The notes under the pieces: generated by a model
What the model was told of the DNA's origin: nothing
Database searches by the model: none
What the model saw: only the letters and a program-made list of their open reading frames with translations
Assembly: GCA_020723325.1 (NCBI GenBank)
Contig: DYJD01000008.1
Coordinates: 124,001 to 188,000, forward strand
DNA: 64,000 nucleotides
Direction: 5' to 3'
Source: Desulfosudis oleivorans
Lineage (GTDB): Bacteria > Desulfobacterota > Desulfobacteria > Desulfobacterales > SURF-7
Made by a program: the position numbers and the translations under genes
In this document: positions 1-64,000 of the stretch, piece after piece
Position numbering within the stretch: the stretch's first letter is position 1
Layout: every line of letters starts with the position of its first letter

Positions 1-1506
1 GTTTTGGACCATATGCGTCTGGCCGATGGCACCTTCTGGCCCATACCCATTTGTCTGGATATTTCAGCGCTTGCGGCGAGCAAGCTGGAAAAAGGTCCAT
101 CGGTGGCCATTCGAGACCCGGAGGGGTACTTGCTGGCCGTCATGTATATCGAAGATATTTGGCCGGCGGATCGAGCCAGGGAAGCCCGGATGGTTTACGG
201 TACAACGGATACGGATCATCCAGGGGTCCATTATTTATTTCATGGCACGGCGGATTATTATGTGGGCGGCAGGCTGGAAGTGATTAGTCTGCCGTTGCAT
301 TCGGATTTTAAACAAATTCGTTTGACTCCGATGGAAGTAAGACATGTCTACCGGAAGCTCGGCTGGCAACGCATAGTAGGCTTTCAAACCAGCCAACCCA
401 TTCATCGCCCTCAGTTTGAAATGACCATCCGCGCCATGCGCAAGGCCGGCGCCAATCTGCTGATTCTGCCGGTGGCCGGCATGACCAAACCAGGGGATTT
501 TGATCATTACATCCGGGTACGCTGCTATCGCAAGGTGGTTCAACATTATCCGCCGGATTCATATATCTTGAACCTGCTTCCCCTGGCCATGCGTATGGCC
601 GGTCCCAGGGATGCCTTGTTGGACGCCATTGTGGGCAAGAATTACGGCTGCACCCATTTTATCATCGGTCCTGATCATGCCAGCCCCGAGGGCAACCAGG
701 GTCGAAGCTACTATAGCATTGATGAGGCCGGTGCCGCTGCCATCCGTTTTTCAGAAGAGCTGGGGATTGTGATATTGCCCCTTAAGCAAATGGTTTATCT
801 GCCCTTTGAGGATGAATATCGTTTCGCCGATCAAGTGCCGGCCGGATCTCAAACTATTTGCATGTCCGGATCGGAAATTCGCGCCCGGGTTCGTTCTGGA
901 CGAAATATTCCAGACTGGGCCACATTTGATGATGTGGCCGAAGAATTGCGCAAGGCCTATCCGCCGCCACGCAAGCAGGGTTTTACAATATTTTTAACCG
1001 GGCTATCAGGTGCGGGAAAATCGACCATAGCCAAAATATTATATTCCCGTTTTTTGGAAATCGGCGAGCGTCCGGTTTCCCTTTTGGATGGCGACATTGT
1101 TCGTCACAATTTGTCAAGTGAATTGTCTTTTTCCAAGGAGCACCGGGATATCAATGTGCGCAGAATCGGTTTTGTGGCCGGGGAGATCACCAAGAATCGC
1201 GGCATTGCCATTTGCGCCCCCATTGCCCCCTATGCTGCCACCCGTTTGGAAATCCGCAAAAATATCGAAAATTACGGCGGCTTTATTGAGGTTCATGTGG
1301 CCACACCCATTGAAGAATGCGAAAGAAGAGACCGTAAAGGTATGTATGCCAAAGCCCGGGCCGGATTGATCAAGGGGTTTACCGGCGTGGATGATCCTTA
1401 TGAAGTCCCGTCCTTTCCGGAAGTCCGTATCAATACAACGGACTTGACGCCGGATGAAGCGGCCCAGGAGATCTTGTTATATCTCGGTCAAAAGGGTTAT
1501 CTGTAA
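1..1506 (+). CDS. Bifunctional sulfate adenylyltransferase / adenylylsulfate kinase, 5' end cut by the window
   Basis: The reading frame is open to base 1 and the first in-window start is only a TTG at 4, so the true N-terminus (roughly 70 residues by comparison with the family) lies outside. Counting from the TTG, residues 1-320 are the ATP-sulfurylase fold and 325-500 an APS kinase. The kinase half looks intact: P-loop GLSGAGKST at 333-341, LLDGDIVRHNL near 360-370, and the FTGVDDPYEVP substrate loop. The sulfurylase half is odd: the usual QxRNPxHxxH signature reads QTSQPIHRPQ (128-137) and GRDHA reads GPDHA (222-226), so two phosphate-binding arginines and one histidine are replaced. The kinase should make PAPS from APS in the cytoplasm; whether the first half still makes APS is doubtful. 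It is followed after 77 bases by galE. PAPS could feed the sulfotransferase-like protein at 45167-46075. Confidence 0.9.
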   Translation, partial: VLDHMRLADGTFWPIPICLDISALAASKLEKGPSVAIRDPEGYLLAVMYIEDIWPADRAREARMVYGTTDTDHPGVHYLFHGTADYYVGGRLEVISLPLHSDFKQIRLTPMEVRHVYRKLGWQRIVGFQTSQPIHRPQFEMTIRAMRKAGANLLILPVAGMTKPGDFDHYIRVRCYRKVVQHYPPDSYILNLLPLAMRMAGPRDALLDAIVGKNYGCTHFIIGPDHASPEGNQGRSYYSIDEAGAAAIRFSEELGIVILPLKQMVYLPFEDEYRFADQVPAGSQTICMSGSEIRARVRSGRNIPDWATFDDVAEELRKAYPPPRKQGFTIFLTGLSGAGKSTIAKILYSRFLEIGERPVSLLDGDIVRHNLSSELSFSKEHRDINVRRIGFVAGEITKNRGIAICAPIAPYAATRLEIRKNIENYGGFIEVHVATPIEECERRDRKGMYAKARAGLIKGFTGVDDPYEVPSFPEVRINTTDLTPDEAAQEILLYLGQKGYL

Positions 1507-1583
1507 AGCCAGTAGGAAGGGCTGAAGCGTCTCGTGAGAATATCTCGGTGTTCAGCCTTTCAGCCTGCTTTTAGGAGGTTTTA

Positions 1584-2603
1584 ATGAATGTTCTGGTTAC
1601 CGGCGGGGCCGGTTATATCGGTAGTCACACCTGTGTTGAATTGCTTGCCGACGGCCATACGGTTGTGGTGGTGGACAATCTTTGCAACAGCAGCCGCGAA
1701 TCGTTGCGGCGCGTGGAAGCCATCACCGGGCGCGAATTGACATTTTATGAGGCGGATCTGCTTAACCAGGCAGCCCTGGAGGCTATATTTCGGACTGAAA
1801 GTATTGATGCGGTCATTCATTTCGCCGGATTAAAAGCAGTGGGGGAATCGGTGCAGATGCCCTTGACCTATTATCATAACAATATCACCGGAACTTTGAT
1901 TTTGCTGAAGGTCATGTGTTCCCATCAAATCAAGAAGTTTGTATTCAGCTCATCTGCCACGGTGTACGGTGATCCACCCACGGTTCCCATTCAAGAGGAT
2001 TTTCCAGTGGCTCCGACTAACCCCTATGGTCGCACCAAGCTGATGATCGAGGACATTTTACGGGATCTGTTCGCGGCAGACAAGACCTGGAACATAATTC
2101 TCCTGCGCTATTTCAATCCGGTGGGCGCCCATCCCAGCGGCCTGATCGGCGAAGACCCCAATGATATTCCCAACAATCTAATGCCCTACGTCAGCCAGGT
2201 GGCAGTGGGGAAGCTGCCGGAATTATCCGTTTTCGGCAATGATTATCCGACTCCGGACGGAACCGGAGTGCGTGACTATATTCATGTGGTGGATCTGGCC
2301 AAGGGGCATATCCAGGCTTTGAAAAAACTGGGAAAAACTTCCGATGTTTTAACGGTCAATCTCGGCACCGGCAGGGGGTACAGTGTGTTGGAGATGGTGC
2401 GGGCCTTTGAAAAAGCTTCGGGAAAGCGGGTCCCCTATAAAATCGCCGGCCGCCGCAACGGCGATATTGCCGTTTGTTATGCCGATCCTTCATTATCGCG
2501 GCAAGTTCTTGGTTGGTCGGCTGAATTGGATATTAATGATATGTGCCGTGATGCCTGGAAATGGCAATCCCAAAATCCAAACGGATATGGCACTACACCT
2601 TGA
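1584..2603 (+). CDS. galE: UDP-glucose 4-epimerase
   Basis: 339 residues, the usual length for GalE, an extended short-chain dehydrogenase that interconverts UDP-glucose and UDP-galactose in the cytoplasm with bound NAD. The N-terminus has the Rossmann glycine motif GGAGYIGS (residues 7-14). The catalytic pair is in NPYGRTK (YxxxK), preceded by the SSSATVYG serine region. The [14 protein letters not shown] stretch and the C-terminal [15 protein letters not shown] block are typical of GalE rather than other sugar epimerases. The ATG at 1584 has an AGGAGG six bases upstream. The gene follows the sulfurylase/kinase gene in the same direction and converges with the - strand gene ending at 2651. 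It can supply galactose donors for the glycan locus at 20-58 kb. Confidence 0.95.
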
Positions 2604-2650
2604 AGTGTATAAAAAGGGGGTAAAAGAGTAACGGGTGTATACATCCACGG

Positions 2651-3142
2651 CTACATATCCCCGCGGGTGTAAACACGCACGTTTCCTGAAATATTGGCGC
2701 GTAAACCTTGAATTCCGAATACACCGAGACTGGCATCCCCCAGTTTGATATTGGTGCGAAAGTCATCAATCGCAACCGTAAAGTCCTTCATAGTCACACT
2801 GAGCGCAGTTACATCGGTTCCCTTTGAGGTTTTTTCCGTGACGAAGTCGATGTTGATCCCGTTGGGTGAGGAAATCCAGCCTCGCATGGTGGTGTCAGCC
2901 ATGCTGAGGGTGGCAGGTTCCCCGAACTGATTCACGGAGTCTGGATTCGACCATGAAAAAGTCTCAGCCTTGAGATTGATCCCGATCATTTTGCCGGCAT
3001 CAATGGAAAAACCGGCCTGACCGGTAATCTCATTCAGATCTGCATCGGACATTTCCGTCAACTTGGCATTGCTGGTCTGGGGGGTCAGTATCGTTCCGAT
3101 TGCCAATATAATTGCTGCCATTAGGAAACTAATTTTTTTCAT
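2651..3142 (-). CDS. Secreted TGQAG-motif protein behind four c-di-GMP riboswitches
   Basis: 163 residues from the ATG at 3142, preceded by GGGAG; a longer frame would start inside the leader RNA and lacks a ribosome site. Residues 1-25 form a signal peptide ending in TSNA. Immediately after it comes LTEMSDADLNEITGQAGFSI, the motif shared by five proteins in this window. The rest is predicted beta-rich (alternating polar and hydrophobic residues, many Asp/Asn/Ser/Thr) without cysteines. The motif matches the start of DUF6160/FilA-like proteins as I remember them; the family's function is not established. Expression is very likely under c-di-GMP control because four GEMM-I aptamers lie directly upstream on the same strand. 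It could be a subunit of a surface fibre or sheet; that is inference. Confidence 0.85.
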   Translation of the reverse strand: MKKISFLMAAIILAIGTILTPQTSNAKLTEMSDADLNEITGQAGFSIDAGKMIGINLKAETFSWSNPDSVNQFGEPATLSMADTTMRGWISSPNGINIDFVTEKTSKGTDVTALSVTMKDFTVAIDDFRTNIKLGDASLGVFGIQGLRANISGNVRVYTRGDM

Positions 3143-3170
3143 GTGTTTTCTCCCTTCTGTGAAACACACA

Positions 3171-3236
3171 GGCAACCCGGCTATCCTGCAGAGCAGGACC
3201 CGTGGCTTTCCGTCCCATGGTCACCCATGGTTTGGC
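3171..3236 (-). promoter_or_regulatory. Cyclic di-GMP-I (GEMM) riboswitch aptamer, copy proximal to the gene
   Basis: Read on the - strand, the 66 bases begin GCCAAACC, form a stem capped by a GUGA (GNRA) tetraloop, continue with GGGACGGAAAGCC, a second hairpin with tip CCTG-CTCTG-CAGG, and close with AGCCGGGTTGCC. These are the conserved blocks of the GEMM-I aptamer. The base equivalent to Vc2 G20 is G, predicting c-di-GMP rather than cGAMP binding. Only 28 bases separate it from the ATG at 3142. This spacer holds the ribosome site and a possible TGTTT/AAACA stem around it, and has no terminator hairpin plus U-tract, so translational control is more likely. Confidence 0.93.
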
Positions 3237-3245
3237 GTTGAAGGA

Positions 3246-3311
3246 GGCAACCCGGCTATCCTGCAGAACAGGACCCGTGGCTTTCCGTCCCACAGTTACC
3301 CGTGGTTTGGC
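3246..3311 (-). promoter_or_regulatory. Cyclic di-GMP-I (GEMM) riboswitch aptamer, second from the gene
   Basis: A 66-base copy of the same architecture, nine bases upstream (in transcript sense) of the proximal copy. Its first stem is CCACGG-GUAA-CUGUGG where the neighbours have CCAUGG/CCAUGG. The U-A pair has become C-G and a G-C has become G-U, so pairing is kept while the sequence changes. This supports a folded RNA under selection rather than a fresh DNA duplication. It keeps GGGACGGAAAGCC and the closing CCGGGTTGCC. Confidence 0.93.
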
Positions 3312-3344
3312 TTATATTAAAATCTGTTATAGTCGTTTTTTTCC

Positions 3345-3410
3345 GGCAACCCGGCTATCCTGTTGAACAGGACCCGTGGCTTTCCGTCCCATGGTCACCC
3401 ATGGTTTGGC
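3345..3410 (-). promoter_or_regulatory. Cyclic di-GMP-I (GEMM) riboswitch aptamer, third from the gene
   Basis: A 66-base copy with stem CCAUGG-GUGA-CCAUGG, the GGGACGGAAAGCC core and second-hairpin tip CCTG-TTCAA-CAGG. It is separated from the next copy toward the gene by a 33-base linker (3312-3344) that has an A-rich rather than U-rich run in transcript sense, so no intrinsic terminator is evident between the aptamers. Confidence 0.93.
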
Positions 3411-3436
3411 GTAAAAATCGGTTCGTGCTATGAACA

Positions 3437-3502
3437 GGCAACCCGGCTATCCTGTTGAACAGGACCCGTGGCTTTCCGTCCCATGGTTACCCATGGTTTG
3501 GC
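3437..3502 (-). promoter_or_regulatory. Cyclic di-GMP-I (GEMM) riboswitch aptamer, first transcribed copy
   Basis: A 66-base copy with stem CCAUGG-GUAA-CCAUGG and the same core and closing stem. It is the 5'-most of four copies, about 90 bases after the predicted transcription start from the promoter at 3600-3628. The 26-base linker to the next copy (3411-3436) contains a short run of five Ts in transcript sense but no strong hairpin just before it. Confidence 0.93.
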
Positions 3503-3599
3503 GTGCTTGTTACTCTTTTACCCATGTCTATTTTCTCGCAATCCAGAAAACAGGCATGGACTCCCGGCAGCTTGTCAAAGAACATACCTATACACTGAT

Positions 3600-3628
3600 A
3601 ATATAAAGATTCGACCCAGGGATGTCAA
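3600..3628 (-). promoter_or_regulatory. Predicted sigma-70 promoter for the four-riboswitch leader
   Basis: On the - strand there is a perfect TTGACA (3628-3623), a 17-base spacer and TATATT (3605-3600). Transcription would start near 3593 and give a leader of about 450 bases holding all four GEMM aptamers before the ATG at 3142. A second TTGACA at 3578-3573 has no matching -10 element. The rest of 3503-3766 contains no gene that I can support. Confidence 0.6.
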
Positions 3629-3670
3629 ACAAATCTTTTTGGGGGGCAGGGGTCAGTGATGAGCATATGG

Positions 3671-3760
3671 AAGTCAGAATTCAGAAGTCAGAAGCCAGAA
3701 TAGAAAAATAATATCTATTTGTTACCTATTCTGAATTCCGGCCCCTGACTCCTGAATACC
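3671..3760. repeat. Low-complexity AGTCAGAATTC-type intergenic repeat with inverted-repeat arms
   Basis: The stretch repeats variants of AAGTCAGAATTCAGAAGTC and then, after an AT-rich centre, the complementary TATTCTGAATTCCGG...CTGACTCCTGAATACC. The arms can pair into a long imperfect hairpin just downstream of the barrel gene ending at 3767 and could act as a transcript end. A related sequence occurs at 63096-63129. Confidence 0.55.
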
Positions 3761-3766
3761 TGCTTT

Positions 3767-5599
3767 TTATTGTTTCTTAAAGGGATTGATGGATGATTTG
3801 ATTTTTTCAACAGTGAATTTGAGATCCTGCTTCAGCTTTTTGAATTTTTCCTTTTTGCGTACAGCGGTTTCTTCCGGCACAGTGACGGGTTTGGTAATGC
3901 CCAGGCTGAAAATGTGGGCAAAAAATTTGAATTTCACATGGGACCCGGCGTATTGGCTTTGGGAGGTGCGGGTGAACCTATAGGAGTTGAGGTTTTGGCT
4001 GGTTCCGGCAGGAATCCAGTAATCACCGGTATCGGCATAGGAATAGCCCACGTCTATAGATGCGCCTTCCTTGTTTTTCAGGCCCAGTCCAATTCCGTAT
4101 TTTTTCATATCCGGCAGGCTGCCGAGGCTGAAGTCGGTGATTTCCACTGAGGATTGCCGGTCTTCATAGCCAAAGCGCAGGCACAGGGCCGGGGAAACAT
4201 CAAATTCCAGGCCGTAGCTCCAGTGAAAAGTGTCATGCAGGCCGAACTCGTTGACAATCGCGCGATTGCCATGGGTATGGCCGGACAGCTTGGCCAGCTT
4301 CAGGGCCTGGATGTCTTGATCAAAGTGCAGTTTCATTTCCTGTAACACCGACCAGTCAGCCCAGTGCACATCGCACAGCAGCCGCAATTTCTTGATGGGT
4401 GAAAGCATGATGCCGGCCTGGATGCGTTGGGGGAATTGATACTCAGTGGTCACAACACCTTTTTGGTACGGCACAGGATGGGTGGGCAGATCTAGAATAG
4501 CGGATTGGGTTTCCAAGAGCGGGGAGCTTCCATACCATTTCACCATGGATTGGAAATAATAGGAATAGGTGAATTTGTATTGACCGGTCATTTCATTGCG
4601 GATGGGGCTCTGATAAACCGCGCCAAGGGAAAAATATTGGTTCGGTTCCCATAGCATTCCAAAATTGTAAGTGGGACTGAACCAGTCATTCATCCGGAGC
4701 TGTATTTCCATGACCGGCACCCAGGGATTGATGCCGCCGCCGAAAAAGGGCGGAGGAAAGGTTTCCTGGGAAATGATGGGAATATTCAAATCCTTTGTGG
4801 CCTTGCCCAGGATTCGGGTAAGGGCGGTCATGTGGCTGGGACTGCGGCGCAGGCCCTTGACACCGAAATTGGTCATGCCGGCGGCTGCGCTGATACCCAC
4901 TGAAAAAGTGTCACTGACCTTAAAACCTGCCCCTGGCGCCAGATAATTGATGCGTTGGTGATAGACCTCCTTGCCAAAAAACATATTCGGGTCGCCGAAT
5001 CGCCAGTATTCCTTATAGCCGCCTTCGGCAAATTGATCCATGAATATCTGGCGATGCTGCTTGTGGGAAAAGCCGCCGGAAAAAGGCGAAACAACTCCTC
5101 TGGCAAAGCTCCATCTGGAACCGGGCTTGGTATAGGCCTGGGCGGATTGGGGCATAGCCATAACGGGAGAAAAATGAATCGGCCCCTTGATCGGCAAAAA
5201 AAGGTCGGTACTGGTGCTTTTACCTTCAACTCCCCAGAGGGGGTCCGGTTCCTGGCCTGGGCCTGGGCCGTAAGTATTCATGAATCCATCGAAATCCGAA
5301 TCCGGATAAGTGGTAACTTTACGAATGGTTTGGACAACGAGAAGGCCGCTGCCCTTGAGTTTGCCTTCCGGTAATTTGGTGAGTCCGGCCGGATTGAAAT
5401 GGATGGAGGCTATGCCCGGAGGCCGGGCCGTAACTGTATTGCCCAAGGCAATTGAAACAGGATCCACGGCCATCTGTTCATTATAAGCAGCCCTGCAAAT
5501 GGTCGGCCCAAATATCATCAGCACCGTCACCGCCATGAGGGCCGGAATTCGAGTGCTGAACCGGATTTTTTTTATATTCAATAAGTCTTTGATGATCAT
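3767..5599 (-). CDS. FadL/OmpP1-like outer-membrane barrel protein
   Basis: 610 residues with a signal peptide of about 37 residues (hydrophobic ALMAVTVLMIFGP, cleavage after CRA). The early part has SIALGNTVTARPPGIASIHFNPAGLTKL, matching the FadL-family N-terminal signature (GNTxxA...AaihfNPAGlt). The body has many alternating-residue strands ending in aromatic residues, including repeated FGMLWEPNQYFSLGAVYQSP and GYEDRQSS blocks, as in 14-strand FadL barrels that move hydrophobic compounds across the outer membrane. It is longer than E. coli FadL (about 450), mostly in the N-terminal half, and has a lysine-rich C-terminal tail (KKEKFKKLKQ). It is the last gene of an operon C39 peptidase - SPOR barrel - FadL-like (8337 to 3767), 15 bases after the SPOR-barrel gene. 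Its cargo is unknown; in this setting it may serve export or anchoring of the TGQAG proteins. Confidence 0.8.
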   Translation of the reverse strand: MIIKDLLNIKKIRFSTRIPALMAVTVLMIFGPTICRAAYNEQMAVDPVSIALGNTVTARPPGIASIHFNPAGLTKLPEGKLKGSGLLVVQTIRKVTTYPDSDFDGFMNTYGPGPGQEPDPLWGVEGKSTSTDLFLPIKGPIHFSPVMAMPQSAQAYTKPGSRWSFARGVVSPFSGGFSHKQHRQIFMDQFAEGGYKEYWRFGDPNMFFGKEVYHQRINYLAPGAGFKVSDTFSVGISAAAGMTNFGVKGLRRSPSHMTALTRILGKATKDLNIPIISQETFPPPFFGGGINPWVPVMEIQLRMNDWFSPTYNFGMLWEPNQYFSLGAVYQSPIRNEMTGQYKFTYSYYFQSMVKWYGSSPLLETQSAILDLPTHPVPYQKGVVTTEYQFPQRIQAGIMLSPIKKLRLLCDVHWADWSVLQEMKLHFDQDIQALKLAKLSGHTHGNRAIVNEFGLHDTFHWSYGLEFDVSPALCLRFGYEDRQSSVEITDFSLGSLPDMKKYGIGLGLKNKEGASIDVGYSYADTGDYWIPAGTSQNLNSYRFTRTSQSQYAGSHVKFKFFAHIFSLGITKPVTVPEETAVRKKEKFKKLKQDLKFTVEKIKSSINPFKKQ

Positions 5600-5614
5600 T
5601 GGTCGCGCTCGTTG

Positions 5615-7546
5615 CTAAAAATTGAACGGGATGGAAAGGGACAATGAAAAATCCGAAGCGTCATTGGTCAATCCTTTTGATAAAGAGATATTGATGGAGC
5701 GTGTCGGGGAAAGACGCCAGCCGGTACCAAGTGTGAAATTGGCGCTGGCAGATTCTGCTATGGGTATCCGCTCTTTTTGATATACATATTCTCCACCAAA
5801 CGAATACGAATAGCTCAGATTGATATTCATGTTCAATTGATATGAAAGGGCATAGCCCAACCCGAACCGGACGCCGATATTTTCACCGGATCTAACCTCT
5901 TTTAAAGTTCGGCCGTATCGCGGATTGCTTAAGCCGGTCACTGGCAAAGCATGGCCAAAAGAAATGCCGCCGTAACAAACAACCGGATCCATGGAATGGT
6001 TCAGGGAAAGACCGGCGGTGAGAGATTTAACTCCGCTGCTGGTGGACAGTTCTGTATTTGGATCTACCTCGTACGGACTTCTTCCCAGGGGCGCTGAAAA
6101 GCCGAAACTCAGAATGCCGGGAGGGAGGGTGCCGCCGGCTTTGAGGGGCTGCCACTGGAGACTTAAGGAGGCATCCCCCAGGTCGGTGACCTGTTTTGCA
6201 TCTTCCGTTCCCAGGCCATGGTAGTTGTAAACAAAAGGCACACTACCGCCCAACGTAATATTATCGAGAACAGCAAAGACCAAGCCAAGAGAGTTGACAA
6301 GGTTATGCTGGCTGCGGTGTTCGATCTTATTCGGTTTATTCCAATTGGCGGAATTAGTGAGGGTGTCATAGGAATTGTAGGTATAAGAAAGGCTGTAATC
6401 AAAGCCCACACTGCCTTTCTTGGCAAGGGTGTATTCACGGCCGGTGGCTGAAAGTATTTCCGACTCTTCTTCCTGCTTTTCTTCTTCTGTGATTTCGAGG
6501 ATTTTTCGAACATCGGCCTCTTCCCGAAGCTCATTGACCTTTTCCTGTAGCGCTTCGATCTGTTCTTTCAATTGACGAGCGGTGGCGCTGTCAATGGCCG
6601 ATTCCTCTGTTCCGCCGCCGCCGCCGCCGCCTTCATGCATTGCGGTAAAAGGATCATCCTCTTCCGCTTTGTCTGATTTGGTTGCTTTTTGGGAAAGAAC
6701 TATGGGTTCGGCGTCTTTTTCTGAAAAACCGACGCCGGCTGCCTGGCCGCGGATCTTGGAAAGATCGCCTTTGGGGATACTTTGACCGGTCTGCCCATCC
6801 ACAGTGGCAAGTTCAGTGGAAGGCACCACCGCTCCGGTCCGCCCGTCCACTGTAGCCATTTCTTCCGAGGGAATGACACTGCCGGTCCGCCCATCCACCG
6901 TAGCCATTTCATTGGAAGATATTACCGTTCCACTTTGTGCGGCAATCTGGGAGAGCTCTTCAGTTTTTAATAGTGCACCGGTCTGTCCATCGATTCGCGC
7001 CATTTCATCAGCATTGATCACCGAGCCTGTACCGGCGGCAATTTGGGACAGCTCTTCCGGCGAGATTACTCCACCCTCGCTTGTTTTTGTTAAATAACCG
7101 GAAATACTTATGGGCTTAATAGAGTTAACGGCAGTAATGGTTGCCGGGAGATTTTCGAGACTCTTAAATTGGGCAGCGGCAGATGTGGCTTGCTTTATCG
7201 ACCGGTATTCGCCGATTCGAACCACATAAAGTTTTTGCCCTTTATCGTTAAGGGTCTGAAAGATATACGGCTCATAACCTTTGGCACGAAGGGTCGTCAC
7301 CATAGACTGGGCGTTTTCTTTAATTAGAAATATGCCGGTTTGAATGGCGAAGCCCGAAGGTGTGGGCGCCTCCTTTTTGGTGGGAACCGTGTTTTGGGCA
7401 CTCGGCGTCGCGGCCAATTCTCCTGATAGTTGTTCTGACTGGCCCCCAAATGCCGAAAAAGCCGGCATGATACAAACTATGGCGAATATTGTTGCTAAAT
7501 GCAAACCAAGTCGTTTTGTCATGTTCCCCCTGTTGTTGCCGATCAT
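5615..7546 (-). CDS. SPOR-domain outer-membrane barrel protein with seven TGQAG-like 16-residue repeats
   Basis: 643 residues; the ATG at 7546 has AGGAGG eight bases upstream. Order: signal peptide (to about residue 35, ending AFSAFG); SPOR-like peptidoglycan-binding domain 64-142 (GFAIQTGIF...LYVVRIGEY); seven tandem 16-residue repeats at 162-273, consensus PS.E[LM]ATVDG[RQ]TG.VI; acidic linker with a run of seven glycines (306-312); coiled coil 322-364 rich in E/K/L; and a C-terminal beta-barrel-like domain 370-643 ending SLSIPFNF, with the terminal Phe typical of BAM-inserted barrels. The barrel resembles the phenol-MetA-degradation/transporter type. The repeats copy the N-terminal motif of the five secreted proteins here. 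It could span periplasm and outer membrane and receive, hold or export those proteins. Its role is inferred, the domain layout is seen. Confidence 0.8.
   Translation of the reverse strand: MIGNNRGNMTKRLGLHLATIFAIVCIMPAFSAFGGQSEQLSGELAATPSAQNTVPTKKEAPTPSGFAIQTGIFLIKENAQSMVTTLRAKGYEPYIFQTLNDKGQKLYVVRIGEYRSIKQATSAAAQFKSLENLPATITAVNSIKPISISGYLTKTSEGGVISPEELSQIAAGTGSVINADEMARIDGQTGALLKTEELSQIAAQSGTVISSNEMATVDGRTGSVIPSEEMATVDGRTGAVVPSTELATVDGQTGQSIPKGDLSKIRGQAAGVGFSEKDAEPIVLSQKATKSDKAEEDDPFTAMHEGGGGGGGTEESAIDSATARQLKEQIEALQEKVNELREEADVRKILEITEEEKQEEESEILSATGREYTLAKKGSVGFDYSLSYTYNSYDTLTNSANWNKPNKIEHRSQHNLVNSLGLVFAVLDNITLGGSVPFVYNYHGLGTEDAKQVTDLGDASLSLQWQPLKAGGTLPPGILSFGFSAPLGRSPYEVDPNTELSTSSGVKSLTAGLSLNHSMDPVVCYGGISFGHALPVTGLSNPRYGRTLKEVRSGENIGVRFGLGYALSYQLNMNINLSYSYSFGGEYVYQKERIPIAESASANFTLGTGWRLSPTRSINISLSKGLTNDASDFSLSLSIPFNF
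6728..7063 (-). repeat. Seven in-frame 48-bp repeats coding the TGQAG-like units
   Basis: Seven consecutive 16-codon units inside the SPOR-barrel gene. In order the cores read EELSQIAAGTGSVI, DEMARIDGQTGALL, EELSQIAAQSGTVI, NEMATVDGRTGSVI, EEMATVDGRTGAVV, TELATVDGQTGQSI and GDLSKIRGQAAGVG. Units 4-6 are closest to each other, and units 1 and 3 form a second type with IAA in place of VDG, so there were both old and recent duplications. Confidence 0.95.
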
Positions 7547-7596
7547 ACGGACTGCCTCCTGAGTCTTTTCAGTATGGCCGATTTGTGATTGATATC

Positions 7597-8337
7597 TTAT
7601 TTTTTGTAATGCTGTATTATTCCCGGGAAATTATCAATACGCCTTTCCGGCATGCTTAATAACGGCTGTTGTTTGAAAAGGTACTGGTAGGCCGTGTCTT
7701 CATCAATGAAACGAAGGTCCGACTCCTTTAGCCGCAACGCATTTAGTTCCTTGCCGCCTTCCGGATAAATAACGAAAAGCACGTTTTCATACCACATATC
7801 TTTGAATTCGCTCAACGTATAGCTGGAATGCCCTTTCCAGGGGTCGGCCAAGAAGACATGCCCTTTATAAATTCCTTTAAATACGGTGAAATGTCGATAA
7901 CCAAAGACTTTTATCGGCAAGATGCAAGGCTTGCCGAGTTCTTCCAGATCGGAAATCTCCGCTTTATACCCTACGCCTTTATAACCGAGCACGGTTACGA
8001 ATTTTTTCATATCCAACAATGAGAAGGCGCGTCTTTCAGCAATCTGCTCACTGTCGCCGTAGCGCAGCAGGCCGTGAATGACTTGTCTTTCGGTCAGCTT
8101 CTCACCCAGATAGAAATTGATCAAGGTTGAGAGGGCCGCTGATCCGCAACTATAATCAAATTCCTGGCGAATAATGCGTTCGTCAAGAATTTCGGAAAGC
8201 GGTTTAACAACCGGGCGAATGACTAATAGGTTGCTCACTTCCGGATTTATGCGCAATTCACCGGGCGGATTTTCTTTGGCGGCATCTTCTCCGCCGACAA
8301 GTCCGAACAACAGAAGGAAAACAATAAAAATTTCCAT
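7597..8337 (-). CDS. C39-family (bacteriocin-processing-type) cysteine peptidase, exported
   Basis: 246 residues with an N-terminal hydrophobic segment MEIFIVFLLLFGLVGG that serves as signal or anchor. The papain-like C39 core follows: RQEFDYSCGSAALSTL (residues 57-72) carries the oxyanion Gln and catalytic Cys, YRHFTVFKG the catalytic His, and FLADPWKG the Asp. No ABC-transporter parts are attached, so it is a stand-alone protease acting outside the cytoplasm. C39 enzymes cut leader peptides after a double glycine or Gly-Ala; the five secreted proteins nearby carry ELxxITGQAG after their signal peptides, a plausible substrate site. It heads the operon with the SPOR barrel (50-base gap) and FadL-like genes. 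From memory, Acinetobacter fil loci also pair a FilA-type protein with a C39 peptidase. Confidence 0.85.
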   Translation of the reverse strand: MEIFIVFLLLFGLVGGEDAAKENPPGELRINPEVSNLLVIRPVVKPLSEILDERIIRQEFDYSCGSAALSTLINFYLGEKLTERQVIHGLLRYGDSEQIAERRAFSLLDMKKFVTVLGYKGVGYKAEISDLEELGKPCILPIKVFGYRHFTVFKGIYKGHVFLADPWKGHSSYTLSEFKDMWYENVLFVIYPEGGKELNALRLKESDLRFIDEDTAYQYLFKQQPLLSMPERRIDNFPGIIQHYKK

Positions 8338-8389
8338 AATCAGCGCAACTCCGGAAATTGAAATATCAACAAACTAAATTAACGTCAAT

Positions 8390-8402
8390 GAACAGTGTTT
8401 AA
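8390..8402. promoter_or_regulatory. TAAACA/TGTTTA-type palindrome at the C39 operon promoter
   Basis: GAACAGTGTTTAA resembles the palindromes at 15273, 17681 and 19693. It covers the expected start point of the promoter at 8406-8434, a position suited to a repressor. The binding protein is unknown. Confidence 0.4.
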
Positions 8403-8405
8403 GTA

Positions 8406-8434
8406 CCTATATCAATTAGCCAATAAATTGTAAA
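8406..8434 (-). promoter_or_regulatory. Predicted promoter of the C39 - SPOR barrel - FadL operon
   Basis: On the - strand TTTACA (8434-8429), 17 bases, TATAGG (8411-8406). Start would be near 8399, about 60 bases before the ATG at 8337. Both boxes are imperfect. An alternative TTGACG at 8388-8383 has only TATTTC as its -10. Confidence 0.4.
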
Positions 8435-8544
8435 GTAAAAAAATAGCAAACAATGCTTTCTGTTTTCGTTTTAATAATAACAGGTTCTGTTCCTTTCTAT
8501 TCTATAAAAGATCGCCGTACTAAAAATTCTGACGGTGTGGTTCT

Positions 8545-11500
8545 TTAATTCATCATACTGTCAATAAAACAACCGCCGCCGGACCCCCCACCGGTTGCAG
8601 GAGCCGGTCGCGGAGTATTGTCAATAAACTTGCCGGACCCGGACGGATCGATGATAATCCCATTGATGACGCCGTCCGCATCGCCAAAAGCACCATCTTT
8701 CAAAGTGAGGGTAACCGACCGCATATCCCCGGCAAACACAGCATGATTTGAAAAGTCCTGCCAACTGTTGATCGGATCGTATTTATACCACTGGGCTGCC
8801 GGTGCAGGCTGGGAAAAATAAACAATCACTTGAGCCGTATCACCAGGATTGGCAACCGTGATGCGGAAATCCAGGATACCGAGGGGCATACTGGTGGGCT
8901 TGCCGTCACCGCCGTCCGGCAATACCGCCGGATCAACGGATTGGATTGCATCAATGGAGGTTACATTGGTGGAGGTCTTGATCCCCATTTGACCACTGCC
9001 AATCACAGTATTGACGGCTTTCAGATCCGTCTGCACGTTGTCTGGTGTACCGTTTGCATCCAGGTCCACACTCGCGCCCACTTCCTGGCTGTCCGGAATA
9101 CCGTTTGAGTTGGTGTCATTTGGGTCGGTTCCGGTAGTAAAACTGACAATGCTCGACAGGGGTGAAGCTGTATAATAATTGTCGTAGAACTGGACGCGCC
9201 AATAATAAGTGGTGTTGGCAGCCAGCATTCCATAGGGAATGGGTAAGGCTGTCAATGCAGGCGTGACCCTTATTAGAACATAGCTTGAGAAATCCGATGC
9301 TGTGCTGATCTCCCAGGCGGTTTTAAAGTGTGTATCGCCGGCATCAGAATCCGAAAATGCACTGGTTTGCAAGGTCAGAGCCAGGGCTTGACCGGTGGCA
9401 CCATCAGCCGGCGCAGAAATCGTGGGTGCATTCGGCGGGTGCAGAGAGGCTGGGAAGCCAAATCCGCCGGTAACGATGAGGAGGCCATTGGCCGTACCAT
9501 CCTGGTCGCCGTAACCACCATCCTGGACAGTTAAGGTCATGGATTTACGATCGCCACTAAAGGCAGCGCAATAGGACATATCACGCCATCCACCAGCAGA
9601 ATCATAACCATACCATCTGGCTGTTGGCGGTGCCGGATCTGAAAAATAAACCACCACCTGTCCATTTTGTCCTGCAGTGGCCACAGCAAGTTTCATGCTG
9701 ATCAAACCAAAGGGCAGTCTTTCCGGCCGGCCGCTGGTATCGGTTATGGTTGCGGGATCAATGGAATTGATCCTGACAATATCGGTCACGGAAGCGGTGC
9801 GTTTGACACCGATCATTTCATTGCCAAAGGTCGCAATTAGACTTTGCAGGCATTTAATATCAGCCTGCCCCAAGTCAGCCGTACCGTTGTTGTCCAGGTC
9901 CACATCCATGTCGACCGCCGGATCGAGTTCCTGTAGATCCGGAATGCCGTTGGCATTCAGGTCATCATTGGTGGTCTGGGTTGTGAAAGAAAAGGCATTC
10001 GCCCAAGGCGATACGGCAAAGTAGTTGTCCGTATAGCATACCCGCCAATAGTAAGTTGTGTTTTGGTTCAACACTGCTTCAGGAACAACCAATTGGGTCA
10101 ACTGGCTTGTAGAGCTCACATTGAGCACTATTGCGCTGAAGTCTGAAACCGTGGCCACTTGCCATTGGGATTTATAATGGCTGTTGCTGTCCGGATCGAC
10201 AAAGGCGCTGGCGGAGAGAGTCGGTGTCAGGGCTTCACCTGTCGAGGCGTTGGCCGGCTGGAGCAGGGTCGGCTGATTTGGTGGATTGGATGCGGGAAAA
10301 CCGAAACCGCCCAGATGTACAATCACTCCATTGGCGGTGTGGTCGGCATCGCCGCGCTCGCCATCCTGTATCGTCAAGGTTACGATTTTGCGGTTTGCGC
10401 TGAAAGCAGCCTGGGAAGTATTATCCAGCCAGCCGATATCGGCAGTATAATAATACCAAGAAGTTAACGGGGCCGGATCAGATAGATACACGACAATTGT
10501 ACCGGTGGCGCCCGGGCTGGCCACATTCACCTTGAATCCGATCAGACCCAGGGGCATGATTTCCGGCCTGTTTAACGTATCGGTGATGGTGGCCGGATCA
10601 ACTGATTTTGTAACAGTAATTCCAGTCACGCCGCTTCCGGCTTTTACACCGATGCGGCCATTGCCTACCAAGGTATTAACGGATTTGATGTCGGTTTGGT
10701 TGATGTCCGGCGTGCCGTTGGCATCCATATCCACATAGGCCTGAACTTCTTGAGTATCCGGAATGCCGTTGGTATTGACGTCACCGGTTGGGGGTGACGT
10801 AGTAAAAGTAAAGGCCGTGGACCAGGCGGAAACGCCGTTCGGAGTATAATTGTCATAGTGCCGGGCGCGCCAATGATATAATGTGCTGCCGTTTAAAACC
10901 AGATCCGGTAAAATTATCCGCGGCGGATTGTTAAGGCTGCCGGTTTCATTATAAACGATGTTGGTGAAGCCGGAATCGGAGCTGATTTGCCATTGGGCCA
11001 TATAAAAGCTGTCCCCATCCACATCCGCAAAGGCACCGGTTTCAAGTTGAGGCGCCAGGCTTACATTATCAGCAAGATTCAGGGGGGCTGCCAGGGAGGG
11101 CTGGTTAGGGGGTGTATTGGCCGTGGTAGTGAAAGAAAACACCGGCGACCAATCGGAAATACTGCCTTGGCTGTCATAAAAACGGGCTCGATAGTAAAAT
11201 AGGGTGGTACGAGCCAGGATGGAGGCCAATGGAAGAGTGTGTGAAGTCAAATCCGTATTGCTGGTAAGATCATAGGCTGGTACGGCAAAATCAATGGCGG
11301 TGCTGAGTTGCCATTGGGTCTGAGTGTGGGGATTGCCTTCCGGATCGGAATAATATCCGATGGCGCCATTCACTGTAAGCGTCGGTATGCGATTGACTTC
11401 CGTGGCTGTATCTGTCGGAGCTGTCAGTGTCGGGGCATTAGGCGACAAATTAAGAGTTGTAAAGGAAGATGTTGCCGACCAACTGGAGACAGCATAATAA

Positions 11501-14500
11501 TAATCAGTGAATCTGACCCGCCAATAATAAGTGGATGTGGAAGAGAGGGTTCCGTTCGGAAGAGTCAGGCTTGTCAGGTTTGTTTCGCTGATCACGGAGT
11601 ATATGAGTGTTGCGAATCCAGAGTCGCTGCTGACTTGCCATTCGGTTCTGAAATGGCTGTCACTATCCTGATCAACAAAAGTACTGGTTTGAAGGGTGGG
11701 CGCGAGTGGAATATTGATTGCCCCATTGGTCGGCGAGGTAAGCACTGGAATATCCGGTGCATGGGGTGAAGCCGGGAATCCGAAGCCGCCGGTGGAGACA
11801 ATCGTCCCATTGGCAATGCCATCGGCATCGCCGGGTCCGCCGTCCTGGATGGTCAAAGTTACGACCTTGCGATTAGCGCTGAATGATGCTTGGGCGGAAA
11901 GATTCTGCCAGCCGGAAACAGCATCATATGTATACCAAGTAGGCAGGGGCGCCGGATCTGTGTGATAAATCAATACAGTGCCCGTGCTTCCCGGATTGAC
12001 GTTGACGGTGAAACGAATCAATCCAAGCGGCATGACTTCCGGCCTGCCGACGGTATCCGTAATCGTGGCAGGATCCACCGATCTGGCGGCAGTGATGGCG
12101 GTAACGCCGGTGGATATTTTTACACCGATACTGCCGCCGCCCACCAGGGTATTTACGGATTTGATGTCGGCCTGATTGATATCCGGCGTGCCGTTGCCGT
12201 CCAGATCCGTCGAAGCGGAAACTTCTTGGGCGTCCGGTATGCCGTTGCCGTTGGCATCGTCGGTCACTCCGGTGGTGCTGAAGGAGAAAGGTGCGGACCA
12301 GGCGGATTCGCCCGCCGGAACGTAATTGTCATAATAACGAACACGCCAGTAATAAGTAGTAGAGGTATTTAAAATCGAATCAGGCAGAGTTAAACTCGTG
12401 AGATTCGCGCTGCTGACTACATTGTAAGTGATGGTGGCAAAATCAGCGGCTGTACTGACCTGCCATTGGGTCTGGGCGTGGCTGTCACTATCCAAATCGG
12501 CAAAAGCGCTGGATTGTAGGGTCGGTGTAAGGCTCACATCGGTGGCGGTGTTTGCCGGTGTTGATAGAACAGGCTGATCCGGTATGGTGTTGGGAGTGGT
12601 GATAAACGAAAAGGCAGTCGACCAATCGGAAAAATTGCCGTGATCGTCATAAAAACGCACGCGCCAGTAATGGAGTGTATTGCGCGCCAATAGCGCGGCT
12701 GATGGAATCGTATGGGAGGTCAGGTCCGTGGTGCTGGTCAAGTTCAAAAACAGAGTGGCGAAATTTATATCCGTGCTGATTTGCCATTGGGTTTGGGTGT
12801 GGGGGTTGTTTTCCGGATCAGAATAGGGGCCGGTTGAAAGGGTGGGAATCCGGCTGATATTATTGGCCCCATTTGCCGGTGAAATCAGCGTCGGAGCAGT
12901 AGGCGGCAGATTCAGGGTGGTAAAGGAAAAAGTAGGTGACCAAGCGGAAGCGGCATAAAATATATCGAAGAATCTGGCCCGCCAATAATAGGTAGTGTCA
13001 GAAGACAAAACCCCATTTGGAACAGTGAGTGAGGTCAGGGCGGTTCGGCTGACAATGGAATACGTTAATGTGCTGAATGTGCTGCTTGTACTGATTTGCC
13101 ATTCGGTCCTGAGCTGGGCATCGCCATCCGGATCATTGTAGGGACCGGTTTGCAGCGTGGGGGCCAGGGGAATATTGGTGGCTGCATTGGCCGGTGCAAC
13201 CAGAACCGGAGCATCCGGAGGATGGGGCGAAGCGGCAAAGCCAAAGCCTGAAGGATCGACGATTACACCGTTGGCAACGCCGTCGGCATCGCCAAAGCCT
13301 CCGTCTTGTAATTCCACTGTTAATTGACTGTTGTTGGCATAAATAGCGTGAGCCGAGTAATTTTGCCAACCATTGATCGTGTCGTATTTATACCATTCGT
13401 TGGTGGGCGCCGGGCTGGAAAGATACACAGTAATACGGGCGGTGGCGCCGGGAGTTGTTACCGCAAGCCGGAAGTTGATTAGGCCAAGGGGCATCATCTG
13501 CGGCCGGTTGACCATATCGGTGATGGTGGCCGGATCAATGGATTGCAGCCTGGTAATGGCTGTCACATTAGCCAGATGTTTAATGGCGATCTGGGCATTG
13601 TCGAGCACTGTATTGACAGCCCGCAGATCGGTCTGATTGATATCCGGTGTGCCGTTGGCATCCATATCAATGGTGGCGTTTACATCTTGAGAATCCGGTA
13701 CTCCGTTTCCGGTGCCGGGTAGAAGATCATCTCCCGAATTGACGGTGGTAAAGGAGACGACCGACGACCAGTTGGAACGGGCGCCGCGGCTGTCATAGAA
13801 ACAAGCGCGCAAATAGTAAACCGTATTGGGGGACAAGATGGAAGCAGGAACCGTCAGAGAGGTCAAATGAACGCTGCTGGTGATATCCAATGCCAGGTCG
13901 GCGGCAGCAGGTGGCGTCGTGGCTGGAAAAGACGCTCTGCTGATTTGCCAGCGGGTTTTACCGTGTGTATCCACTGGATCCGTATCCGCATCATGGAAAG
14001 GTCCGGTGGTCAGTGTCGGTGTTAGCGGGACATTTGTCGCACCGTTGGTAGGGTAAGTGAATACCGGTGGATCCGGGGGCGTGTTGGGCGTTTTGCCGCC
14101 AACGATCTGCCCCAGATTGTTGATGCTGAAGGCAAAGCATCGATCCGTGGTTCCCAGGTATGGGGCGCTGAAGTCCACCAGTCCGTTGGTGCTGTCCCAA
14201 ACGACACCATGGTTTGAAGGCGCGGAATAACCCGCCACCTGGCCGCTGTTATTGATTGCAAAAGCCAGGCTTTTTTCATCGATTTTTCCATTCACGGTCA
14301 GTACACCGATATCGGTGAGGGTGCCGTTATAAAAGAAGCCATGGGAATTTGTTGAGTTAGGCAGCAGGTAGTGCCCACCGATTTGACCCGTGGCATTAAT
14401 ACCGGCATTTTTCAAGCGTTCGCCCACGATGATGTTGCGATCTACTAATGGATTGGCCGCGTTGGTGCTGTCCCAGGTGAATAGATAAAAAGTATTGGCA

Positions 14501-15141
14501 GAACCGGTCCTGTTTGAATATCCGACCACCAGGCCGGCATCATTGATACCATAGGCATAGCTTTCCGTGCCACCTGTGAGTGTTCCGATATCGCGTATGC
14601 CGCCGGAATTGGTCCAGATAAAAGCATGGGTGGCGCCTGTGGCGGTTGTGGAGTAACCGACTACCGTGCCGGCGGTATTGATATCGTATGCTTTACTGGT
14701 AGTACCTCCCAGCGTTCCAATGTCCCGTATGCCGCTGGTGCTGTTCCAAATGAAGGCATGATAATTTTGTGAGGCGGTAATTTGTGATTCTCCAACGATA
14801 CTGCCAGTGCTGTTGATGGCACGGCCGATGCTATGAACCCCGCCCAGAGTGTTCAGATCCGTCATTGTTCCGCCGTTGATGTTGTTTACCCATAAAAAGG
14901 CATGGACAGTTGCACCATCACGGGTCAGATTGGAAAAACCGGTCACTTGGCCACTGTCATTAACATCAAGGGCATAGCTTTCATTCCCAGTTCCTAACGC
15001 TCCGAGCTCCAGCATGCCTTGGCCGGCATCATATAAAAAGGCGCGTTCTGGGGCGCCCCAGACAGCGGAAATGGAGAGTGTCAAAAGAAAGAGCAGGCAC
15101 AAAGATAAGGTACGAAATTGATTTTTACATATTTTTTTCAT
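8545..15141 (-). CDS. Giant secreted repeat protein: HAF, FnIII-like and choice-of-anchor-U domains
   Basis: 2,198 residues from the ATG at 15141, which has AGGGA upstream and opens directly into a signal peptide (MKKICKNQ...SISAVWG); the in-frame ATG at 15192 has no ribosome site. The first 350 or so residues are HAF repeats (HAFIWNSTSGIRDIGTLGG type, about seven). The remainder is nine FnIII-like units (PVLxxPANxATN...TQWQIS...YYWRVRFYD...WSxxFSFTT) and five choice-of-anchor-U units (NGIPDxQEV...DxDANGTPDINQxDIK...YLSxPAPxxxWYxYDxxxGWQ), in order F-U-FFF-U-FFF-U-F-U-F-U. The Asp/Asn-rich DANGTPD loops resemble calcium-binding dockerin/thrombospondin-3 loops. The protein ends GGGSGGGCFIDSMMN, like other exoproteins ending near a GGGCFI box. 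It is probably a surface adhesin or structural exoprotein; it lies between the C39 operon and the TGQAG genes and has its own promoter. Confidence 0.85.
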   Translation of the reverse strand: MKKICKNQFRTLSLCLLFLLTLSISAVWGAPERAFLYDAGQGMLELGALGTGNESYALDVNDSGQVTGFSNLTRDGATVHAFLWVNNINGGTMTDLNTLGGVHSIGRAINSTGSIVGESQITASQNYHAFIWNSTSGIRDIGTLGGTTSKAYDINTAGTVVGYSTTATGATHAFIWTNSGGIRDIGTLTGGTESYAYGINDAGLVVGYSNRTGSANTFYLFTWDSTNAANPLVDRNIIVGERLKNAGINATGQIGGHYLLPNSTNSHGFFYNGTLTDIGVLTVNGKIDEKSLAFAINNSGQVAGYSAPSNHGVVWDSTNGLVDFSAPYLGTTDRCFAFSINNLGQIVGGKTPNTPPDPPVFTYPTNGATNVPLTPTLTTGPFHDADTDPVDTHGKTRWQISRASFPATTPPAAADLALDITSSVHLTSLTVPASILSPNTVYYLRACFYDSRGARSNWSSVVSFTTVNSGDDLLPGTGNGVPDSQDVNATIDMDANGTPDINQTDLRAVNTVLDNAQIAIKHLANVTAITRLQSIDPATITDMVNRPQMMPLGLINFRLAVTTPGATARITVYLSSPAPTNEWYKYDTINGWQNYSAHAIYANNSQLTVELQDGGFGDADGVANGVIVDPSGFGFAASPHPPDAPVLVAPANAATNIPLAPTLQTGPYNDPDGDAQLRTEWQISTSSTFSTLTYSIVSRTALTSLTVPNGVLSSDTTYYWRARFFDIFYAASAWSPTFSFTTLNLPPTAPTLISPANGANNISRIPTLSTGPYSDPENNPHTQTQWQISTDINFATLFLNLTSTTDLTSHTIPSAALLARNTLHYWRVRFYDDHGNFSDWSTAFSFITTPNTIPDQPVLSTPANTATDVSLTPTLQSSAFADLDSDSHAQTQWQVSTAADFATITYNVVSSANLTSLTLPDSILNTSTTYYWRVRYYDNYVPAGESAWSAPFSFSTTGVTDDANGNGIPDAQEVSASTDLDGNGTPDINQADIKSVNTLVGGGSIGVKISTGVTAITAARSVDPATITDTVGRPEVMPLGLIRFTVNVNPGSTGTVLIYHTDPAPLPTWYTYDAVSGWQNLSAQASFSANRKVVTLTIQDGGPGDADGIANGTIVSTGGFGFPASPHAPDIPVLTSPTNGAINIPLAPTLQTSTFVDQDSDSHFRTEWQVSSDSGFATLIYSVISETNLTSLTLPNGTLSSTSTYYWRVRFTDYYYAVSSWSATSSFTTLNLSPNAPTLTAPTDTATEVNRIPTLTVNGAIGYYSDPEGNPHTQTQWQLSTAIDFAVPAYDLTSNTDLTSHTLPLASILARTTLFYYRARFYDSQGSISDWSPVFSFTTTANTPPNQPSLAAPLNLADNVSLAPQLETGAFADVDGDSFYMAQWQISSDSGFTNIVYNETGSLNNPPRIILPDLVLNGSTLYHWRARHYDNYTPNGVSAWSTAFTFTTSPPTGDVNTNGIPDTQEVQAYVDMDANGTPDINQTDIKSVNTLVGNGRIGVKAGSGVTGITVTKSVDPATITDTLNRPEIMPLGLIGFKVNVASPGATGTIVVYLSDPAPLTSWYYYTADIGWLDNTSQAAFSANRKIVTLTIQDGERGDADHTANGVIVHLGGFGFPASNPPNQPTLLQPANASTGEALTPTLSASAFVDPDSNSHYKSQWQVATVSDFSAIVLNVSSTSQLTQLVVPEAVLNQNTTYYWRVCYTDNYFAVSPWANAFSFTTQTTNDDLNANGIPDLQELDPAVDMDVDLDNNGTADLGQADIKCLQSLIATFGNEMIGVKRTASVTDIVRINSIDPATITDTSGRPERLPFGLISMKLAVATAGQNGQVVVYFSDPAPPTARWYGYDSAGGWRDMSYCAAFSGDRKSMTLTVQDGGYGDQDGTANGLLIVTGGFGFPASLHPPNAPTISAPADGATGQALALTLQTSAFSDSDAGDTHFKTAWEISTASDFSSYVLIRVTPALTALPIPYGMLAANTTYYWRVQFYDNYYTASPLSSIVSFTTGTDPNDTNSNGIPDSQEVGASVDLDANGTPDNVQTDLKAVNTVIGSGQMGIKTSTNVTSIDAIQSVDPAVLPDGGDGKPTSMPLGILDFRITVANPGDTAQVIVYFSQPAPAAQWYKYDPINSWQDFSNHAVFAGDMRSVTLTLKDGAFGDADGVINGIIIDPSGSGKFIDNTPRPAPATGGGSGGGCFIDSMMN

Positions 15142-15272
15142 GAGTTGATCCCTAAGGCCGAATAAATTTATGACTTGGCTTTTTTCGGTCATGATTCATC
15201 AAAATATAAAATAGCTCAAAGAAAAGTATCGCTTTTTCGACGGCATAATACTTTTTGTGAAGATTTTTATTG

Positions 15273-15285
15273 TAAACATTGTTTA
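15273..15285. promoter_or_regulatory. TAAACATTGTTTA palindrome over the giant-gene promoter
   Basis: A perfect inverted repeat (TAAAC-ATT-GTTTA) overlapping the end of the -10 box and the start point of the promoter at 15284-15312. The same core recurs at 17681-17693 and, degenerate, at 8390 and 19693. It is a probable operator. Confidence 0.45.
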
Positions 15286-15312
15286 TATAAAAGAAATCCG
15301 TTTGCCAGTCAA
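15284..15312 (-). promoter_or_regulatory. Predicted sigma-70 promoter of the giant exoprotein gene
   Basis: On the - strand TTGACT (15312-15307), 17 bases, TATATA (15289-15284). Start would be near 15277, leaving a 135-base leader. The rest of the 374-base gap (15142-15515) is AT-rich; a short GGATC/GATCC stem at 15366-15385 followed by Ts could be a weak terminator for the gene ending at 15516. Confidence 0.6.
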
Positions 15313-15515
15313 GTAAAAAGAAAATAAAAACAATGATGAATTGTACTTAAATATAAGGATAAAAAGGATCAAGAAAAAAAGATCCAACATACTAATTTCT
15401 TGTACATTTATATAGCAATGGAGAAAATTACTCGGGTGGTGTAAAAAATCGGATTCTGGAGACGAGGTGGGAGATGCAATAGAAATTATTTGATATTTAT
15501 TTTTGATAATTGCCG

Positions 15516-16466
15516 TTAATACCCTGACAAATCAACATTTTTAATGCCGTCTTTGTAGCTGAAGTTGATCGCGCGTTCGTCATAGCCGGAAATAATTTCC
15601 CAACCAATATGATCGGTCTCCCCATTGGGACCGCTGCCGAAATTGAGGATGATCCAGAAGCCGGTATCGTGATCACTTGCATTTAATACATATTCATTCC
15701 AGTTGCTTGCGAAACCATCGCGTTTCATGAGGAATGGGTTCCCATTGGCCGGATTGGTGCTGCCTAAAGCGCGGGCCTGGGTGTCTTTTGTCGTCAATGG
15801 ATTAACCAATCCGGTGGTTCGCAGCATATCGGCCCGCAGTTGACCCTGAACATCATTGGAACCCATAGCAAGCCGTTTCAGTTTTTTATTGGGAGAATTG
15901 ATATCATCGAATTCTACCTGCATGATGAGCCCGTTAATAATCATTGGTTCGGATTTGCTTTTACCGAGTCTGACATTTTCCCAGTTGATATCCCAATCAT
16001 AGTTGTTCTGGTTTTGTCCGTCGCCTTGCGGGCCGGTGAATAAATTCGGACCGGAAGAGCCGAATTCGCGAACATAGGCATAACTATTGTTAAAGGATTT
16101 TGTTCCCAAGGCGCTGTATTTGGCGGTATTCAGATCACCAACGGTGCCGACACCGGCATCGGATTTTTGATAGTACCCGAGTTTGAGGGAATCCACTTCC
16201 AGATAGGTTTCCACATGCATGTCAAAAAACATGCGGGCAGTGTTGCCTTGGATTGTGAATTCTGAGAAACCTTGGCGGCCGGTGATGTTGTCCATCTCCA
16301 TGTCATTTAGAGGAGAGAGCTCGGCCATGGCCGAAGAAGGCATGATCATCATCTGGGCAAGCAACCAGACAGTGATGATCCCAAGAATTGTAAAAACAGA
16401 TAAATAGGATGTTTTGTAAGCTTTTTCCCGCATGGGATTCCTGATTGCTATCAATTTTCTATTCAT
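15516..16466 (-). CDS. Secreted TGQAG-type protein (variant TGRQG)
   Basis: 316 residues from the ATG at 16466, which overlaps the stop of the upstream gene (ATGAATAG), so the two are translationally coupled; longer starts lie within the upstream gene. A long N-terminal hydrophobic segment (TSYLSVFTILGIITVWLLAQ) ends SSAMA, then comes LSPLNDMEMDNITGRQGFSEF, the family motif with Q-A replaced by R-Q. The body is Asn/Asp/Gly-rich, beta-type and cysteine-free, with no enzyme motif. It probably forms a pair with the protein encoded immediately upstream (16459-17649). Confidence 0.75.
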   Translation of the reverse strand: MNRKLIAIRNPMREKAYKTSYLSVFTILGIITVWLLAQMMIMPSSAMAELSPLNDMEMDNITGRQGFSEFTIQGNTARMFFDMHVETYLEVDSLKLGYYQKSDAGVGTVGDLNTAKYSALGTKSFNNSYAYVREFGSSGPNLFTGPQGDGQNQNNYDWDINWENVRLGKSKSEPMIINGLIMQVEFDDINSPNKKLKRLAMGSNDVQGQLRADMLRTTGLVNPLTTKDTQARALGSTNPANGNPFLMKRDGFASNWNEYVLNASDHDTGFWIILNFGSGPNGETDHIGWEIISGYDERAINFSYKDGIKNVDLSGY

Positions 16467-17649
16467 ATAGTTTCGATGTTGTCGGTGAATTGCCGATTCC
16501 ATGACCAGGCACCTCAATTCGCGAATAGCCTCTGATCCCGTCAATGGCCGAAGGACCATAGCTCACTGTGGTCGGCGGCCCGCCGGTGAAACTCCTTGTA
16601 CTTGTTTCAAAACGAATGGATCCTTTGGTAGGCAAGCCCACTTCAATATATACTTCATCCTGTCTGGTATTGGCGATGTGCGGTTTTTCTACAGAGCCGT
16701 CACCGAGCAAGCCATCCGGATCAGGATTGTAATTGCCTTGCCAATCGATAATATACTGCCTTCTGATAAAAGGCGAGGTGTCTTCTTTGAGATCAATTGA
16801 AAGGGAATTAACCGATGCTGTTGGAATCTGACTGCTTTGTTCCAGACCCGGATCATCAATAAACGTCGATGACCAAGCTGGTTGCATATCACCCAGTTCA
16901 AAATATCCTTGCTGGGTCCAAGCAGCAGTATTGATGGCTCCGCCTGGATTAACGGTTGATTTATAACTCGGTAAAGCAGGCCCGCCGAATGAACCTGCAA
17001 CGGTAATATTATTCATCTCCAATCGCTCTTTGCGACCGATTGTGGAGTCATTATCATATGTATAGGCAAATTGTTCCACTGTAAAACGGGTTTTTAGGGC
17101 CGCATCAATACCCATGCCGTTATATTGAAAGATATTTAAATCAACATCAGAGATGCGCATGTTTGTGAGCTCCACCGGACCAAGAGACACGCCATTGAAT
17201 AAGACATTGCCAATGGAGGAGTTGAGGGTCAAATTCATATTTTCAATGGAAGCGTTGATAAAAACATGGTCGTTGAGTGGATGTTGAATTGTATAGGTCG
17301 TGGAGCCACCCGGCCAGAGGTCGGTGAAAGTAGTGTCAGTGTCGTAAAAATCATTGTAATACATGATATCAAGGTCAAGTGTTTTATTTCGCGTGGCAGC
17401 CACCAGGGTGGTATTGAAAGGGGTGAATTCAATCGAGCCCCCCTTGGTGTCATATATAATGAAGGTGGAGGGATTGTGCGAGATCATTGTTGTGGTGATG
17501 AAAATACTGACGCCAGCTTGGCCTGTTACATTATTCATCTCCCCGTCGGTTAGCTCTTGAATCGCCGCAGCAATGCTGCACTCAGCACAAATAATAAGAA
17601 GGGTTGCGGTGACGATTGTCGCTGTATGTAAGATCTTATTCTTGATCAT
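16459..17649 (-). CDS. Secreted TGQAG-motif protein
   Basis: 396 residues. The signal peptide (hydrophobic TATIVTATLLIICAECSIAAA) is followed at about residue 31 by IQELTDGEMNNVTGQAGVSIFI. The body has many short beta strands with Asn/Thr-rich turns (for example HVFINASIENMNLTLNSSIG), suggesting a repetitive beta sandwich or solenoid without catalytic residues. The ATG at 17649 lacks a good ribosome site. A strong promoter lies about 100 bases upstream, and the gene overlaps the next TGQAG gene by eight bases, forming a two-gene operon. As the largest of the five family members it may be a tip or capping component; that is a guess. Confidence 0.8.
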   Translation of the reverse strand: MIKNKILHTATIVTATLLIICAECSIAAAIQELTDGEMNNVTGQAGVSIFITTTMISHNPSTFIIYDTKGGSIEFTPFNTTLVAATRNKTLDLDIMYYNDFYDTDTTFTDLWPGGSTTYTIQHPLNDHVFINASIENMNLTLNSSIGNVLFNGVSLGPVELTNMRISDVDLNIFQYNGMGIDAALKTRFTVEQFAYTYDNDSTIGRKERLEMNNITVAGSFGGPALPSYKSTVNPGGAINTAAWTQQGYFELGDMQPAWSSTFIDDPGLEQSSQIPTASVNSLSIDLKEDTSPFIRRQYIIDWQGNYNPDPDGLLGDGSVEKPHIANTRQDEVYIEVGLPTKGSIRFETSTRSFTGGPPTTVSYGPSAIDGIRGYSRIEVPGHGIGNSPTTSKLYE

Positions 17650-17680
17650 GATGCTTTTTTAGGAACCTGATTATCATTTA

Positions 17681-17693
17681 TAAACAGTGTTTA
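17681..17693. promoter_or_regulatory. TAAACAGTGTTTA palindrome upstream of a TGQAG operon
   Basis: A near-perfect inverted repeat differing in one central base from that at 15273-15285. Here it lies in the leader, about 50 bases downstream of the predicted start of the promoter at 17748-17776 and 32 bases before the ATG. Confidence 0.4.
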
Positions 17694-17747
17694 CGAAAAC
17701 GGTCAAAAAAAAGAAATCGACCTTTATTCCGGATTGATTTCTGTTTC

Positions 17748-17776
17748 AAGATACCACCAAATAATATTCCTGTCAA
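17748..17776 (-). promoter_or_regulatory. Predicted sigma-70 promoter of the 17649 TGQAG operon
   Basis: On the - strand a perfect TTGACA (17776-17771), 17-base spacer and TATCTT (17753-17748). It would start transcripts near 17741. Confidence 0.6.
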
Positions 17777-17859
17777 GCCTAAAAGCACGAGTTTATTTGT
17801 TGTATTTCCATGATACTGTTATTTTCATTACCGGTCAACGATAAGCATTGGCTGAGTGA

Positions 17860-18528
17860 TCATTTTGGAATTTTCCATTTATCCTCATGCCCCCACACAT
17901 ATGCATATCCTAGAATTTCCATTCGTTGAGATCCGCTATTAAAAATATACAACAGCTTCCCATGGTTTTCTGCCTGATACCAATCCGGTTCTCCCTTTTC
18001 GCCGCTTGTGCCTTTTGTGAGGGCGATATAATAAAGATTTTCAAGGGTTTTGATCGTGACCGGAGCCGGCCTGGTGCGTAGATATGAAATATTGGGAGGC
18101 ATGCCGGCCGGGGCAGTGGGGTCATCGCTCAAAGGTTTGCCGTCCGGCCCGGTTTGCAGAATATCGGATACCGATACTCCTATCCCTTTTGGATAATTGG
18201 GATATTTATCAAATTCAAGAATGAATTTGGATTCTTTGGGCCAGACTAGAACCAGATAATTGGTAGTGACATCGTCTTGCTGGTCGCCATAGTAAGCCCG
18301 ATTGATTTGAAAGGAGGTTTCGCCCGTGGACTCAAAAACAACCACGTTCTGATTCCAATAATCCACGATGTGATCGTCGCTATATTTGATGGAAACTGTG
18401 GGGCTTGCCTGGCCGGAAGTGTCATACAATTCATCTTCGGTCAGCGGTTCCAACCCGTAAGCTGGTGGGAAAGACAGAATGACAAAAAGGAGAAAAAGAA
18501 TTTGAATCATAATGGTCGTTTTCATCAT
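17860..18528 (-). CDS. Secreted protein with a diverged TGQAG motif
   Basis: 222 residues; signal peptide MMKTTIMIQ...PPAYG, then LEPLTEDELYDTSGQASPTVSI. The second glycine of TGQAG is a serine here, making this the most diverged family member. The body has no glycine/asparagine repeats and is more like a globular beta domain (VTTNYLVLVWPKESKFILEF, IKTLENLYYIALTKG), ending in a basic WKIPK. A GGTGG precedes the ATG. A terminator at 18612-18646 separates it from the upstream TGQAG gene. No recognised enzyme motif. Confidence 0.75.
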   Translation of the reverse strand: MMKTTIMIQILFLLFVILSFPPAYGLEPLTEDELYDTSGQASPTVSIKYSDDHIVDYWNQNVVVFESTGETSFQINRAYYGDQQDDVTTNYLVLVWPKESKFILEFDKYPNYPKGIGVSVSDILQTGPDGKPLSDDPTAPAGMPPNISYLRTRPAPVTIKTLENLYYIALTKGTSGEKGEPDWYQAENHGKLLYIFNSGSQRMEILGYAYVWGHEDKWKIPK

Positions 18529-18611
18529 TTACCACCGCCTTGTTTAGGTCGGGCCGATTTGAAATTTTAAGTTCGGTAGTGCATGTTGTGGGCAACTGAA
18601 AAAATTTTAAA

Positions 18612-18646
18612 TAAAAAAAGGTGGCGGGTTGCCCCGCCACCTTTTG
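18612..18646 (-). terminator. Rho-independent terminator after the 18686-19336 gene
   Basis: In transcript sense GGTGGCGGGGCAACCCGCCACC forms a nine-pair GC-rich stem with a four-base loop, flanked by AAAA before and a run of seven Ts after. It lies 40 bases past the stop of the riboswitch-controlled TGQAG gene. Confidence 0.9.
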
Positions 18647-18685
18647 AATTACGCTTGCTAAACAATTCGCCAGTGGCGAGTTGAA

Positions 18686-19336
18686 TTAGTCGTGAGCCAT
18701 GATGCCGATGTGGACGTTGTTGGCAGCCGCAGCTCCGCCGGCGCCGGTGATGGTGGTGGTGCCGCCGCCGTTGAAGGTTCTGATCAAGACGTCGGCGTTG
18801 CCAGCAGCGCCGTCAAAAGCGGTAGATGCAGTCGGGGTGCCTTTGAACAGACCGATGGTTTTGGTTTCGCCGAAGTTGGCAATCTGGATTCCGTTGGGCA
18901 AGCTGATGACGACTGCCACATCGGACACTCTGTCAGCTGTAGCAGAGGTTCTCAGGGCGCTCATCTGCAAGCCGCCGAAACGAGCTGCATCACCAGGTTG
19001 TACACCGGGAACTCCGTTTCCGGCCACGGCAAGGGTGAACTCCGTCCGGCTGACGATGTCGATGTCCAGGGTTCTGGAGCCCAGGAAGGAAATTTCTTGG
19101 GTGGAGCCGTCGGTTCTGGTCAGCAACCAGTTGTCACCGGCCAAAGAATCAAAGGTTTCTTCTTCATCACCATAACCGCTGATCCATTGGCTCTTTTCAA
19201 TGCGGATCGTGTTGAGGAAGATGCTCACGCCAGCCTGACCGGTGAGGTCGTTCAGGTCTGAATCGGAAATGGTGTCCAGTGCGAAAGCTGAAAAGGGAAT
19301 CATCATCATTGCCAGAAAAATTGCCAGTTTCTTCAT
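18686..19336 (-). CDS. Secreted TGQAG-motif protein behind a single c-di-GMP riboswitch
   Basis: 216 residues from the ATG at 19336, with AGGAGG eight bases upstream; the longer frame runs back into the riboswitch. Signal peptide MKKLAIFLAMMMIPFSAFA, then LDTISDSDLNDLTGQAGVSIFL. The body contains RIEKSQWISGYGDEEETFDS, a beta-rich middle, and a Gly/Ala-rich C-terminus (GGGTTTITGAGGAAAANN) like that of fibre-forming or self-packing beta proteins. It is a single-gene unit: promoter 19720-19748, long leader, GEMM aptamer, gene, terminator. GC is higher than in the neighbouring glycan genes. The product is probably made in quantity and exported; function unknown. Confidence 0.85.
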   Translation of the reverse strand: MKKLAIFLAMMMIPFSAFALDTISDSDLNDLTGQAGVSIFLNTIRIEKSQWISGYGDEEETFDSLAGDNWLLTRTDGSTQEISFLGSRTLDIDIVSRTEFTLAVAGNGVPGVQPGDAARFGGLQMSALRTSATADRVSDVAVVISLPNGIQIANFGETKTIGLFKGTPTASTAFDGAAGNADVLIRTFNGGGTTTITGAGGAAAANNVHIGIMAHD

Positions 19337-19340
19337 TTGT

Positions 19341-19379
19341 CTTTCCTCCTGAAAGTAAGATGTTGGTAATCTTACCACA
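19341..19379 (-). promoter_or_regulatory. Riboswitch expression platform with ribosome-site hairpin
   Basis: Between aptamer and ATG the transcript can form GTAAGAT/ATCTTAC (seven pairs) or, exclusively, GGTAA/TTACC. Just after, CTTTC-AGGAG-GAAAG (19355-19341) folds the Shine-Dalgarno into a hairpin. No U-tract follows, so the switch probably controls translation. Confidence 0.5.
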
Positions 19380-19445
19380 GGCAGCCCGACTATCCACCCC
19401 ATGTGGACTCGCGGCTTTCCGTCCCACGGTTACCCGTGGTTTGGC
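19380..19445 (-). promoter_or_regulatory. Cyclic di-GMP-I (GEMM) riboswitch aptamer
   Basis: Again exactly 66 bases: GCCAAACC, stem CCACGG-GUAA-CCGUGG, GGGACGGAAAGCC core, second hairpin, and closing AGTCGGGCTGCC. The terminal stem changes (AGTCGGGCTGCC against AGCCGGGTTGCC) show it is older than a simple copy of the 3.2-kb cluster. The specificity base is G, as for c-di-GMP. Confidence 0.93.
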
Positions 19446-19692
19446 TCTTACTATGGTACTTGGTAAAACACACTAAAAAAGGAATTCATGTAATCGATTA
19501 AGCACTTTTTTGATTTAAGGCTTGATCACCTCCTTTTCTAAGTTAAACCCATAATGAATCTTCATTGCTATGATCAACCAAGTTATAGAATTGAAACTCG
19601 ATTGAGTTTGGTGAACTTTGTTTAGCATGTGTTTTTTTAAAAATCAAGTAAAATTTACAATCGATCTTGTTTTTAAACTTGATTAAATCACA

Positions 19693-19705
19693 TAAACATC
19701 GTTCA
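19693..19705. promoter_or_regulatory. Degenerate TAAACA..GTTCA palindrome near the start point
   Basis: TAAACATCGTTCA sits at about +8 to +20 of the promoter at 19720-19748. It matches the 15273 and 17681 palindromes except for one arm base and the centre. Confidence 0.3.
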
Positions 19706-19719
19706 CATTGTTGAAACCA

Positions 19720-19748
19720 GTTATACAGCCATAAATCCGGTTTGTCAA
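19720..19748 (-). promoter_or_regulatory. Predicted sigma-70 promoter of the single-riboswitch gene
   Basis: On the - strand a perfect TTGACA (19748-19743), 17 bases and TATAAC (19725-19720). The transcript would carry about 270 bases before the aptamer. This AT-rich stretch (19446-19712) has several TTGATT/AATCAAG-like words but no gene. Confidence 0.6.
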
Positions 19749-19779
19749 GCTAAAAAAAATGAAAACTTTTGTTTTTTGA

Positions 19780-22700
19780 TCACCCCGGTTTGTTATTTTT
19801 CATAAATTCTTGAAATATAACTGTTCCTCGGATGTTATCAAGGTCTTTGTCTGTTTGAATCATTTCCCATTTGTTGTAGCCTTTCTCAATGGACTTTTTT
19901 AACCACTCAATTGATTCGGTCGGTCTGTTTTGTCTTGAGAACAGGCAGGCGATATTATAATAAAGAACCGGCTGCCGGGGATTGATCGCAATCATTTTCT
20001 GATAAGCGGCCATGGCAGAGGCATAATCACCTTTTGCCACAGCCAGAGCAGCAATCTGATTCATGGGTAAAATAAACAAGGAATCCAGGGCGGCAGCTTT
20101 CTCGTAGTAATTATAGGCCGCATCTGTTTGCCCAAATCTTTGATATAGAATACCGGCATGATAATAGAGCGCCGGATTATTCGGCGCCGAGCTCAATTCG
20201 TTTGACAAAAGGGTGGACAATATCCCGACATCTTTAGCGAGGCAGAGTTTTTTCAAAGCATCGTTTGTCTTCGCGTCCTTGGGGTTGTAATTGAGCGCTT
20301 TGATAAAATATCGAGCGGCATCGTACGGCAGCCCGTTGCTGTTGCACACCCATCCCATATAGTAGTAATGCTCCGTTTTGTCGGGTGAGGATTCAGCCCG
20401 TTGATCAATGCTGTTCAGATGGGCATTGATGCAGGAGTTCTTCATCCCGGGATCGTTTAGGAAGGAGAAATCATGGATCGGTGTTTCTGAGCAGTAGGAC
20501 TCAAGCAATTGCATATAACGCTTTTTTTGATCAGCAGTGGCCTTGGATAAATCCGGAATTTTATTGTCCGGGAGATTGAATGCAAAGCAAAATGTATCCC
20601 ATTGAATCATTCTTTCAAGATCCGCTTGATTTATTTCTTTGACTCTCATGGTTGACGAACTAACCCATTGGTTTGACTTCAGCATGTCGGCAATTTCTTC
20701 GGCAGATTTAGTATAATGCAAAAGTTTTGGAGCTGCATACTCAAGATGTGGAAAATTATCGGTATTTATTGTGCCGGAACCAAACAACCGTCTGAGATTT
20801 TCACTCACGATCAAATTATATAAAAGCTCAGGGGCCGGTAGCTTGATATTCATTGATTGAGCTGCATAGGGTAGATTTTTAGCAGCAGTGCCGATATCCA
20901 GGGCAATGTCATTCTTAAAACCGATTAAAAGGAAATCTGGGCCATGAAAAATGCTGATAGGGTTGGTGCTTACGAGTATACCATTGGGAAAAACAGAGGC
21001 AAAAGTCCGGCCTACCATTGCAAATGTTTCCCAATTCATTTGATAGGAATGTAGCCATTGTACGAAAATTCCGTTTTCGTTAAGTCTGTTCTTGGCAAGT
21101 TGTATGAATTCAGCAGTGAACAGAGTTGCAAGGCCCGCCATCCAGGGATTGGAAGGCTCGGAGATAATAACATCATATTTTCGGTCAGTCAGTTCCAAAT
21201 GTGCGCGTCCATCCTGAATAATCAATTCTGTTTTAGGATTGTCAAGCACATGGTTGTTCCAGGGTCTGAAAAAATCGCTGGCTTTTACAACCTGGCTATT
21301 GATTTCCACCATATCCAGTTTTGTAACCGGATAGTGAAGTACTTCACCTGCCGAAATCCCGCTTGCAAAGCCTAGAATTAAAACCTCTCGGGCATGGGGA
21401 TGAAACAGCATGGGGAAATGGGCTAATAGGGTTTGCGTGCTCATGTCCCCTTTTTGGCTGGAGGCGTCCGCTTTGCCGCTGTTTAATAAGGCATAATGAA
21501 CTTGCCCGAAAATATCCGGGCGGGTTTGTAAAACAGAAGTGAATCCTCCTATTCCGTCGGCATAAAAAGCCAATTCTGATTCACTATCTTTGGAATGGAC
21601 CTCCGTCCCGGAGATCAATGCATCCATCCATCCCAAGTCGTGTTTTTTTAACTGATCAAAACGATGATATTTCCCTTTAGCAAGCATGAGTCGGTTCCAA
21701 TGCGGAAATTGGAAAAGGGAAAAAAAAACGAGAGAAACCGCAATTACCGCTGCCGGGAATGGAATAAGCCGCTTTTTCCCGGAAAACCACAAAAGAAAAA
21801 TCCAAATAACCAGTGTGCTGATCATCTGGAAACCGGTAATGATCCGGATGCTTTGCTCTTTGCCTAGAAAGGGTATGAACACGAAACCGGCGAAAAAGGA
21901 GCCTAATACTGCCCCAATTGTGTTCAGGCTGTAAGCATACCCGATGGATCGGCCGGTTTTGCACAGGGAACGTGTGTAGATCTTGCCCACCAAAGGGAAA
22001 GTGGCGCCAAGGCAAAAAGTCGGGAAAAACATAAAGCAAAAAAGAACCGATGATTGGATAAGCATTAATTGGGTGAAATTGTCCTGAAAAGCCTGAATCA
22101 GTTTCGCAAAAAAGATTTGACCGTTCCCGATAAGCTGGCTTACCACTATAGCCGAGAAGGCAGCAAAAATTTGAGTGGACATCAATAAAAATGTGGGCCG
22201 CCTGATTTTATCAACAAGCCAGCCGAAAAAAATACTGCCCAGGGCGAGCCCGGTGATAAATGTTACAAGAACAATAGTAAAAGAGTAGGTGGTCGGTCCA
22301 ACCAGCAACCCTAAAAGTTTGACCCAAATAACTTCATAGGCCATGGCGCAAAAACCGGATATGGCGAATATGGTCAAAGCGTGCCAAACCGGATCTTTTG
22401 CATGTCGAGGCATTTCATCCCACGAGGTGAAATCGGCTCCATGATGTACGGTATTTTCCGAGGTCGGCAAGATGTTTTTCCACTTGCGGCTTGCAATGAG
22501 GCAAACTGCTCCAATAAAAAAGTTTAAAATGACCGCAAATAATAGGGAGCCGACTACACTGAGATAATGGATCAACCAGAAACCGCATAGCAAAGAACCA
22601 AAAGCAGCGCCGATTGTGTTTAAACCATAGAGCCTGCCAACATGGGTGCCTAATTGTGATAAATTGCCGATAAAAAAGCGACTCAAAACCGGCAGGGTCG

Positions 22701-23157
22701 CACCCATCAGGATGACCGGAAAAAGAAGAAGAATGGAGCAGCCTAGAAAGGTAAGTAAAGTGTATGAAATGAAATGATGAAAAAAATGGTTGTATAAATT
22801 CCCATATAGCAATCTGAAAAGAGATAAAAAAAACGGTAGAACAAGTCCGTAAGCGCCGACCCCGATTTCAAGGAGCCCATAAATACGGATGAGCGCCAAG
22901 GGATACCTTACACGATCGATTATCCTGCCGGCTATATAACTGCCTATGCCTAACCCACCCATGAAGACAGTCAATACGATACTGACGGCAAAAGGAGCGC
23001 TGCCGATTATTTTAACAATCATTCTGGTCCAGAGGATTTGATACACCAAGCCGGTAAGACCGGAAATAAAAAAGCAACTCAGAATCAATGTAAAAAAGTT
23101 ATGGGAGGACATTTGCGAATGAAGTGCATTCGAATTAATGGTTTTATCGATTGGCAT
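19780..23157 (-). CDS. Fused membrane transporter-like / spermidine-synthase-like / TPR protein
   Basis: 1,125 residues; AAGGGA precedes the ATG. Residues 20-480 hold about 12-14 membrane helices in two homologous halves, each with a GLTGLVYQILWTRM / GFCAMAYEVIWVKL start, as in 'fused MFS/spermidine synthase' proteins. Residues 500-760 are a SAM-dependent synthase-like domain: LILGFASGISAGEVL (SAM loop), LDMVEIN, DGRAHL, VIISEPSNPWMAG. Asp/Glu residues of true aminopropyl transfer are only partly kept, so the substrate is unknown. Residues 930-1125 are TPRs ending in a GYNKWEMIQTDKDLDNIRG block that also ends the GT-C protein encoded at 29967-32216. It is the last gene of the glycan locus, 152 bases after the acyltransferase. 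Confidence 0.8.
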   Translation of the reverse strand: MPIDKTINSNALHSQMSSHNFFTLILSCFFISGLTGLVYQILWTRMIVKIIGSAPFAVSIVLTVFMGGLGIGSYIAGRIIDRVRYPLALIRIYGLLEIGVGAYGLVLPFFLSLFRLLYGNLYNHFFHHFISYTLLTFLGCSILLLFPVILMGATLPVLSRFFIGNLSQLGTHVGRLYGLNTIGAAFGSLLCGFWLIHYLSVVGSLLFAVILNFFIGAVCLIASRKWKNILPTSENTVHHGADFTSWDEMPRHAKDPVWHALTIFAISGFCAMAYEVIWVKLLGLLVGPTTYSFTIVLVTFITGLALGSIFFGWLVDKIRRPTFLLMSTQIFAAFSAIVVSQLIGNGQIFFAKLIQAFQDNFTQLMLIQSSVLFCFMFFPTFCLGATFPLVGKIYTRSLCKTGRSIGYAYSLNTIGAVLGSFFAGFVFIPFLGKEQSIRIITGFQMISTLVIWIFLLWFSGKKRLIPFPAAVIAVSLVFFSLFQFPHWNRLMLAKGKYHRFDQLKKHDLGWMDALISGTEVHSKDSESELAFYADGIGGFTSVLQTRPDIFGQVHYALLNSGKADASSQKGDMSTQTLLAHFPMLFHPHAREVLILGFASGISAGEVLHYPVTKLDMVEINSQVVKASDFFRPWNNHVLDNPKTELIIQDGRAHLELTDRKYDVIISEPSNPWMAGLATLFTAEFIQLAKNRLNENGIFVQWLHSYQMNWETFAMVGRTFASVFPNGILVSTNPISIFHGPDFLLIGFKNDIALDIGTAAKNLPYAAQSMNIKLPAPELLYNLIVSENLRRLFGSGTINTDNFPHLEYAAPKLLHYTKSAEEIADMLKSNQWVSSSTMRVKEINQADLERMIQWDTFCFAFNLPDNKIPDLSKATADQKKRYMQLLESYCSETPIHDFSFLNDPGMKNSCINAHLNSIDQRAESSPDKTEHYYYMGWVCNSNGLPYDAARYFIKALNYNPKDAKTNDALKKLCLAKDVGILSTLLSNELSSAPNNPALYYHAGILYQRFGQTDAAYNYYEKAAALDSLFILPMNQIAALAVAKGDYASAMAAYQKMIAINPRQPVLYYNIACLFSRQNRPTESIEWLKKSIEKGYNKWEMIQTDKDLDNIRGTVIFQEFMKNNKPG

Positions 23158-23309
23158 GTTGTTCCCTTTAGGAAAAGTGAAAGGAGTGTTAATTTTTTAG
23201 TTTGTTATCGATATTTTGCAGATTTTTTTTAAAAGTATTGACTAAAATGAACCGATTCTTGTCTATAACTTCAGATTTCGCTTGTTGTGAAACATGGATT
23301 ACCTTTCGT

Positions 23310-24431
23310 TTAGCACACAGAATTTTTATAGTTCAATTCCGGCAGCCGAGTTTTGTTAAGAAACACAACTTTTTCAATTTTTCCGAAAATCATATTCAGC
23401 ACAGCCACTATGGATAGGATAAACAACGGAACAGCAAAATGCTTGAAAAACCAATTATGCAATAATATGTCCATTTCGGTTCTTTTGATAATAAAGATGC
23501 AGATTAAATAGGCAAAAGGGTGAAATAAATAGGCGGTGTACGAGTATTTTGAAAACCAAAGCAGAAAGGATCGTAAATATTTAATCTTATCAATTTTTTG
23601 TATATAGTCCCAGAGGATTGTAATAAATACAATCCATATAAAACCGAAAAATAAATACATAATATTGGGGGGAAACTTATTCACATTCATATCTATCCCA
23701 AATGCAAACATTCGATTTAGTGCCAACAGAAGCAATAATGAAGTAATTGCTATTAAAATTTTTTTAAAGCAACTAATGGATTTCAATTCCTTATATTTGA
23801 ATCCTATTATAACAAATGTCATATAAAAAAAAGCATAATTCAAATGTTCAGATAGAAAAATCCTATGAGATATACTTGATAAAAAGATAACAATAATCAT
23901 AAATGCAAGCAATAAAAAGAACCGTTTTAAGCTTGTTGAAATTATATGGCATAACGGTATAAAAGGAATTATTAATGTGATAGTCGGGATAAACCATAAA
24001 TGCCAATATACAAACGGAATAAAAAAGTGTTTTCCTTCTTGGTGAAAATTTCTGAACGGATTCAGCCATAATTGTAAATGAACAAATTCTTTTATGCTTC
24101 TCTTTTGGAGAAAAAAAAATCCAATTAGTATAGTTATTATTGTTAAAACACATCCGTAAACAAAATATGGGATAAATATTCTTTGAATTCTGCGGACAAG
24201 ATAGTGCGAATATTTTGGGGGTGGGGATATTGAATAGCTTGCACCCATAATAAAAAAAACGATCACCATTTCACCAAGGAACCATGATTTATAATGAGTT
24301 TTTGGTGGCAACCAGTATAATAAGTGAATCCATAATAATATATAAAGCATGTTGATGGCGCGCAAATAGTCGATTATTAAATCACGTTCCACATTTCTTA
24401 TATCATGTGTTTCAGTTGTTTTGGTTTCCAT
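23310..24431 (-). CDS. Acyltransferase-3 family membrane protein (OafA-like)
   Basis: 373 residues from the ATG at 24431; a TTG six codons earlier is also possible. About ten membrane helices. The N-terminal block LIIDYLRAINMLYILLWIHLLYW, with a histidine in helix 1, and the following LVRRIQRIFIPYFVYG are the usual acyltransferase-3 landmarks. Such enzymes transfer acetyl or other acyl groups to sugars of O-antigen or other exported glycans at the inner membrane. It overlaps the upstream GT-C gene by 20 bases. It is very AT-rich compared with the 30-46 kb genes. Confidence 0.8.
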   Translation of the reverse strand: METKTTETHDIRNVERDLIIDYLRAINMLYILLWIHLLYWLPPKTHYKSWFLGEMVIVFFIMGASYSISPPPKYSHYLVRRIQRIFIPYFVYGCVLTIITILIGFFFLQKRSIKEFVHLQLWLNPFRNFHQEGKHFFIPFVYWHLWFIPTITLIIPFIPLCHIISTSLKRFFLLLAFMIIVIFLSSISHRIFLSEHLNYAFFYMTFVIIGFKYKELKSISCFKKILIAITSLLLLLALNRMFAFGIDMNVNKFPPNIMYLFFGFIWIVFITILWDYIQKIDKIKYLRSFLLWFSKYSYTAYLFHPFAYLICIFIIKRTEMDILLHNWFFKHFAVPLFILSIVAVLNMIFGKIEKVVFLNKTRLPELNYKNSVC

Positions 24432-26769
24432 TCCGTGAGCAAGAATCAAATTTGCGGTTTACTAATTCGGTGGCTTCATTCCTGCGACCTTCGATTTCAT
24501 AGCAAGTCTTTAAATTAAAGTAGGCATCACAGTACTCTGGGTTAATCCGGATCGAGTCTTCAAAATGTTTTATAGCCTGTTTGAACTGACCAGATTTTAT
24601 AAAAGAAACTCCAATGTGGTTATGGACAACAAAATTATTGGGATTATACAGCAATTCTTCCGAATAATATTGGATCGCCTTTTTATGCTTCTCAATTTTT
24701 GCGTAAGAGTCTCCCATGAATGTATAAAAATGACTGTTATAAGGATCCGGATTGACGAGAATAAAAAAGGAAAATAAAACAAAAATCATCCATACGATGG
24801 TTGCAGAAATTAGTATTCTTTTTATTATGACATTACGGGCAACATGATCAAAGCCAGTGGCGCATAATAAGGCTATGCAAGGCAGAATGCCATTTGCATA
24901 AGATGCCTTAACACCACATAAATAAGGCACAGTGACAAACCGATAGAAAATCGCGGCTAAATATAACATTATGCATGCGGCTGAAAAAAGCAGTACGGAA
25001 CGTTCCGATGAAGATTTATATCCTATTGATTTGAAGATGCCCAATCCGATAAGCATAGTTGGTAGGAGTGCAAGCCAAACATTTGAAATTAAAAACCTAT
25101 AATTCCAGGGAGGGATATTGGAAAATTTAGCCGTGCCGCTTAATAAACCGTCTGCCCAAAAAGTTGAATAAAGTGCATCCCAGAAGCTGTAATTAACGGC
25201 ATATATAGGATTGAACAGACTCTTGCCGAACGAAAGCGATTGTTGCAGAGTTCGGTAGCCAGGATCTTGCCACCAGGCTATCCCACGAGCAGGATTTTCA
25301 CCGGCCATATATAATGTGCCTAACTCTATCAAATTTCGAAAATAATACCATCCAGAAATAGCAACAGTTACAATCAGCATTAATATAACATGCTGAATAA
25401 AAATTGAGCTTGATTGAGGTCGGAATTCGCTGAAAATAAAATGATTATATGTTATTGTGATTAATATTAGAGGCGTGAGGATAACCGGAGTGATTTTAGT
25501 TAAAAGTGCCAAACCAAGAAGAACTCCAAAGGAAATATAATCAGTTCTAATAAAATGGGAGGACAAGCCTTTAGCTAATCTAACAATCAAAGCAGCAGTA
25601 AAAATTCCGACCAATGGTTCATTCCCAACTACTTGTGAAATATAAATGTTTGCAGGAATGGAAGCTCCGATCAGTATCGCAAAATTTTGAAGGTCCTCGC
25701 GTTCTGGAAATGTGTATTTTACGATACGGTAGCATAATTCGATTTGAAGTAGTCCGCAAAGGCAAGGTAGTATGCGTAAAAGCCTTAAAGTGGTTGCAAG
25801 TGAAATGGTTTGCTGAAATAATTTTAAGAATAATGCGCTTATAGAGTAGTATAGTGGCGGGTGACACATTTGCCATCCATCTGTGGCAAGAGGGAACCTC
25901 CAGTTATTGGCAATGTATTCCATGTATTCGATTTGTTCACGGATGTCCATACCGATATATAATGGCAGACGAATGATATTGTTTATACTTATGACAGTCC
26001 AGACAGCAATAAGAAGCCATCTCAGTATCGATGGTGAGGGAATTATGCTTTTTAAAATTTTTGAAGTTGCATTTAAAGTGCATAGAATAAAAATAGTTGA
26101 AAAAAGCACTGCCAACAATATAAAGTTTGACGCCAAAACGCGAGTAGAAGGTAAGAATTCTTGCGAAATAATGGGAGAGGGATTCATACCTGCCAAGATG
26201 GCTCGAGTCCAAGTACGACCATCATTGCTTGCCTCCCAGGTAGTATCAGTTTTAAAATTAAAATCTTTGCTGTAGACTATAAGCGCGGGAGAGGCGTTTA
26301 AATTTTTTACATCAATACGAAGTGTATGTTTCCCAGGGGACAAATTCCTAGGCAGGGAAAAAGAATTAAGATTTTTCCAGAGTTTGATATTATCGGATTG
26401 GTGAATTAAATTGTCGTCCAAGAAAACAGTAGCACCCTTGAACGCAAGATAATTAATACTGCAATCCTGGCCGTTGTAATCCACTACTTTTCTAAAAGAA
26501 GTAATGAGTCTATCATTGCGTTTTGAAATAATATCAAGCGGTTTATTAAAGCAAATCCAATTCGCTGAATTTTTTGGGATTAAAAAAGATATGTCAGGAT
26601 TCTCCATTATCTGCAGATAGGTTAAAAATAATAATAGAATCGTTGGCAATAATAGAATTAAAGGATGGAGATAACAATTTTCAAAAATTATATGATAATT
26701 GATTTTTTTCATGAAAGAAGCGATATGGTAATCAGAAGGTTTTTTTCTTAAGCTGCTTTGCAACTTCAT
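24412..26769 (-). CDS. GT-C-type membrane glycosyltransferase with extracellular beta domain and TPRs
   Basis: 785 residues. An N-terminal helix, then a beta-sandwich-like extracytoplasmic insertion at about 60-190 (GATVFLDDNLIHQS ... LSPGKHTLRIDVKN), then about ten helices with the GT-39/PMT-type loop (YIGMDIREQIEYMEYIANN...DGWQMCHPPLYYSISA). The acidic DIREQ stands where GT-C enzymes hold their catalytic Asp. Two or three TPRs follow at 690-770 (YNPNNFVVHNHIGVSFIKSGQFKQAI). GT-C enzymes use polyprenyl-linked sugars outside the inner membrane. The start is uncertain: the ATG at 26769 overlaps the upstream gene by 38 bases, and an ATG at 26712 is possible. Confidence 0.75.
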   Translation of the reverse strand: MKLQSSLRKKPSDYHIASFMKKINYHIIFENCYLHPLILLLPTILLLFLTYLQIMENPDISFLIPKNSANWICFNKPLDIISKRNDRLITSFRKVVDYNGQDCSINYLAFKGATVFLDDNLIHQSDNIKLWKNLNSFSLPRNLSPGKHTLRIDVKNLNASPALIVYSKDFNFKTDTTWEASNDGRTWTRAILAGMNPSPIISQEFLPSTRVLASNFILLAVLFSTIFILCTLNATSKILKSIIPSPSILRWLLIAVWTVISINNIIRLPLYIGMDIREQIEYMEYIANNWRFPLATDGWQMCHPPLYYSISALFLKLFQQTISLATTLRLLRILPCLCGLLQIELCYRIVKYTFPEREDLQNFAILIGASIPANIYISQVVGNEPLVGIFTAALIVRLAKGLSSHFIRTDYISFGVLLGLALLTKITPVILTPLILITITYNHFIFSEFRPQSSSIFIQHVILMLIVTVAISGWYYFRNLIELGTLYMAGENPARGIAWWQDPGYRTLQQSLSFGKSLFNPIYAVNYSFWDALYSTFWADGLLSGTAKFSNIPPWNYRFLISNVWLALLPTMLIGLGIFKSIGYKSSSERSVLLFSAACIMLYLAAIFYRFVTVPYLCGVKASYANGILPCIALLCATGFDHVARNVIIKRILISATIVWMIFVLFSFFILVNPDPYNSHFYTFMGDSYAKIEKHKKAIQYYSEELLYNPNNFVVHNHIGVSFIKSGQFKQAIKHFEDSIRINPEYCDAYFNLKTCYEIEGRRNEATELVNRKFDSCSRNGNQNN

Positions 26770-28789
26770 CCATTTCAGCAGCTTTTTCTATTTTGCCCAA
26801 TTTGCGATAACAAATACTTAAATCTGAATAAATACTCGGATCTAATGGACTCAATTTACGGGCTGATTCAAAGGCAATAATCGCCTTTTCGAAATTCTCT
26901 GTACTGCCTAACACGATACCTAAATCTTTAAAGGCATTTATTTTAGACGGATTAATCTGAATAGCCCGTTCCAAATGAAAAATTGATTTATTAAAATCCT
27001 TTCTATAAAAAAAATAAAGTTTGCCGAGAAAGTAATTAACATCGAAATTATCAGGAGCAATTGAGTAGAGCTCCTCGAAAGTATTTATTTGCAAATCAAT
27101 GTCTGGGTTGTTCTGAAAAAGGGCATTAATATTGTTTAAAGCCTTATCATAGCCGGGCTTCAGCAGAAATGAGAATTTGTAGCAATAAAGCGCTGAAGGA
27201 ATATCTTTATGAAATTTTTCATAGAGTACCCCCAGATCAAGAATGGCGGGTCTGTAGCGGGGATAGATCTCAATAGCGCGCTGCAAATATTTTTTCGATA
27301 GTGAGAAATACTCAACTGATTTCGACCCATCTTTTTCATCCACGGCCTTTTTTAAAAGCTGTTCGCCGGCCGTATAAAGGCTTTTAGCGCTGTTGTTAGA
27401 GATAAGCACATCATTTGTGAAAAGCGTAAAATTATTCTTCCAGACAGTATTTCGACTAATAGTTTTAAAAGAGTATAAAACAAGAATCATCCCAAGCGCG
27501 AAATTTAAAAATATTGAATAACGCATTGTCCGAAAACGTGTTATTCTTTTGAAACAACTCGGTAAAACGCAGACAAGCAAATAGGCAAGTATAATCGTGA
27601 ATCCCAAAGATGAAATGTAAATGAACCGCTCACTCATGAAAACGCCCACGACAAAAAATATGTTGGAAACAATGGATAAGGCCGATAAATAAAGTATGAT
27701 CGACCAGGAGATAATGTTGTTTCTATTTCGTAAGGTTATGATAACATAACTTATCATCGACAAATATATCAGTAGTGCGAAAACAGGTTTGTAACTATTC
27801 CAATTATAAAGGGGGATATGATAGGGATAGTAATCCCATGTCAGCGGATGAGGAAAAAGAAGAAGTTTGAGGTAAAGCAATAGGGTGTATGCGATTGTTG
27901 CAAATCGTTGAGACTCCGTGGCATTGACAAAAGGATTGTTTAATAGGTTATAATAATCTGCCGGTCGCCATGATCCGATTATTTTGCTTCGGAGGTAAAG
28001 AAAAATCAAAGCGGCTAAGACTAGAGGGACTAATGAAATTAAATTCTTTTTAATCGGCTTGTCTTTGAAGAAGTAAATGGCGGAAGGAATTATGGCTATA
28101 AATGTTATACCATTCTCTTTTGAAAGCAACGATAAGAAAAATGCGATAAAGCTTAGAAAAAGAAAAAGAATATTATCACTATCAAGATAGGTCAATATCA
28201 GTTTAAAAGCTACTAGGGCAAATAGCATTGTCATGATTTCATCACGGCCTTTGATATTTGCGACCACTTCGGTATGAATTGGATGGGCAGCGTACAATAC
28301 CGACGCGATAAAGGCTATAGCATAATACCATTGAGTATCAAATGGCTCTATTTTACTATTAGTAAAAAGATCTGCAAGAACAATAAAAATTATAACGATA
28401 TTGATGGAGTAAAGTAGGATATTGACAAAATGATTTATATGCGGGTTGGCACCAAAGAGCTCATATTCAAAAGCTAAAAGCACCACTGAAAGAGGACGAT
28501 AACGTCCTCCAAGTACAAAATCAATATCATTTCCATGTTCACCTGCCATGGTATCATGGCTCAAAATAGGAATAATACCTCTAATGCCCATTTGTGTGAA
28601 TCTGTTTTTTGAAATTACGGTTGCATCGTCAAGCGCATATTCATGAGGGATAGTATTCAAGTATAACAAAAACGAAAAAGTAAATAGAATAATACAAATA
28701 TATGTTTTTTTTCTTAGATCAAGAGAAAAAGGAATTGTTTGGTCTTTAAATTGAACTGAAGCGGTCGTTTGAAGAAGTCCTCTGTTCAT
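26732..28789 (-). CDS. TMTC-like membrane protein with C-terminal TPRs
   Basis: 685 residues: about ten helices in 1-440 and five to six TPRs in 470-680. The first loop reads HEYALDDATVISKN, and later GGRYRPLSVVLLAFEYELFG, HPIHTEVVANIKGRDE and LSLLSKENGITF. These are the hallmarks of the TMTC / DUF1736 group, whose animal members are O-mannosyltransferases; the DD in the first loop is the expected catalytic site. It presumably transfers a lipid-linked sugar in the periplasm, with TPRs binding the acceptor or partners. The bacterial function is unproven. Confidence 0.75.
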   Translation of the reverse strand: MNRGLLQTTASVQFKDQTIPFSLDLRKKTYICIILFTFSFLLYLNTIPHEYALDDATVISKNRFTQMGIRGIIPILSHDTMAGEHGNDIDFVLGGRYRPLSVVLLAFEYELFGANPHINHFVNILLYSINIVIIFIVLADLFTNSKIEPFDTQWYYAIAFIASVLYAAHPIHTEVVANIKGRDEIMTMLFALVAFKLILTYLDSDNILFLFLSFIAFFLSLLSKENGITFIAIIPSAIYFFKDKPIKKNLISLVPLVLAALIFLYLRSKIIGSWRPADYYNLLNNPFVNATESQRFATIAYTLLLYLKLLLFPHPLTWDYYPYHIPLYNWNSYKPVFALLIYLSMISYVIITLRNRNNIISWSIILYLSALSIVSNIFFVVGVFMSERFIYISSLGFTIILAYLLVCVLPSCFKRITRFRTMRYSIFLNFALGMILVLYSFKTISRNTVWKNNFTLFTNDVLISNNSAKSLYTAGEQLLKKAVDEKDGSKSVEYFSLSKKYLQRAIEIYPRYRPAILDLGVLYEKFHKDIPSALYCYKFSFLLKPGYDKALNNINALFQNNPDIDLQINTFEELYSIAPDNFDVNYFLGKLYFFYRKDFNKSIFHLERAIQINPSKINAFKDLGIVLGSTENFEKAIIAFESARKLSPLDPSIYSDLSICYRKLGKIEKAAEMDEVAKQLKKKTF

Positions 28790-28810
28790 ATTGTACGCTT
28801 TTTTTTGTTT

Positions 28811-29956
28811 TTAAGATTTAGAAGCAATATCATATGGGGATTTATAGTGAAAAATTCTTGCTTGTCTATATTTTTCAATCGGAAAAATAATTATTTTTAA
28901 TATCGCTATGGATAAAAATATTGATAATATAATTATCAATAAGATATCCGTCCAAGATTTATCACTAACGGTTGGGGCTCCAAAAAAAGGAATTATGATT
29001 AAATGAGAAAGATATATGGGGTATGATAATTCTCCTATTAATCGGTCGAATTTGATATTTTTACTTAAAATAAAAAGAAATGGGATGCTTATCGCAACTA
29101 TGCAATAATAAATCAATTGGTTGTCATCAAAAAAATAGCGAATTGATCTTGTTTTCGGTAAAAGGGGATATAAAAAAGTGGTAACAGCAATTAAAATAGG
29201 AGCAATAATTTGAAAAGATTTAAAATTATATGTATTATTCAGTAAAATATACCTATACAATTTATATGAAAGTGAACCAGTTATGAAAAGTGCCATTTCA
29301 AATGGGAAAAAAGCATAGGTCCACCATATCGAACGAAATCCCAAAAAATAACAATAAATCCGTACCGATAAGCTTAACAGCAAAAGCATAATTAAAATTA
29401 CTGTCCTTCTTCTTACAATTAGGGGTGCTATCAAATAAAAGCACAGCTCAATCGACAGTGTCCACGCATGTGGGAGGAAGTTAAAAAACCATACTAGCGG
29501 AATCGCTCTATCTTTATTTATTCCAAAATACAAATTCCCTGATTGAATATCAAAACCTAAAAAAAGACAAATATCCTGTCCAAATACTAACAGATTGGAA
29601 GCGATCAGGAACAATATTGTTGACATGTTCATTTTTTCATAAAAATTAATAAAATATTGTAAAGTATAGGTTTGATATGGAAATAATTTATATAAATAGA
29701 ATACAAATGATAAAATAATTTTCAGCGCCAGTAATGAATAATATACCGGCATTAAACGAAGCAATCTATTTGAATAGAATGCATAGAGCAAATTCCCATT
29801 TCTATATTTTTCATTCAGAATTACCGACATATAAAATCCGGAAATGATATAGAAGCACTCAACCGATGCCCTTCCTCCGGTCATATCATAACCGAAAATC
29901 CCACCCGAATGATATAAAACTACAGCGAGAGCTAAAATTGTTCTAAAAATACCCAT
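28811..29956 (-). CDS. Acyltransferase-3 family membrane protein
   Basis: 381 residues, about ten membrane helices. The family start is present: MGIFRTILALAVVLYHSGG (histidine in helix 1), GGRASVECFYIISGFYMSVIL and FYSNRLLRLMPVYY. WTLSIELCFYLIAPL is the classic WSLxxExxFY motif of this family. It should O-acylate a surface sugar. It sits between two TMTC-like genes (21 and 10 bases away) and is the most typical of three acyltransferase-3 paralogues here. AT-rich. Confidence 0.88.
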   Translation of the reverse strand: MGIFRTILALAVVLYHSGGIFGYDMTGGRASVECFYIISGFYMSVILNEKYRNGNLLYAFYSNRLLRLMPVYYSLLALKIILSFVFYLYKLFPYQTYTLQYFINFYEKMNMSTILFLIASNLLVFGQDICLFLGFDIQSGNLYFGINKDRAIPLVWFFNFLPHAWTLSIELCFYLIAPLIVRRRTVILIMLLLLSLSVRIYCYFLGFRSIWWTYAFFPFEMALFITGSLSYKLYRYILLNNTYNFKSFQIIAPILIAVTTFLYPLLPKTRSIRYFFDDNQLIYYCIVAISIPFLFILSKNIKFDRLIGELSYPIYLSHLIIIPFFGAPTVSDKSWTDILLIIILSIFLSIAILKIIIFPIEKYRQARIFHYKSPYDIASKS

Positions 29957-29966
29957 TTATTTGCCA

Positions 29967-32216
29967 TTATTTCCTGCCATTAACATTCACCGATTCCTTC
30001 AATTTCATGGCCTGCCTGAGCTGCAAATAATCATGCGTTTCTCTAATCGCTTTTAAATCATTATCGTTTTCTATTAAATCCCAATTGCTAAAACCACGGT
30101 CAATTGCTTTTTGAAGCCACCGCATAGATGTATCTTGATTGTTGGAGCGCGCATATATACAAGCTAAATTATAGTAGATGGAGCTATTATCCGGCTGAAT
30201 AAGTAAGATCTTTTTCAGCAAATCAATGGCCTCGGGATCTTTATGCTGTTCGGCGTATAAAATAGATAAAGCGGTCATGGCCTTGATAAAATCCGGTTGA
30301 ATAAACAAAGAACGATTATAGAAATATTCAGCTTCTTGAAATTTTCCTTTTCTGTAATAAAGATAGCCCAATCGATAAAGCAGTTCTGGATCATTTTTTT
30401 GATACTGCATTTTTTTTTCGATCTCAGAAATTCTATCATTAATTTGATCAAGACCGGTTTGCGCTTTCTGTAAGTTGGAGGGTGCCTCGGGATGATTGGG
30501 TTTAAGTCGTAAAGCTTCTTTGTAGTGTTTAATACCTTCTTCTACTTGTTTCAGATCAATCAAGGCAACACCCAGGTTATTATGGGCCTCTGCCGAATCA
30601 GGATTGATTTTCAATGCCAAGCGATAGTGGTGAATAGCCTTGGTTATTTCCTTTTCACCATAATATGCTGTGCCGAGATTGTAATGGGTATAATCCGAGT
30701 GGGGATTAATGGCCAGGGCTTTTTGATACTCTATGATGGCCTTCCGAAAATCGCCTTGGGCGGCATAATTTTCACCAAGGTTGACATGCGGCCGGCTTTT
30801 ATTCGGCGACTTTGCGGTTGAATCCGTCCATAAAGCGATCTCATTTTGCCAGACCCGGTTGCGATCAAACGTCCAATACGCCAAAATAACGGAGCAGGCA
30901 GATAATATTACAATAATCAATTTGGCCCGTTTGAAAATATAAAAAACGAAACAGACCAAAAGGAAAAGCGGCATTATCGATGCCAGATAAATGCGATGCT
31001 CAAAAATAAGATCCAACGGCAGGATAGTTGACTCAATGATAAGATTACCGAAATACCATAGGATACCGAAAGAGACAACTCTCTCCTTTTTGGCTGCATA
31101 GATCGCATAGATGAGAAGGCCGGCAATAACGGCAAGGGCTCCAAGCGTACTTAAGGGATTGATAAGAGAACTTGATATGGTAATATCATGGTCGATATTT
31201 AAATTTGATGGCCTTGGAAAAAGTATTAAAGTGACGTAATAAAGAACAACACGAAACTCGGTCATTAACCGTTCCCACATGCCGAATTCCAATTGTTTAT
31301 AAAGGTTAAAATAATGCAAAATTGTCGGAAGGCGGTTTGCCAATACCAGCGCGAAAACAGCCACGACAGCGCTTCCGATCCTCCAGGTAGTATTATTTAT
31401 CAGCCATTTTTGATTCAGATTTTGAAAAAAATAGTAATCATAGATAAAAATCATCACAGGCAGAATCGCGGCTGTTTCCTTACAAGCAAGGGACAGCAAA
31501 GCAGCAATGCCGCTGCATGTGAAACCGAAAAGCGACTTAAATCCAAACCTGTTGCTATCACTGATTTGGTCTTTACGGGTTTTGATGTAGCAGACCATGG
31601 CCAGCAGGTAAAACATGGTCATCATGCTGTTCATGCGTTGAATAATATAGGTCACTGAATTTGTGGCAAGGGGATGCAATAGCCAAAACGCGGCTGTAAA
31701 ATAAGGAAGAAGAAACAGCGGATTACTTATGGAATCATTCAGCCGTGGGATTCTTAAGAATGGATTTACATCTTTGTCAGGGGCGTTTGAGACGACTATG
31801 GTAAGCTTAAGAAAAAAGTATAATAAAATACCGTTTACGACATGGATTAGAATGTTTATAAGGCGATATCCAAAGGGAGTGTAACGACCGAAATAGTAGT
31901 TGAGTGCGAAACTCAGCATGGTCACCGGTCTGTTTCGTCCCGAGGTTCCGTAAAACGCTTTTTTCAGGTGAAGCCAATTTATTTCCGCCAGGCGGATATT
32001 TTCATTTTGGACAATATTGGGTTTATCGTCAAATTGAAATGGATAATGAAGTGTCGGGCGATATAAAACAAAGGTCGCCACCATCAACAGGCCCAATAAA
32101 CTCAACTTGTAAATTTGCGGTCCATTCGGAAAGGGGATCGATTTGTTAGGCGATGAAGCCTGACTTTTTGCCGTTTTTTTATCCGGCAAGGTCTTCTTGT
32201 TTTTTTGTAAGGTCAT
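29967..32216 (-). CDS. TMTC-like membrane protein with many TPRs
   Basis: 749 residues: a Lys-rich cytoplasmic start, about ten helices (40-460), TPRs from 470 to 740 (for example NPHSDYTHYNLGTAYYGEKEITKAIHHYRLAL). Landmarks of the TMTC type: HYPFQFDDKPNIVQNENIRL, SGRNRPVTMLSFALNYYFG, HPLATNSVTYIIQRMNSMMTMF and LACKETAAILP. The C-terminal block GFSNWDLIENDNDLKAIRE matches the end of the fused protein at 19780-23157, so the two share a TPR module. Probable periplasmic O-glycosyltransferase or glycan assembly factor. Confidence 0.78.
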   Translation of the reverse strand: MTLQKNKKTLPDKKTAKSQASSPNKSIPFPNGPQIYKLSLLGLLMVATFVLYRPTLHYPFQFDDKPNIVQNENIRLAEINWLHLKKAFYGTSGRNRPVTMLSFALNYYFGRYTPFGYRLINILIHVVNGILLYFFLKLTIVVSNAPDKDVNPFLRIPRLNDSISNPLFLLPYFTAAFWLLHPLATNSVTYIIQRMNSMMTMFYLLAMVCYIKTRKDQISDSNRFGFKSLFGFTCSGIAALLSLACKETAAILPVMIFIYDYYFFQNLNQKWLINNTTWRIGSAVVAVFALVLANRLPTILHYFNLYKQLEFGMWERLMTEFRVVLYYVTLILFPRPSNLNIDHDITISSSLINPLSTLGALAVIAGLLIYAIYAAKKERVVSFGILWYFGNLIIESTILPLDLIFEHRIYLASIMPLFLLVCFVFYIFKRAKLIIVILSACSVILAYWTFDRNRVWQNEIALWTDSTAKSPNKSRPHVNLGENYAAQGDFRKAIIEYQKALAINPHSDYTHYNLGTAYYGEKEITKAIHHYRLALKINPDSAEAHNNLGVALIDLKQVEEGIKHYKEALRLKPNHPEAPSNLQKAQTGLDQINDRISEIEKKMQYQKNDPELLYRLGYLYYRKGKFQEAEYFYNRSLFIQPDFIKAMTALSILYAEQHKDPEAIDLLKKILLIQPDNSSIYYNLACIYARSNNQDTSMRWLQKAIDRGFSNWDLIENDNDLKAIRETHDYLQLRQAMKLKESVNVNGRK

Positions 32217-32306
32217 TTGAATTGGAATTCGGTAATGAGAGGCACTAAGGGTTTGTTTTTAAAATATCAGGCCGGTTTTTATCCTTAATTTTAAACAGAT
32301 GCGATC

Positions 32307-34082
32307 CTAGCGGGTTTGATTCCGCACATTGCGAATGTAGATCAAATAGTTTTTTGCCTCTGTATTTTGGGCATCCAGGGCGAGTGCTTTCAAGAAATAG
32401 ACAGCAGCCGCTTCAAACCTGCCTGTTTCCAACAAAGTCCGGCCAATGCCGTTATGATATAAGGCTTTGTCCGGCTTGAGTTTTGCCGCGCTAGAAAAAA
32501 AATTCAGGGCGATATCCGGTTGCCGGTTGTTCAGATAAGCCACGCCCAACAAATAATGGGCTGTGTCTTCCTTGGGCTTTTTTTCGATCACATTCTGCAG
32601 ATAAGGTATTGCTTGAAGATTCTCATTCAAGGCGATGAGCGCATGCCCGATACCCATAAGCGTCATGAAGGAATCCGGGTTGTATTGTTCGGCAATCTGA
32701 AAATGTTGCAACGCCTCCTGGTTTTTATTTCTACCGAGTAATTCAATTCCAATACAGTAATGGGCGAAATCGTTTTTATCCGTAACCCGAACGGCATGTT
32801 CAAATAGGGTCTTCAGATCTCGCCAATAGGTTATTTGGTTATGGGATAATGCCCCGAATAGAAAAACAACAGTTACCCCTATCATTGAAAGCAGGGTCTC
32901 CCGATCTTTCCATTGGGACATTGTTTTTTCCATGCTTCCGAAAAAAGCAATCAAGATGCCGATCATGGGCACGTACATCCAGCGATCGGCCATGGCCGGC
33001 CATAACCCGGTTTGGGTAAGCCCTATGGCCGGAAAAAGGGTTCCCAGAAACCAAAACCATCCGGTTGCCAAATAGGGGCTGCTTTTCGTTTTTTTTATCA
33101 CCAATACGGTCCACAGGGCCAGACATAATAAAGCAAGGCCGATCTGCCAAGTGGGAAGCATGGCGCGCGGATAGGGATAGAACACCGCCAGGTCGAATGG
33201 CCAGAAAAATTTGATGATGTATTTACCATACGAAACAATGGCATTTGCGATGCGCAATTGCATGATGTCTGCATTGGCAAACGGGCTTTCATTTAGACTG
33301 CGGGCAGCATGCATGCTTACCCAAAGCCAGAGGAAAGTCATGATGAACAAGGGGATTTTTTCTGTAAACAGATGCAGGTCGGCCCGTAACGATGCAGCCC
33401 CAAATCCTTTGAAATTGGGCTGTGGGTATGATTGTGCTTGCTTTGAAATAAAAGAGAAGCGTTTAAGGGGCCATAGGTCCAGCAGCAGCAGAGTGAAGGG
33501 GAGGGTCATGACAATAGGTTTGGCCAACAGGCCAAGGCAAAATAGAACCAGCAGTAGAATATATTTGGATATATGCGGTTTTTGAATATAATAAACATAG
33601 GTCAACAAGGTCAGGAGCCAGAAAAAGGTGCTGAGCAGGTTTTTACGCTCGGCAATCCAAACAACGGACTCTAGTTGCAGTGGGTGTATAGCAAAAACAG
33701 CGGCGAAAAGAGCGCTTTGAAAAAACCGGTGGCTGATTTTTTGGAAGAACCAAAAAATCAGAAGCGTATTCAGCACATGGAAGCCGAGATTCATTAAATG
33801 ATGTCCGGCCGGGTTTAGGCCGAAAAATTGGCAATCCAGCATGTGCGAAATGACCGTCAAAGGATGATAATAGGTCGATGCACCTTCATAAGGAAACTGA
33901 AAAGCGTGGACAAAGCCTTGCAGGCTTATACCCTTATTGATAAACGCATTTTCAATAACATATACAGAGTCATCCAAATGAATGAACCCATATCCTTTCA
34001 CCGACCAGTAGACGATGACTGTTAACAGCACCAGTATGAAACCATGAAACAGGATTTTTATTTTTTTCTTTTGGTGGTCCAT
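32307..34082 (-). CDS. TMTC-like membrane protein with C-terminal TPRs
   Basis: 591 residues: about ten helices to 430, then four TPRs. Same landmarks: GYGFIHLDDSVYVIENAFIN (acidic pair in loop 1), YYHPLTVISHMLDCQFFGLN, HPLQLESVVWIAERKNLLST and GLLAKPIVMTLP. It is the third TMTC-like protein of the locus and shorter in its TPR part. It follows the GT2 gene at 34128-34919 by 45 bases. Each paralogue may act on a different acceptor or linkage; that cannot be read from sequence. Confidence 0.78.
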   Translation of the reverse strand: MDHQKKKIKILFHGFILVLLTVIVYWSVKGYGFIHLDDSVYVIENAFINKGISLQGFVHAFQFPYEGASTYYHPLTVISHMLDCQFFGLNPAGHHLMNLGFHVLNTLLIFWFFQKISHRFFQSALFAAVFAIHPLQLESVVWIAERKNLLSTFFWLLTLLTYVYYIQKPHISKYILLLVLFCLGLLAKPIVMTLPFTLLLLDLWPLKRFSFISKQAQSYPQPNFKGFGAASLRADLHLFTEKIPLFIMTFLWLWVSMHAARSLNESPFANADIMQLRIANAIVSYGKYIIKFFWPFDLAVFYPYPRAMLPTWQIGLALLCLALWTVLVIKKTKSSPYLATGWFWFLGTLFPAIGLTQTGLWPAMADRWMYVPMIGILIAFFGSMEKTMSQWKDRETLLSMIGVTVVFLFGALSHNQITYWRDLKTLFEHAVRVTDKNDFAHYCIGIELLGRNKNQEALQHFQIAEQYNPDSFMTLMGIGHALIALNENLQAIPYLQNVIEKKPKEDTAHYLLGVAYLNNRQPDIALNFFSSAAKLKPDKALYHNGIGRTLLETGRFEAAAVYFLKALALDAQNTEAKNYLIYIRNVRNQTR

Positions 34083-34127
34083 AGCTTGATATTCAAATTT
34101 GAAAAGGATTCGGATCAGTCTTTCGGC

Positions 34128-34919
34128 TTAATTGTTCAATTCATGGGAGATGGAATACAGTCGGAAATAAAGCGATGCCAACGATTCGGGCCAATATTTC
34201 CTGATGATGCGCAGATCCTCATGGTGGCGCAAGTTCAGACGGCCTGCCCGGGATGTCTCGGATTCCGGATGGATTCTGCGAATCAGTAATTTGCGGGGAA
34301 TATAGACAAAATCTCCTGGAATATCGGCCAATCGCAGGGTGGCTTCCCAATCTAGATTCATCTTATAGCTCGGATCGAAAAAGAAGGTCCTGATCCGACG
34401 CCGGTTGTACATGATGGTTGGGCAACATATCGGGTTTCCGGCGGCCAGCAGCATTTTCTTCAGACCCGGCGTGCGGATACGGCCTTTTTGTACCAGGAAC
34501 GGTGTCAGAAGGATGCGCTTTATGACCAACAGCAGACTATAACTGCGTGCAGTGTTCTTCACATTCTCCATATAATCGGTAAAGGCAATTACCGTATCGT
34601 TTCCGCCGGCAACCGCTAAGCACGTTGCAGTATAGTCCGGCGCATAGATATCGTCCTGATGCGCCAAAGTAACAAAAGGGGTCTGGGCGGTTTGGTAAGC
34701 CATATTCCAGTCAGCGGCGATCCCTTCGGATTTCGGATTGACGATCAATGGTAAACAGTACTGACGAGCTTTTCGGGACAGAAAGGGCGAAGGTGTTGAG
34801 GTAGACAATACAATCGTGCTCCGGGCCGTTTGAGCCAGCAAGGATCGGATGCAGGCGTCGAGATAAGGCGATTCCTTGTAGGCTGGAATCACAAAAGTGT
34901 GCATTTCTCCGGTGTTCAT
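34128..34919 (-). CDS. Family 2 glycosyltransferase-like protein
   Basis: 263 residues with a GT-A start (HTFVIPAYKESPYLDACIRSLLAQT) and a VTLAHQDDIYAPDY region in which QDD serves as the DXD metal-nucleotide-sugar site. The usual SxxTP stretch is unusual (TIVLSTSTPSPFLSRKA) and the protein lacks membrane helices. The C-terminal half has RIHPESETSRAGRL, similar to the RxHxxS block of wall-glycan GT2 enzymes. Its ATG overlaps the stop of the upstream membrane gene (ATGA), so translation is coupled. Confidence 0.75.
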   Translation of the reverse strand: MNTGEMHTFVIPAYKESPYLDACIRSLLAQTARSTIVLSTSTPSPFLSRKARQYCLPLIVNPKSEGIAADWNMAYQTAQTPFVTLAHQDDIYAPDYTATCLAVAGGNDTVIAFTDYMENVKNTARSYSLLLVIKRILLTPFLVQKGRIRTPGLKKMLLAAGNPICCPTIMYNRRRIRTFFFDPSYKMNLDWEATLRLADIPGDFVYIPRKLLIRRIHPESETSRAGRLNLRHHEDLRIIRKYWPESLASLYFRLYSISHELNN

Positions 34920-36742
34920 AAGGACGATGTGATTGCACCATCTGATGGCGCTTTAAGAATCGCCGATCTACAGGGTGATGCTGCTAAAAAGATTTGCATG
35001 CGAGCTTGAAAGGCCGCGATGGTCGCCTTTGAAACCCTGCCGTTGAGCGCATTCAAAAAACGGGAACCATTGTTGCCGGTATATTCGGCAGAAAACCAAA
35101 GATACAAATACTGATCAATTTGTTCTTCCGGCTTGAAGCGTAGTCTATCCGGTTCATCAGGTTGAAAGGTTTTATAGAACCTGCTTATTTTTTGGCGCTG
35201 GGCTTCGGATAGCGTATCGCTGCGGCGATAAATACTTAAGATCGGATCCATATAGACCAGGGTCATGATGGGTTTCAGGGCTTCATACTTTTTAAAGAAC
35301 AGTTGATTCCCGTCCATCAGGACAATGGTGCGAATATCATGGCGCTGAAGAATATCGCTTGCGGTTTGTGAAAGTGGATGGGTCATAAAATATTGGGTCT
35401 CGTCAGCACGGGCATTCATCACGGCTGCGTGACCATACCAGAAAAAAGGTTTGTCGGGCGAGTGAAAGACAGCCGCACTGCCGATGCTCAATTCATTGGT
35501 GATGCAATTGCCGGCCGCCACCAGCTGTTCAATGATTCCGATTTCCCGGATATTTTCCTCTTTGGCAACGGCGTTGATTCCGATCCCTGCCGGGAAAGCC
35601 GGTCTGTAATGGATGCCCATGGAATTCATGAGCAGGGAAGAGACCCAAAATAGACGATCGAAGGCCATGAAAATCGCGATCATCATTACCAGCACCGGGC
35701 CGATTTTAGAGAGCCGGTCGGATTGTGAGACCAAGGCTGACGGCTGAGCGCTTCCGGGCCAGAGAATGAGATGAATACAGAGAAAAGGCAGGCAGCGCTC
35801 ATAGCGCAGTGCCGGTATCACCAGAAGAATTGTCAACGCGATATTGATAAAAGTGTTTTTTCTATCGGTGCTCGGCAGCCACGGCCGTTTCATCAAGGCC
35901 ATCAGGATGACGGCGGCATAATAATAAAAATCAATGAGATGCATAATCTCAAAGGTGGAACGGCATGAATCCGGGATGATCCGGGGATTGAGCATGTTGA
36001 TCAAAAGCGCTTCAAAGGCGCGCAAGCCTAATGGATTGGCAAGGGGCCAGACTACCAATAGCAGACCGCAGCAGAGCCACTCTTTGCGCGTTTGTCGCAA
36101 GAATTCCTTGATGGTGAATCGGGCGCGCCCGCTGAAAACCATATGAAGCGTAAAGTAGGCTATCGCGAAAAAAAGGCCGTGATAAAAGAAAAGCGGATGG
36201 GTATTAACCCAGATGATTTCCGTTAATAATAGTAGAAATAGGTATGGAACCACGATTTGGGAGCGGTTCTCGATTTGTTTCAGAAGGAGCCACCACAAGC
36301 TGAAAAGAGCATAATTGAATAGGTCCGGCTGTAAAATCACCCGCCCGTGCATGGCCATTATCAGCAGCAGGATTTGGATGAAAAAAAAGCTGTGCCGCCG
36401 ATTTTTTTTAACAGCCGATATCAGGATGGTTATGAATAGGATAAAAAGGACCATCCTGAAGATGTTGAGCCCCAAGAAGGAGAAATTTTTATAAATCAAA
36501 AGCATGACGATACCGGGGAACAGGTTTGGATAAGTGGCGGTGATCGGCTCGGCTTGCACGGCAAAAGGGTCATGGATGACAGGCTTGCCGTTCAGTAGAA
36601 AATACTCGCCGAATTTCATGTGCCACCAGCAATCGATGCCGAGAAAGGGAGTCAGATTGTAGAAAACAGCGGTCAGCAAGGTGGTGAGTGCCAGAATGGA
36701 ACCCAATTTACTGTCATAAAATAGCGATTTTATTTGATCCAT
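34916..36742 (-). CDS. Polytopic membrane protein, GT-C-like, function unknown
   Basis: 608 residues with about ten helices in 1-400 and a soluble C-terminal part. The first loop reads GIDCWWHMKFGEYFLLNGKPVIHDPFAV, a D-WW-H-G-P-DP pattern recurring in bacterial GT-C-fold proteins near polysaccharide genes; the aspartate may be catalytic. The C-terminal region (FNYALFSLWW, later FWYGHAAVMNARADETQYFMTHP) has no domain that I recognise. It lies seven bases after the YfhO-like gene and overlaps the following GT2 gene by four bases. A membrane glycosyltransferase is the best guess. Confidence 0.6.
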   Translation of the reverse strand: MDQIKSLFYDSKLGSILALTTLLTAVFYNLTPFLGIDCWWHMKFGEYFLLNGKPVIHDPFAVQAEPITATYPNLFPGIVMLLIYKNFSFLGLNIFRMVLFILFITILISAVKKNRRHSFFFIQILLLIMAMHGRVILQPDLFNYALFSLWWLLLKQIENRSQIVVPYLFLLLLTEIIWVNTHPLFFYHGLFFAIAYFTLHMVFSGRARFTIKEFLRQTRKEWLCCGLLLVVWPLANPLGLRAFEALLINMLNPRIIPDSCRSTFEIMHLIDFYYYAAVILMALMKRPWLPSTDRKNTFINIALTILLVIPALRYERCLPFLCIHLILWPGSAQPSALVSQSDRLSKIGPVLVMMIAIFMAFDRLFWVSSLLMNSMGIHYRPAFPAGIGINAVAKEENIREIGIIEQLVAAGNCITNELSIGSAAVFHSPDKPFFWYGHAAVMNARADETQYFMTHPLSQTASDILQRHDIRTIVLMDGNQLFFKKYEALKPIMTLVYMDPILSIYRRSDTLSEAQRQKISRFYKTFQPDEPDRLRFKPEEQIDQYLYLWFSAEYTGNNGSRFLNALNGRVSKATIAAFQARMQIFLAASPCRSAILKAPSDGAITSSL

Positions 36743-36749
36743 GGGGTTT

Positions 36750-38969
36750 TTACAATCTGATTTCGGCGGTGGTGCCGATCAAGGATGTTTTCTGGGTATT
36801 TTTGCGAACCACCACAACCAGGCCGGCCAGGAAAAGCGCGATGGAAACGGCACTGATTTGAATTGCCGGCTGCCAGTATAATGGCTTGAATGAAAGCATT
36901 AACCGGTGGCGGCCCTTTGGAATCCAGGTGCCCATCAGGGCCGCATTGGTTTTGTGCAGCTTAACCGGTGTGTTGTTCAGGGAAGCACGCCAGCCCGGAT
37001 GCCAGATTTCGCTGATAACCAAAAAGCGGTTTTCCCGGTTTTGCACTTCCAGGTCCAAACGGCCGCCTGAAGCCGAAACAACCGTGACATGGTCATCGCT
37101 TGTATTGACAAAGCGGATCGGGTTTGAAGCGGTTGCCGATTCCTCACTGATGACGGCGGTTTTGCGTAGATTTTGCATCAGCATGTGCGACATGAAATCT
37201 TTTTCATTGGTCAGGGAGATCAATTCTTCCACCCAGAAAGCGCGTTTCAGAAAATTATTGTTGCGATAAATGTAAATGTCTTTTCGCTGCAAACCTAGAT
37301 TAAAGAAAAAAAACATGGGCTGGTTCCTGAAATGGGCCACTTCATCCAAATCAGGGGGGCGGGCAAAACCGGCTTGATACAAGGCTTGAACGGGAACAGG
37401 CGAGGCGATATATTTCACGTTCAGGGCATCTAGTAAATCCCAGCGGGTGATGTTGAAAATATCGATCCATGAATAGGCGCTTTCCTCGGCAGTATTGCCC
37501 CACTGTAACAAATCCGTATAAGTCTTGTAATGTTTCAGGTTGAAAGGAGTATAACCGGTTATGAATTCCAGTCCCATCAAAGCGGCCCAGCCGTTGTTGA
37601 TGGTATGTCTGAAAAGCGGCGCAATACGAAAAGTTTCCTGATCGTTGTTGAAAAAAGCAGCGAAGTCTGTTTGGGGCAGAATTTCGTTGGCCGGGTAGGT
37701 GATGACATAGCGCTTGGAATAATGGAAACCCTCGATGCTGATCAAGGCCAGCAGAACAAAGGCCAGTCCGATTGATACATGTTTGCCCTTTGCCCGAAAG
37801 CGCAGCAAAATGAGTTCAAGGCCGATACCCGCAAGGCAGATGCCAAAAAAACCGGAAAGGTAAAGAAAACGGTTGGGCACCCTGAAAAGGCCGAAACCGG
37901 GCAGGAAGTTATACAGGCATTTCAGCAAGGGCGTATCCACGGCAAGTACCAGGGTCGTTAAAAAAGCGATGACTAAAGGTATGGTTTGGGGATGCCGCCG
38001 CCAGCCCAATAAGGCACCCAAAAAAGCCAAGCATAGTGGAATAAGACCGAAATAAGCGATGTCTTCCCACAGATAGCGATCCAGTTCTGAAACCGCGAAC
38101 AATGATCCCAGCGCTTCAGGATATAGAAAGGTCAGGAGATGTTTGGGTGTCAGGGTGTATCCGGAAAGAAAAAATTCATAGGAAGCATTGCCGCGGGATA
38201 ACAACTTGGCTTCGGCTGCAAGGGGCAGCAGATGATAGGCCATCATCCCCAGCGACAGCATAAAACCGGCCGTCAGCCATGCAAAAACTTGAAGAGCCGG
38301 GCGGGATTGTTTGCGGCGCAGGCTGATGATGAAAAACCAGATAAAATAACCGGCCAGAAATAGAATCGAATAATAATATAGTTGAAACACACCAGTATTC
38401 AAACATAAAAAACCGGCGGCGCCAACCGCTAGACAGCCTTTCAAATTCGGCTGACGGAGTTGATAGAAGCAGGCCAAAAACAGCAGCGGGAAAAAAATGA
38501 GAATCGGCAAAATAGGGAGGAAACCCGCATAAGTCCCGGCGATCATCTTAAAATTGAACAATTGGGCCAAGGCCATGAAAAGGCAGGCCCAAACACCGAG
38601 ACGCATGGCTCTGCCGATCCAAAAAAATATCAGCGCGCCGAAGAGGAAATGAATCCAGATGGTGGGCCCGACGGCCTGCAAAGGCGGCAGGAGATAAAAG
38701 AGAAAATGCAGGGGATATAAATACTGGCTTTCCGGATTGGTGAAAATTTGAACCCCGGCAAGGGTATCATTCCGCCAGAAAGGGAGGCCGTGGTTCTCCT
38801 GAAAGGACTTATAGGACAGCATTTTAATGCCGAGGTGTTGGGCAATGATATCAGAATACTGAGAATAGGGAACCCTGTGGGAGTCCAGTAATTGCCGGTA
38901 TCCTATAAGGCAAAGCAGAAAAATCAAAACAATCGGCGCCCAATTGTTTTTAAATGCTGAAGTATACAA
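36750..38969 (-). CDS. YfhO-like membrane protein
   Basis: 739 residues: about twelve helices in 1-420, then an extracytoplasmic C-terminal part ending with one helix. The start loop SQYSDIIAQHLGIKMLSYKSFQ...LPFWRNDTLAG and the terminal SEIWHPGWRASLNN...WIPKGRHRLMLSFKP block fit the YfhO group. In Gram-positives these proteins glycosylate teichoic acids from lipid-linked sugars. Here a role on exported glycan or protein is likely. The only start that I see is a TTG at 38969, without a clear ribosome site, 26 bases after the DUF2304 gene, so the start is uncertain. Confidence 0.7.
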   Translation of the reverse strand: MYTSAFKNNWAPIVLIFLLCLIGYRQLLDSHRVPYSQYSDIIAQHLGIKMLSYKSFQENHGLPFWRNDTLAGVQIFTNPESQYLYPLHFLFYLLPPLQAVGPTIWIHFLFGALIFFWIGRAMRLGVWACLFMALAQLFNFKMIAGTYAGFLPILPILIFFPLLFLACFYQLRQPNLKGCLAVGAAGFLCLNTGVFQLYYYSILFLAGYFIWFFIISLRRKQSRPALQVFAWLTAGFMLSLGMMAYHLLPLAAEAKLLSRGNASYEFFLSGYTLTPKHLLTFLYPEALGSLFAVSELDRYLWEDIAYFGLIPLCLAFLGALLGWRRHPQTIPLVIAFLTTLVLAVDTPLLKCLYNFLPGFGLFRVPNRFLYLSGFFGICLAGIGLELILLRFRAKGKHVSIGLAFVLLALISIEGFHYSKRYVITYPANEILPQTDFAAFFNNDQETFRIAPLFRHTINNGWAALMGLEFITGYTPFNLKHYKTYTDLLQWGNTAEESAYSWIDIFNITRWDLLDALNVKYIASPVPVQALYQAGFARPPDLDEVAHFRNQPMFFFFNLGLQRKDIYIYRNNNFLKRAFWVEELISLTNEKDFMSHMLMQNLRKTAVISEESATASNPIRFVNTSDDHVTVVSASGGRLDLEVQNRENRFLVISEIWHPGWRASLNNTPVKLHKTNAALMGTWIPKGRHRLMLSFKPLYWQPAIQISAVSIALFLAGLVVVVRKNTQKTSLIGTTAEIRL

Positions 38970-38995
38970 AATACGGTGGTTTCGAAGTGTTATGG

Positions 38996-39373
38996 TTATA
39001 GGATTTGGTTATGGCGTCGACTGGCACCTGGTTTGTTCTGCTCATATTCGGCTTCTAATATGGCAATCTTCTGGGCCAGATTTTTCACCTCATAAGTCAG
39101 CAGGGATATTTTTATGGCAAAATGCAGGGACAAAAAAATGAGAAAGATAATCCCGAAAATAAAAAGTGCGTTGGTGGGTGAAGCTGCTCCGATCAGGCGA
39201 CTGATCAGGACTAAAAAATCGTAACGCAAAACAACGACCAGAAGGATCAGGCCTGTTAAAAGCCACATCCAGGAATATTCTTCTTTGAGTCTGCCTTTTT
39301 TTACGAGGAGAATGATCGTATAGAAGATGACAAATACCACGAGGATTCCAAATATTCTCTGGGAAAAAGTCAT
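38996..39373 (-). CDS. DUF2304-type small membrane protein
   Basis: 125 residues with three helices (GILVVFVIFYTIILLVKKG, YSWMWLLTGLILLVVVL, FIFGIIFLIFLSLHFAIKIS) and a C-terminal coiled coil (VKNLAQKIAILEAEYEQNK). The KKGRLKEEYSWMWLLTG spacing matches DUF2304 proteins, usually encoded next to dolichyl-phosphate-mannose-synthase-like GT2 genes, as here (four-base ATGA overlap). It is probably a membrane partner of that enzyme. Confidence 0.8.
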   Translation of the reverse strand: MTFSQRIFGILVVFVIFYTIILLVKKGRLKEEYSWMWLLTGLILLVVVLRYDFLVLISRLIGAASPTNALFIFGIIFLIFLSLHFAIKISLLTYEVKNLAQKIAILEAEYEQNKPGASRRHNQIL

Positions 39374-40095
39374 GGTCGAACTCCGTTTTTTCGATAGTAA
39401 TCTTTATCGCTGATCATGGTGATGAAGATGGACAGAAACATGGTGAAAAAATAGTAGATGATTTTCAAGGTGCCGCGATGCATGCTGCGGCCCTCCGGGT
39501 TGGGTCGCATGTCCACCGGCAGTTCCTTTACGACAAAACCCATGCGGTGGAGACGAATGATCACGTTGGTATCAGGATAATCGCAGGGGAAACTGTCATC
39601 CGTGAAAATGGAAAAAACCTTTCGGTTCATGCACTGATAGCCGGAGGTCGGATCCGTGATCCGTTCCCCGTTCATGATGCGGATCAGAATTTTAAAAAGC
39701 GTGATCCCCATAATTTTCAGCATGCCGGGATGATATCCGCCTGCGCCTAGGAAACGCGAGCCTACCAGGACATCGCACTGGCCGGATTCCAGCATTTCAA
39801 AAAAGCGTGGAATGGAGCCGGGTAAATGCTGGCCGTCGCCGTCCATTTGTAATAAAAGATCATAATTGTGCTTCAAGGCGAATTTATAGCCGGTCTGTAA
39901 GGCCACTCCATAGCGCATGTTGAAAGGGTGGGATATTACATAGCCGCCGGCCTCTCTGACGCATCGGGCAGTAGCGTCCTTGCTGCCGTCATTGATTACA
40001 ATGATGTCGGCATTACTATATTCCCGGATACCTTGAATGACGCTGCCGATGTTTTTACCTTCGTTAAAGGCTGGGATGATGATGCATTTTTTCAT
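39370..40095 (-). CDS. Polyprenyl-phosphate sugar synthase-like family 2 glycosyltransferase
   Basis: 241 residues from the ATG at 40095 (MKKCIIIPAFNEGKN); a longer frame reaches back into the acyltransferase gene. GT-A fold with VINDGSKDAT, the metal site LLLQMDGDGQH, the VGSRFLG loop and DPTSGYQCMNR, all typical of DPM1-like enzymes, which put a sugar from a nucleotide donor onto polyprenyl phosphate. A terminal hydrophobic segment (IIYYFFTMFLSIFITMI) anchors it. Its product would supply the GT-C and TMTC-like enzymes encoded around it. Confidence 0.88.
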   Translation of the reverse strand: MKKCIIIPAFNEGKNIGSVIQGIREYSNADIIVINDGSKDATARCVREAGGYVISHPFNMRYGVALQTGYKFALKHNYDLLLQMDGDGQHLPGSIPRFFEMLESGQCDVLVGSRFLGAGGYHPGMLKIMGITLFKILIRIMNGERITDPTSGYQCMNRKVFSIFTDDSFPCDYPDTNVIIRLHRMGFVVKELPVDMRPNPEGRSMHRGTLKIIYYFFTMFLSIFITMISDKDYYRKNGVRP

Positions 40096-41176
40096 GGTCG
40101 TCGATTGGTTGATTGCGAAAGTTGTTTTTAAAGAACCGTTTTTTACAAAAAACAAGTACCGGCAATTCCAAGAAGCGATAGCTGAGCAAACCGATAAAAA
40201 TCGAACCGGTTAGCATGAGCAGCAGCCATAAGATAGGGATAGATCCCCTGGCTGAATTGATCCATAGCCATCCAACGGCGTTGATTATGATGGTATGAGA
40301 CAAGTAGATGGAATAAGAAGCATCGCCGATGGGACGCAGAAAAGATAGGAACACTCTGCCATCGTTCATCTCCATGGCCACTGCGCCGTAAATGATTGCC
40401 ACATAAGGCAGTCCGAAAAGTAACAATCGGTGGACGGGATTGATGATTGTGATGGAATGATCCGCCCAGGCCCAAATGCTGTTGACAATCAAACAGAAAA
40501 CACCAAGAGCGAAGCATGTCCTTCGCCAATGGAAAAATCCATTATGCAGCATGACAGCGGCAAGGCAGCCGCCGATAAATTCTAAACAAAGAGGTGAAGT
40601 GAGGAGGATGGTGCTGGAAATCATATTTCGGGTGATGGGGTTGGGACGAAAGAAATGGACCAGGACTATGCCCACAGCCCAGGATAAGAGCAATTTAAGC
40701 AAATGCTTTTGGGGGGCCAACATGAACGAGGCAAAAACCAGATAGAAATACATTTCATACACCAGGGTCCACCCTACCATCAACAACGGGAGTTTATCCT
40801 GGGGGAGCAATAGAAAGGAGGAAATGAAGTGAACCTCATTACCAAGTGTCGGATTGATTAGGGTAGGTTGAAACAGATATACAATTGCCAGCAACAGGCT
40901 GTATAACCAATAAGTTGGATAGATACGGGTAAGACGGTTATAAGCGTATTGGGCGATGGCCGACGGATTTTGAAACCGGCCTCGCGTAATAGTGACCATT
41001 ACAAAGCCGCTGATGACGAAGAAAAGATCAACGCCGGACTGACCGACTACTAAAAAATCGCTTAGCAGTGGATTGAGCGTGCTCCATTTTTTTTCCATGA
41101 GCATGATATGGAAAAAGAGCACCAGTAATACCGCGATCCCGCGGAATAGCTGGATATTATATATTTTTGTTTTCAA
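40064..41176 (-). CDS. Acyltransferase-3 family membrane protein
   Basis: 370 residues starting at a TTG (41176) supported by GGAAG seven bases upstream. About ten helices. Family motifs: LFRGIAVLLVLFFHIMLM, SGVDLFFVISGFVMVTI, YNRLTRIYPTYW and VGWTLVYEMYFYLVFA. It should acylate a surface sugar. It overlaps the preceding TPR gene by 20 bases and the following GT2 gene by 32 bases. Confidence 0.87.
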   Translation of the reverse strand: MKTKIYNIQLFRGIAVLLVLFFHIMLMEKKWSTLNPLLSDFLVVGQSGVDLFFVISGFVMVTITRGRFQNPSAIAQYAYNRLTRIYPTYWLYSLLLAIVYLFQPTLINPTLGNEVHFISSFLLLPQDKLPLLMVGWTLVYEMYFYLVFASFMLAPQKHLLKLLLSWAVGIVLVHFFRPNPITRNMISSTILLTSPLCLEFIGGCLAAVMLHNGFFHWRRTCFALGVFCLIVNSIWAWADHSITIINPVHRLLLFGLPYVAIIYGAVAMEMNDGRVFLSFLRPIGDASYSIYLSHTIIINAVGWLWINSARGSIPILWLLLMLTGSIFIGLLSYRFLELPVLVFCKKRFFKNNFRNQPIDDHEKMHHHPSL

Positions 41177-43016
41177 CAGGCCGCTTCCAGTTTGGATTCA
41201 TTTTAAGGCATCTTTGTATATTCTGTCTGACTTCATCAGAATTTGGATTCAAATCAAAAGCTTTTTGAAAATGGAAAAGCGCGTCTTCATATCGTTTAAG
41301 TCGAAAGTAGGCTGCACCCAAATTGTTATAAGCGTCACCAAAACGACTATCCAGTTTCAGGGATTCCTGATAATAAAAAACTGCTTCAGTCAATTCGTTT
41401 CTGTTCAGCAAGAGATTGCCGAAATTATAAAACTGGCGGGACCATTCCTTGATCGCTCCTATTTTGGGGGTAGAGTCCAGCCAATTTTTATTGCCGTGTT
41501 CATATAGGCTCAGCGTTCCGAAAGGGCTGGTTTCCGCTAGAACGGTCTTATCCATCTTGGTCGGAGACAGGGAAGGTATAAAACCTGACTCAAATATATT
41601 GGCGGCAAAGAGATAGAGTGTGTCCGGGGCGTTTAAAATTGCGGTGTTGATCATTTTCGATGGTGTATAAAAAGGATGCAGTCCAGTGGAAAAGATGTGC
41701 GGCAGTGCCTTTTTAACATATCCGAGTTCAGGTATCGTGAGCATTTGGACGTATGGATATTTTGCTGCAATATTGCGGTCAAAAAAACGGGTTTCAATTT
41801 CGCTGCAAAAATTTTGATTGGTCTTCAGATCTTCCAGGTACTCCCGGCTTCGTTCGAGGGTTTCCCCGCTGGCGGCATTTGTCGGCAGCGGCTTCGGGAA
41901 AAAATCTCCCTGCTGGTTGGCCAAATTAAAAAGAAGGAGACTCAATGCGATATAGACGCTATGTTTTGGAAAGAGCTCGCCGGACAGTATGCCAAAGGCG
42001 GTAATTAAAGGAAAAATGATAAAGGTGGCATAGCGATACAGGGGATTAAGATACAATAAAGAACTGGCGCAGTATCCAAGGGTAAATATAGTCAGCAGAA
42101 GGATAAAGTAGCATTTATTCCGTTCAGAGGGGTCGTTAAATAATTTTTGTCGTCTGAGAAACAGATACCCACAAAATAGAAGGGAAGTGGCAATGCTTAG
42201 AATCAATACATCCGGACAACCTCTCCAGAAGTATTTGAGATTGGAAGGTAGAAGATGGAAATAGAGCCCTGTATGCATGTTGGAGGAACGTGCTTTCTCT
42301 ATAAATATATACAATGGAAACAAGGTGCTCAACAAAAAGAAGCCAAGGGAAAAGTCACCCTTGCCATTCTGCCGGAAGATGACTTTTTCCAGGGATTCCT
42401 TTAGTAAAACAAAAATCAGCAAGGATAGCCCTAGAAGAATAACCGAATTTTTAATAAAATATGACAAGATGCCAAGCCCAAAGGCAACACCGTATCGTTT
42501 TTGTTGCAGGGCCAAAAACACAGAGGCAACACCAGCGGCCAAAGGCAATTCTAAATAGATGGCCGCGCTTTGTCCGCTCCATATGGGTTGAGCGAAGGCA
42601 ACCATGCACCAGATCAAAGCGCGCAACGGCTTGATATACATTTTTAAAATGGTAAAAAAAGCCCAAAAAACAAAAGCCGAACAAAAGATATTGAAAATGT
42701 GCATGATCAGAAACACGGATTGGGGCGCGCATTGTTCATAAAGCAAAGCGATCCCCGGTACCAAGACATACATGTAATTAATATTGGGTCCCCCCTCAAA
42801 ATAGCCGGGCTGTTTAGCTAGTTCAAATATATTGAAATGGTTGTTTTTTAGCCAGACCGCTTGGCTATATAAAAAAATACCATCCCAGTAAGGTGGATCC
42901 GTCATGTGATTGCGGTTTAGGATCAGGAGGGAAATCAAACAGAAACTGAAAACCAAGATGGAAATGACTTTCGGCTTTTGGAGAGTGTCTTGATGCGGGA
43001 GGGTATTGCTTATCAT
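41157..43016 (-). CDS. Membrane GT-C-like protein with C-terminal TPRs
   Basis: 619 residues from the ATG at 43016, two bases after the stop of the GT4 gene. About ten helices from 30 to 400, first loop MTDPPYWDGIFLYSQAVWLKNNHFNIFELAKQPGYFEGGP (WD as possible catalytic Asp). A non-membrane stretch at about 400-540, then two TPRs (DAYNNLGAAYFRLKRYEDALFHFQKAFDLNPNSDEV). It differs from the TMTC type in its loop motifs and is closer to a general GT-39-like group. The acceptor is unknown. Confidence 0.7.
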   Translation of the reverse strand: MISNTLPHQDTLQKPKVISILVFSFCLISLLILNRNHMTDPPYWDGIFLYSQAVWLKNNHFNIFELAKQPGYFEGGPNINYMYVLVPGIALLYEQCAPQSVFLIMHIFNIFCSAFVFWAFFTILKMYIKPLRALIWCMVAFAQPIWSGQSAAIYLELPLAAGVASVFLALQQKRYGVAFGLGILSYFIKNSVILLGLSLLIFVLLKESLEKVIFRQNGKGDFSLGFFLLSTLFPLYIFIEKARSSNMHTGLYFHLLPSNLKYFWRGCPDVLILSIATSLLFCGYLFLRRQKLFNDPSERNKCYFILLLTIFTLGYCASSLLYLNPLYRYATFIIFPLITAFGILSGELFPKHSVYIALSLLLFNLANQQGDFFPKPLPTNAASGETLERSREYLEDLKTNQNFCSEIETRFFDRNIAAKYPYVQMLTIPELGYVKKALPHIFSTGLHPFYTPSKMINTAILNAPDTLYLFAANIFESGFIPSLSPTKMDKTVLAETSPFGTLSLYEHGNKNWLDSTPKIGAIKEWSRQFYNFGNLLLNRNELTEAVFYYQESLKLDSRFGDAYNNLGAAYFRLKRYEDALFHFQKAFDLNPNSDEVRQNIQRCLKMNPNWKRPVENKNI

Positions 43017-43018
43017 GA

Positions 43019-44161
43019 TCAAGCCCGCTGATTTTTGATTTTCAGGTAGGCGGCTTCCAGTTGAGCGCCGATTTTCTGCCATGAATAGAGCTTTTCTATT
43101 TTTCGTCTCGCCGCTTCACCCATTCTGTGTCGGATTTCTTCTGAATTTACCAATGTGGTGATTTTTCGGGTAAGATCGTCCACATCGCCCCTACGAAAGA
43201 TAAAGCCGTCCTGACCATGATCGATCAATTGGGAGGGACCAGGAAGGGAAGAGACAATGACCGGTTTACCGCTGGCCATGGCTTCCAGAATAACCAAGCC
43301 AAAGGATTCAGAGTGAGTGGATGGCAGGACTAAAAAATCAGCGATATTATAATACTCCGGCAGCAAACCTTCCGGTGACTGGGGGCCGGCAAAGATGACC
43401 CGTTCATGAAGCTTTTTATTTTCCACAAGGGCTCTGTATTCGGGTTCATGATACCCGCCGCCCACAACCAGCAGGGCTACCCCAAGATCCGTTATCCGTT
43501 CCACCGCCTCGATCAGCAGATGCAGTCCTTTAAAGGGGATCAAATTGCCGACAAAAAGAATGATCACCTTGCCTTCCAATCCGTGGCGTTTTATCAGGGC
43601 CTGGTCCTTCGGACGTGGATAAAAGCGGTTGGTTTCCACGCCGCCATAGCTGACATTTGTATGCTGTTGCCAGGGGATGAAGGCCGCAGCTTTGGTTGTC
43701 TTTAGATAAGACACGCCAGGGGCGCAGATGCCTGAGGCTCCCTGAACGATGCGTCTGAGAAATAGGGGTTCATAAAAACGAATTACTGCCTTTTTAAGGA
43801 ATGTATTGCCGTAAACATCCATATGATAGGTCAAAAAATATTTTAATCCTTTGATCAGAGATCCAAGATAAACATACTCGGCGCCGCCGAAAAAGGGGTA
43901 GTGCAGATGGGTGATGTCAAAGGTGCGCAACCTAGCCATCAATTGCGGCACTATTCCCGCATCACCATAGTATAGAGGGCTTTGTAATCGGATAATCCGG
44001 AAGCTGTCCGGATCGTTTTCATAGGTCAAGCGGCCGTGGTCTAAGGTAAATACGGTGACATGGTGGCCGCGTTCGGCCAACACCCTGGAATTGTGATAGC
44101 AAATGTACCCCATGCCCCCGTGGTAGGGGGGGAAGGTTGCAATGACGTGGGCGATTTTCAT
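43019..44161 (-). CDS. Family 4 glycosyltransferase
   Basis: 380 residues from the ATG at 44161 (a TTG two codons earlier is possible). GT-B fold: glycine-rich PPYHGGMGY near the start; the donor domain has ILFVGNLIPFKGLHLLIEA and the EX7E motif ESFGLVILEAMASGKPVI. It is a retaining transferase adding one sugar from a nucleotide donor to a growing chain in the cytoplasm. It stands just before the TPR membrane gene and 60 bases after the GT2 gene 44221-45129. Confidence 0.88.
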   Translation of the reverse strand: MKIAHVIATFPPYHGGMGYICYHNSRVLAERGHHVTVFTLDHGRLTYENDPDSFRIIRLQSPLYYGDAGIVPQLMARLRTFDITHLHYPFFGGAEYVYLGSLIKGLKYFLTYHMDVYGNTFLKKAVIRFYEPLFLRRIVQGASGICAPGVSYLKTTKAAAFIPWQQHTNVSYGGVETNRFYPRPKDQALIKRHGLEGKVIILFVGNLIPFKGLHLLIEAVERITDLGVALLVVGGGYHEPEYRALVENKKLHERVIFAGPQSPEGLLPEYYNIADFLVLPSTHSESFGLVILEAMASGKPVIVSSLPGPSQLIDHGQDGFIFRRGDVDDLTRKITTLVNSEEIRHRMGEAARRKIEKLYSWQKIGAQLEAAYLKIKNQRA

Positions 44162-44220
44162 GGACAATGAAAGGTCTTGGAATTAATCATGGGATCTTTA
44201 TGCATTGATGAAAAGAGTTC

Positions 44221-45129
44221 TTAGTAGGTTTTATATAGATCATTCCAATTGGTGGCGATTTTTTTAATATAGGGTAGACTCACGGCCCGAATATCCGCTG
44301 AGCGAATGCCCTTATTCATTATCAAGTAATGAATGGCAGCAACGGATAAGGCCAAAGCTATGGCCATGGGTTTAACTTTTTTCCCCGATAGTTTTCGAAT
44401 ACGATCTTCGATGAATAAATACCAATATCCATAAACTCGATTGGCCGGGGCCCAGTTGTAGTGCCGATAAGCGATTTCCAAAATTTCTTTACTGTTCGAA
44501 ATCGCCTGGCTCATATCGACGGTCTTGGAGGCTGAATGCAGCCGATAGGTGGAAAGGCATACGGGTAAATAATAGGCCGGATAATGCTTGGTAATCCGGA
44601 TCCAGAGATCGTAATCCATTCCGTAAGAAAGGCTTTGATCCAGTCCACCAATGTCCTCAAAAGCCTTGCGCCGAAAAAAGGCCGACGGTTGCGGGATAAA
44701 ATCGAACATGGCCAGGCGTTCGAAATTAAACGGTTCGGCCGGATAACGGCCGATGATCTGGCCTGTTTCATCGATGTAATGAGCCTGCCCGTATGCCAGC
44801 GCGATCTCCGGACGGGTTTCGAAAACTTCCATGACTCTGGAAATCGTACCGGGCAAAAGGGTGTCATCGGAGTTGAGCCAATAGAAAATATCGCCGGTTG
44901 CCTTTTGAAATCCTTTGGCTATGGCCGCGGTCTGGCCGCTGTCTTTTTCGGATTGGGAAAAAAGGCGATCTTTGTAACGCTTCAGTATTTCAAGGGTGTT
45001 GTCAGTGGAGCCGCCGTCAAAAACCCAATACTCAATATCAGGATAGTCCTGGGCTAAAACGCTTTGAATGGTTTCTTCAATATACATGCCCTGGTTAAAA
45101 GAAGGAGTAATGATGGAAATGCGCGCCAT
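44221..45129 (-). CDS. Family 2 glycosyltransferase
   Basis: 302 residues from the ATG at 45129 (MARISIITPSFNQGM); a longer frame upstream overlaps the sulfotransferase gene and is not needed. GT-A motifs: WVFDGGSTDNTLEIL, SEKDSGQTAAIAKGF and the DXD-type YWLNSDDTL. Later, GLDQSLSYGMDYDLWIRI and STYRLHSASKT match the wall-glycan GT2 subgroup. It belongs to a set of four related GT2 enzymes in 44-50 kb. Inverting transfer of a single sugar is expected; donor unknown. Confidence 0.9.
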   Translation of the reverse strand: MARISIITPSFNQGMYIEETIQSVLAQDYPDIEYWVFDGGSTDNTLEILKRYKDRLFSQSEKDSGQTAAIAKGFQKATGDIFYWLNSDDTLLPGTISRVMEVFETRPEIALAYGQAHYIDETGQIIGRYPAEPFNFERLAMFDFIPQPSAFFRRKAFEDIGGLDQSLSYGMDYDLWIRITKHYPAYYLPVCLSTYRLHSASKTVDMSQAISNSKEILEIAYRHYNWAPANRVYGYWYLFIEDRIRKLSGKKVKPMAIALALSVAAIHYLIMNKGIRSADIRAVSLPYIKKIATNWNDLYKTY

Positions 45130-45166
45130 TTTCAAAAATACAGTAAATGCAAGGTAGATTGAAAAT

Positions 45167-46075
45167 TTAAATCGATGTATTGGAACGGTTGGTACTCCAC
45201 TTTTCGGTGAATTGCTCTCTTGTGGTCTGGTCGTAGAAATGCTTCGCATATTTTGTATCATAGATTCTGCGGCAGACGTTTTCCGGCAGCAAAATGGTTT
45301 TTTGGATGCCTTTATATTGCGTTGCGTATTCTTTGGTATCCCCCACATTGGCCTTGCTCAAAGAGACTGCTTTTGGAAGATGCAAAAATTGCATTATGGC
45401 CGTCTCAAATGTTCGGGATAAATCCTCCATTCTCAGGATCAGCAGGCTGATGGTATTTTCCGTGATGATTTGATAGCCGTCCGAATGGGGAAAATCATAA
45501 GCGAAGACATCGATGCCGAAGGTCGGTTTCATTTCCCGGTCGAACCAGTTGCACACATAATCTTCGGATTCTCTAAAATCAGCAAAGCGTTTCTGAAGGT
45601 AAGCCTTTGCACCGTCTATGTCGATGCGGCCGTCGATGCCGACCAGGTTTCGCGCGTGTATTCCTGGATTTTCAAAAAAATCCGATATGACTCGACCGAT
45701 GGGATCCCTTACAATGGTAATGATTTTCCAGGCGGCTTCAGGGTGTGAGGCGATTTTTTTTTGTAAAACGCGGCTGAAAAAAATATGTTTCGGAGTAAGT
45801 GTAGTGCTTTGATCAAAGTAGGTCTTTGAGATTTGCTCTAAATTTTCCTTGTTGAGAAAATGGATTTGATAAACGCCACCAGACGAACCGGCATTTTTAA
45901 CCGAATTGTAGACAGAAGATGAGCCCACCTTCCCCATTTGATAAATTAAAATCGGAGGTCTTTGGGAGAAATTCTCAAGGTGAATGCCAGCGGCCTGAAT
46001 TCGAAAAATACATTCGATGATCGGATTGGGAAGAAGATTTGCCAAGGTGCGCTTCATGTTGGAACCGAAATTCAT
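45167..46075 (-). CDS. PAPS-dependent sulfotransferase-like protein (NKWYS / capsular synthesis type)
   Basis: 302 residues. ILIYQMGKVGSSSVYNSV (residues 42-59) matches the 5'-phosphosulfate-binding loop of sulfotransferases, and TIVRDPIGRVISDFFEN (120-136) the 3'-phosphate-binding block, in the form seen in putative capsular polysaccharide synthesis proteins (NKWYS family). A His-rich stretch and LEDL..TF lie in the second half. It would move sulfate from PAPS to a sugar hydroxyl. PAPS could come from the APS kinase at 1-1506. The start could also be the ATG at 46057. Confidence 0.75.
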   Translation of the reverse strand: MNFGSNMKRTLANLLPNPIIECIFRIQAAGIHLENFSQRPPILIYQMGKVGSSSVYNSVKNAGSSGGVYQIHFLNKENLEQISKTYFDQSTTLTPKHIFFSRVLQKKIASHPEAAWKIITIVRDPIGRVISDFFENPGIHARNLVGIDGRIDIDGAKAYLQKRFADFRESEDYVCNWFDREMKPTFGIDVFAYDFPHSDGYQIITENTISLLILRMEDLSRTFETAIMQFLHLPKAVSLSKANVGDTKEYATQYKGIQKTILLPENVCRRIYDTKYAKHFYDQTTREQFTEKWSTNRSNTSI

Positions 46076-46085
46076 TGCAATACAG

Positions 46086-46955
46086 CTAAGAGTTATCCCC
46101 TATACCGGGTAAAACATATTTTTGTCGATTAAAATCAAAGCGGATCAGGGTTTTTTGATTCAGCCGCTTTTTAAGATCATTGGGTAGCACAAAATGCAAC
46201 CGGTCATAGAAGGCGGTTGCGTAATCCAGTATGCTCGGTTTCTTGGAGAATAATTGCATTTCCCCTCGATAGGCGTCAATTTCTTCTGAAATCTGGCCGC
46301 TGTGGATTTTCCAGCCGCCGAGCCATGCTTCTACGATAAACAGATCCGTTTTTTCGGCAAACTTTTGCCATAAATAATGATCTCCGGCAAATTTGTACGA
46401 TTTGAGCTGATTATAATCGATTAGTTCTAGCAGATCACGACTCCAGAAGGTCGACTCTTGCTGAATAAACGGCAGCCGTTGGTCATAGAAACCACACTGG
46501 ATCAAGTTTCTTCGATACCGGAACGGTAACCAGACACCGACCACATGATTGAGCTCATTATAGAGCACAGTAAAGCCGGTTAGCCATTTGACCGGAAGTC
46601 TTTCGAAGATATCAAATACGATTTCGAGAGCATGTGGAGAATACAAGTCGCCTGCGTTCAGATAAGAAACGATATCGCCGGTGGCCGCTTTCAGCCCTTT
46701 GGCCAGTGCATCATACATTCCTGAGTCTTTTTCCGATATTACCCTGGTGGTCAGGTTGCTATAGCCGCATTTCATTAATAGGTCTTCTGCAATATCTACA
46801 GTTCCATCTTCCGATCCACCGTCACAGATAATATATTCAATGTCGACTATATTAATTCGGGCTACAGTATTTGAAAGAACTGATTTTATAGTGTCTTGAA
46901 TATATTTCGCCGCATTATAACATGGAGTTATAATAGATAATCTTTTTTTTTTCAT
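46086..46955 (-). CDS. Family 2 glycosyltransferase
   Basis: 289 residues. LSIITPCYNAAKYIQDTIKSVL, YIICDGGSEDGTVDIA, SEKDSGMYDALAKGLKAATGD and VSYLNAGDLYSP define a GT-A enzyme of the WcaA type, in which the DXD is replaced by NAGD as in many relatives. FIQQESTFWSRDLL is the usual acceptor-side block. It lies ten bases before the sulfotransferase gene. Upstream (46956-47133) is a 178-base gap in which I see no gene, so a new transcript may start there. Confidence 0.88.
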   Translation of the reverse strand: MKKKRLSIITPCYNAAKYIQDTIKSVLSNTVARINIVDIEYIICDGGSEDGTVDIAEDLLMKCGYSNLTTRVISEKDSGMYDALAKGLKAATGDIVSYLNAGDLYSPHALEIVFDIFERLPVKWLTGFTVLYNELNHVVGVWLPFRYRRNLIQCGFYDQRLPFIQQESTFWSRDLLELIDYNQLKSYKFAGDHYLWQKFAEKTDLFIVEAWLGGWKIHSGQISEEIDAYRGEMQLFSKKPSILDYATAFYDRLHFVLPNDLKKRLNQKTLIRFDFNRQKYVLPGIGDNS

Positions 46956-47133
46956 TATGGTTTATCAATGAATGATGGTGGCCAAGACCATAGCGAAAAA
47001 ATAGTCTTGACCGTTTAAGAGTTCCAGTTCATGAGTGGAAGGTCATAATGAGGAGCTGCTATTTCGATATTAAAAATTTACATAATCCAAGTAAGAAAAA
47101 ATGTCCATCAAAAAAGTGTCTAAAATTGGAAGG

Positions 47134-47598
47134 TTAAAGATCGCAAAAGCCAATAAGCTGGTCTTTTTCTTCATTTTGAAATATATAATTTAAAGTTTCA
47201 TACATATGTTTTGCTATGATATTCCCTTTATAAACCTTTAATCTGATTTTTTTTGATCCTCTAAATAATGCTGCAGCATGTAAGTGAAGTATCAGTAGTT
47301 TTCCAAGGCCCTTTCCGCGAACTTCTTTTCGGACAATTATTCCAAGAGAAGGAATAGGGTATCCTTCATCCCAACCTCTAAGCATTCCATAAGCAAGTAT
47401 ACGGCTTTTCAATGCTATGGCATAATATAGATCTTTACCTGTATAATGGCATATCCTTTCTGACTCTTGAGATGTAAATGGATGAGGGTGAAAAAAAACT
47501 GAATCATCGCTATCCGCAATCTCCATAAAAAAGTCAGTCAATGAAGATTGAAGCGTTGGACAAATCCGAACAATTTCAAGGTCATTCGACATTTTCAT
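47134..47598 (-). CDS. GNAT-family N-acetyltransferase
   Basis: 154 residues. The acetyl-CoA motif is VRKEVRGKGLGKLLILHLHAAALF (the R/QxxGxG/A loop), followed by IRLKVYKGNIIAKHMYETLNYIF, the usual strand 5 and helix 4 of GNAT enzymes. The ATG overlaps the stop of the GT2 gene (ATGA), so translation is coupled; a second ATG six bases on is possible. It probably N-acetylates an amino sugar made with the DegT aminotransferase encoded at 49575-50717. Confidence 0.85.
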   Translation of the reverse strand: MKMSNDLEIVRICPTLQSSLTDFFMEIADSDDSVFFHPHPFTSQESERICHYTGKDLYYAIALKSRILAYGMLRGWDEGYPIPSLGIIVRKEVRGKGLGKLLILHLHAAALFRGSKKIRLKVYKGNIIAKHMYETLNYIFQNEEKDQLIGFCDL

Positions 47599-48602
47599 TT
47601 TAAAATTTTGCTTTTTATTGCAGTTATTATATAGTTAAACATTCGCGTAAGAGTTAGTTTGTCACCTATGATCGGACTTGTCATAGCAATATTTTTTGTA
47701 AACAATCCGCATAAGCAATAGAACGGTTTATGAATATTCAAGCAAATCCAGAGTGCCTTAAAATAGATTATTCGATATAAAAGTTGGTGTGTCGGATTTC
47801 TTTGTTTGGTATGTATTTTGTTGAAAATATAGTCGCTTACGGCCTGAACAAAATATGGCGCCACTCGACCATATTCCTTTATTTGTACAGAAATCACTTC
47901 GGCAAGGAGAGAAAGTAGTTGGGAGGCTGTTTTAGTAGTTTCGTACCAGCGATTTGCTGATATATCTTCATTTAACGCTACGAATTTGCATTTATTGCGA
48001 GCAAGGCGAACCCAAAGATCATAATCCATGGCAAATTTTTTATCCGAATCAATCCCACCTGCTAAAATATAGGCATCACGATGAAAATAAACCGAAGGCT
48101 GAGCGACATATCCTCTTGCAAAAAGTTCGTAGCATACATTATCGCCAGGCGCTACTTTTATAGTTGGATAGGGGCGTAAATATTTACCTGCCTCATCGGA
48201 ATAATGTCCTTGACCGATGATGACTTGCACTCCCGGATTTCGTTTGATGACCTCAGCAACATTTGATAATGCATTATTTGTTTGAAGGTCATCCGAGTTA
48301 AGCCATGTATACCACTCCTTTGTTGCCAGTTTAAATCCTTTTTCAAGTGCATCGCTTTGGCCATTATCCTTCTCACTTTGCCAGTAAATCTTATTACCAT
48401 AGCTTTTCAGTATATCAATCGTCCCATCAGTGGACCCACCATCCATAACTATTATTTCAACATTATTATAGTTCTGGTTGAGAATACTGTCTAATGAGTC
48501 TGAGATGAATTGCGCTTGATTGAAAGATGGCATCACAACAGAAAAGCCTATAGTTAGATCATCGGGAAGTGTGAGCGCTTGATATTCAGACGGAGAAGAC
48601 AT
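47595..48602 (-). CDS. Family 2 glycosyltransferase
   Basis: 335 residues. SVVMPSFNQAQFISDSLDSI, VMDGGSTDGTIDIL, SEKDNGQSDALEKGF and TWLNSDDLQ are the GT-A landmarks, with FAMDYDLWVRLARN downstream. About 45 extra residues follow at the C-terminus compared with its sister at 44221. It overlaps the preceding GT2 gene by 17 bases. Confidence 0.9.
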   Translation of the reverse strand: MSSPSEYQALTLPDDLTIGFSVVMPSFNQAQFISDSLDSILNQNYNNVEIIVMDGGSTDGTIDILKSYGNKIYWQSEKDNGQSDALEKGFKLATKEWYTWLNSDDLQTNNALSNVAEVIKRNPGVQVIIGQGHYSDEAGKYLRPYPTIKVAPGDNVCYELFARGYVAQPSVYFHRDAYILAGGIDSDKKFAMDYDLWVRLARNKCKFVALNEDISANRWYETTKTASQLLSLLAEVISVQIKEYGRVAPYFVQAVSDYIFNKIHTKQRNPTHQLLYRIIYFKALWICLNIHKPFYCLCGLFTKNIAMTSPIIGDKLTLTRMFNYIITAIKSKILK

Positions 48603-49578
48603 TTCCTCTTAGACTTTCTCTTATCGCTTTCTTCCCGGCAACGAGAATTTTAACTACAGTCCTTGGTGCCCAGCGAAAATTGTAATAAAGCCAGTAATAA
48701 ATTGCTTTCAAGCGAATAGCTCGGGTGAATGGAGCAGGTTTATCAGGTGAGATAATGTTGCCGTATTTTTCGCAGTGAGCTTGTTTCAAAGTCCAGCTAT
48801 AAGGAACAGTGCCGTAATATTGGTGCACAGTTTCTACGATACCACGGAGTATTCTTTTGGTGTCTTTTACTGTTTGGGCTTCCGAATGAAGACGGGAAAG
48901 GGATAAATAATCGTTAATGAAATAAAATTGGACATCCTGTTGCCAACGGAGCCACAATTCGTAGTCGAGTATCGGGGATTCAAGCTTTCCCAGCAGCTTG
49001 CTGCAGATGCGCCTGAAAAACAGGGAAGGTTGTGGTGGAAGACAGTGGTGCATCATCTTACGTTTTTGTTCTCGTAGAATCGGACTCCAATCAACCCAAT
49101 AATCCACAATAGGCGATAGCTTTTCGTCAGTATATTTATTCCTGCCGTAAGCAACCATGGCACATCGATTAAAGTAAAAAAAAGTCGCCACTTTCCAGAA
49201 TGTTTCCGGTAGGTAGACGTCATCCGAATTAATCCAGGCAATTATATCACCGTCTGTAGCAGCTATGCCTTTATTAACCGCGTGGTATTGGCCGTTATCA
49301 GGCTCACTAACAAAGCGAAATAGACTTTTATGGCTTTTTTGGTAATTTTCTAAGATTTCAATTGAGTTGTCCCGTGAGCTACCGTCCGCCACAAAAATTT
49401 CCATATTAGGATAATTTTGAGATAGCACGCTGTCTATAGTCTGAGGCAAATATCGCGCTTGGTTGAATGATGGTATTACAACTGATATTTTGGGCAACTC
49501 GCTTTGAGGTAACGATTTGACATGGTTAATATCAACAATAAGTGGAGTATAGGATAAACTAAGCACGAGCTCATTCAT
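48586..49578 (-). CDS. Family 2 glycosyltransferase
   Basis: 330 residues. SVVIPSFNQARYLPQTIDSVL, VADGSSRDNSIEIL, SEPDNGQYHAVNKGI and AWINSDDVYLP are the GT-A landmarks, with ILDYELWLRWQQDV and LSLSRLHSEAQT later. About 25 residues precede the fold (LVLSLSYTPLIVDI...). It follows the aminotransferase gene with a four-base ATGA overlap. Confidence 0.9.
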   Translation of the reverse strand: MNELVLSLSYTPLIVDINHVKSLPQSELPKISVVIPSFNQARYLPQTIDSVLSQNYPNMEIFVADGSSRDNSIEILENYQKSHKSLFRFVSEPDNGQYHAVNKGIAATDGDIIAWINSDDVYLPETFWKVATFFYFNRCAMVAYGRNKYTDEKLSPIVDYWVDWSPILREQKRKMMHHCLPPQPSLFFRRICSKLLGKLESPILDYELWLRWQQDVQFYFINDYLSLSRLHSEAQTVKDTKRILRGIVETVHQYYGTVPYSWTLKQAHCEKYGNIISPDKPAPFTRAIRLKAIYYWLYYNFRWAPRTVVKILVAGKKAIRESLRGNVFSV

Positions 49579-50717
49579 AAACGGCTTTCTTTGGTAATTA
49601 CACGCTCTAATATATCACTGATTTCATCCACATCATGATCGGTTAAACCTGAGTAGGTTGGAAGATTCATGCCATTATCACCTAAAAAGTCTGCGTTAGG
49701 GAGGTTGAATTCACCTTTATACATAGGCAAATGATGCATGGGAACAAAGAAAGGACGTGTTTCGATACCAAAGTTGTTAAGTAAAACTTGACTAATCTTT
49801 TGTCTGGATTTTTTATTTGTCGATTTGAGTACAAGGCTGAACAACCAATAAACATTTTGATATCCAGGCGGCTCAATCGGTAATTGAATTAGCCCTTTTT
49901 CCTGAAGTCCACTCAGATTTTGAAGATAGCGCTTAGCAATACGGCGGCGTTCGGACAAATGAAAGGCGGCCATTTCAACCTGACCAAGGCCGATGGCTGC
50001 TGCTACATTGGTCATCCGATAGTTATAGCCGACTATAGAATGCCAATAGCGCCGATCAGAATCAAGATCCATTCCCTGGCCTTTTAGCAATTTGGCCAGG
50101 GCACGCTTTTCGTGATCTTTTATGAAAACCATACCTCCTTCACCTGTGGAGATGATTTTGTTACCGAAAAAACTGAAAGCAGAAGCATCAGCAAAACTGC
50201 CGGTCGTGCGGTCGTTTATCTTAGCACCAAAACTTTCAGCACAATCTTCAACGCACCAGGCTCTGCGGGACTCGCACAATTCATTAATTTCGATCATAGG
50301 CGCGGGAAGCCCAAACAAATGGACTGGTATTACACCAACCGTATTCGGCGTCCAAGCTTTCTCAAGTAATTGCGGGGTAACTGTCCAGGTGTAAGGATCG
50401 ACATCCGCAAAAATAGGATTTGCACCGCAATACTTAACAGCGTTTGCGCTTGCCACATAAGTAAGTGCCGGTACAATTACATCCATACCTGGTTTGAGGC
50501 CCATAGCAAGGCATGATAAATGTAAAGCGGTTGTACCATTACTAACAGCTATCCCATGCTCAATTTGAAGAAATTTAGAGATTGCGCTTTCAAATAGTTC
50601 GATATATTTTCCCGAACTTGAAATCCAACCTGTTTCAATAGCATCAGTCGCATATTCCTTTTCCCGGCCGGAAAGAAGTGGCTTTGATACCTGGAATCGA
50701 ATTATTTTATTATTCAT
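49575..50717 (-). CDS. DegT/DnrJ/EryC1/StrS aminotransferase
   Basis: 380 residues, normal length. PLP-dependent enzyme that aminates nucleotide keto-sugars. VSNGTTALHLSCLAMG (60s), EDCAESFGA with the PLP-contacting acid, and SFFGNKIISTGEGGM with the Schiff-base Lys (residue near 190) are all present, and GYNYRMTNVAAAIGL follows. It can make an amino sugar such as perosamine or a 3- or 4-amino-deoxyhexose; the substrate cannot be read from sequence. The GNAT three genes on may acetylate the product. The upstream gap 50718-50853 (136 bases) is AT-rich and may hold a promoter. Confidence 0.92.
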   Translation of the reverse strand: MNNKIIRFQVSKPLLSGREKEYATDAIETGWISSSGKYIELFESAISKFLQIEHGIAVSNGTTALHLSCLAMGLKPGMDVIVPALTYVASANAVKYCGANPIFADVDPYTWTVTPQLLEKAWTPNTVGVIPVHLFGLPAPMIEINELCESRRAWCVEDCAESFGAKINDRTTGSFADASAFSFFGNKIISTGEGGMVFIKDHEKRALAKLLKGQGMDLDSDRRYWHSIVGYNYRMTNVAAAIGLGQVEMAAFHLSERRRIAKRYLQNLSGLQEKGLIQLPIEPPGYQNVYWLFSLVLKSTNKKSRQKISQVLLNNFGIETRPFFVPMHHLPMYKGEFNLPNADFLGDNGMNLPTYSGLTDHDVDEISDILERVITKESRL

Positions 50718-50853
50718 TTATGAGATCTATATCAGATTGGCTTATGTTATTTTGTGATTAATAAAAATAATTATATATCAGCAATTAAGCAAAAAACACA
50801 TTCAAATGCAATATAAAACTTATTGGATACAAAGCTTTAATGATTATAGGAGT

Positions 50854-52176
50854 TCATATTTTTAATTTATTTGAACTCGACACAGTTTTGTATAGGCTGG
50901 TTACATGTCGGGCGTATGCGGCCATTGAATTATGCGCTAAGGCTCTGATCTGCCCTCTTTGAGCATGAGCCATTCGATCTTTTGGATCATTTAGCCATCG
51001 AAGCATCTTTTCCGCCATATCTTCGGCAGAGGTCGGATCAAAAAGCAAGCCTGAACCCTCCGCCATCAATTCAGGCAAAGATGTGATATTGGAACACATC
51101 GCCGGACATCCAAGAGTTTGCGCCTCAATGACTGGGTAGCTCGATGCCTCAAAAAGAGAGGGCATAATGCAGAAGGTAGCTGAGCGGTAGATACCACCCA
51201 TATGTTCTGACGGGATGAAATCCAGAAATAAAATATGATCTCGTAAATTGAATTTTTTTAGAGCGATCTCAACATCTGCCCATCCTGAATGTCCTCGATA
51301 TCCTGTAAAAACAAGTTTAAAATCATGTTGTGGGGCACGATCTCTTACTATAGCAAGAGCCTCGAGTAATTTTACGTGATTTTTATGTTTCCAAAATTGA
51401 GCCGGATAAAAACCAAACAATTTAGGAAGGCCATAAATGCTTTGTACCCTCTCTGGGGAAAATGATTTAAGACCGAGTTCTATATTTGGATTAAATGCCG
51501 CTGGAATAGTAAATACCTTTGACTCCGAAATATTCATCTTTTTAATAATATCTTGGCGAATAAATTCTGAAGACGCAATAATCGCAGAGGCTTTTGCAGC
51601 AGATCTATTATATAAATCACTCCTTGTTTTTAATTCATATTTTGAAAAATTTTCAGGATAATGTAAATGCTGGAGATCATGAAGATTGAGGATGGCCGGA
51701 ACATTGAAATTAGTTCTGGTAAAATATTGCACTGGGCAATGTAGCACATCGACCCCTAGAAATTCATGTAACACGGGAAATAGATATTTGGGGTCGATTG
51801 GGTTGGATAATTTTAGTTTGGTGATGAAGGCGGCTTTAGCAGCGGATAAAAGCGGATTGTCATGCAATCGGAAAGGGTAATAGTCTACTAGATTTGAAAA
51901 ATTTAATTGTAAATTAGAAAGTTGATCTTTTCTGCAAAGAAGCGTGACGCGCAATTTTTGGTGGCCACCATTCATTAAAGCATGAACTAGTGTTTTCATA
52001 TAAATTTCAACGCCACCGGATACGCCAAAGTATATCTGCATTGTATCAATAGCAATATGAAGCGATTCGTGTATAGTAGTTATTTTTTTGGTTTTGATGC
52101 TATTGAGAAATGTATCCTCGGCGAACTGGTCTATTTTATTGATGAATGAGCGGTATAGTTGATTCCTTTTTGTCAT
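50854..52176 (-). CDS. Family 4 glycosyltransferase
   Basis: 440 residues. GT-B fold: YFGVSGGVEIYMKTLV near the start (glycine-rich acceptor loop), then LFGFYPAQFWKHKNHVKLLEAL and the EX7E motif EASSYPVIEAQTLGCPA. The style (FYPAQFWKHKNH) is that of mannosyltransferase-type GT4 enzymes. It follows the related GT4 gene at 52194-53537 by 17 bases. Confidence 0.9.
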   Translation of the reverse strand: MTKRNQLYRSFINKIDQFAEDTFLNSIKTKKITTIHESLHIAIDTMQIYFGVSGGVEIYMKTLVHALMNGGHQKLRVTLLCRKDQLSNLQLNFSNLVDYYPFRLHDNPLLSAAKAAFITKLKLSNPIDPKYLFPVLHEFLGVDVLHCPVQYFTRTNFNVPAILNLHDLQHLHYPENFSKYELKTRSDLYNRSAAKASAIIASSEFIRQDIIKKMNISESKVFTIPAAFNPNIELGLKSFSPERVQSIYGLPKLFGFYPAQFWKHKNHVKLLEALAIVRDRAPQHDFKLVFTGYRGHSGWADVEIALKKFNLRDHILFLDFIPSEHMGGIYRSATFCIMPSLFEASSYPVIEAQTLGCPAMCSNITSLPELMAEGSGLLFDPTSAEDMAEKMLRWLNDPKDRMAHAQRGQIRALAHNSMAAYARHVTSLYKTVSSSNKLKI

Positions 52177-52193
52177 GTGTATTATTATTATTA

Positions 52194-53537
52194 TTATCGT
52201 TGTGTTGAAAAAAGTGATTTATAAAATATGCGGATTCTATTGAATAATTGAGACTCGTAGGCCCTAATCGTCTTTGCTTGCTCATGGATTAGTTTGAGTC
52301 GTGCAGCTCTGTCTTCATTACACTTGCTAATAAAAGATAACATAAGGTGCTTTTCATAGATAGACTCGGAATGTATATCAAATGCTGCTGCCTTGTTGAA
52401 AATATCTATTAGTTCTTTGCCGAAAAGTTTCGTTCGAACCAGACTTTCATCATAGGCCTTCTGTTCAATGGTTTGATTATATTCTGAAGTTGCTGAATCT
52501 TTCCACTTTTTTGCAATAACATTTGCCAAGTCATCGGGGCTGTCTTTTGTAAAAAATATAGCTGTTGATTCACATTGCTCACGGTGAACCGGAATATCAG
52601 ATACGATTAAATGTTTTCCAAAAACTCTTGATTCTTCAATTGATGTGCTCCAGCCTTCAAAAAGAGAAGGTTGAAGAACGCAATCGGAAATACGAAAAAG
52701 GTTCAGTTGATCTTGTCTATCAATTTTCCCTAAAATAGTAATCAGATTTGTGAGATCATTCTGTTGAATATAGGATTCAAGCTCTTTGTAATAACCGGGA
52801 AAGCGATAATCCTGATTACTACCTGTACAGATTAATGGGATATGCAACCCCATGTCTTTTAATATTTTCCAAGCCGAAAATACTGTACGATGGTTTTTAT
52901 GAACCCAAAATTGATTTGGTAAGTAAATAAATCTTTTAGGAATCGAAAGTTTCTGGATAACCTCATAAGGATTGGTATTAAAATTATTTTGAGGAATAAC
53001 CGCTCTAAATTTAAGTATAGATGCTTTTCCGTGTAGACTAGGGTAAATCGTCTTGAAATCATCTGCTACTGTTTTACTGCTACAGATTATTCGAATGCAA
53101 ATTCCGGCCAGAAAATCATAGAACATATTTCTATTCTGAATTTCTTCAGCGGCAAAAAAATGCGGTTGATGCTTGTGCTGAAAATCTGGAATCCAGCCAA
53201 TCGCAGAAGCCGAGCAGATAAATGATGGAATACTGGTAAGAGGAAAAATAATGTCAAAGGATTCTTTATTAAAATATTCGTTGAAATCTTTATCGATTGA
53301 AGGTGTGTTGTCCGGAATTCGCTTCACCGTCAGCCAGTTAGTGTTTGCTGCATTTTCAGGATATATAATCTGCTGATTGAAGGACTCCGGAAGAAATATA
53401 CAAATCGGTGGTACAGTTTCAGGCGGCAATAATGACAGGGAATTTAAACAGTTTCGGATATAGTAAAAGCCGGCAACCCATCCGGCATGATCATTTAATT
53501 CAGCTTGGGTGAGAGGGATACAAATTCGATAGTTCAC
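52194..53537 (-). CDS. Family 4 glycosyltransferase
   Basis: 447 residues. RFIYLPNQFWVHKNHRTVFSAWK and the EX7E motif EGWSTSIEESRVFGKHLIVSD place it in GT4. The N-terminal domain has IGWIPDFQHKHQPHFF, the block recurring in paired GT4 enzymes like its neighbour (LHDLQHLHYPENF). The start codon shares a base with the stop of the epimerase gene. The C-terminal 60 residues are lysine/arginine-rich and may touch the membrane. Confidence 0.88.
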   Translation of the reverse strand: MNYRICIPLTQAELNDHAGWVAGFYYIRNCLNSLSLLPPETVPPICIFLPESFNQQIIYPENAANTNWLTVKRIPDNTPSIDKDFNEYFNKESFDIIFPLTSIPSFICSASAIGWIPDFQHKHQPHFFAAEEIQNRNMFYDFLAGICIRIICSSKTVADDFKTIYPSLHGKASILKFRAVIPQNNFNTNPYEVIQKLSIPKRFIYLPNQFWVHKNHRTVFSAWKILKDMGLHIPLICTGSNQDYRFPGYYKELESYIQQNDLTNLITILGKIDRQDQLNLFRISDCVLQPSLFEGWSTSIEESRVFGKHLIVSDIPVHREQCESTAIFFTKDSPDDLANVIAKKWKDSATSEYNQTIEQKAYDESLVRTKLFGKELIDIFNKAAAFDIHSESIYEKHLMLSFISKCNEDRAARLKLIHEQAKTIRAYESQLFNRIRIFYKSLFSTQR

Positions 53538-54460
53538 TAATTTGACCTTTTGAAATGGTTTATATATTTTTCAATGCCCTGTTCAATGGATGCAAAAGAA
53601 TTTTGTATTCCTAATTTTTTGATTTTTGAGATATCAGCACACCAACGAATTGGATCACCAAGTCGAGGAGTGTTAGAAAAAATGAGCTGTTTTTTTATGC
53701 CAATGGTTTGCATCATTAGCTCTGCTATTGTTCGGATTTTTGTTTCACGGCCGGTTGCAACATTAAAAATGTTTAATTCAAAATTCGATTTTTCCATAAT
53801 AGCTTGGACAGCCATACAAAAATCATCAATAAATATAAAATCCCTTGTCTCATTTCCATCCCCATAAAGATATATCTTTTCTTCGTACTGAACTTTTTGA
53901 TAGATATCCCAAAAAATCTGCTTTTTCAGACCGGGTCCGAACACGGAGAAAGGTCTTAGTATCGTTATGGGTATATTGTATAATTTATGATATTTTTTGC
54001 CGATAAGCTCGGCAATTTTTTTATGAAACCCATATGGAGAAATTGGATGAAGTTGATCTGATTCCTGAATAGGAAGTTTTGCTGGGTTTCCGTAGACAGC
54101 AGCGCTTGATATTAAAATCACTTTTGATGCGGATGAATACTGCGCAACAAATTGCAATAAAGATTCTGTTAAAATAACATTCTTTGTAAAGTCATTATTT
54201 TTAATATCCATAGAATTGGAAACCGATGAACCTCCGGCACAATGCAGGATAAAATCAGGTTGCTCATGAGCTATGATTTCCCCAAGTCTTTCATTTGGTA
54301 GACGCAGAATATAAACCTGTTTTGCCGAAGGTTTCTCTATCAATTCAGTACTTGTGCAGGCAATTACATCGTATTGCCGACTGCTGAGGTAACGCCAGAG
54401 ATTACTGCCAATGAATCCTCCGGCACCTGTGATTAGTACATTTCTAGAATAGTTATTCAT
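53537..54460 (-). CDS. NAD-dependent sugar epimerase/dehydratase
   Basis: 307 residues of the extended SDR family: GAGGFIGSNLWRYL binds NAD, ISSAAVYGNPAKLP holds the serine and SPYGFHKK the catalytic YxxxK; ILRPFSVFGPGLKKQI and GDGNETRDFIFIDDF follow. It acts on a nucleotide sugar; which one is unclear. It overlaps the methyltransferase gene by eight bases and the GT4 gene by one. Confidence 0.9.
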   Translation of the reverse strand: MNNYSRNVLITGAGGFIGSNLWRYLSSRQYDVIACTSTELIEKPSAKQVYILRLPNERLGEIIAHEQPDFILHCAGGSSVSNSMDIKNNDFTKNVILTESLLQFVAQYSSASKVILISSAAVYGNPAKLPIQESDQLHPISPYGFHKKIAELIGKKYHKLYNIPITILRPFSVFGPGLKKQIFWDIYQKVQYEEKIYLYGDGNETRDFIFIDDFCMAVQAIMEKSNFELNIFNVATGRETKIRTIAELMMQTIGIKKQLIFSNTPRLGDPIRWCADISKIKKLGIQNSFASIEQGIEKYINHFKRSN

Positions 54461-55205
54461 TGCGTTTCACAGCCCAAGCAACACCATAACCGATATCCGA
54501 ATACATGAAACTATCAAATGACTTATTTCTACCTATTACATTCTTCCAAACATCGGAAAGATATTTGTGTTGCGGATGAACAATATCGTCCATTACAATA
54601 ACCCCTCCTAACTTTAATTTAGGCAATGTATTACGTAAATCTATCATGGCGCCTTCTTCTGAGTGATCTCCATCTATGGTAACTAAGTCAAAGTAGACTT
54701 CAGGATTATCTTTAATAAATTTCGGGACAGTTTTTTTTGAATCGCCGGATGTAAGATTAATAAGGCCGGAATGACCCAATCTTGTAATTTCATTTGTTAC
54801 AAAATCTGGTCCGGGATTTTCCATTCCAGCGTAATTTGATAACCATAAATCAAATCCAAATATATTGACGGATGGGCATGCGGAGGATACAACGCCAAGG
54901 CTGCGTCCTCTGCGAACACCGATTTCTAGGTAATTTTCAGGCTTCAATATTTTTGCCGCCGCATACAATACAGTCAATAGATCAATATATCCCCATGAGT
55001 CAGAAAAGCGTTCAATTCCTGCTTTAAAATATCCGATTATAAAATTAAGATAATCATCTGGACTTAATTTTTCGAGCGTGGATATAACGGATTTAATAGT
55101 TTCAGCTTTTGTGCTCAATCTGAAAAGCGTATTGGCGGAAATTTGAACAGGTTCTAACCACTGGATCGGTTTTTGATGGAATGTCACATTTGAATTTTTT
55201 TTCAT
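54453..55205 (-). CDS. Class I SAM-dependent methyltransferase (Methyltransf_24 / CmcI-like)
   Basis: 250 residues from the ATG at 55205, with AGAGG eight bases upstream. The SAM loop is NYLEIGVRRGRSLGVVSSA, followed by IFGFDLW, then DLVTIDGDHSEEGAMIDLRN and GGVIVMDDIVHPQ (metal-type acidic residues). Such enzymes O-methylate sugars, for example at chain ends. Genes for terminal methylation are common beside Wzm/Wzt exporters, where capping sets chain length. It overlaps the epimerase gene by eight bases. Confidence 0.85.
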   Translation of the reverse strand: MKKNSNVTFHQKPIQWLEPVQISANTLFRLSTKAETIKSVISTLEKLSPDDYLNFIIGYFKAGIERFSDSWGYIDLLTVLYAAAKILKPENYLEIGVRRGRSLGVVSSACPSVNIFGFDLWLSNYAGMENPGPDFVTNEITRLGHSGLINLTSGDSKKTVPKFIKDNPEVYFDLVTIDGDHSEEGAMIDLRNTLPKLKLGGVIVMDDIVHPQHKYLSDVWKNVIGRNKSFDSFMYSDIGYGVAWAVKRNE

Positions 55206-55254
55206 AAATCGAACCTCTTTCGACAGATACTGCATAAATTATTTTTAAAACAGA

Positions 55255-55947
55255 TTAATTTATATTTAGCGGTCTTATTATAGGATGGACTTTACATTGG
55301 AACAATACACCCGGTGGGACATTTTTCGTTACAATTGAACCCGCAGCAATGACACTTCCAGCACCGATACGCACTCCTTGAAGTATTGTAACACCAAAGC
55401 TTATCCAAACATCATCTTCAATAATAATGGGTGATGAAGATATCCCAGGTAATTTTTCTCTAGGGTGGCCTTTATCGATGATATGACGGAAGTGGGTATG
55501 ACGTTCATGTGGGTTCAAGGAATGAGAAGTGCCATCATTTATATTCACATCATGGGCGATTAGAACTCGATTTCCTATAGCAATAGATTCCATTGACCAA
55601 ATTTCGCTACGATGCCCTACATAACACCAATCACCTATAGTTATTCTACCCCCATGTCCCCAAGTTAAAAGGTGTCCACGAATAAATGAGTGCTTACCAA
55701 TATGTATTCGATTTCTCTCCCCGAAAAAATTTTCAATTAGGGATTCAGGTGCTAAAGTTGCTGTATCCTCAATCATTGCGTTAATTGACCGGGACGGGGA
55801 CATGTTTTTTGACAACTCGTTTGCAATCCAAGATATAATTTTTGTTTTAATATTTTTAGAAATATCAGAGAAATTGAATATTGGCATTGGAATATTCACA
55901 TTTATTAAAATGTCGCTAAAAAATAACTGATAACATGCAATTTCCAT
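55255..55947 (-). CDS. Left-handed beta-helix acyltransferase (hexapeptide repeats)
   Basis: 230 residues. Hexapeptide turns from about 85 on (IHIGKHSFIRGHLLTWGHGGRITIGDWCYVGHRSEIW...) and the terminal IIIEDDVWISFGVTILQGVRIGAGSVIAAGSIVTKNVPPG are typical of NodL/maltose-type O-acetyltransferases. The active histidine may be in the DVNINDGTSHSLN region. The start is uncertain: the ATG at 55947 overlaps the exporter gene by 32 bases, and one at 55887 is also possible. Confidence 0.85.
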   Translation of the reverse strand: MEIACYQLFFSDILINVNIPMPIFNFSDISKNIKTKIISWIANELSKNMSPSRSINAMIEDTATLAPESLIENFFGERNRIHIGKHSFIRGHLLTWGHGGRITIGDWCYVGHRSEIWSMESIAIGNRVLIAHDVNINDGTSHSLNPHERHTHFRHIIDKGHPREKLPGISSSPIIIEDDVWISFGVTILQGVRIGAGSVIAAGSIVTKNVPPGVLFQCKVHPIIRPLNIN

Positions 55948-57301
55948 TTAAGTCCGCATAACCATAAAATGGGTAGGTTACTCCATTTCCTTTTCTTTTT
56001 TCCTCTATGATAATTTGTCCAACTTGCCTTACTCGAAGAATAGTGCTCATTAATGGGAAATAATCATTGTAGTTTGATTTGGATATTCTAGAGTAACCTT
56101 CCTCATTGATAGTGGCTAATCCAATTTGAAATGTATATTGTCCAGGAGCTATCAATAGCTCCATTTCTTGCCGAAAGCGGATGCGACTGTGTTTGGGGGT
56201 TATTGCAGGTGCCTTAATTAAATACTGCCAAGACGTTTTCCCATGAACGTTAACATTCATCTTATCGGTAATAACGATACCGCCGAGGGGCACATCAATA
56301 TCGTTTAATAATTCAAATTCATAAAAAAAACATGCTGTTTCACCGATTTTAAAAGAGCAGCGAGGCTCTCCCGCTTCATCGCATAAAGCAACCCCTGTGC
56401 ACCTTGCAATATCTTCTTCGCCAATAACTACAGCCTTTGATAAGTCTAAAAATGCATCTTCGGACGGCCAGTCATCGATAATGTCCGACACGAAGGAAGC
56501 GCAGTCTGATCGGACCTTGATATCCTCAGAAGTATGCTGCGGGATTGCTTTACTTGTTCTTAATTTCGGTCTGTCCAAGGCATAATAGCGTTCAACTGCT
56601 TCGTTTGGCTGACCTTTGAATACGCATTTTCCATGATCAAGAAGTATCACTTCGGTGGTGTATTTTTCAATAGCCGACATGTCATGAGAGACAAAAATTA
56701 TCGATGTGTTGCCATCTAGTAAGGCTTGCATTCGCGTATGGCATTTTTGCTGAAAAAAGATGTCTCCAACGCTCAAGGCCTCATCAACAATCAAAACATC
56801 CGGTTTCACACAGGCTTGAACCGCGAAGGCTAATCTTACGTACATGCCGCTGGAGTAAGTTTTAACCGGTTGATCCAGGAAATCTCCGATTTCTGAAAAA
56901 TCAACTATTTCATCAAAGAGTTTGTTCATTTCATTTCTGGTAAAACCCAGAATGGCACCATTTAGATAAACATTTTCCCTGCCTGTGAACTCAGGGCTAA
57001 AGCCGGCTCCAAGTTCAAGCAAGGCTGCTATTTTGCCGTTAATTTCAATTGAACCGGAGTTTGGCCGTAAAATTCCGCAAATGATTTGAAGCAATGTTGA
57101 TTTCCCACTACCATTCCGACCGATAATACCCAAGGCATTGCCTTTTTGTAGTTCCAGCGAAACATCTTCAATCGCATTGAAGGGACGATGATATTTTTTT
57201 CTCAGTGGATGAAAGATTTCTTTCACCCGGTCCATATTGCTCTCAAAAAGATTATAGGTCTTGGTAATATTTTTCAATCTGACCATTATATCTTGTTTCA
57301 T
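55916..57301 (-). CDS. wzt: ABC-exporter ATPase of polysaccharide, Wzt type with carbohydrate-binding tail
   Basis: 461 residues. ATPase 1-245: Walker A IGRNGSGKST (60-69), signature YSSGMYVRLAFAVQ, Walker B VLIVDEAL, switch SHDM. From 250 to 461 follows a C-terminal beta domain (IDVPLGGIVITDKMNVNVHGK..., ELLIAPGQYTFQIGLA) like the Wzt tail that recognises the modified non-reducing end of O-antigen before export. This fits the methyltransferase and acyltransferase genes next to it. It pairs with the permease gene 17 bases upstream and acts on the cytoplasmic face of the inner membrane. Confidence 0.92.
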   Translation of the reverse strand: MKQDIMVRLKNITKTYNLFESNMDRVKEIFHPLRKKYHRPFNAIEDVSLELQKGNALGIIGRNGSGKSTLLQIICGILRPNSGSIEINGKIAALLELGAGFSPEFTGRENVYLNGAILGFTRNEMNKLFDEIVDFSEIGDFLDQPVKTYSSGMYVRLAFAVQACVKPDVLIVDEALSVGDIFFQQKCHTRMQALLDGNTSIIFVSHDMSAIEKYTTEVILLDHGKCVFKGQPNEAVERYYALDRPKLRTSKAIPQHTSEDIKVRSDCASFVSDIIDDWPSEDAFLDLSKAVVIGEEDIARCTGVALCDEAGEPRCSFKIGETACFFYEFELLNDIDVPLGGIVITDKMNVNVHGKTSWQYLIKAPAITPKHSRIRFRQEMELLIAPGQYTFQIGLATINEEGYSRISKSNYNDYFPLMSTILRVRQVGQIIIEEKRKGNGVTYPFYGYADLNGNCMLSVIF

Positions 57302-57318
57302 GCTAAATAACCTTTAAT

Positions 57319-58131
57319 TTACAGCGCATCGGCAAAATGTGGTTTCAGTTTTTGAAACAACATCGCGCCGCAGATAAAAATTATAATAGTAACAGACCAA
57401 AAATAGATCGTAAGATAGAAGCGGTCCCAGAATGGAATGAAGTAAATGAAGGAATCTCTGTAACCTTGAACAATGTAAAACATCGGATTTAGCTTTAGAA
57501 CAGTCTGGATTTTTAACGGCATGATGCTCAAATCCCAAAAAATGGGTGTGGCCCAGAATCCAAGTTGAAGCATAACACCCACAACTTGAGCAACATCCCT
57601 AATGAAAACATTTAAGGCCGAGAAAAACCATGAGAAACCGATGGCAAGTACGCACATGCAAAAACCATAATATAAGAATTGAAAAAAATAAAAACTGAAA
57701 GGCATTTTTAAAAAGACAATAAAACCTAGCAAAACAAGTAAAAAGACCAAATGTGTTATCAGGCAGGATAGAATTTGAATTATCGGCAACACCTCGGAAT
57801 GAAAAAGCGATTTTTTGACTAAATTGCTGTTTACGATGACAATATTGGCAGAACCGTTAACAATATCAACAAATACAAACCAAGCGGCAAGTCCGGCTGC
57901 CAGCCAGGCCATGAAAGGCACATCGCCCATGGGCCTGGTCTTGAGTCCTATGCTGAAAACCAGGTAGAAAATAGAAATCATGATTAAGGGATGAATAAAT
58001 GTCCAAATGAATCCCAAAATAGATCCAACATACTTTCTTTTGACTTCTCTTCTAGCCATGGCGGCAATAAGTTCTCTTTGACGGGCAACTAGTGATAAAA
58101 ACGCAAAAAAAATTTTAATGTTTTTTATCAT
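57319..58131 (-). CDS. wzm: ABC-exporter permease of polysaccharide, Wzm type
   Basis: 270 residues from the ATG at 58131 (MIKNIKIFFAFLSLVARQRE); a longer frame lacks support. Six membrane helices, the usual ABC-2 form; MARREVKRKYVGSILGFIWTFIHPL is the family start, and IFWDLSIMPLKIQTVLKLNPMFYIVQGYRDSF the late block. With Wzt it exports lipid-linked polysaccharide. It is the first gene of the long - strand glycan locus. A weak promoter lies at 58192-58219. Confidence 0.93.
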   Translation of the reverse strand: MIKNIKIFFAFLSLVARQRELIAAMARREVKRKYVGSILGFIWTFIHPLIMISIFYLVFSIGLKTRPMGDVPFMAWLAAGLAAWFVFVDIVNGSANIVIVNSNLVKKSLFHSEVLPIIQILSCLITHLVFLLVLLGFIVFLKMPFSFYFFQFLYYGFCMCVLAIGFSWFFSALNVFIRDVAQVVGVMLQLGFWATPIFWDLSIMPLKIQTVLKLNPMFYIVQGYRDSFIYFIPFWDRFYLTIYFWSVTIIIFICGAMLFQKLKPHFADAL

Positions 58132-58191
58132 GCAATTTTTCCATTGGTGGGATTGGAGCAAGATTGCTTTGTTGAATTGGCTCAGCGATTA

Positions 58192-58219
58192 AAGCTATAA
58201 TAATTATTTTATGCGTCAA
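58192..58219 (-). promoter_or_regulatory. Possible promoter of the wzm-wzt polysaccharide operon
   Basis: On the - strand TTGACG (58219-58214), 16 bases, TAGCTT (58197-58192). The -10 is poor. The position is right, about 55 bases before the wzm ATG. Confidence 0.3.
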
Positions 58220-58260
58220 TCATAATCTCTTGGGATCATCATTTTAATCCGCTGTAAAAA

Positions 58261-58460
58261 TCCTGGCCCTTTGGGCCAGGTCAGAGTTCATTAGGTTCTA
58301 CCTTATGAACAGCTCATTTGTTACAACCAAGACTTGAGTAGCCCCACAACTTAAGCCAAGGAGGAACAAATGAGCCGATTCAGAAAATTATCACAAACGA
58401 TATGGCATTGCCAGTACCGCATAGTGTGGACGCCAAAGTATCGTTACAAGATTTTGACTT
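58261..58460 (+). mobile_element. Left end and first 30 codons of an IS200-type element
   Basis: CCTGGCCC-TTT-GGGCCAGG at 58262-58280 is the kind of hairpin at the left end of IS200 elements. The ATG at 58370, behind AAGGAGG, starts MSRFRKLSQTIWHCQYRIVW and continues TPKYRYKIL, matching the N-terminus of IS200 TnpA (Y1 transposases). Homology stops at about 58460, where the - strand pseudogene begins; the catalytic HUH and Tyr parts are gone. It is a dead remnant. Confidence 0.85.
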
Positions 58461-58465
58461 GCTCC

Positions 58466-59009
58466 CTAATCCATAATGGCATAGTCCCTGTGGCTGATGG
58501 CATTGACGATGGTTTCGCGTAAGGCCAGAATCGGTATGTCCAGATCTTCCTTTCGCTGCAAATCAGAAATATCCAAAGTGCTGCCGACATACCCGCTAAG
58601 GCTTTCCAGGACTGTTTCAGGCAGGTCCAACAGACCTGTCTTGATGGATTGGGTGTGTATCAGGTCCATCAGCGCCTAGATAATATGGTTTGTTCGCACC
58701 GGCAAGTACTTTGATTCGGAAAAGCAATTTTTCCTGAACAACAAGCGTTTGAAAAAAGAAGCCTGGAATGGGGGCAATGCTGTCATAAATTTAGCTGGCC
58801 AGGCGTTCTTCCAACTCAAAAGGATCTTGCTGCAGATCAACAAGCTGTTTATCCTCAGCCACGCCGATGATGATTTCTCCGCCGGAGCCGTTGGAAAACG
58901 CCATGATGGTTCCCAGGATTGAAGCGAGTTTCTGCGGAATTTTTTCCCGCTTGAATTCCAATGTTCGCCCTTCCTGGGACATCAAAAGTCTATTTATGTC
59001 GGAAGCCAT
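58466..59009 (-). pseudogene. Broken AlbA_2 / ATP-binding regulator gene
   Basis: The ATG at 59009 begins 72 codons ending at 58791, with EGRTLEFKREKIPQKLASIL and IIIGVAEDKQ of the AlbA_2 (Schlafen-like) domain. After the stop the same frame goes on with IYDSIAPIPGFFFQTLVV...RIKVLAGANKPYYL, and the next frame gives MDLIHTQSIKTGLLDLPETV and IPILALRETIVNAISHRDYAI, the conserved middle of the same proteins. So there is one nonsense change and one frameshift, and the C-terminal ATP-binding part is missing at the IS200 junction. Confidence 0.82.
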
Positions 59010-59022
59010 GAATTACAAATTT

Positions 59023-59457
59023 CTAAAAGTCTGTGAGCGGGTGCTTCCAATCAAGACCGGGAAATCGGCTATAGTCTCTGTCTGTTGTTATCCAAGTATT
59101 TCCGGACTCGATAGCTAGTGCAGCCAAATAAGCATCTGGAACTAAATTGCCTTTCGCGTTGGTCTTACTGCAAAGGTTGATAAATATTCCCCAGTGGCGT
59201 ACTCCTGGGGATACAAAGACGGCATTTGGATGTTCTATTATTGATTCCACGAATTGAATTGCGGTTTCGATTGGGGTTGGCGGATTGAAAATCTTTGGAT
59301 GTGACACAATCCGTAAAAAACCGCTTAGGACCAAAGTGGAAACCGCAAACAAGCTATCGCTATTTAAAATATTTTCGACAAGTGACTTGAATTGTGTATG
59401 ATTGGGGGAATCTTCCCGGTGCGCATAGACCCAAACGTTCACATCCAGTAAGAGCAT
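59023..59457 (-). CDS. vapC: VapC-like PIN-domain toxin
   Basis: 144 residues. LLLDVNVWVYAHRED holds the first PIN aspartate, LVPDAYLAALAIESG the central Asp, and WITTDRDYSRFPGL the last acidic cluster. The second acidic site is LVLSGFLRIVSHP, as in a known PIN subgroup with SGFLR, so it is not necessarily inactive. PIN toxins cut RNA with Mg2+. The ATG overlaps the antitoxin stop (TAATG), the standard TA layout. It sits directly before the broken AlbA_2 gene. Confidence 0.87.
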   Translation of the reverse strand: MLLLDVNVWVYAHREDSPNHTQFKSLVENILNSDSLFAVSTLVLSGFLRIVSHPKIFNPPTPIETAIQFVESIIEHPNAVFVSPGVRHWGIFINLCSKTNAKGNLVPDAYLAALAIESGNTWITTDRDYSRFPGLDWKHPLTDF

Positions 59458-59705
59458 TAATCGTTTTCCATGACATCAAGCAATGATGCTGAATCGTCCA
59501 GATCAACGCCTGGCTTCAATCCTCGACCGCGATAGGTTATTATTTTAACAGGTTCTCTTTTCGATTTCGGTCTGCGCTGGGACAAAAATTCCTTTATCGC
59601 AGTCTCCACAATGTCCGATAAGGTGATATTGGACGCAAGAGCCGCTTTTTTGGCCTCATTTAATATATTGTCATCAATGCGGATTGTAGTTCTCATAAAC
59701 ATCAT
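59457..59705 (-). CDS. vapB: VapB-like ribbon-helix-helix antitoxin
   Basis: 82 residues. MRTTIRIDDNILNEAKKAALASNITLSDIVETAIKEFL is a ribbon-helix-helix DNA-binding domain; the acidic C-terminal part (GLKPGVDLDDSASLLDVMEND) is the usual toxin-binding tail. The first of three close methionines is at 59705; the one at 59696 (MRTT) may be the real start. It should bind VapC and repress its own promoter. Confidence 0.87.
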   Translation of the reverse strand: MMFMRTTIRIDDNILNEAKKAALASNITLSDIVETAIKEFLSQRRPKSKREPVKIITYRGRGLKPGVDLDDSASLLDVMEND

Positions 59706-59706
59706 T

Positions 59707-59862
59707 CTATGGGCCGAGCATCAAGATGTCAATTGAAAACATCAAGTCATCTGACGTCAATATTTGACCTTGAGTCTTGTTTCGGTGATATTGCGGTTGG
59801 AAGCCGCTCCCATTATCGCGGACGGCTGAAACAAAGGCCACGGCTTCTATTTTATGTTTCAT
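59707..59862 (-). CDS. Small ORF of 51 codons between the PDZ gene and vapB
   Basis: MKHKIEAVAFVSAVRDNGSG... has GAGG nine bases before its ATG, 11 bases after the PDZ gene, and ends just before the vapB start. I do not recognise it. It may be a remnant or chance ORF. Confidence 0.25.
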   Translation of the reverse strand: MKHKIEAVAFVSAVRDNGSGFQPQYHRNKTQGQILTSDDLMFSIDILMLGP

Positions 59863-59873
59863 GTATTCCAACC

Positions 59874-62303
59874 TCAGTTGCCTGATATCTCAACCACAAA
59901 TCCATATTCACCGGAGAGACTTTCGGATGAAATAATCCCGGGGCGGCCGGATCGATCAAGACCGTCCGTACCGCGGATGAAAAAGGAAAAGCTGTTGCCG
60001 CCGTGATAAGCATTGGAGCCGATCTTGGCATCTGTAGGGGGCAGGTAGCGATTGTTGCCGGAGGTGTCCAGGAACAAGGCAAATCCATTATGGGCCGCGG
60101 CTCCCTGGGAAAAGAAAAGCTCCTGGGCCGAATATACATCGTTGCCGGCCTGGTCGTTTAGAACGGCGATGCTCTTGTCCCAGGCCGCGGCCTGGAGCGC
60201 GCCCACGAGACCGGAGTAAACATCGTCCCCGCCTTCGTCGATCAGAATGCCGGCGGCCGAATGGGCGGCGCAGCCTTGGGCATAGCGGGAGCCGAGATAG
60301 AAGTCATTATTATCACCCGAATTTTTCAGCAGGCCAAGACCATAGGCAAAGCCGCAGCCTTGGGAAAAATCTCCGGCTTCAAAGTGATCCGCACCGTCGG
60401 TGTCGATTAGCATACCGATGCCGCCGCCGGTATCACCGCGCAAGCCGAAGCCGAATCCCTGGGAGAGGCCCTGGAAGATGCCTGGATTCTGATAACAGCT
60501 CGGGTATTTTCCGCCGGCGTAATAGCGGTCATCACCGGCGCTGTCGAGCAACAGGCCGACACCTTTGGGGCCGCCCACCCCCTGGGAATGAAAATGGGAT
60601 TCATAGCAATCGTTGCCACTGGAGTCTAAAAGCAAGCCCAGGCCCCAATATCCAAAGCCTTGGTTCAGTTCTTGGCCCTGGTAGGCATCATTGCCGCTCA
60701 AATCCATGAGGATGCCGATTCCCATCAGACCCGCGGCCTGGGCCAAGCCCAAGCCAGTGTATTGATCATTTCCGTCCAAATCAGTTATGATTCCGATCCC
60801 GAGGATGCCTGTTCCTTGGGCGAAATCGGCAGAAGCGGCATAGCGATCATTGCCTTCCAGATCCATCAGAATACCTATCGGATGGTCTATATCGCCGCAA
60901 CCGGAAGGGCCGCCATAGAAGTCGTCACCGCCCAAATCGATCAGTACAGCGATATCATCGCGGGTATATCGGTTCGGCCCTGGGCCGCCGATCAGGATTA
61001 AGCCCGCATTGCTTTCACTGCTGTGCAGGATTTGACCGGTCACACCAGGAAGGGCCGGCGATATCAAGGGTGCCACCACACTTGCGGAACTCTTTTTAAA
61101 TTGCTCCAGCCAAGTGGGATCCATCAAGGACAAAAGAATGCAGGCGGATTCGAACAATTTCGGATAATCAATTTGGTGAGCCATGGCAAGGCATTTCAAT
61201 TCGTCCGCAGGCATGTGGGTGTCCTCGATTTGCCCTTGGCCGCAGGACTGTGAAATACTCCTCGCCAACTGGTGGATGTGTCGGGTCAAGAATTGCTGAT
61301 CAGCTTTTGATAGGTATTGAAAGGCCTGGTCCCGTTCGGCCAGCGCCGCGGCAACGACGGCTTGGATGTACTGGATATGTGCTGAAAAATCCGTTGAAGC
61401 AGGAGCTGAAGGGAATTTTGGACCTGTCGTTTTACAGATTTGATCAAGTGGCAAATCCAGCAGGTCTACTGATTTTTCAAGCAAACTCCTTATAGAACGG
61501 TCTTTAGCCATTTCCCCGATTTCGGCGGACAACTGCAAGCCCACGGAATTCAACCGCATGGGGTTATGACGGATATATTCAATAAGTTCAAGCTTAAAAC
61601 GATCATCGTCTAATTCATCCTTGATGAGTGCGGCCTGAAAATTTTGGTATTGCTGGGCCAGATCGTGTTTGTCGATCAACTCTTGCAGTAAATCCGAAAT
61701 AGGATTCGGCGTAGCCTGATAGCTTGAAAAACGTGCTTGAATTTTTTCCATGGCAGTAGGCGGCTTCTCGGAAAAAGCGCCAAGGACCACAGAAATCTGT
61801 TGAGGCTGTAAATGCTTTTCGATTGCTACGCTCAGGTTTTCTGCATATGGATGAATGGAAAGCAAGTCAACTAGCTGATCAAGTGTTGGAATGCGGGATA
61901 TGGACTCACCGCTTTTCATTGTAATCGACGTATCAAGTCGAAGAATGTCAAGCAGGATGGTATCACCGGCCTTTTTTTCATTTCGGAGATATTGAATAAA
62001 AGGATCGGCATTATTTGCACCCGCCTCCTTTTGCAATCGACGGCCATCAAACCGTACTATGATATCACCTGCCTGAAGTCCGGCCCGCTCGGCCGCGGAT
62101 CCTGAAATGACCTGGATAATTCGCAGACCGCCAGCAGGTTTTGGGCATAAAGGGCAGTCCGATTCGGAGATGGAGCGAAAGGAAGCACCCAAAAAAGCGG
62201 GCGGCCTGTATCGGTCGTTTTGCGCAAACACTGATTGAGTCATAATGCATGCATTGAAAAGAAAGAAGCAGGGCAACAGAATTTTATAACTCTTTTTTAT
62301 CAT
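59874..62303 (-). CDS. Exported PDZ protein with eleven GGNDxY-type repeats
   Basis: 809 residues from the ATG at 62303, chosen because it opens the signal peptide (MIKKSYKILLPCFFLFNAC...SVFA); an ATG at 62348 would add 15 basic residues. A PDZ domain at about 30-130 (GASFRSISESDCPLCPKPAGGLRIIQV...AERAGLQAGDIIVRFDGRRL), a helical middle (150-460), then from about 470 eleven repeats of about 27 residues, G.GILMDL.GND.Y......QG.G..G. These look like a calcium-binding or beta-solenoid array of the 'DSGGNDxY' type. Function unknown. A wider cell-surface scaffold or protease-adaptor role is conceivable. No operon partner is obvious. Confidence 0.72.
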   Translation of the reverse strand: MIKKSYKILLPCFFLFNACIMTQSVFAQNDRYRPPAFLGASFRSISESDCPLCPKPAGGLRIIQVISGSAAERAGLQAGDIIVRFDGRRLQKEAGANNADPFIQYLRNEKKAGDTILLDILRLDTSITMKSGESISRIPTLDQLVDLLSIHPYAENLSVAIEKHLQPQQISVVLGAFSEKPPTAMEKIQARFSSYQATPNPISDLLQELIDKHDLAQQYQNFQAALIKDELDDDRFKLELIEYIRHNPMRLNSVGLQLSAEIGEMAKDRSIRSLLEKSVDLLDLPLDQICKTTGPKFPSAPASTDFSAHIQYIQAVVAAALAERDQAFQYLSKADQQFLTRHIHQLARSISQSCGQGQIEDTHMPADELKCLAMAHQIDYPKLFESACILLSLMDPTWLEQFKKSSASVVAPLISPALPGVTGQILHSSESNAGLILIGGPGPNRYTRDDIAVLIDLGGDDFYGGPSGCGDIDHPIGILMDLEGNDRYAASADFAQGTGILGIGIITDLDGNDQYTGLGLAQAAGLMGIGILMDLSGNDAYQGQELNQGFGYWGLGLLLDSSGNDCYESHFHSQGVGGPKGVGLLLDSAGDDRYYAGGKYPSCYQNPGIFQGLSQGFGFGLRGDTGGGIGMLIDTDGADHFEAGDFSQGCGFAYGLGLLKNSGDNNDFYLGSRYAQGCAAHSAAGILIDEGGDDVYSGLVGALQAAAWDKSIAVLNDQAGNDVYSAQELFFSQGAAAHNGFALFLDTSGNNRYLPPTDAKIGSNAYHGGNSFSFFIRGTDGLDRSGRPGIISSESLSGEYGFVVEISGN

Positions 62304-62357
62304 CGTTCGGCAAGAGAATTGGATCTTCTTTTTTGGTAATCGCCTCATTATGAAACT

Positions 62358-62636
62358 TCAACGTTGACTAATGTTTTTCAACACCGGATCTATCTTTTTG
62401 CGCACATGGTACAGCTCGTATACCTGTTGTAATTTCAACCAAATGTGCGGGCCGGTATCAAACCACTTTCCAAGCCGAAGGGCCGTATCGGCGGTAATAG
62501 CTCTTTTCCCGGCAATAATTTGGGAAATCCGATTAGCCGGGACCTGAATGGCTCTAGCAAGTTCCGCTGCATTCATGCCGAGCTTATCTAGTTTGTCAGC
62601 TAAAATTTCCCCAGGATGACTTGGTGGATGTGCCAT
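62358..62636 (-). CDS. higA: HigA-like antitoxin without its toxin
   Basis: 92 residues; AGGAAG lies six bases before the ATG at 62636. HPGEILADKLDKLGMNAAELARAIQVPANRISQIIAGKRAITADTALRLGKWF is the HigA helix-turn-helix with the HPGE start motif. The upstream 150 bases, where higB normally lies, hold no RelE-like frame, so it is solitary. It may act as a stand-alone regulator or be a relic. Confidence 0.85.
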   Translation of the reverse strand: MAHPPSHPGEILADKLDKLGMNAAELARAIQVPANRISQIIAGKRAITADTALRLGKWFDTGPHIWLKLQQVYELYHVRKKIDPVLKNISQR

Positions 62637-63170
62637 CATGAACTTCCTTTTGCTGAGAAATTTTATAGAAGGCCAGATACCCCAGTTTCAGGACAAACCC
62701 ATGGTTACATGGTACGGATTACGTCAAATGTACAAACGAAAGAAAAAAAAGGGAACATTTTAGAATCAGACATTAAAGGCGCAAAGGGGGTTCGGTTCCA
62801 GAATAAAATTCATAATATCAATATTTTATTTTTGAATAACAAGATCAGCTTGCTATAGAGATCGTAGTATAGAAAGAAAAAAATCAAATCGTGGAAATAG
62901 GTTAAGCATTTTTAATATATAGCTCCGCTTTCTCAGTTACAATATTAAATTGAATATAACATACTAAAATAAATTAATAAAAATTAGTATTTCTATGATC
63001 CCAAACCAAAGCTTTTAAATTCACTTGATACTCAGTTTTTCAAGCGAAACAACGTTTATAATAATCGGTGATTTTTGTCAATATGTAAGTGCCAAGGAGT
63101 CAGTCAGTAGGCAGAAGTCAGAATTCAGCGTAATATAAGGAGTGTCTATCTTCTGTATAATAAACTTAAA
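62637..63170. other. 534-base gap with no supported gene
   Basis: AT-rich. It holds a TTGACA (63081-63076) with TATAAA 15 bases or TAAACG 17 bases downstream on the - strand, which may be a promoter toward higA, and the repeat word AGTCAG...AGAAGTCAGAATTCAG at 63096-63129 shared with 3671-3760. No RNA gene is evident. Confidence 0.5.
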
Positions 63171-63275
63171 TTATGGTATATTTTTTGTATATTCCATGAT
63201 TTTTTGAGTTAGTAAAGCAGTAAAGGCCGAGGCGCTCTGCTGATCTAAATGTATTCCGTCGGTTGTGCGAAGGGT
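63171..63275 (-). pseudogene. In-frame tail resembling the end of an SGNH hydrolase
   Basis: Straight after the TGA that ends the 63276 frame, the same frame continues for 34 codons: TLRTTDGIHLDQQSASAFTA... to a TAA at 63171. DGIHL is the Asp-x-x-His block with which SGNH/GDSL hydrolases end. It is either a remnant joined by deletion, or part of a longer gene with a nonsense change. Confidence 0.45.
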
Positions 63276-64000
63276 TCAGGGTACTATCTTTGAAAGTACG
63301 TATTGAGCTTTTTCGTAAACAGCCGTTTTGAATATTTCAATTGCAAACAGCAATAGGATGGTCATAACTATCCATGAGCAGAGATGTTCGAAAAGAAAGA
63401 ATGAAAAGATCAGTTTCTTTTTCATATATTCAATATTCATTGTCTTGACCAATAATTCCATATTGCCGAGAAGCAATTCATTCCAAAGAACCACAAATAG
63501 AAAAAGGAAGAAGATATGAATCAATCTTCTTGTAAGAAGAGGGGTTTCTTTATTCTTTAGTTGTTCAAAAAAATATGGCATGGTGGGAATGAAGAAAATG
63601 CAACGATAATCGAAATTGGTGAATGCAAAAAAGCAAAAAAGAAGACATGATGAGCCCATCATGAAAAAAACGATATCCCGGGAAGATACTTCTTTTTGAG
63701 TAATTACATATTTGCCAGATAGGAAAAAGGATATTATGAACAGAAGCGATACGGCTGAAAAATATATAATTTTATTAGCGGGCCATTGCATGGAAAGCCA
63801 GCAGAGCAATATGGATGCACCGAATGTCCCCCTGGCGTAAGGCTGGATTACGGTTTTTTGTAAAACAACGAAATCATCATAGGTGAGCAAGAAATATATA
63901 CTCCATGCCAAGGTAACAAGGAAAACTGTCCGCCAAAACTTAGGATTTTCTTTTATGTGTCGGATAAAAATGGAAAAAGAAACCAAGGGGTAAAATTTTA
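63276..64000 (-). CDS. Polytopic membrane protein, 5' end beyond the window
   Basis: The frame is open to the window edge; the TTG at 63986 is not needed as a start. About 240 residues are visible with six or seven helices (FLVTLAWSIYFLLTYDDFVVL, FSAVSLLFIISFFL, IFFLFLFVVLWNELLLG) and a VVLQKTVIQPYARGTFGASIL loop. It resembles the C-terminal half of a GT-C or GT-87-like membrane transferase, but there is no decisive motif. It ends at a TGA followed by an in-frame SGNH-like tail. Confidence 0.55.
   Translation of the reverse strand, partial: KFYPLVSFSIFIRHIKENPKFWRTVFLVTLAWSIYFLLTYDDFVVLQKTVIQPYARGTFGASILLCWLSMQWPANKIIYFSAVSLLFIISFFLSGKYVITQKEVSSRDIVFFMMGSSCLLFCFFAFTNFDYRCIFFIPTMPYFFEQLKNKETPLLTRRLIHIFFLFLFVVLWNELLLGNMELLVKTMNIEYMKKKLIFSFFLFEHLCSWIVMTILLLFAIEIFKTAVYEKAQYVLSKIVP

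What the first reader, a model, noticed from the sequence alone, without database searches (positions are those of the whole stretch)
3171..3502. Four consecutive c-di-GMP (GEMM-I) riboswitch aptamers in front of one gene
Four aptamers, each exactly 66 nt, lie in 332 bases on the - strand with linkers of 26, 33 and 9 bases, after a consensus promoter and before a single small secreted-protein gene. Stem bases covary (CCAUGG/CCAUGG to CCACGG/CUGUGG), all keep a GNRA loop, and second-hairpin tips differ, so each copy appears to be maintained as RNA. Tandem pairs of this class are established; a run of four is to my knowledge exceptional. It implies an unusually steep, graded or fail-safe c-di-GMP response.
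Basis: partly seen in the sequence, partly recalled or inferred. Interest (0 to 1): 0.92.

Follow-up and report, generated by a model that had tools for sequence, protein, structure and literature searches.

The report
Four-aptamer c-di-GMP riboswitch array
A bacterium related to sulfate reducers puts four RNA sensors for the same signal molecule in a row before one surface-protein gene, and relatives use up to six, so the arrangement looks like a kept design rather than an accident and could be an unusually sharp switch.

Summary
Four c-di-GMP-I (RF01051) aptamers of 66 nt lie at window 3171-3502 (-), linkers 26, 33, 9 nt; each scores 64.6-67.6 bits, cut-off 35. It is not unique: RF01051 in 40 genomes (own and relatives) shows arrays of 4-6 copies in 6, and two named MAGs carry 4 and 3. 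After all nine arrays comes a DUF6160 protein gene, often near Fil/Fap-like genes. Unlike published tandem c-di-GMP-I riboswitches, no terminator-like or Shine-Dalgarno-like site was found between copies; one region after the last copy remains as platform. Shared parts: a boxA-like element upstream (9 of 9), a CCUCC anti-Shine-Dalgarno-like tail on the penultimate copy (7 of 9), and close-set aptamer pairs. Clostridia-type genomes have arrays of 3-5 with another platform. Best reading: several aptamers gate one ribosome site, probably as an ON switch. Folding supports this only in part. Ligand binding, direction, steepness and boxA function are untested. The 2022 census stops at triplets in the passages read. 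New variant of a known kind.

The parts
3600..3628 (-). predicted sigma-70-type promoter (TTGACA-17-TATATT)
   Evidence: 11 of 12 consensus match; not clearly conserved at related loci
3573..3584 (-). boxA-like element TGTTCTTTGACA
   Evidence: boxA-like motif within 400 nt upstream in 9 of 9 Desulfobacterota-type arrays, 0.13 expected from shuffles; 0 of 10 other Desulfobacterota c-di-GMP-I loci; 0 of 9 Clostridia-type arrays. Function inferred; the boxA consensus is recalled
3522..3559 (-). leader hairpin CCATG...CATGG between boxA-like element and array
   Evidence: a hairpin of different sequence follows the boxA-like element in the predicted folds of the related leaders
3437..3502 (-). 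c-di-GMP-I aptamer 1
   Evidence: RF01051 67.6 bits
3411..3436 (-). linker 1 (26 nt)
   Evidence: no terminator-like or SD-like site
3345..3410 (-). c-di-GMP-I aptamer 2
   Evidence: RF01051 66.4 bits
3312..3344 (-). linker 2 (33 nt)
   Evidence: no terminator-like or SD-like site
3246..3311 (-). c-di-GMP-I aptamer 3
   Evidence: RF01051 64.8 bits
3243..3247 (-). CCUCC: end of aptamer 3 and start of the 9-nt linker; anti-Shine-Dalgarno-like
   Evidence: TCC tail on the penultimate copy in 7 of 9 arrays against 2 of 20 other internal copies, Fisher p 0.0007, not corrected for relatedness and counted after the motif was seen
3171..3236 (-). c-di-GMP-I aptamer 4
   Evidence: RF01051 64.6 bits
3157..3171 (-). 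possible platform hairpin CUGUG-UGUUU-CACAG directly before the Shine-Dalgarno sequence
   Evidence: CUG...CAG followed by the SD in 9 of 9 sequences; predicted as best fold of the isolated platform in 5 of 9 and not in the window's, where a competing hairpin over part of the SD wins; present in the best fold of the window's full leader
3150..3156 (-). Shine-Dalgarno AAGGGAG
   Evidence: 7 nt before the ATG at 3142
2651..3142 (-). controlled gene: DUF6160 protein, 163 aa, signal-peptide-like start
   Evidence: PF19657 34.6 bits, cut-off 27; signal peptide judged by eye
3767..5599 (-). FadL/FilD-like outer-membrane protein upstream of the leader
   Evidence: PF03349 99.8 bits; NCBIfam FilD 252 bits, below its cut-off of 970
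5615..7546 (-). FilC/FapF-like protein with SPOR domain
   Evidence: PF05036 44.2 bits; NCBIfam FilC 170 and FapF 62 bits, below cut-offs
7597..8337 (-). FilB/FapD-like C39 peptidase
   Evidence: PF03412 59.7 bits; NCBIfam FilB 206 and FapD 107 bits, below cut-offs

Best explanation
A poly-aptamer c-di-GMP-I riboswitch: one long 5' leader carries four aptamers that share one translation-level expression platform in front of a DUF6160 (FilA-like) gene. Shown: four intact aptamers, no terminator-like or Shine-Dalgarno-like site found between them, a Shine-Dalgarno sequence and start codon within 31 nt of the last, and the same design at eight other Desulfobacterota-type loci with 3-6 copies. Inferred: when c-di-GMP is low, the CCUCC tail of the penultimate aptamer (and other pairings) can hold the Shine-Dalgarno sequence and keep translation off. 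When c-di-GMP fills the aptamers, their 3' GCC ends are engaged, the terminal CUG...CAG hairpin forms and the ribosome site is free (ON). The boxA-like element would let RNA polymerase cross about 440 nt of untranslated structured RNA without Rho termination. If several aptamers must be filled, the response would be sharper than with one.
For: Four RF01051 matches over cut-off; covariation over 38 aptamers; position-20 base G in all four window copies and 36 of 38 overall. No terminator-like site in 3100-3760 or between copies in nine arrays (script version of the rule), while the same script finds one at each of the doublets G026 and G003 of the same order. SD-like motifs in 0 of 29 internal linkers. 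CUG...CAG then SD after the last copy in 9 of 9 sequences. CCUCC tail on the penultimate copy in 7 of 9. boxA-like element in 9 of 9, none in 19 comparison loci. DUF6160 next gene in 9 of 9. Fil-like genes near the array in 6 of 8 related loci.
Against: Folding of the nine leaders gives no uniform picture: SD pairing to the last linker is 0.85 in G028c, 0.21-0.24 in W4 (the window), G010 and G028a, and 0.09 or less in the other five, where the upstream leader or the start of the coding region competes. The CUG...CAG hairpin is the best fold of the isolated platform in only 5 of 9. No conserved P1 helix: own flanks pair no better than random flanks. Zero terminator-like sites in the window is not fewer than shuffles give (mean 1.0, sd 1.2); at the Desulfonema magnum doublet the script also finds none. 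Because aptamer 4 lies between CCUCC and the SD, its folding could bring them together and make the switch OFF. Two of 38 aptamers carry A at position 20 and one lacks the C that I equate with the ligand-contacting C. Motifs were counted after being seen, and the nine arrays are not independent (two from one genus, two from one genome).
Confidence: 0.52

Rival explanations
1. Four complete riboswitches in series, each with its own expression platform, giving a pseudo-cooperative digital response as in the B. thuringiensis triplet Bc3-5.
For: This is the published architecture for c-di-GMP-I tandems (PMC9481103 Table 1; PMC4759541 passages). Doublets in the same order follow it: G026 has the same terminator-like sequence after both aptamers, G003 one after copy 2 by the scan and one after copy 1 by eye.
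Against: No terminator-like site between copies in the window or in the nine arrays; linkers as short as 5-9 nt leave little room; no SD-like motif in 29 internal linkers.
Confidence: 0.08
2. OFF switch: ligand-folded aptamer 4 brings the CCUCC linker and the Shine-Dalgarno sequence together as a P1-like helix, shutting translation at high c-di-GMP.
For: The geometry of CCUCC - aptamer 4 - SD; a predicted SD-linker pairing of 0.85 in G028c.
Against: A surface-fibre gene is expected to rise with c-di-GMP (general knowledge); doublet G026 has a terminator built from the aptamer's own 3' strand, which predicts ON for that relative; the pairing is weak in most leaders.
Confidence: 0.22
3. Copy number is neutral: unequal recombination expands and contracts repeats, and only the last one or two aptamers matter.
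For: Copies are more alike within an array (0.823) than between genera at the same place (0.750) or at different places (0.745), so they are homogenised or re-expanded in each lineage. Arrays are rare: 6 of 389 genomes sampled from the order. One copy (G020 copy 2) lacks a conserved C.
Against: The 38 copies keep the fold (97.2% of cells paired) and 37 of 38 keep the conserved CC end; gene family, boxA-like element and platform stay associated across genera. I did not search for shorter arrays with this leader, so the range of copy numbers is open.
Confidence: 0.2
4. Transcription-level control: c-di-GMP decides whether polymerase passes Rho-dependent termination in the long leader, with boxA/Nus factors as part of the switch.
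For: boxA-like element in 9 of 9 arrays and in none of 19 comparison loci; boxA elements can control genes other than rRNA (PMC5725501 passages).
Against: boxA identity rests on sequence only; no 16S rRNA gene was found by the search in own or five other genomes, so the host's own boxA could not be compared; the exact 12-mer occurs 3 times in the genome against 1 for the reversed control.
Confidence: 0.15
5. The transcript mainly soaks up c-di-GMP (an RNA sponge).
For: Four or more binding sites per transcript and an rRNA-like leader (inference).
Against: The array is fused to one gene with a good ribosome site; no evidence of a separate abundant RNA.
Confidence: 0.03

Closest known systems
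Triple-tandem c-di-GMP-I riboswitch Bc3-5 of Bacillus thuringiensis (PMC4759541, passages)
   Same: Several c-di-GMP-I aptamers in one 5' leader before surface-protein genes
   Different: Three copies, each with its own terminator; here four (up to six in relatives) with no terminator found between and a translational platform
Tandem c-di-GMP-I doublets and triplets of the 2022 census (PMC9481103, passages)
   Same: Same aptamer class, same ligand expected, one leader
   Different: 347 doublets and 12 triplets, class listed only under multiple expression platforms; no quadruplet in the passages read
Tandem glycine riboswitch (PMC9481103, passages)
   Same: Several like aptamers feeding one expression platform
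   Different: Two aptamers; its quadruplets are two complete riboswitches in series; different class, and cooperativity is not shown here
'Adjacent aptamer' riboswitches (PMC12452182, passages)
   Same: Aptamers without a terminator between them; terminators were found in 805 of 1,442 inter-aptamer stretches of all classes
   Different: c-di-GMP is reported there as enriched in the tandem class with its own platforms; no c-di-GMP array over three in the passages read
Doublet c-di-GMP-I riboswitches of the same order (G026, G003)
   Same: Same class and order of bacteria
   Different: Terminator-like sequences beside the aptamers, no boxA-like element, other target genes
boxA elements of rRNA operons (recalled) and of suhB (PMC5725501, passages)
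   Same: YTCTTTGA-type core in an early leader
   Different: Here before a riboswitch array; Nus binding untested
Fil and Fap surface-fibre systems (NCBIfam names)
   Same: C39 peptidase, FilC/FapF-like, FadL-like and DUF6160/FilA-like proteins in one locus
   Different: All NCBIfam scores below the curated cut-offs; fibre formation untested

Membership tests
c-di-GMP-I riboswitch (RF01051) | covariance-model score over the gathering cut-off for each copy | tested here: met
   67.6, 66.4, 64.8, 64.6 bits against 35
c-di-GMP-I riboswitch (RF01051) | base pairs kept by compensatory change | tested here: met
   11 of 21 pairs with changes on both sides over 38 aptamers; 0 of 500 shuffles reach the covariation score (30 of 500 reach the number of further pair types); slid controls 17.6-52.8% paired
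c-di-GMP-I riboswitch (RF01051) | GNRA loop on P2 | tested here: met
   GUAA 23, GCAA 10, GUGA 4, GCGA 1 of 38
c-di-GMP-I riboswitch (RF01051) | G at position 20 (c-di-GMP type) rather than A (cGAMP type) | tested here: met
   G in all four window copies and 36 of 38 overall; A in G031 copy 2 and Syn48 copy 2. Mapping from passages of PMC9262584 and PMC6274999 plus recall
c-di-GMP-I riboswitch (RF01051) | P1 helix closing the aptamer | tested here: inconclusive
   own 5' and 3' flanks pair no better than random pairings, mean -1.44 against -1.59 kcal/mol; the RF01051 consensus shown marks no P1 pairs
c-di-GMP-I riboswitch (RF01051) | binds c-di-GMP and changes gene expression | not testable with these tools
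   needs probing and reporters
tandem c-di-GMP-I riboswitches, one expression platform per aptamer | a terminator or other platform after each aptamer | tested here: not met
   0 terminator-like sites in window 3100-3760, none between copies in nine arrays, no SD-like motif in 29 internal linkers; consensus scans only
multi-aptamer riboswitch with a single platform (glycine-like) | several like aptamers, one platform after the last | tested here: met
   SD and start codon only after the last copy; no terminators found between
multi-aptamer riboswitch with a single platform (glycine-like) | cooperative ligand binding | not testable with these tools
   needs binding curves
boxA antitermination element | YTCTTTGA-type core in the early leader (consensus recalled) | tested here: met
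   9 of 9 arrays within 400 nt; 0.13 expected. G028a has GATCTTTGACA; in G020 it lies further upstream
boxA antitermination element | matches the host's rRNA leader boxA and recruits NusB/NusE | not testable with these tools
   no 16S found in own genome or five others searched
Fil/Fap surface-fibre locus | NCBIfam Fil or Fap models over the curated cut-off | tested here: not met
   FilB 206 of 475, FilC 170 of 630, FilD 252 of 970 bits; so called Fil-like only

The most novel reading that the evidence does not exclude
A conserved RNA device not described before: arrays of 3-6 c-di-GMP-I aptamers, built in part from dyads (a CUC-tailed copy, 5-9 nt, then the next copy), that jointly gate one ribosome site through competing anti-Shine-Dalgarno tails. 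The long leader is protected by a boxA antitermination element, and some members mix c-di-GMP-type and cGAMP-type copies. Clostridia-type genomes reached the same poly-aptamer, one-platform design independently, some with a platform strand complementary to nearly every aptamer core.
Probability: 0.3. Interest if true: 0.85.

Novelty: new variant of a known kind. Interest (0 to 1): 0.66.

Why it matters
Known riboswitches reach sharp responses either by two cooperating aptamers on one platform (glycine) or by repeating whole switches (c-di-GMP-I). A natural series of 3, 4, 5 and 6 aptamers on what looks like one platform, before genes of one family, lets one test directly how RNA copy number sets the steepness of a second-messenger response, and whether antitermination is a need of long untranslated regulatory RNAs. 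It also ties c-di-GMP to a Fil/Fap-like locus of sulfate-reducer-type bacteria.

Tried and rejected
Four complete switches in series: rejected, no terminators found between copies. Assembly artefact: unlikely, copies are 91-98% identical and all linkers differ, and related arrays are in separate assemblies. Conserved P1 helix: not supported. Uniform thermodynamic anti-SD model: not supported in five of nine leaders. RF01051 over 242 genomes of the order listed only the best 150 matches and could not be used for arrays. Comparison with the host's rRNA boxA failed because no 16S was found; the 3-kb stretches around the two other exact TGTTCTTTGACA sites hold no tRNA, and I read only 600 nt of each. 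The AlphaFold2 model of the DUF6160 protein had mean pLDDT 58 and was not searched. Literature: 'quadruple tandem' gave 0 papers; 'four aptamers' gave 2, judged unrelated from the listing; searches showed no c-di-GMP-I array over three in the listings or passages read. The library holds open-licence papers only; older subscription papers were not checked.

In the 84,980-species scan 75 stretches matched the triplet pattern. After RF01051 tests of all 75 (31, 44, 3 of those again) I count 14 of 75 as arrays of three or more copies, in 11 genomes; the other 61 are taken as chance or other repeats.

Full report
OBSERVATION. On the - strand of window 3171-3502 lie four 66-nt units with linkers of 26, 33 and 9 nt. 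RF01051 (c-di-GMP-I) matches all four over its cut-off of 35 bits: 67.6, 66.4, 64.8, 64.6. Searches list three of them; the scan drops overlapping matches of one clan and neighbouring matches overlap by a few bases, which is the likeliest reason. The genome has three further matches: a singleton at window 19376-19454 and two before genes with CxxCH motifs. Before the array are a promoter match (11 of 12), a boxA-like TGTTCTTTGACA at 3573-3584 and a hairpin at 3522-3559. After it come CUGUG-UGUUU-CACAG (3157-3171), AAGGGAG and the ATG at 3142. The gene is a 163-aa DUF6160 protein (34.6 bits, cut-off 27).

RELATIVES. RF01051 over 40 genomes (own and 39 relatives) gives arrays of four or more copies in 6 of 40: own (4, called W4 below), G009 (4), G010 (4), G020 (6), G028 (5 and 4: G028a and G028c), G031 (4). 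Two more named MAGs carry arrays: Syntrophaceae bog_1110 (Syn48, 4) and Deltaproteobacteria Zod_Metabat.965 (Del63, 3). A strict triplet pattern hits 7 of 389 genomes sampled from the order, 6 of them these arrays, and 2 of 395 sampled from the phylum, both already known; the backwards control hit one genome in each listing. In the 84,980-species collection 75 stretches match, of which I count 14 as arrays in 11 genomes after RF01051 tests. Five of the 11 are the Desulfobacterota-type genomes named above. Of the other six, five are Clostridia-type by name and one is an uncultured bacterium of unstated group. They have 3-5 copies; in one five-copy array one copy is below the cut-off (32.5 bits). 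So the architecture is rare and recurrent, and perhaps convergent; no tree was made.

SAME GENE FAMILY, SIMILAR LOCUS. The gene after each of the nine Desulfobacterota-type arrays is a DUF6160 protein. With four singleton targets, 13 of 13 match PF19657 at E 0.01 or better. Upstream in the window are FilB/FapD-like, FilC/FapF-like and FilD-like genes, all below NCBIfam cut-offs. One or more of the three have relatives in 6 of 8 related loci. In five they lie upstream on the same strand, in G010 on the other strand. G020 has under 700 nt upstream, and Del63 showed none.

ARCHITECTURE. (1) No terminators found inside: 0 terminator-like sites in window 3100-3760 (shuffles mean 1.0, so the zero alone proves little), and none between copies in nine arrays by a script version of the rule. 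The one G031 site lies past the array over the start codon. The script does find one at the doublets G026 and G003 of the same order; G026 has the same sequence after both copies, and G003 a second one by eye. It finds none at the Desulfonema magnum loci, a doublet among them, so doublets without terminators exist too. SD-like motifs occur in 0 of 29 internal linkers of the nine arrays. (2) One platform: CUG...CAG directly before the SD in 9 of 9 sequences. As best fold of the isolated platform it appears in 5 of 9 (G009, G020, G028c, G031, Syn48), with extra inner pairs of unrelated sequence in G020, G031 and Syn48. In the window the isolated platform prefers another hairpin that covers part of the SD, while the best fold of the full leader has CUGUG-CACAG; two exclusive hairpins at the ribosome site would suit a switch. 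(3) Tails: the three nt after the penultimate copy are TCC in 7 of 9 against 2 of 20 other internal copies (Fisher p 0.0007), while last copies have TGN in 9 of 9. Linkers of 5-9 nt begin with TC or CTC in 13 of 14, linkers of 12-35 nt in 0 of 15. The copies thus tend to come in dyads. (4) boxA-like element within 400 nt upstream in 9 of 9 arrays (0.13 expected), 0 of 10 other Desulfobacterota c-di-GMP-I loci and 0 of 9 Clostridia-type arrays. These rules were framed after seeing the sequences, and the arrays are related to each other, so the p-value is a guide only.

MAINTENANCE. Over 38 aptamers 97.2% of cells pair, 11 of 21 pairs have changes on both sides, and slid controls fall to 17.6-52.8%. 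All 38 loops are GNRA. Position 20, which selects c-di-GMP (G) or cGAMP (A), is G in 36 of 38, and A in the second copies of G031 and Syn48. The mapping follows passages of PMC9262584 and PMC6274999 plus recalled crystal numbering. G020 copy 2 has A where the ligand-contacting C is expected; 37 of 38 keep it. Copies are more alike within arrays (0.823) than between genera at the same (0.750) or other places (0.745), so they turn over by duplication or conversion while keeping the fold.

MECHANISM. Best reading: several aptamers gate one ribosome site, probably as an ON switch, with the CCUCC tail as anti-SD. Folding agrees only in part: SD-linker pairing is 0.85 in G028c, 0.21-0.24 in three leaders including the window's, and 0.09 or less in five. 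Own-flank P1 pairing is no better than random. Direction is therefore uncertain (ON reading 0.52, OFF 0.22). In arrays of G047 and G067 the platform strand CUUUGCGUCC matches the complement of the aptamer core over 8-10 nt in 15 of 16 copies (6 nt in one), which suggests another way in which one unfilled aptamer could capture the platform; in G069 the matches are 5-7 nt.

LITERATURE. PMC9481103 (passages and part 1 of section 3) searched 44,270 named species plus environmental sequence and reports 347 doublets and 12 triplets of c-di-GMP-I, lists the class under multiple expression platforms, and gives quadruplets for glycine. PMC4759541 (passages) describes the triplet Bc3-5 with a platform per aptamer. 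PMC12452182 (passages) finds c-di-GMP tandems enriched in Thermodesulfobacteriota, lists a c-di-GMP-I triplet, and found terminators in 805 of 1,442 inter-aptamer stretches of all classes, so aptamers without a terminator between them are known in general. PMC5725501 (passages) shows boxA control outside rRNA. Searches showed no c-di-GMP-I array of four or more in the listings or passages read.

VERDICT. It is a known riboswitch class in what looks like a new architecture.

Noticed in passing
window 19376-19454 (-) with gene 18686-19336 (-): A fifth, single c-di-GMP-I aptamer (62.1 bits) precedes a second DUF6160/FilA-like gene; it lacks the boxA-like leader and is followed by a longer inverted repeat that reaches the Shine-Dalgarno sequence by eye.
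   Followed up: partly
window 5615-7546 (-): The FilC-like protein carries six copies of a motif (such as EMATVDGRTG) like the DLNEITGQAG motif found once in the DUF6160 protein, perhaps a shared recognition element (the regular expression was written after seeing the motif).
   Followed up: partly
L119 6349-6416, L132 5304-5374: The second aptamer of the G031 and Syntrophaceae arrays has A at position 20, the cGAMP-type base, inside otherwise c-di-GMP-type arrays.
   Followed up: partly
L128-L131, L133: Clostridia-type arrays of 3-4 aptamers end in a platform strand complementary to the aptamer core over 8-10 nt in 15 of 16 copies; targets are long ORFs with signal-peptide-like starts (the gene is cut off in L133).
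   Followed up: partly
L120 5598-5672, L121 6065-6152: Two singletons elsewhere in the genome precede genes with CxxCH-type motifs, apparently multihaem cytochromes.
   Followed up: no
L115 779-844: Copy 2 of the six-copy array ends in UAAC instead of URCC, losing the C that I equate with the ligand-contacting C; it may be a decaying copy.
   Followed up: no
window 3670-3697: A 14-nt direct repeat (GAAGTCAGAATTCA / GAAGTCAGAAGCCA) lies in the spacer between the FilD-like gene and the leader.
   Followed up: no
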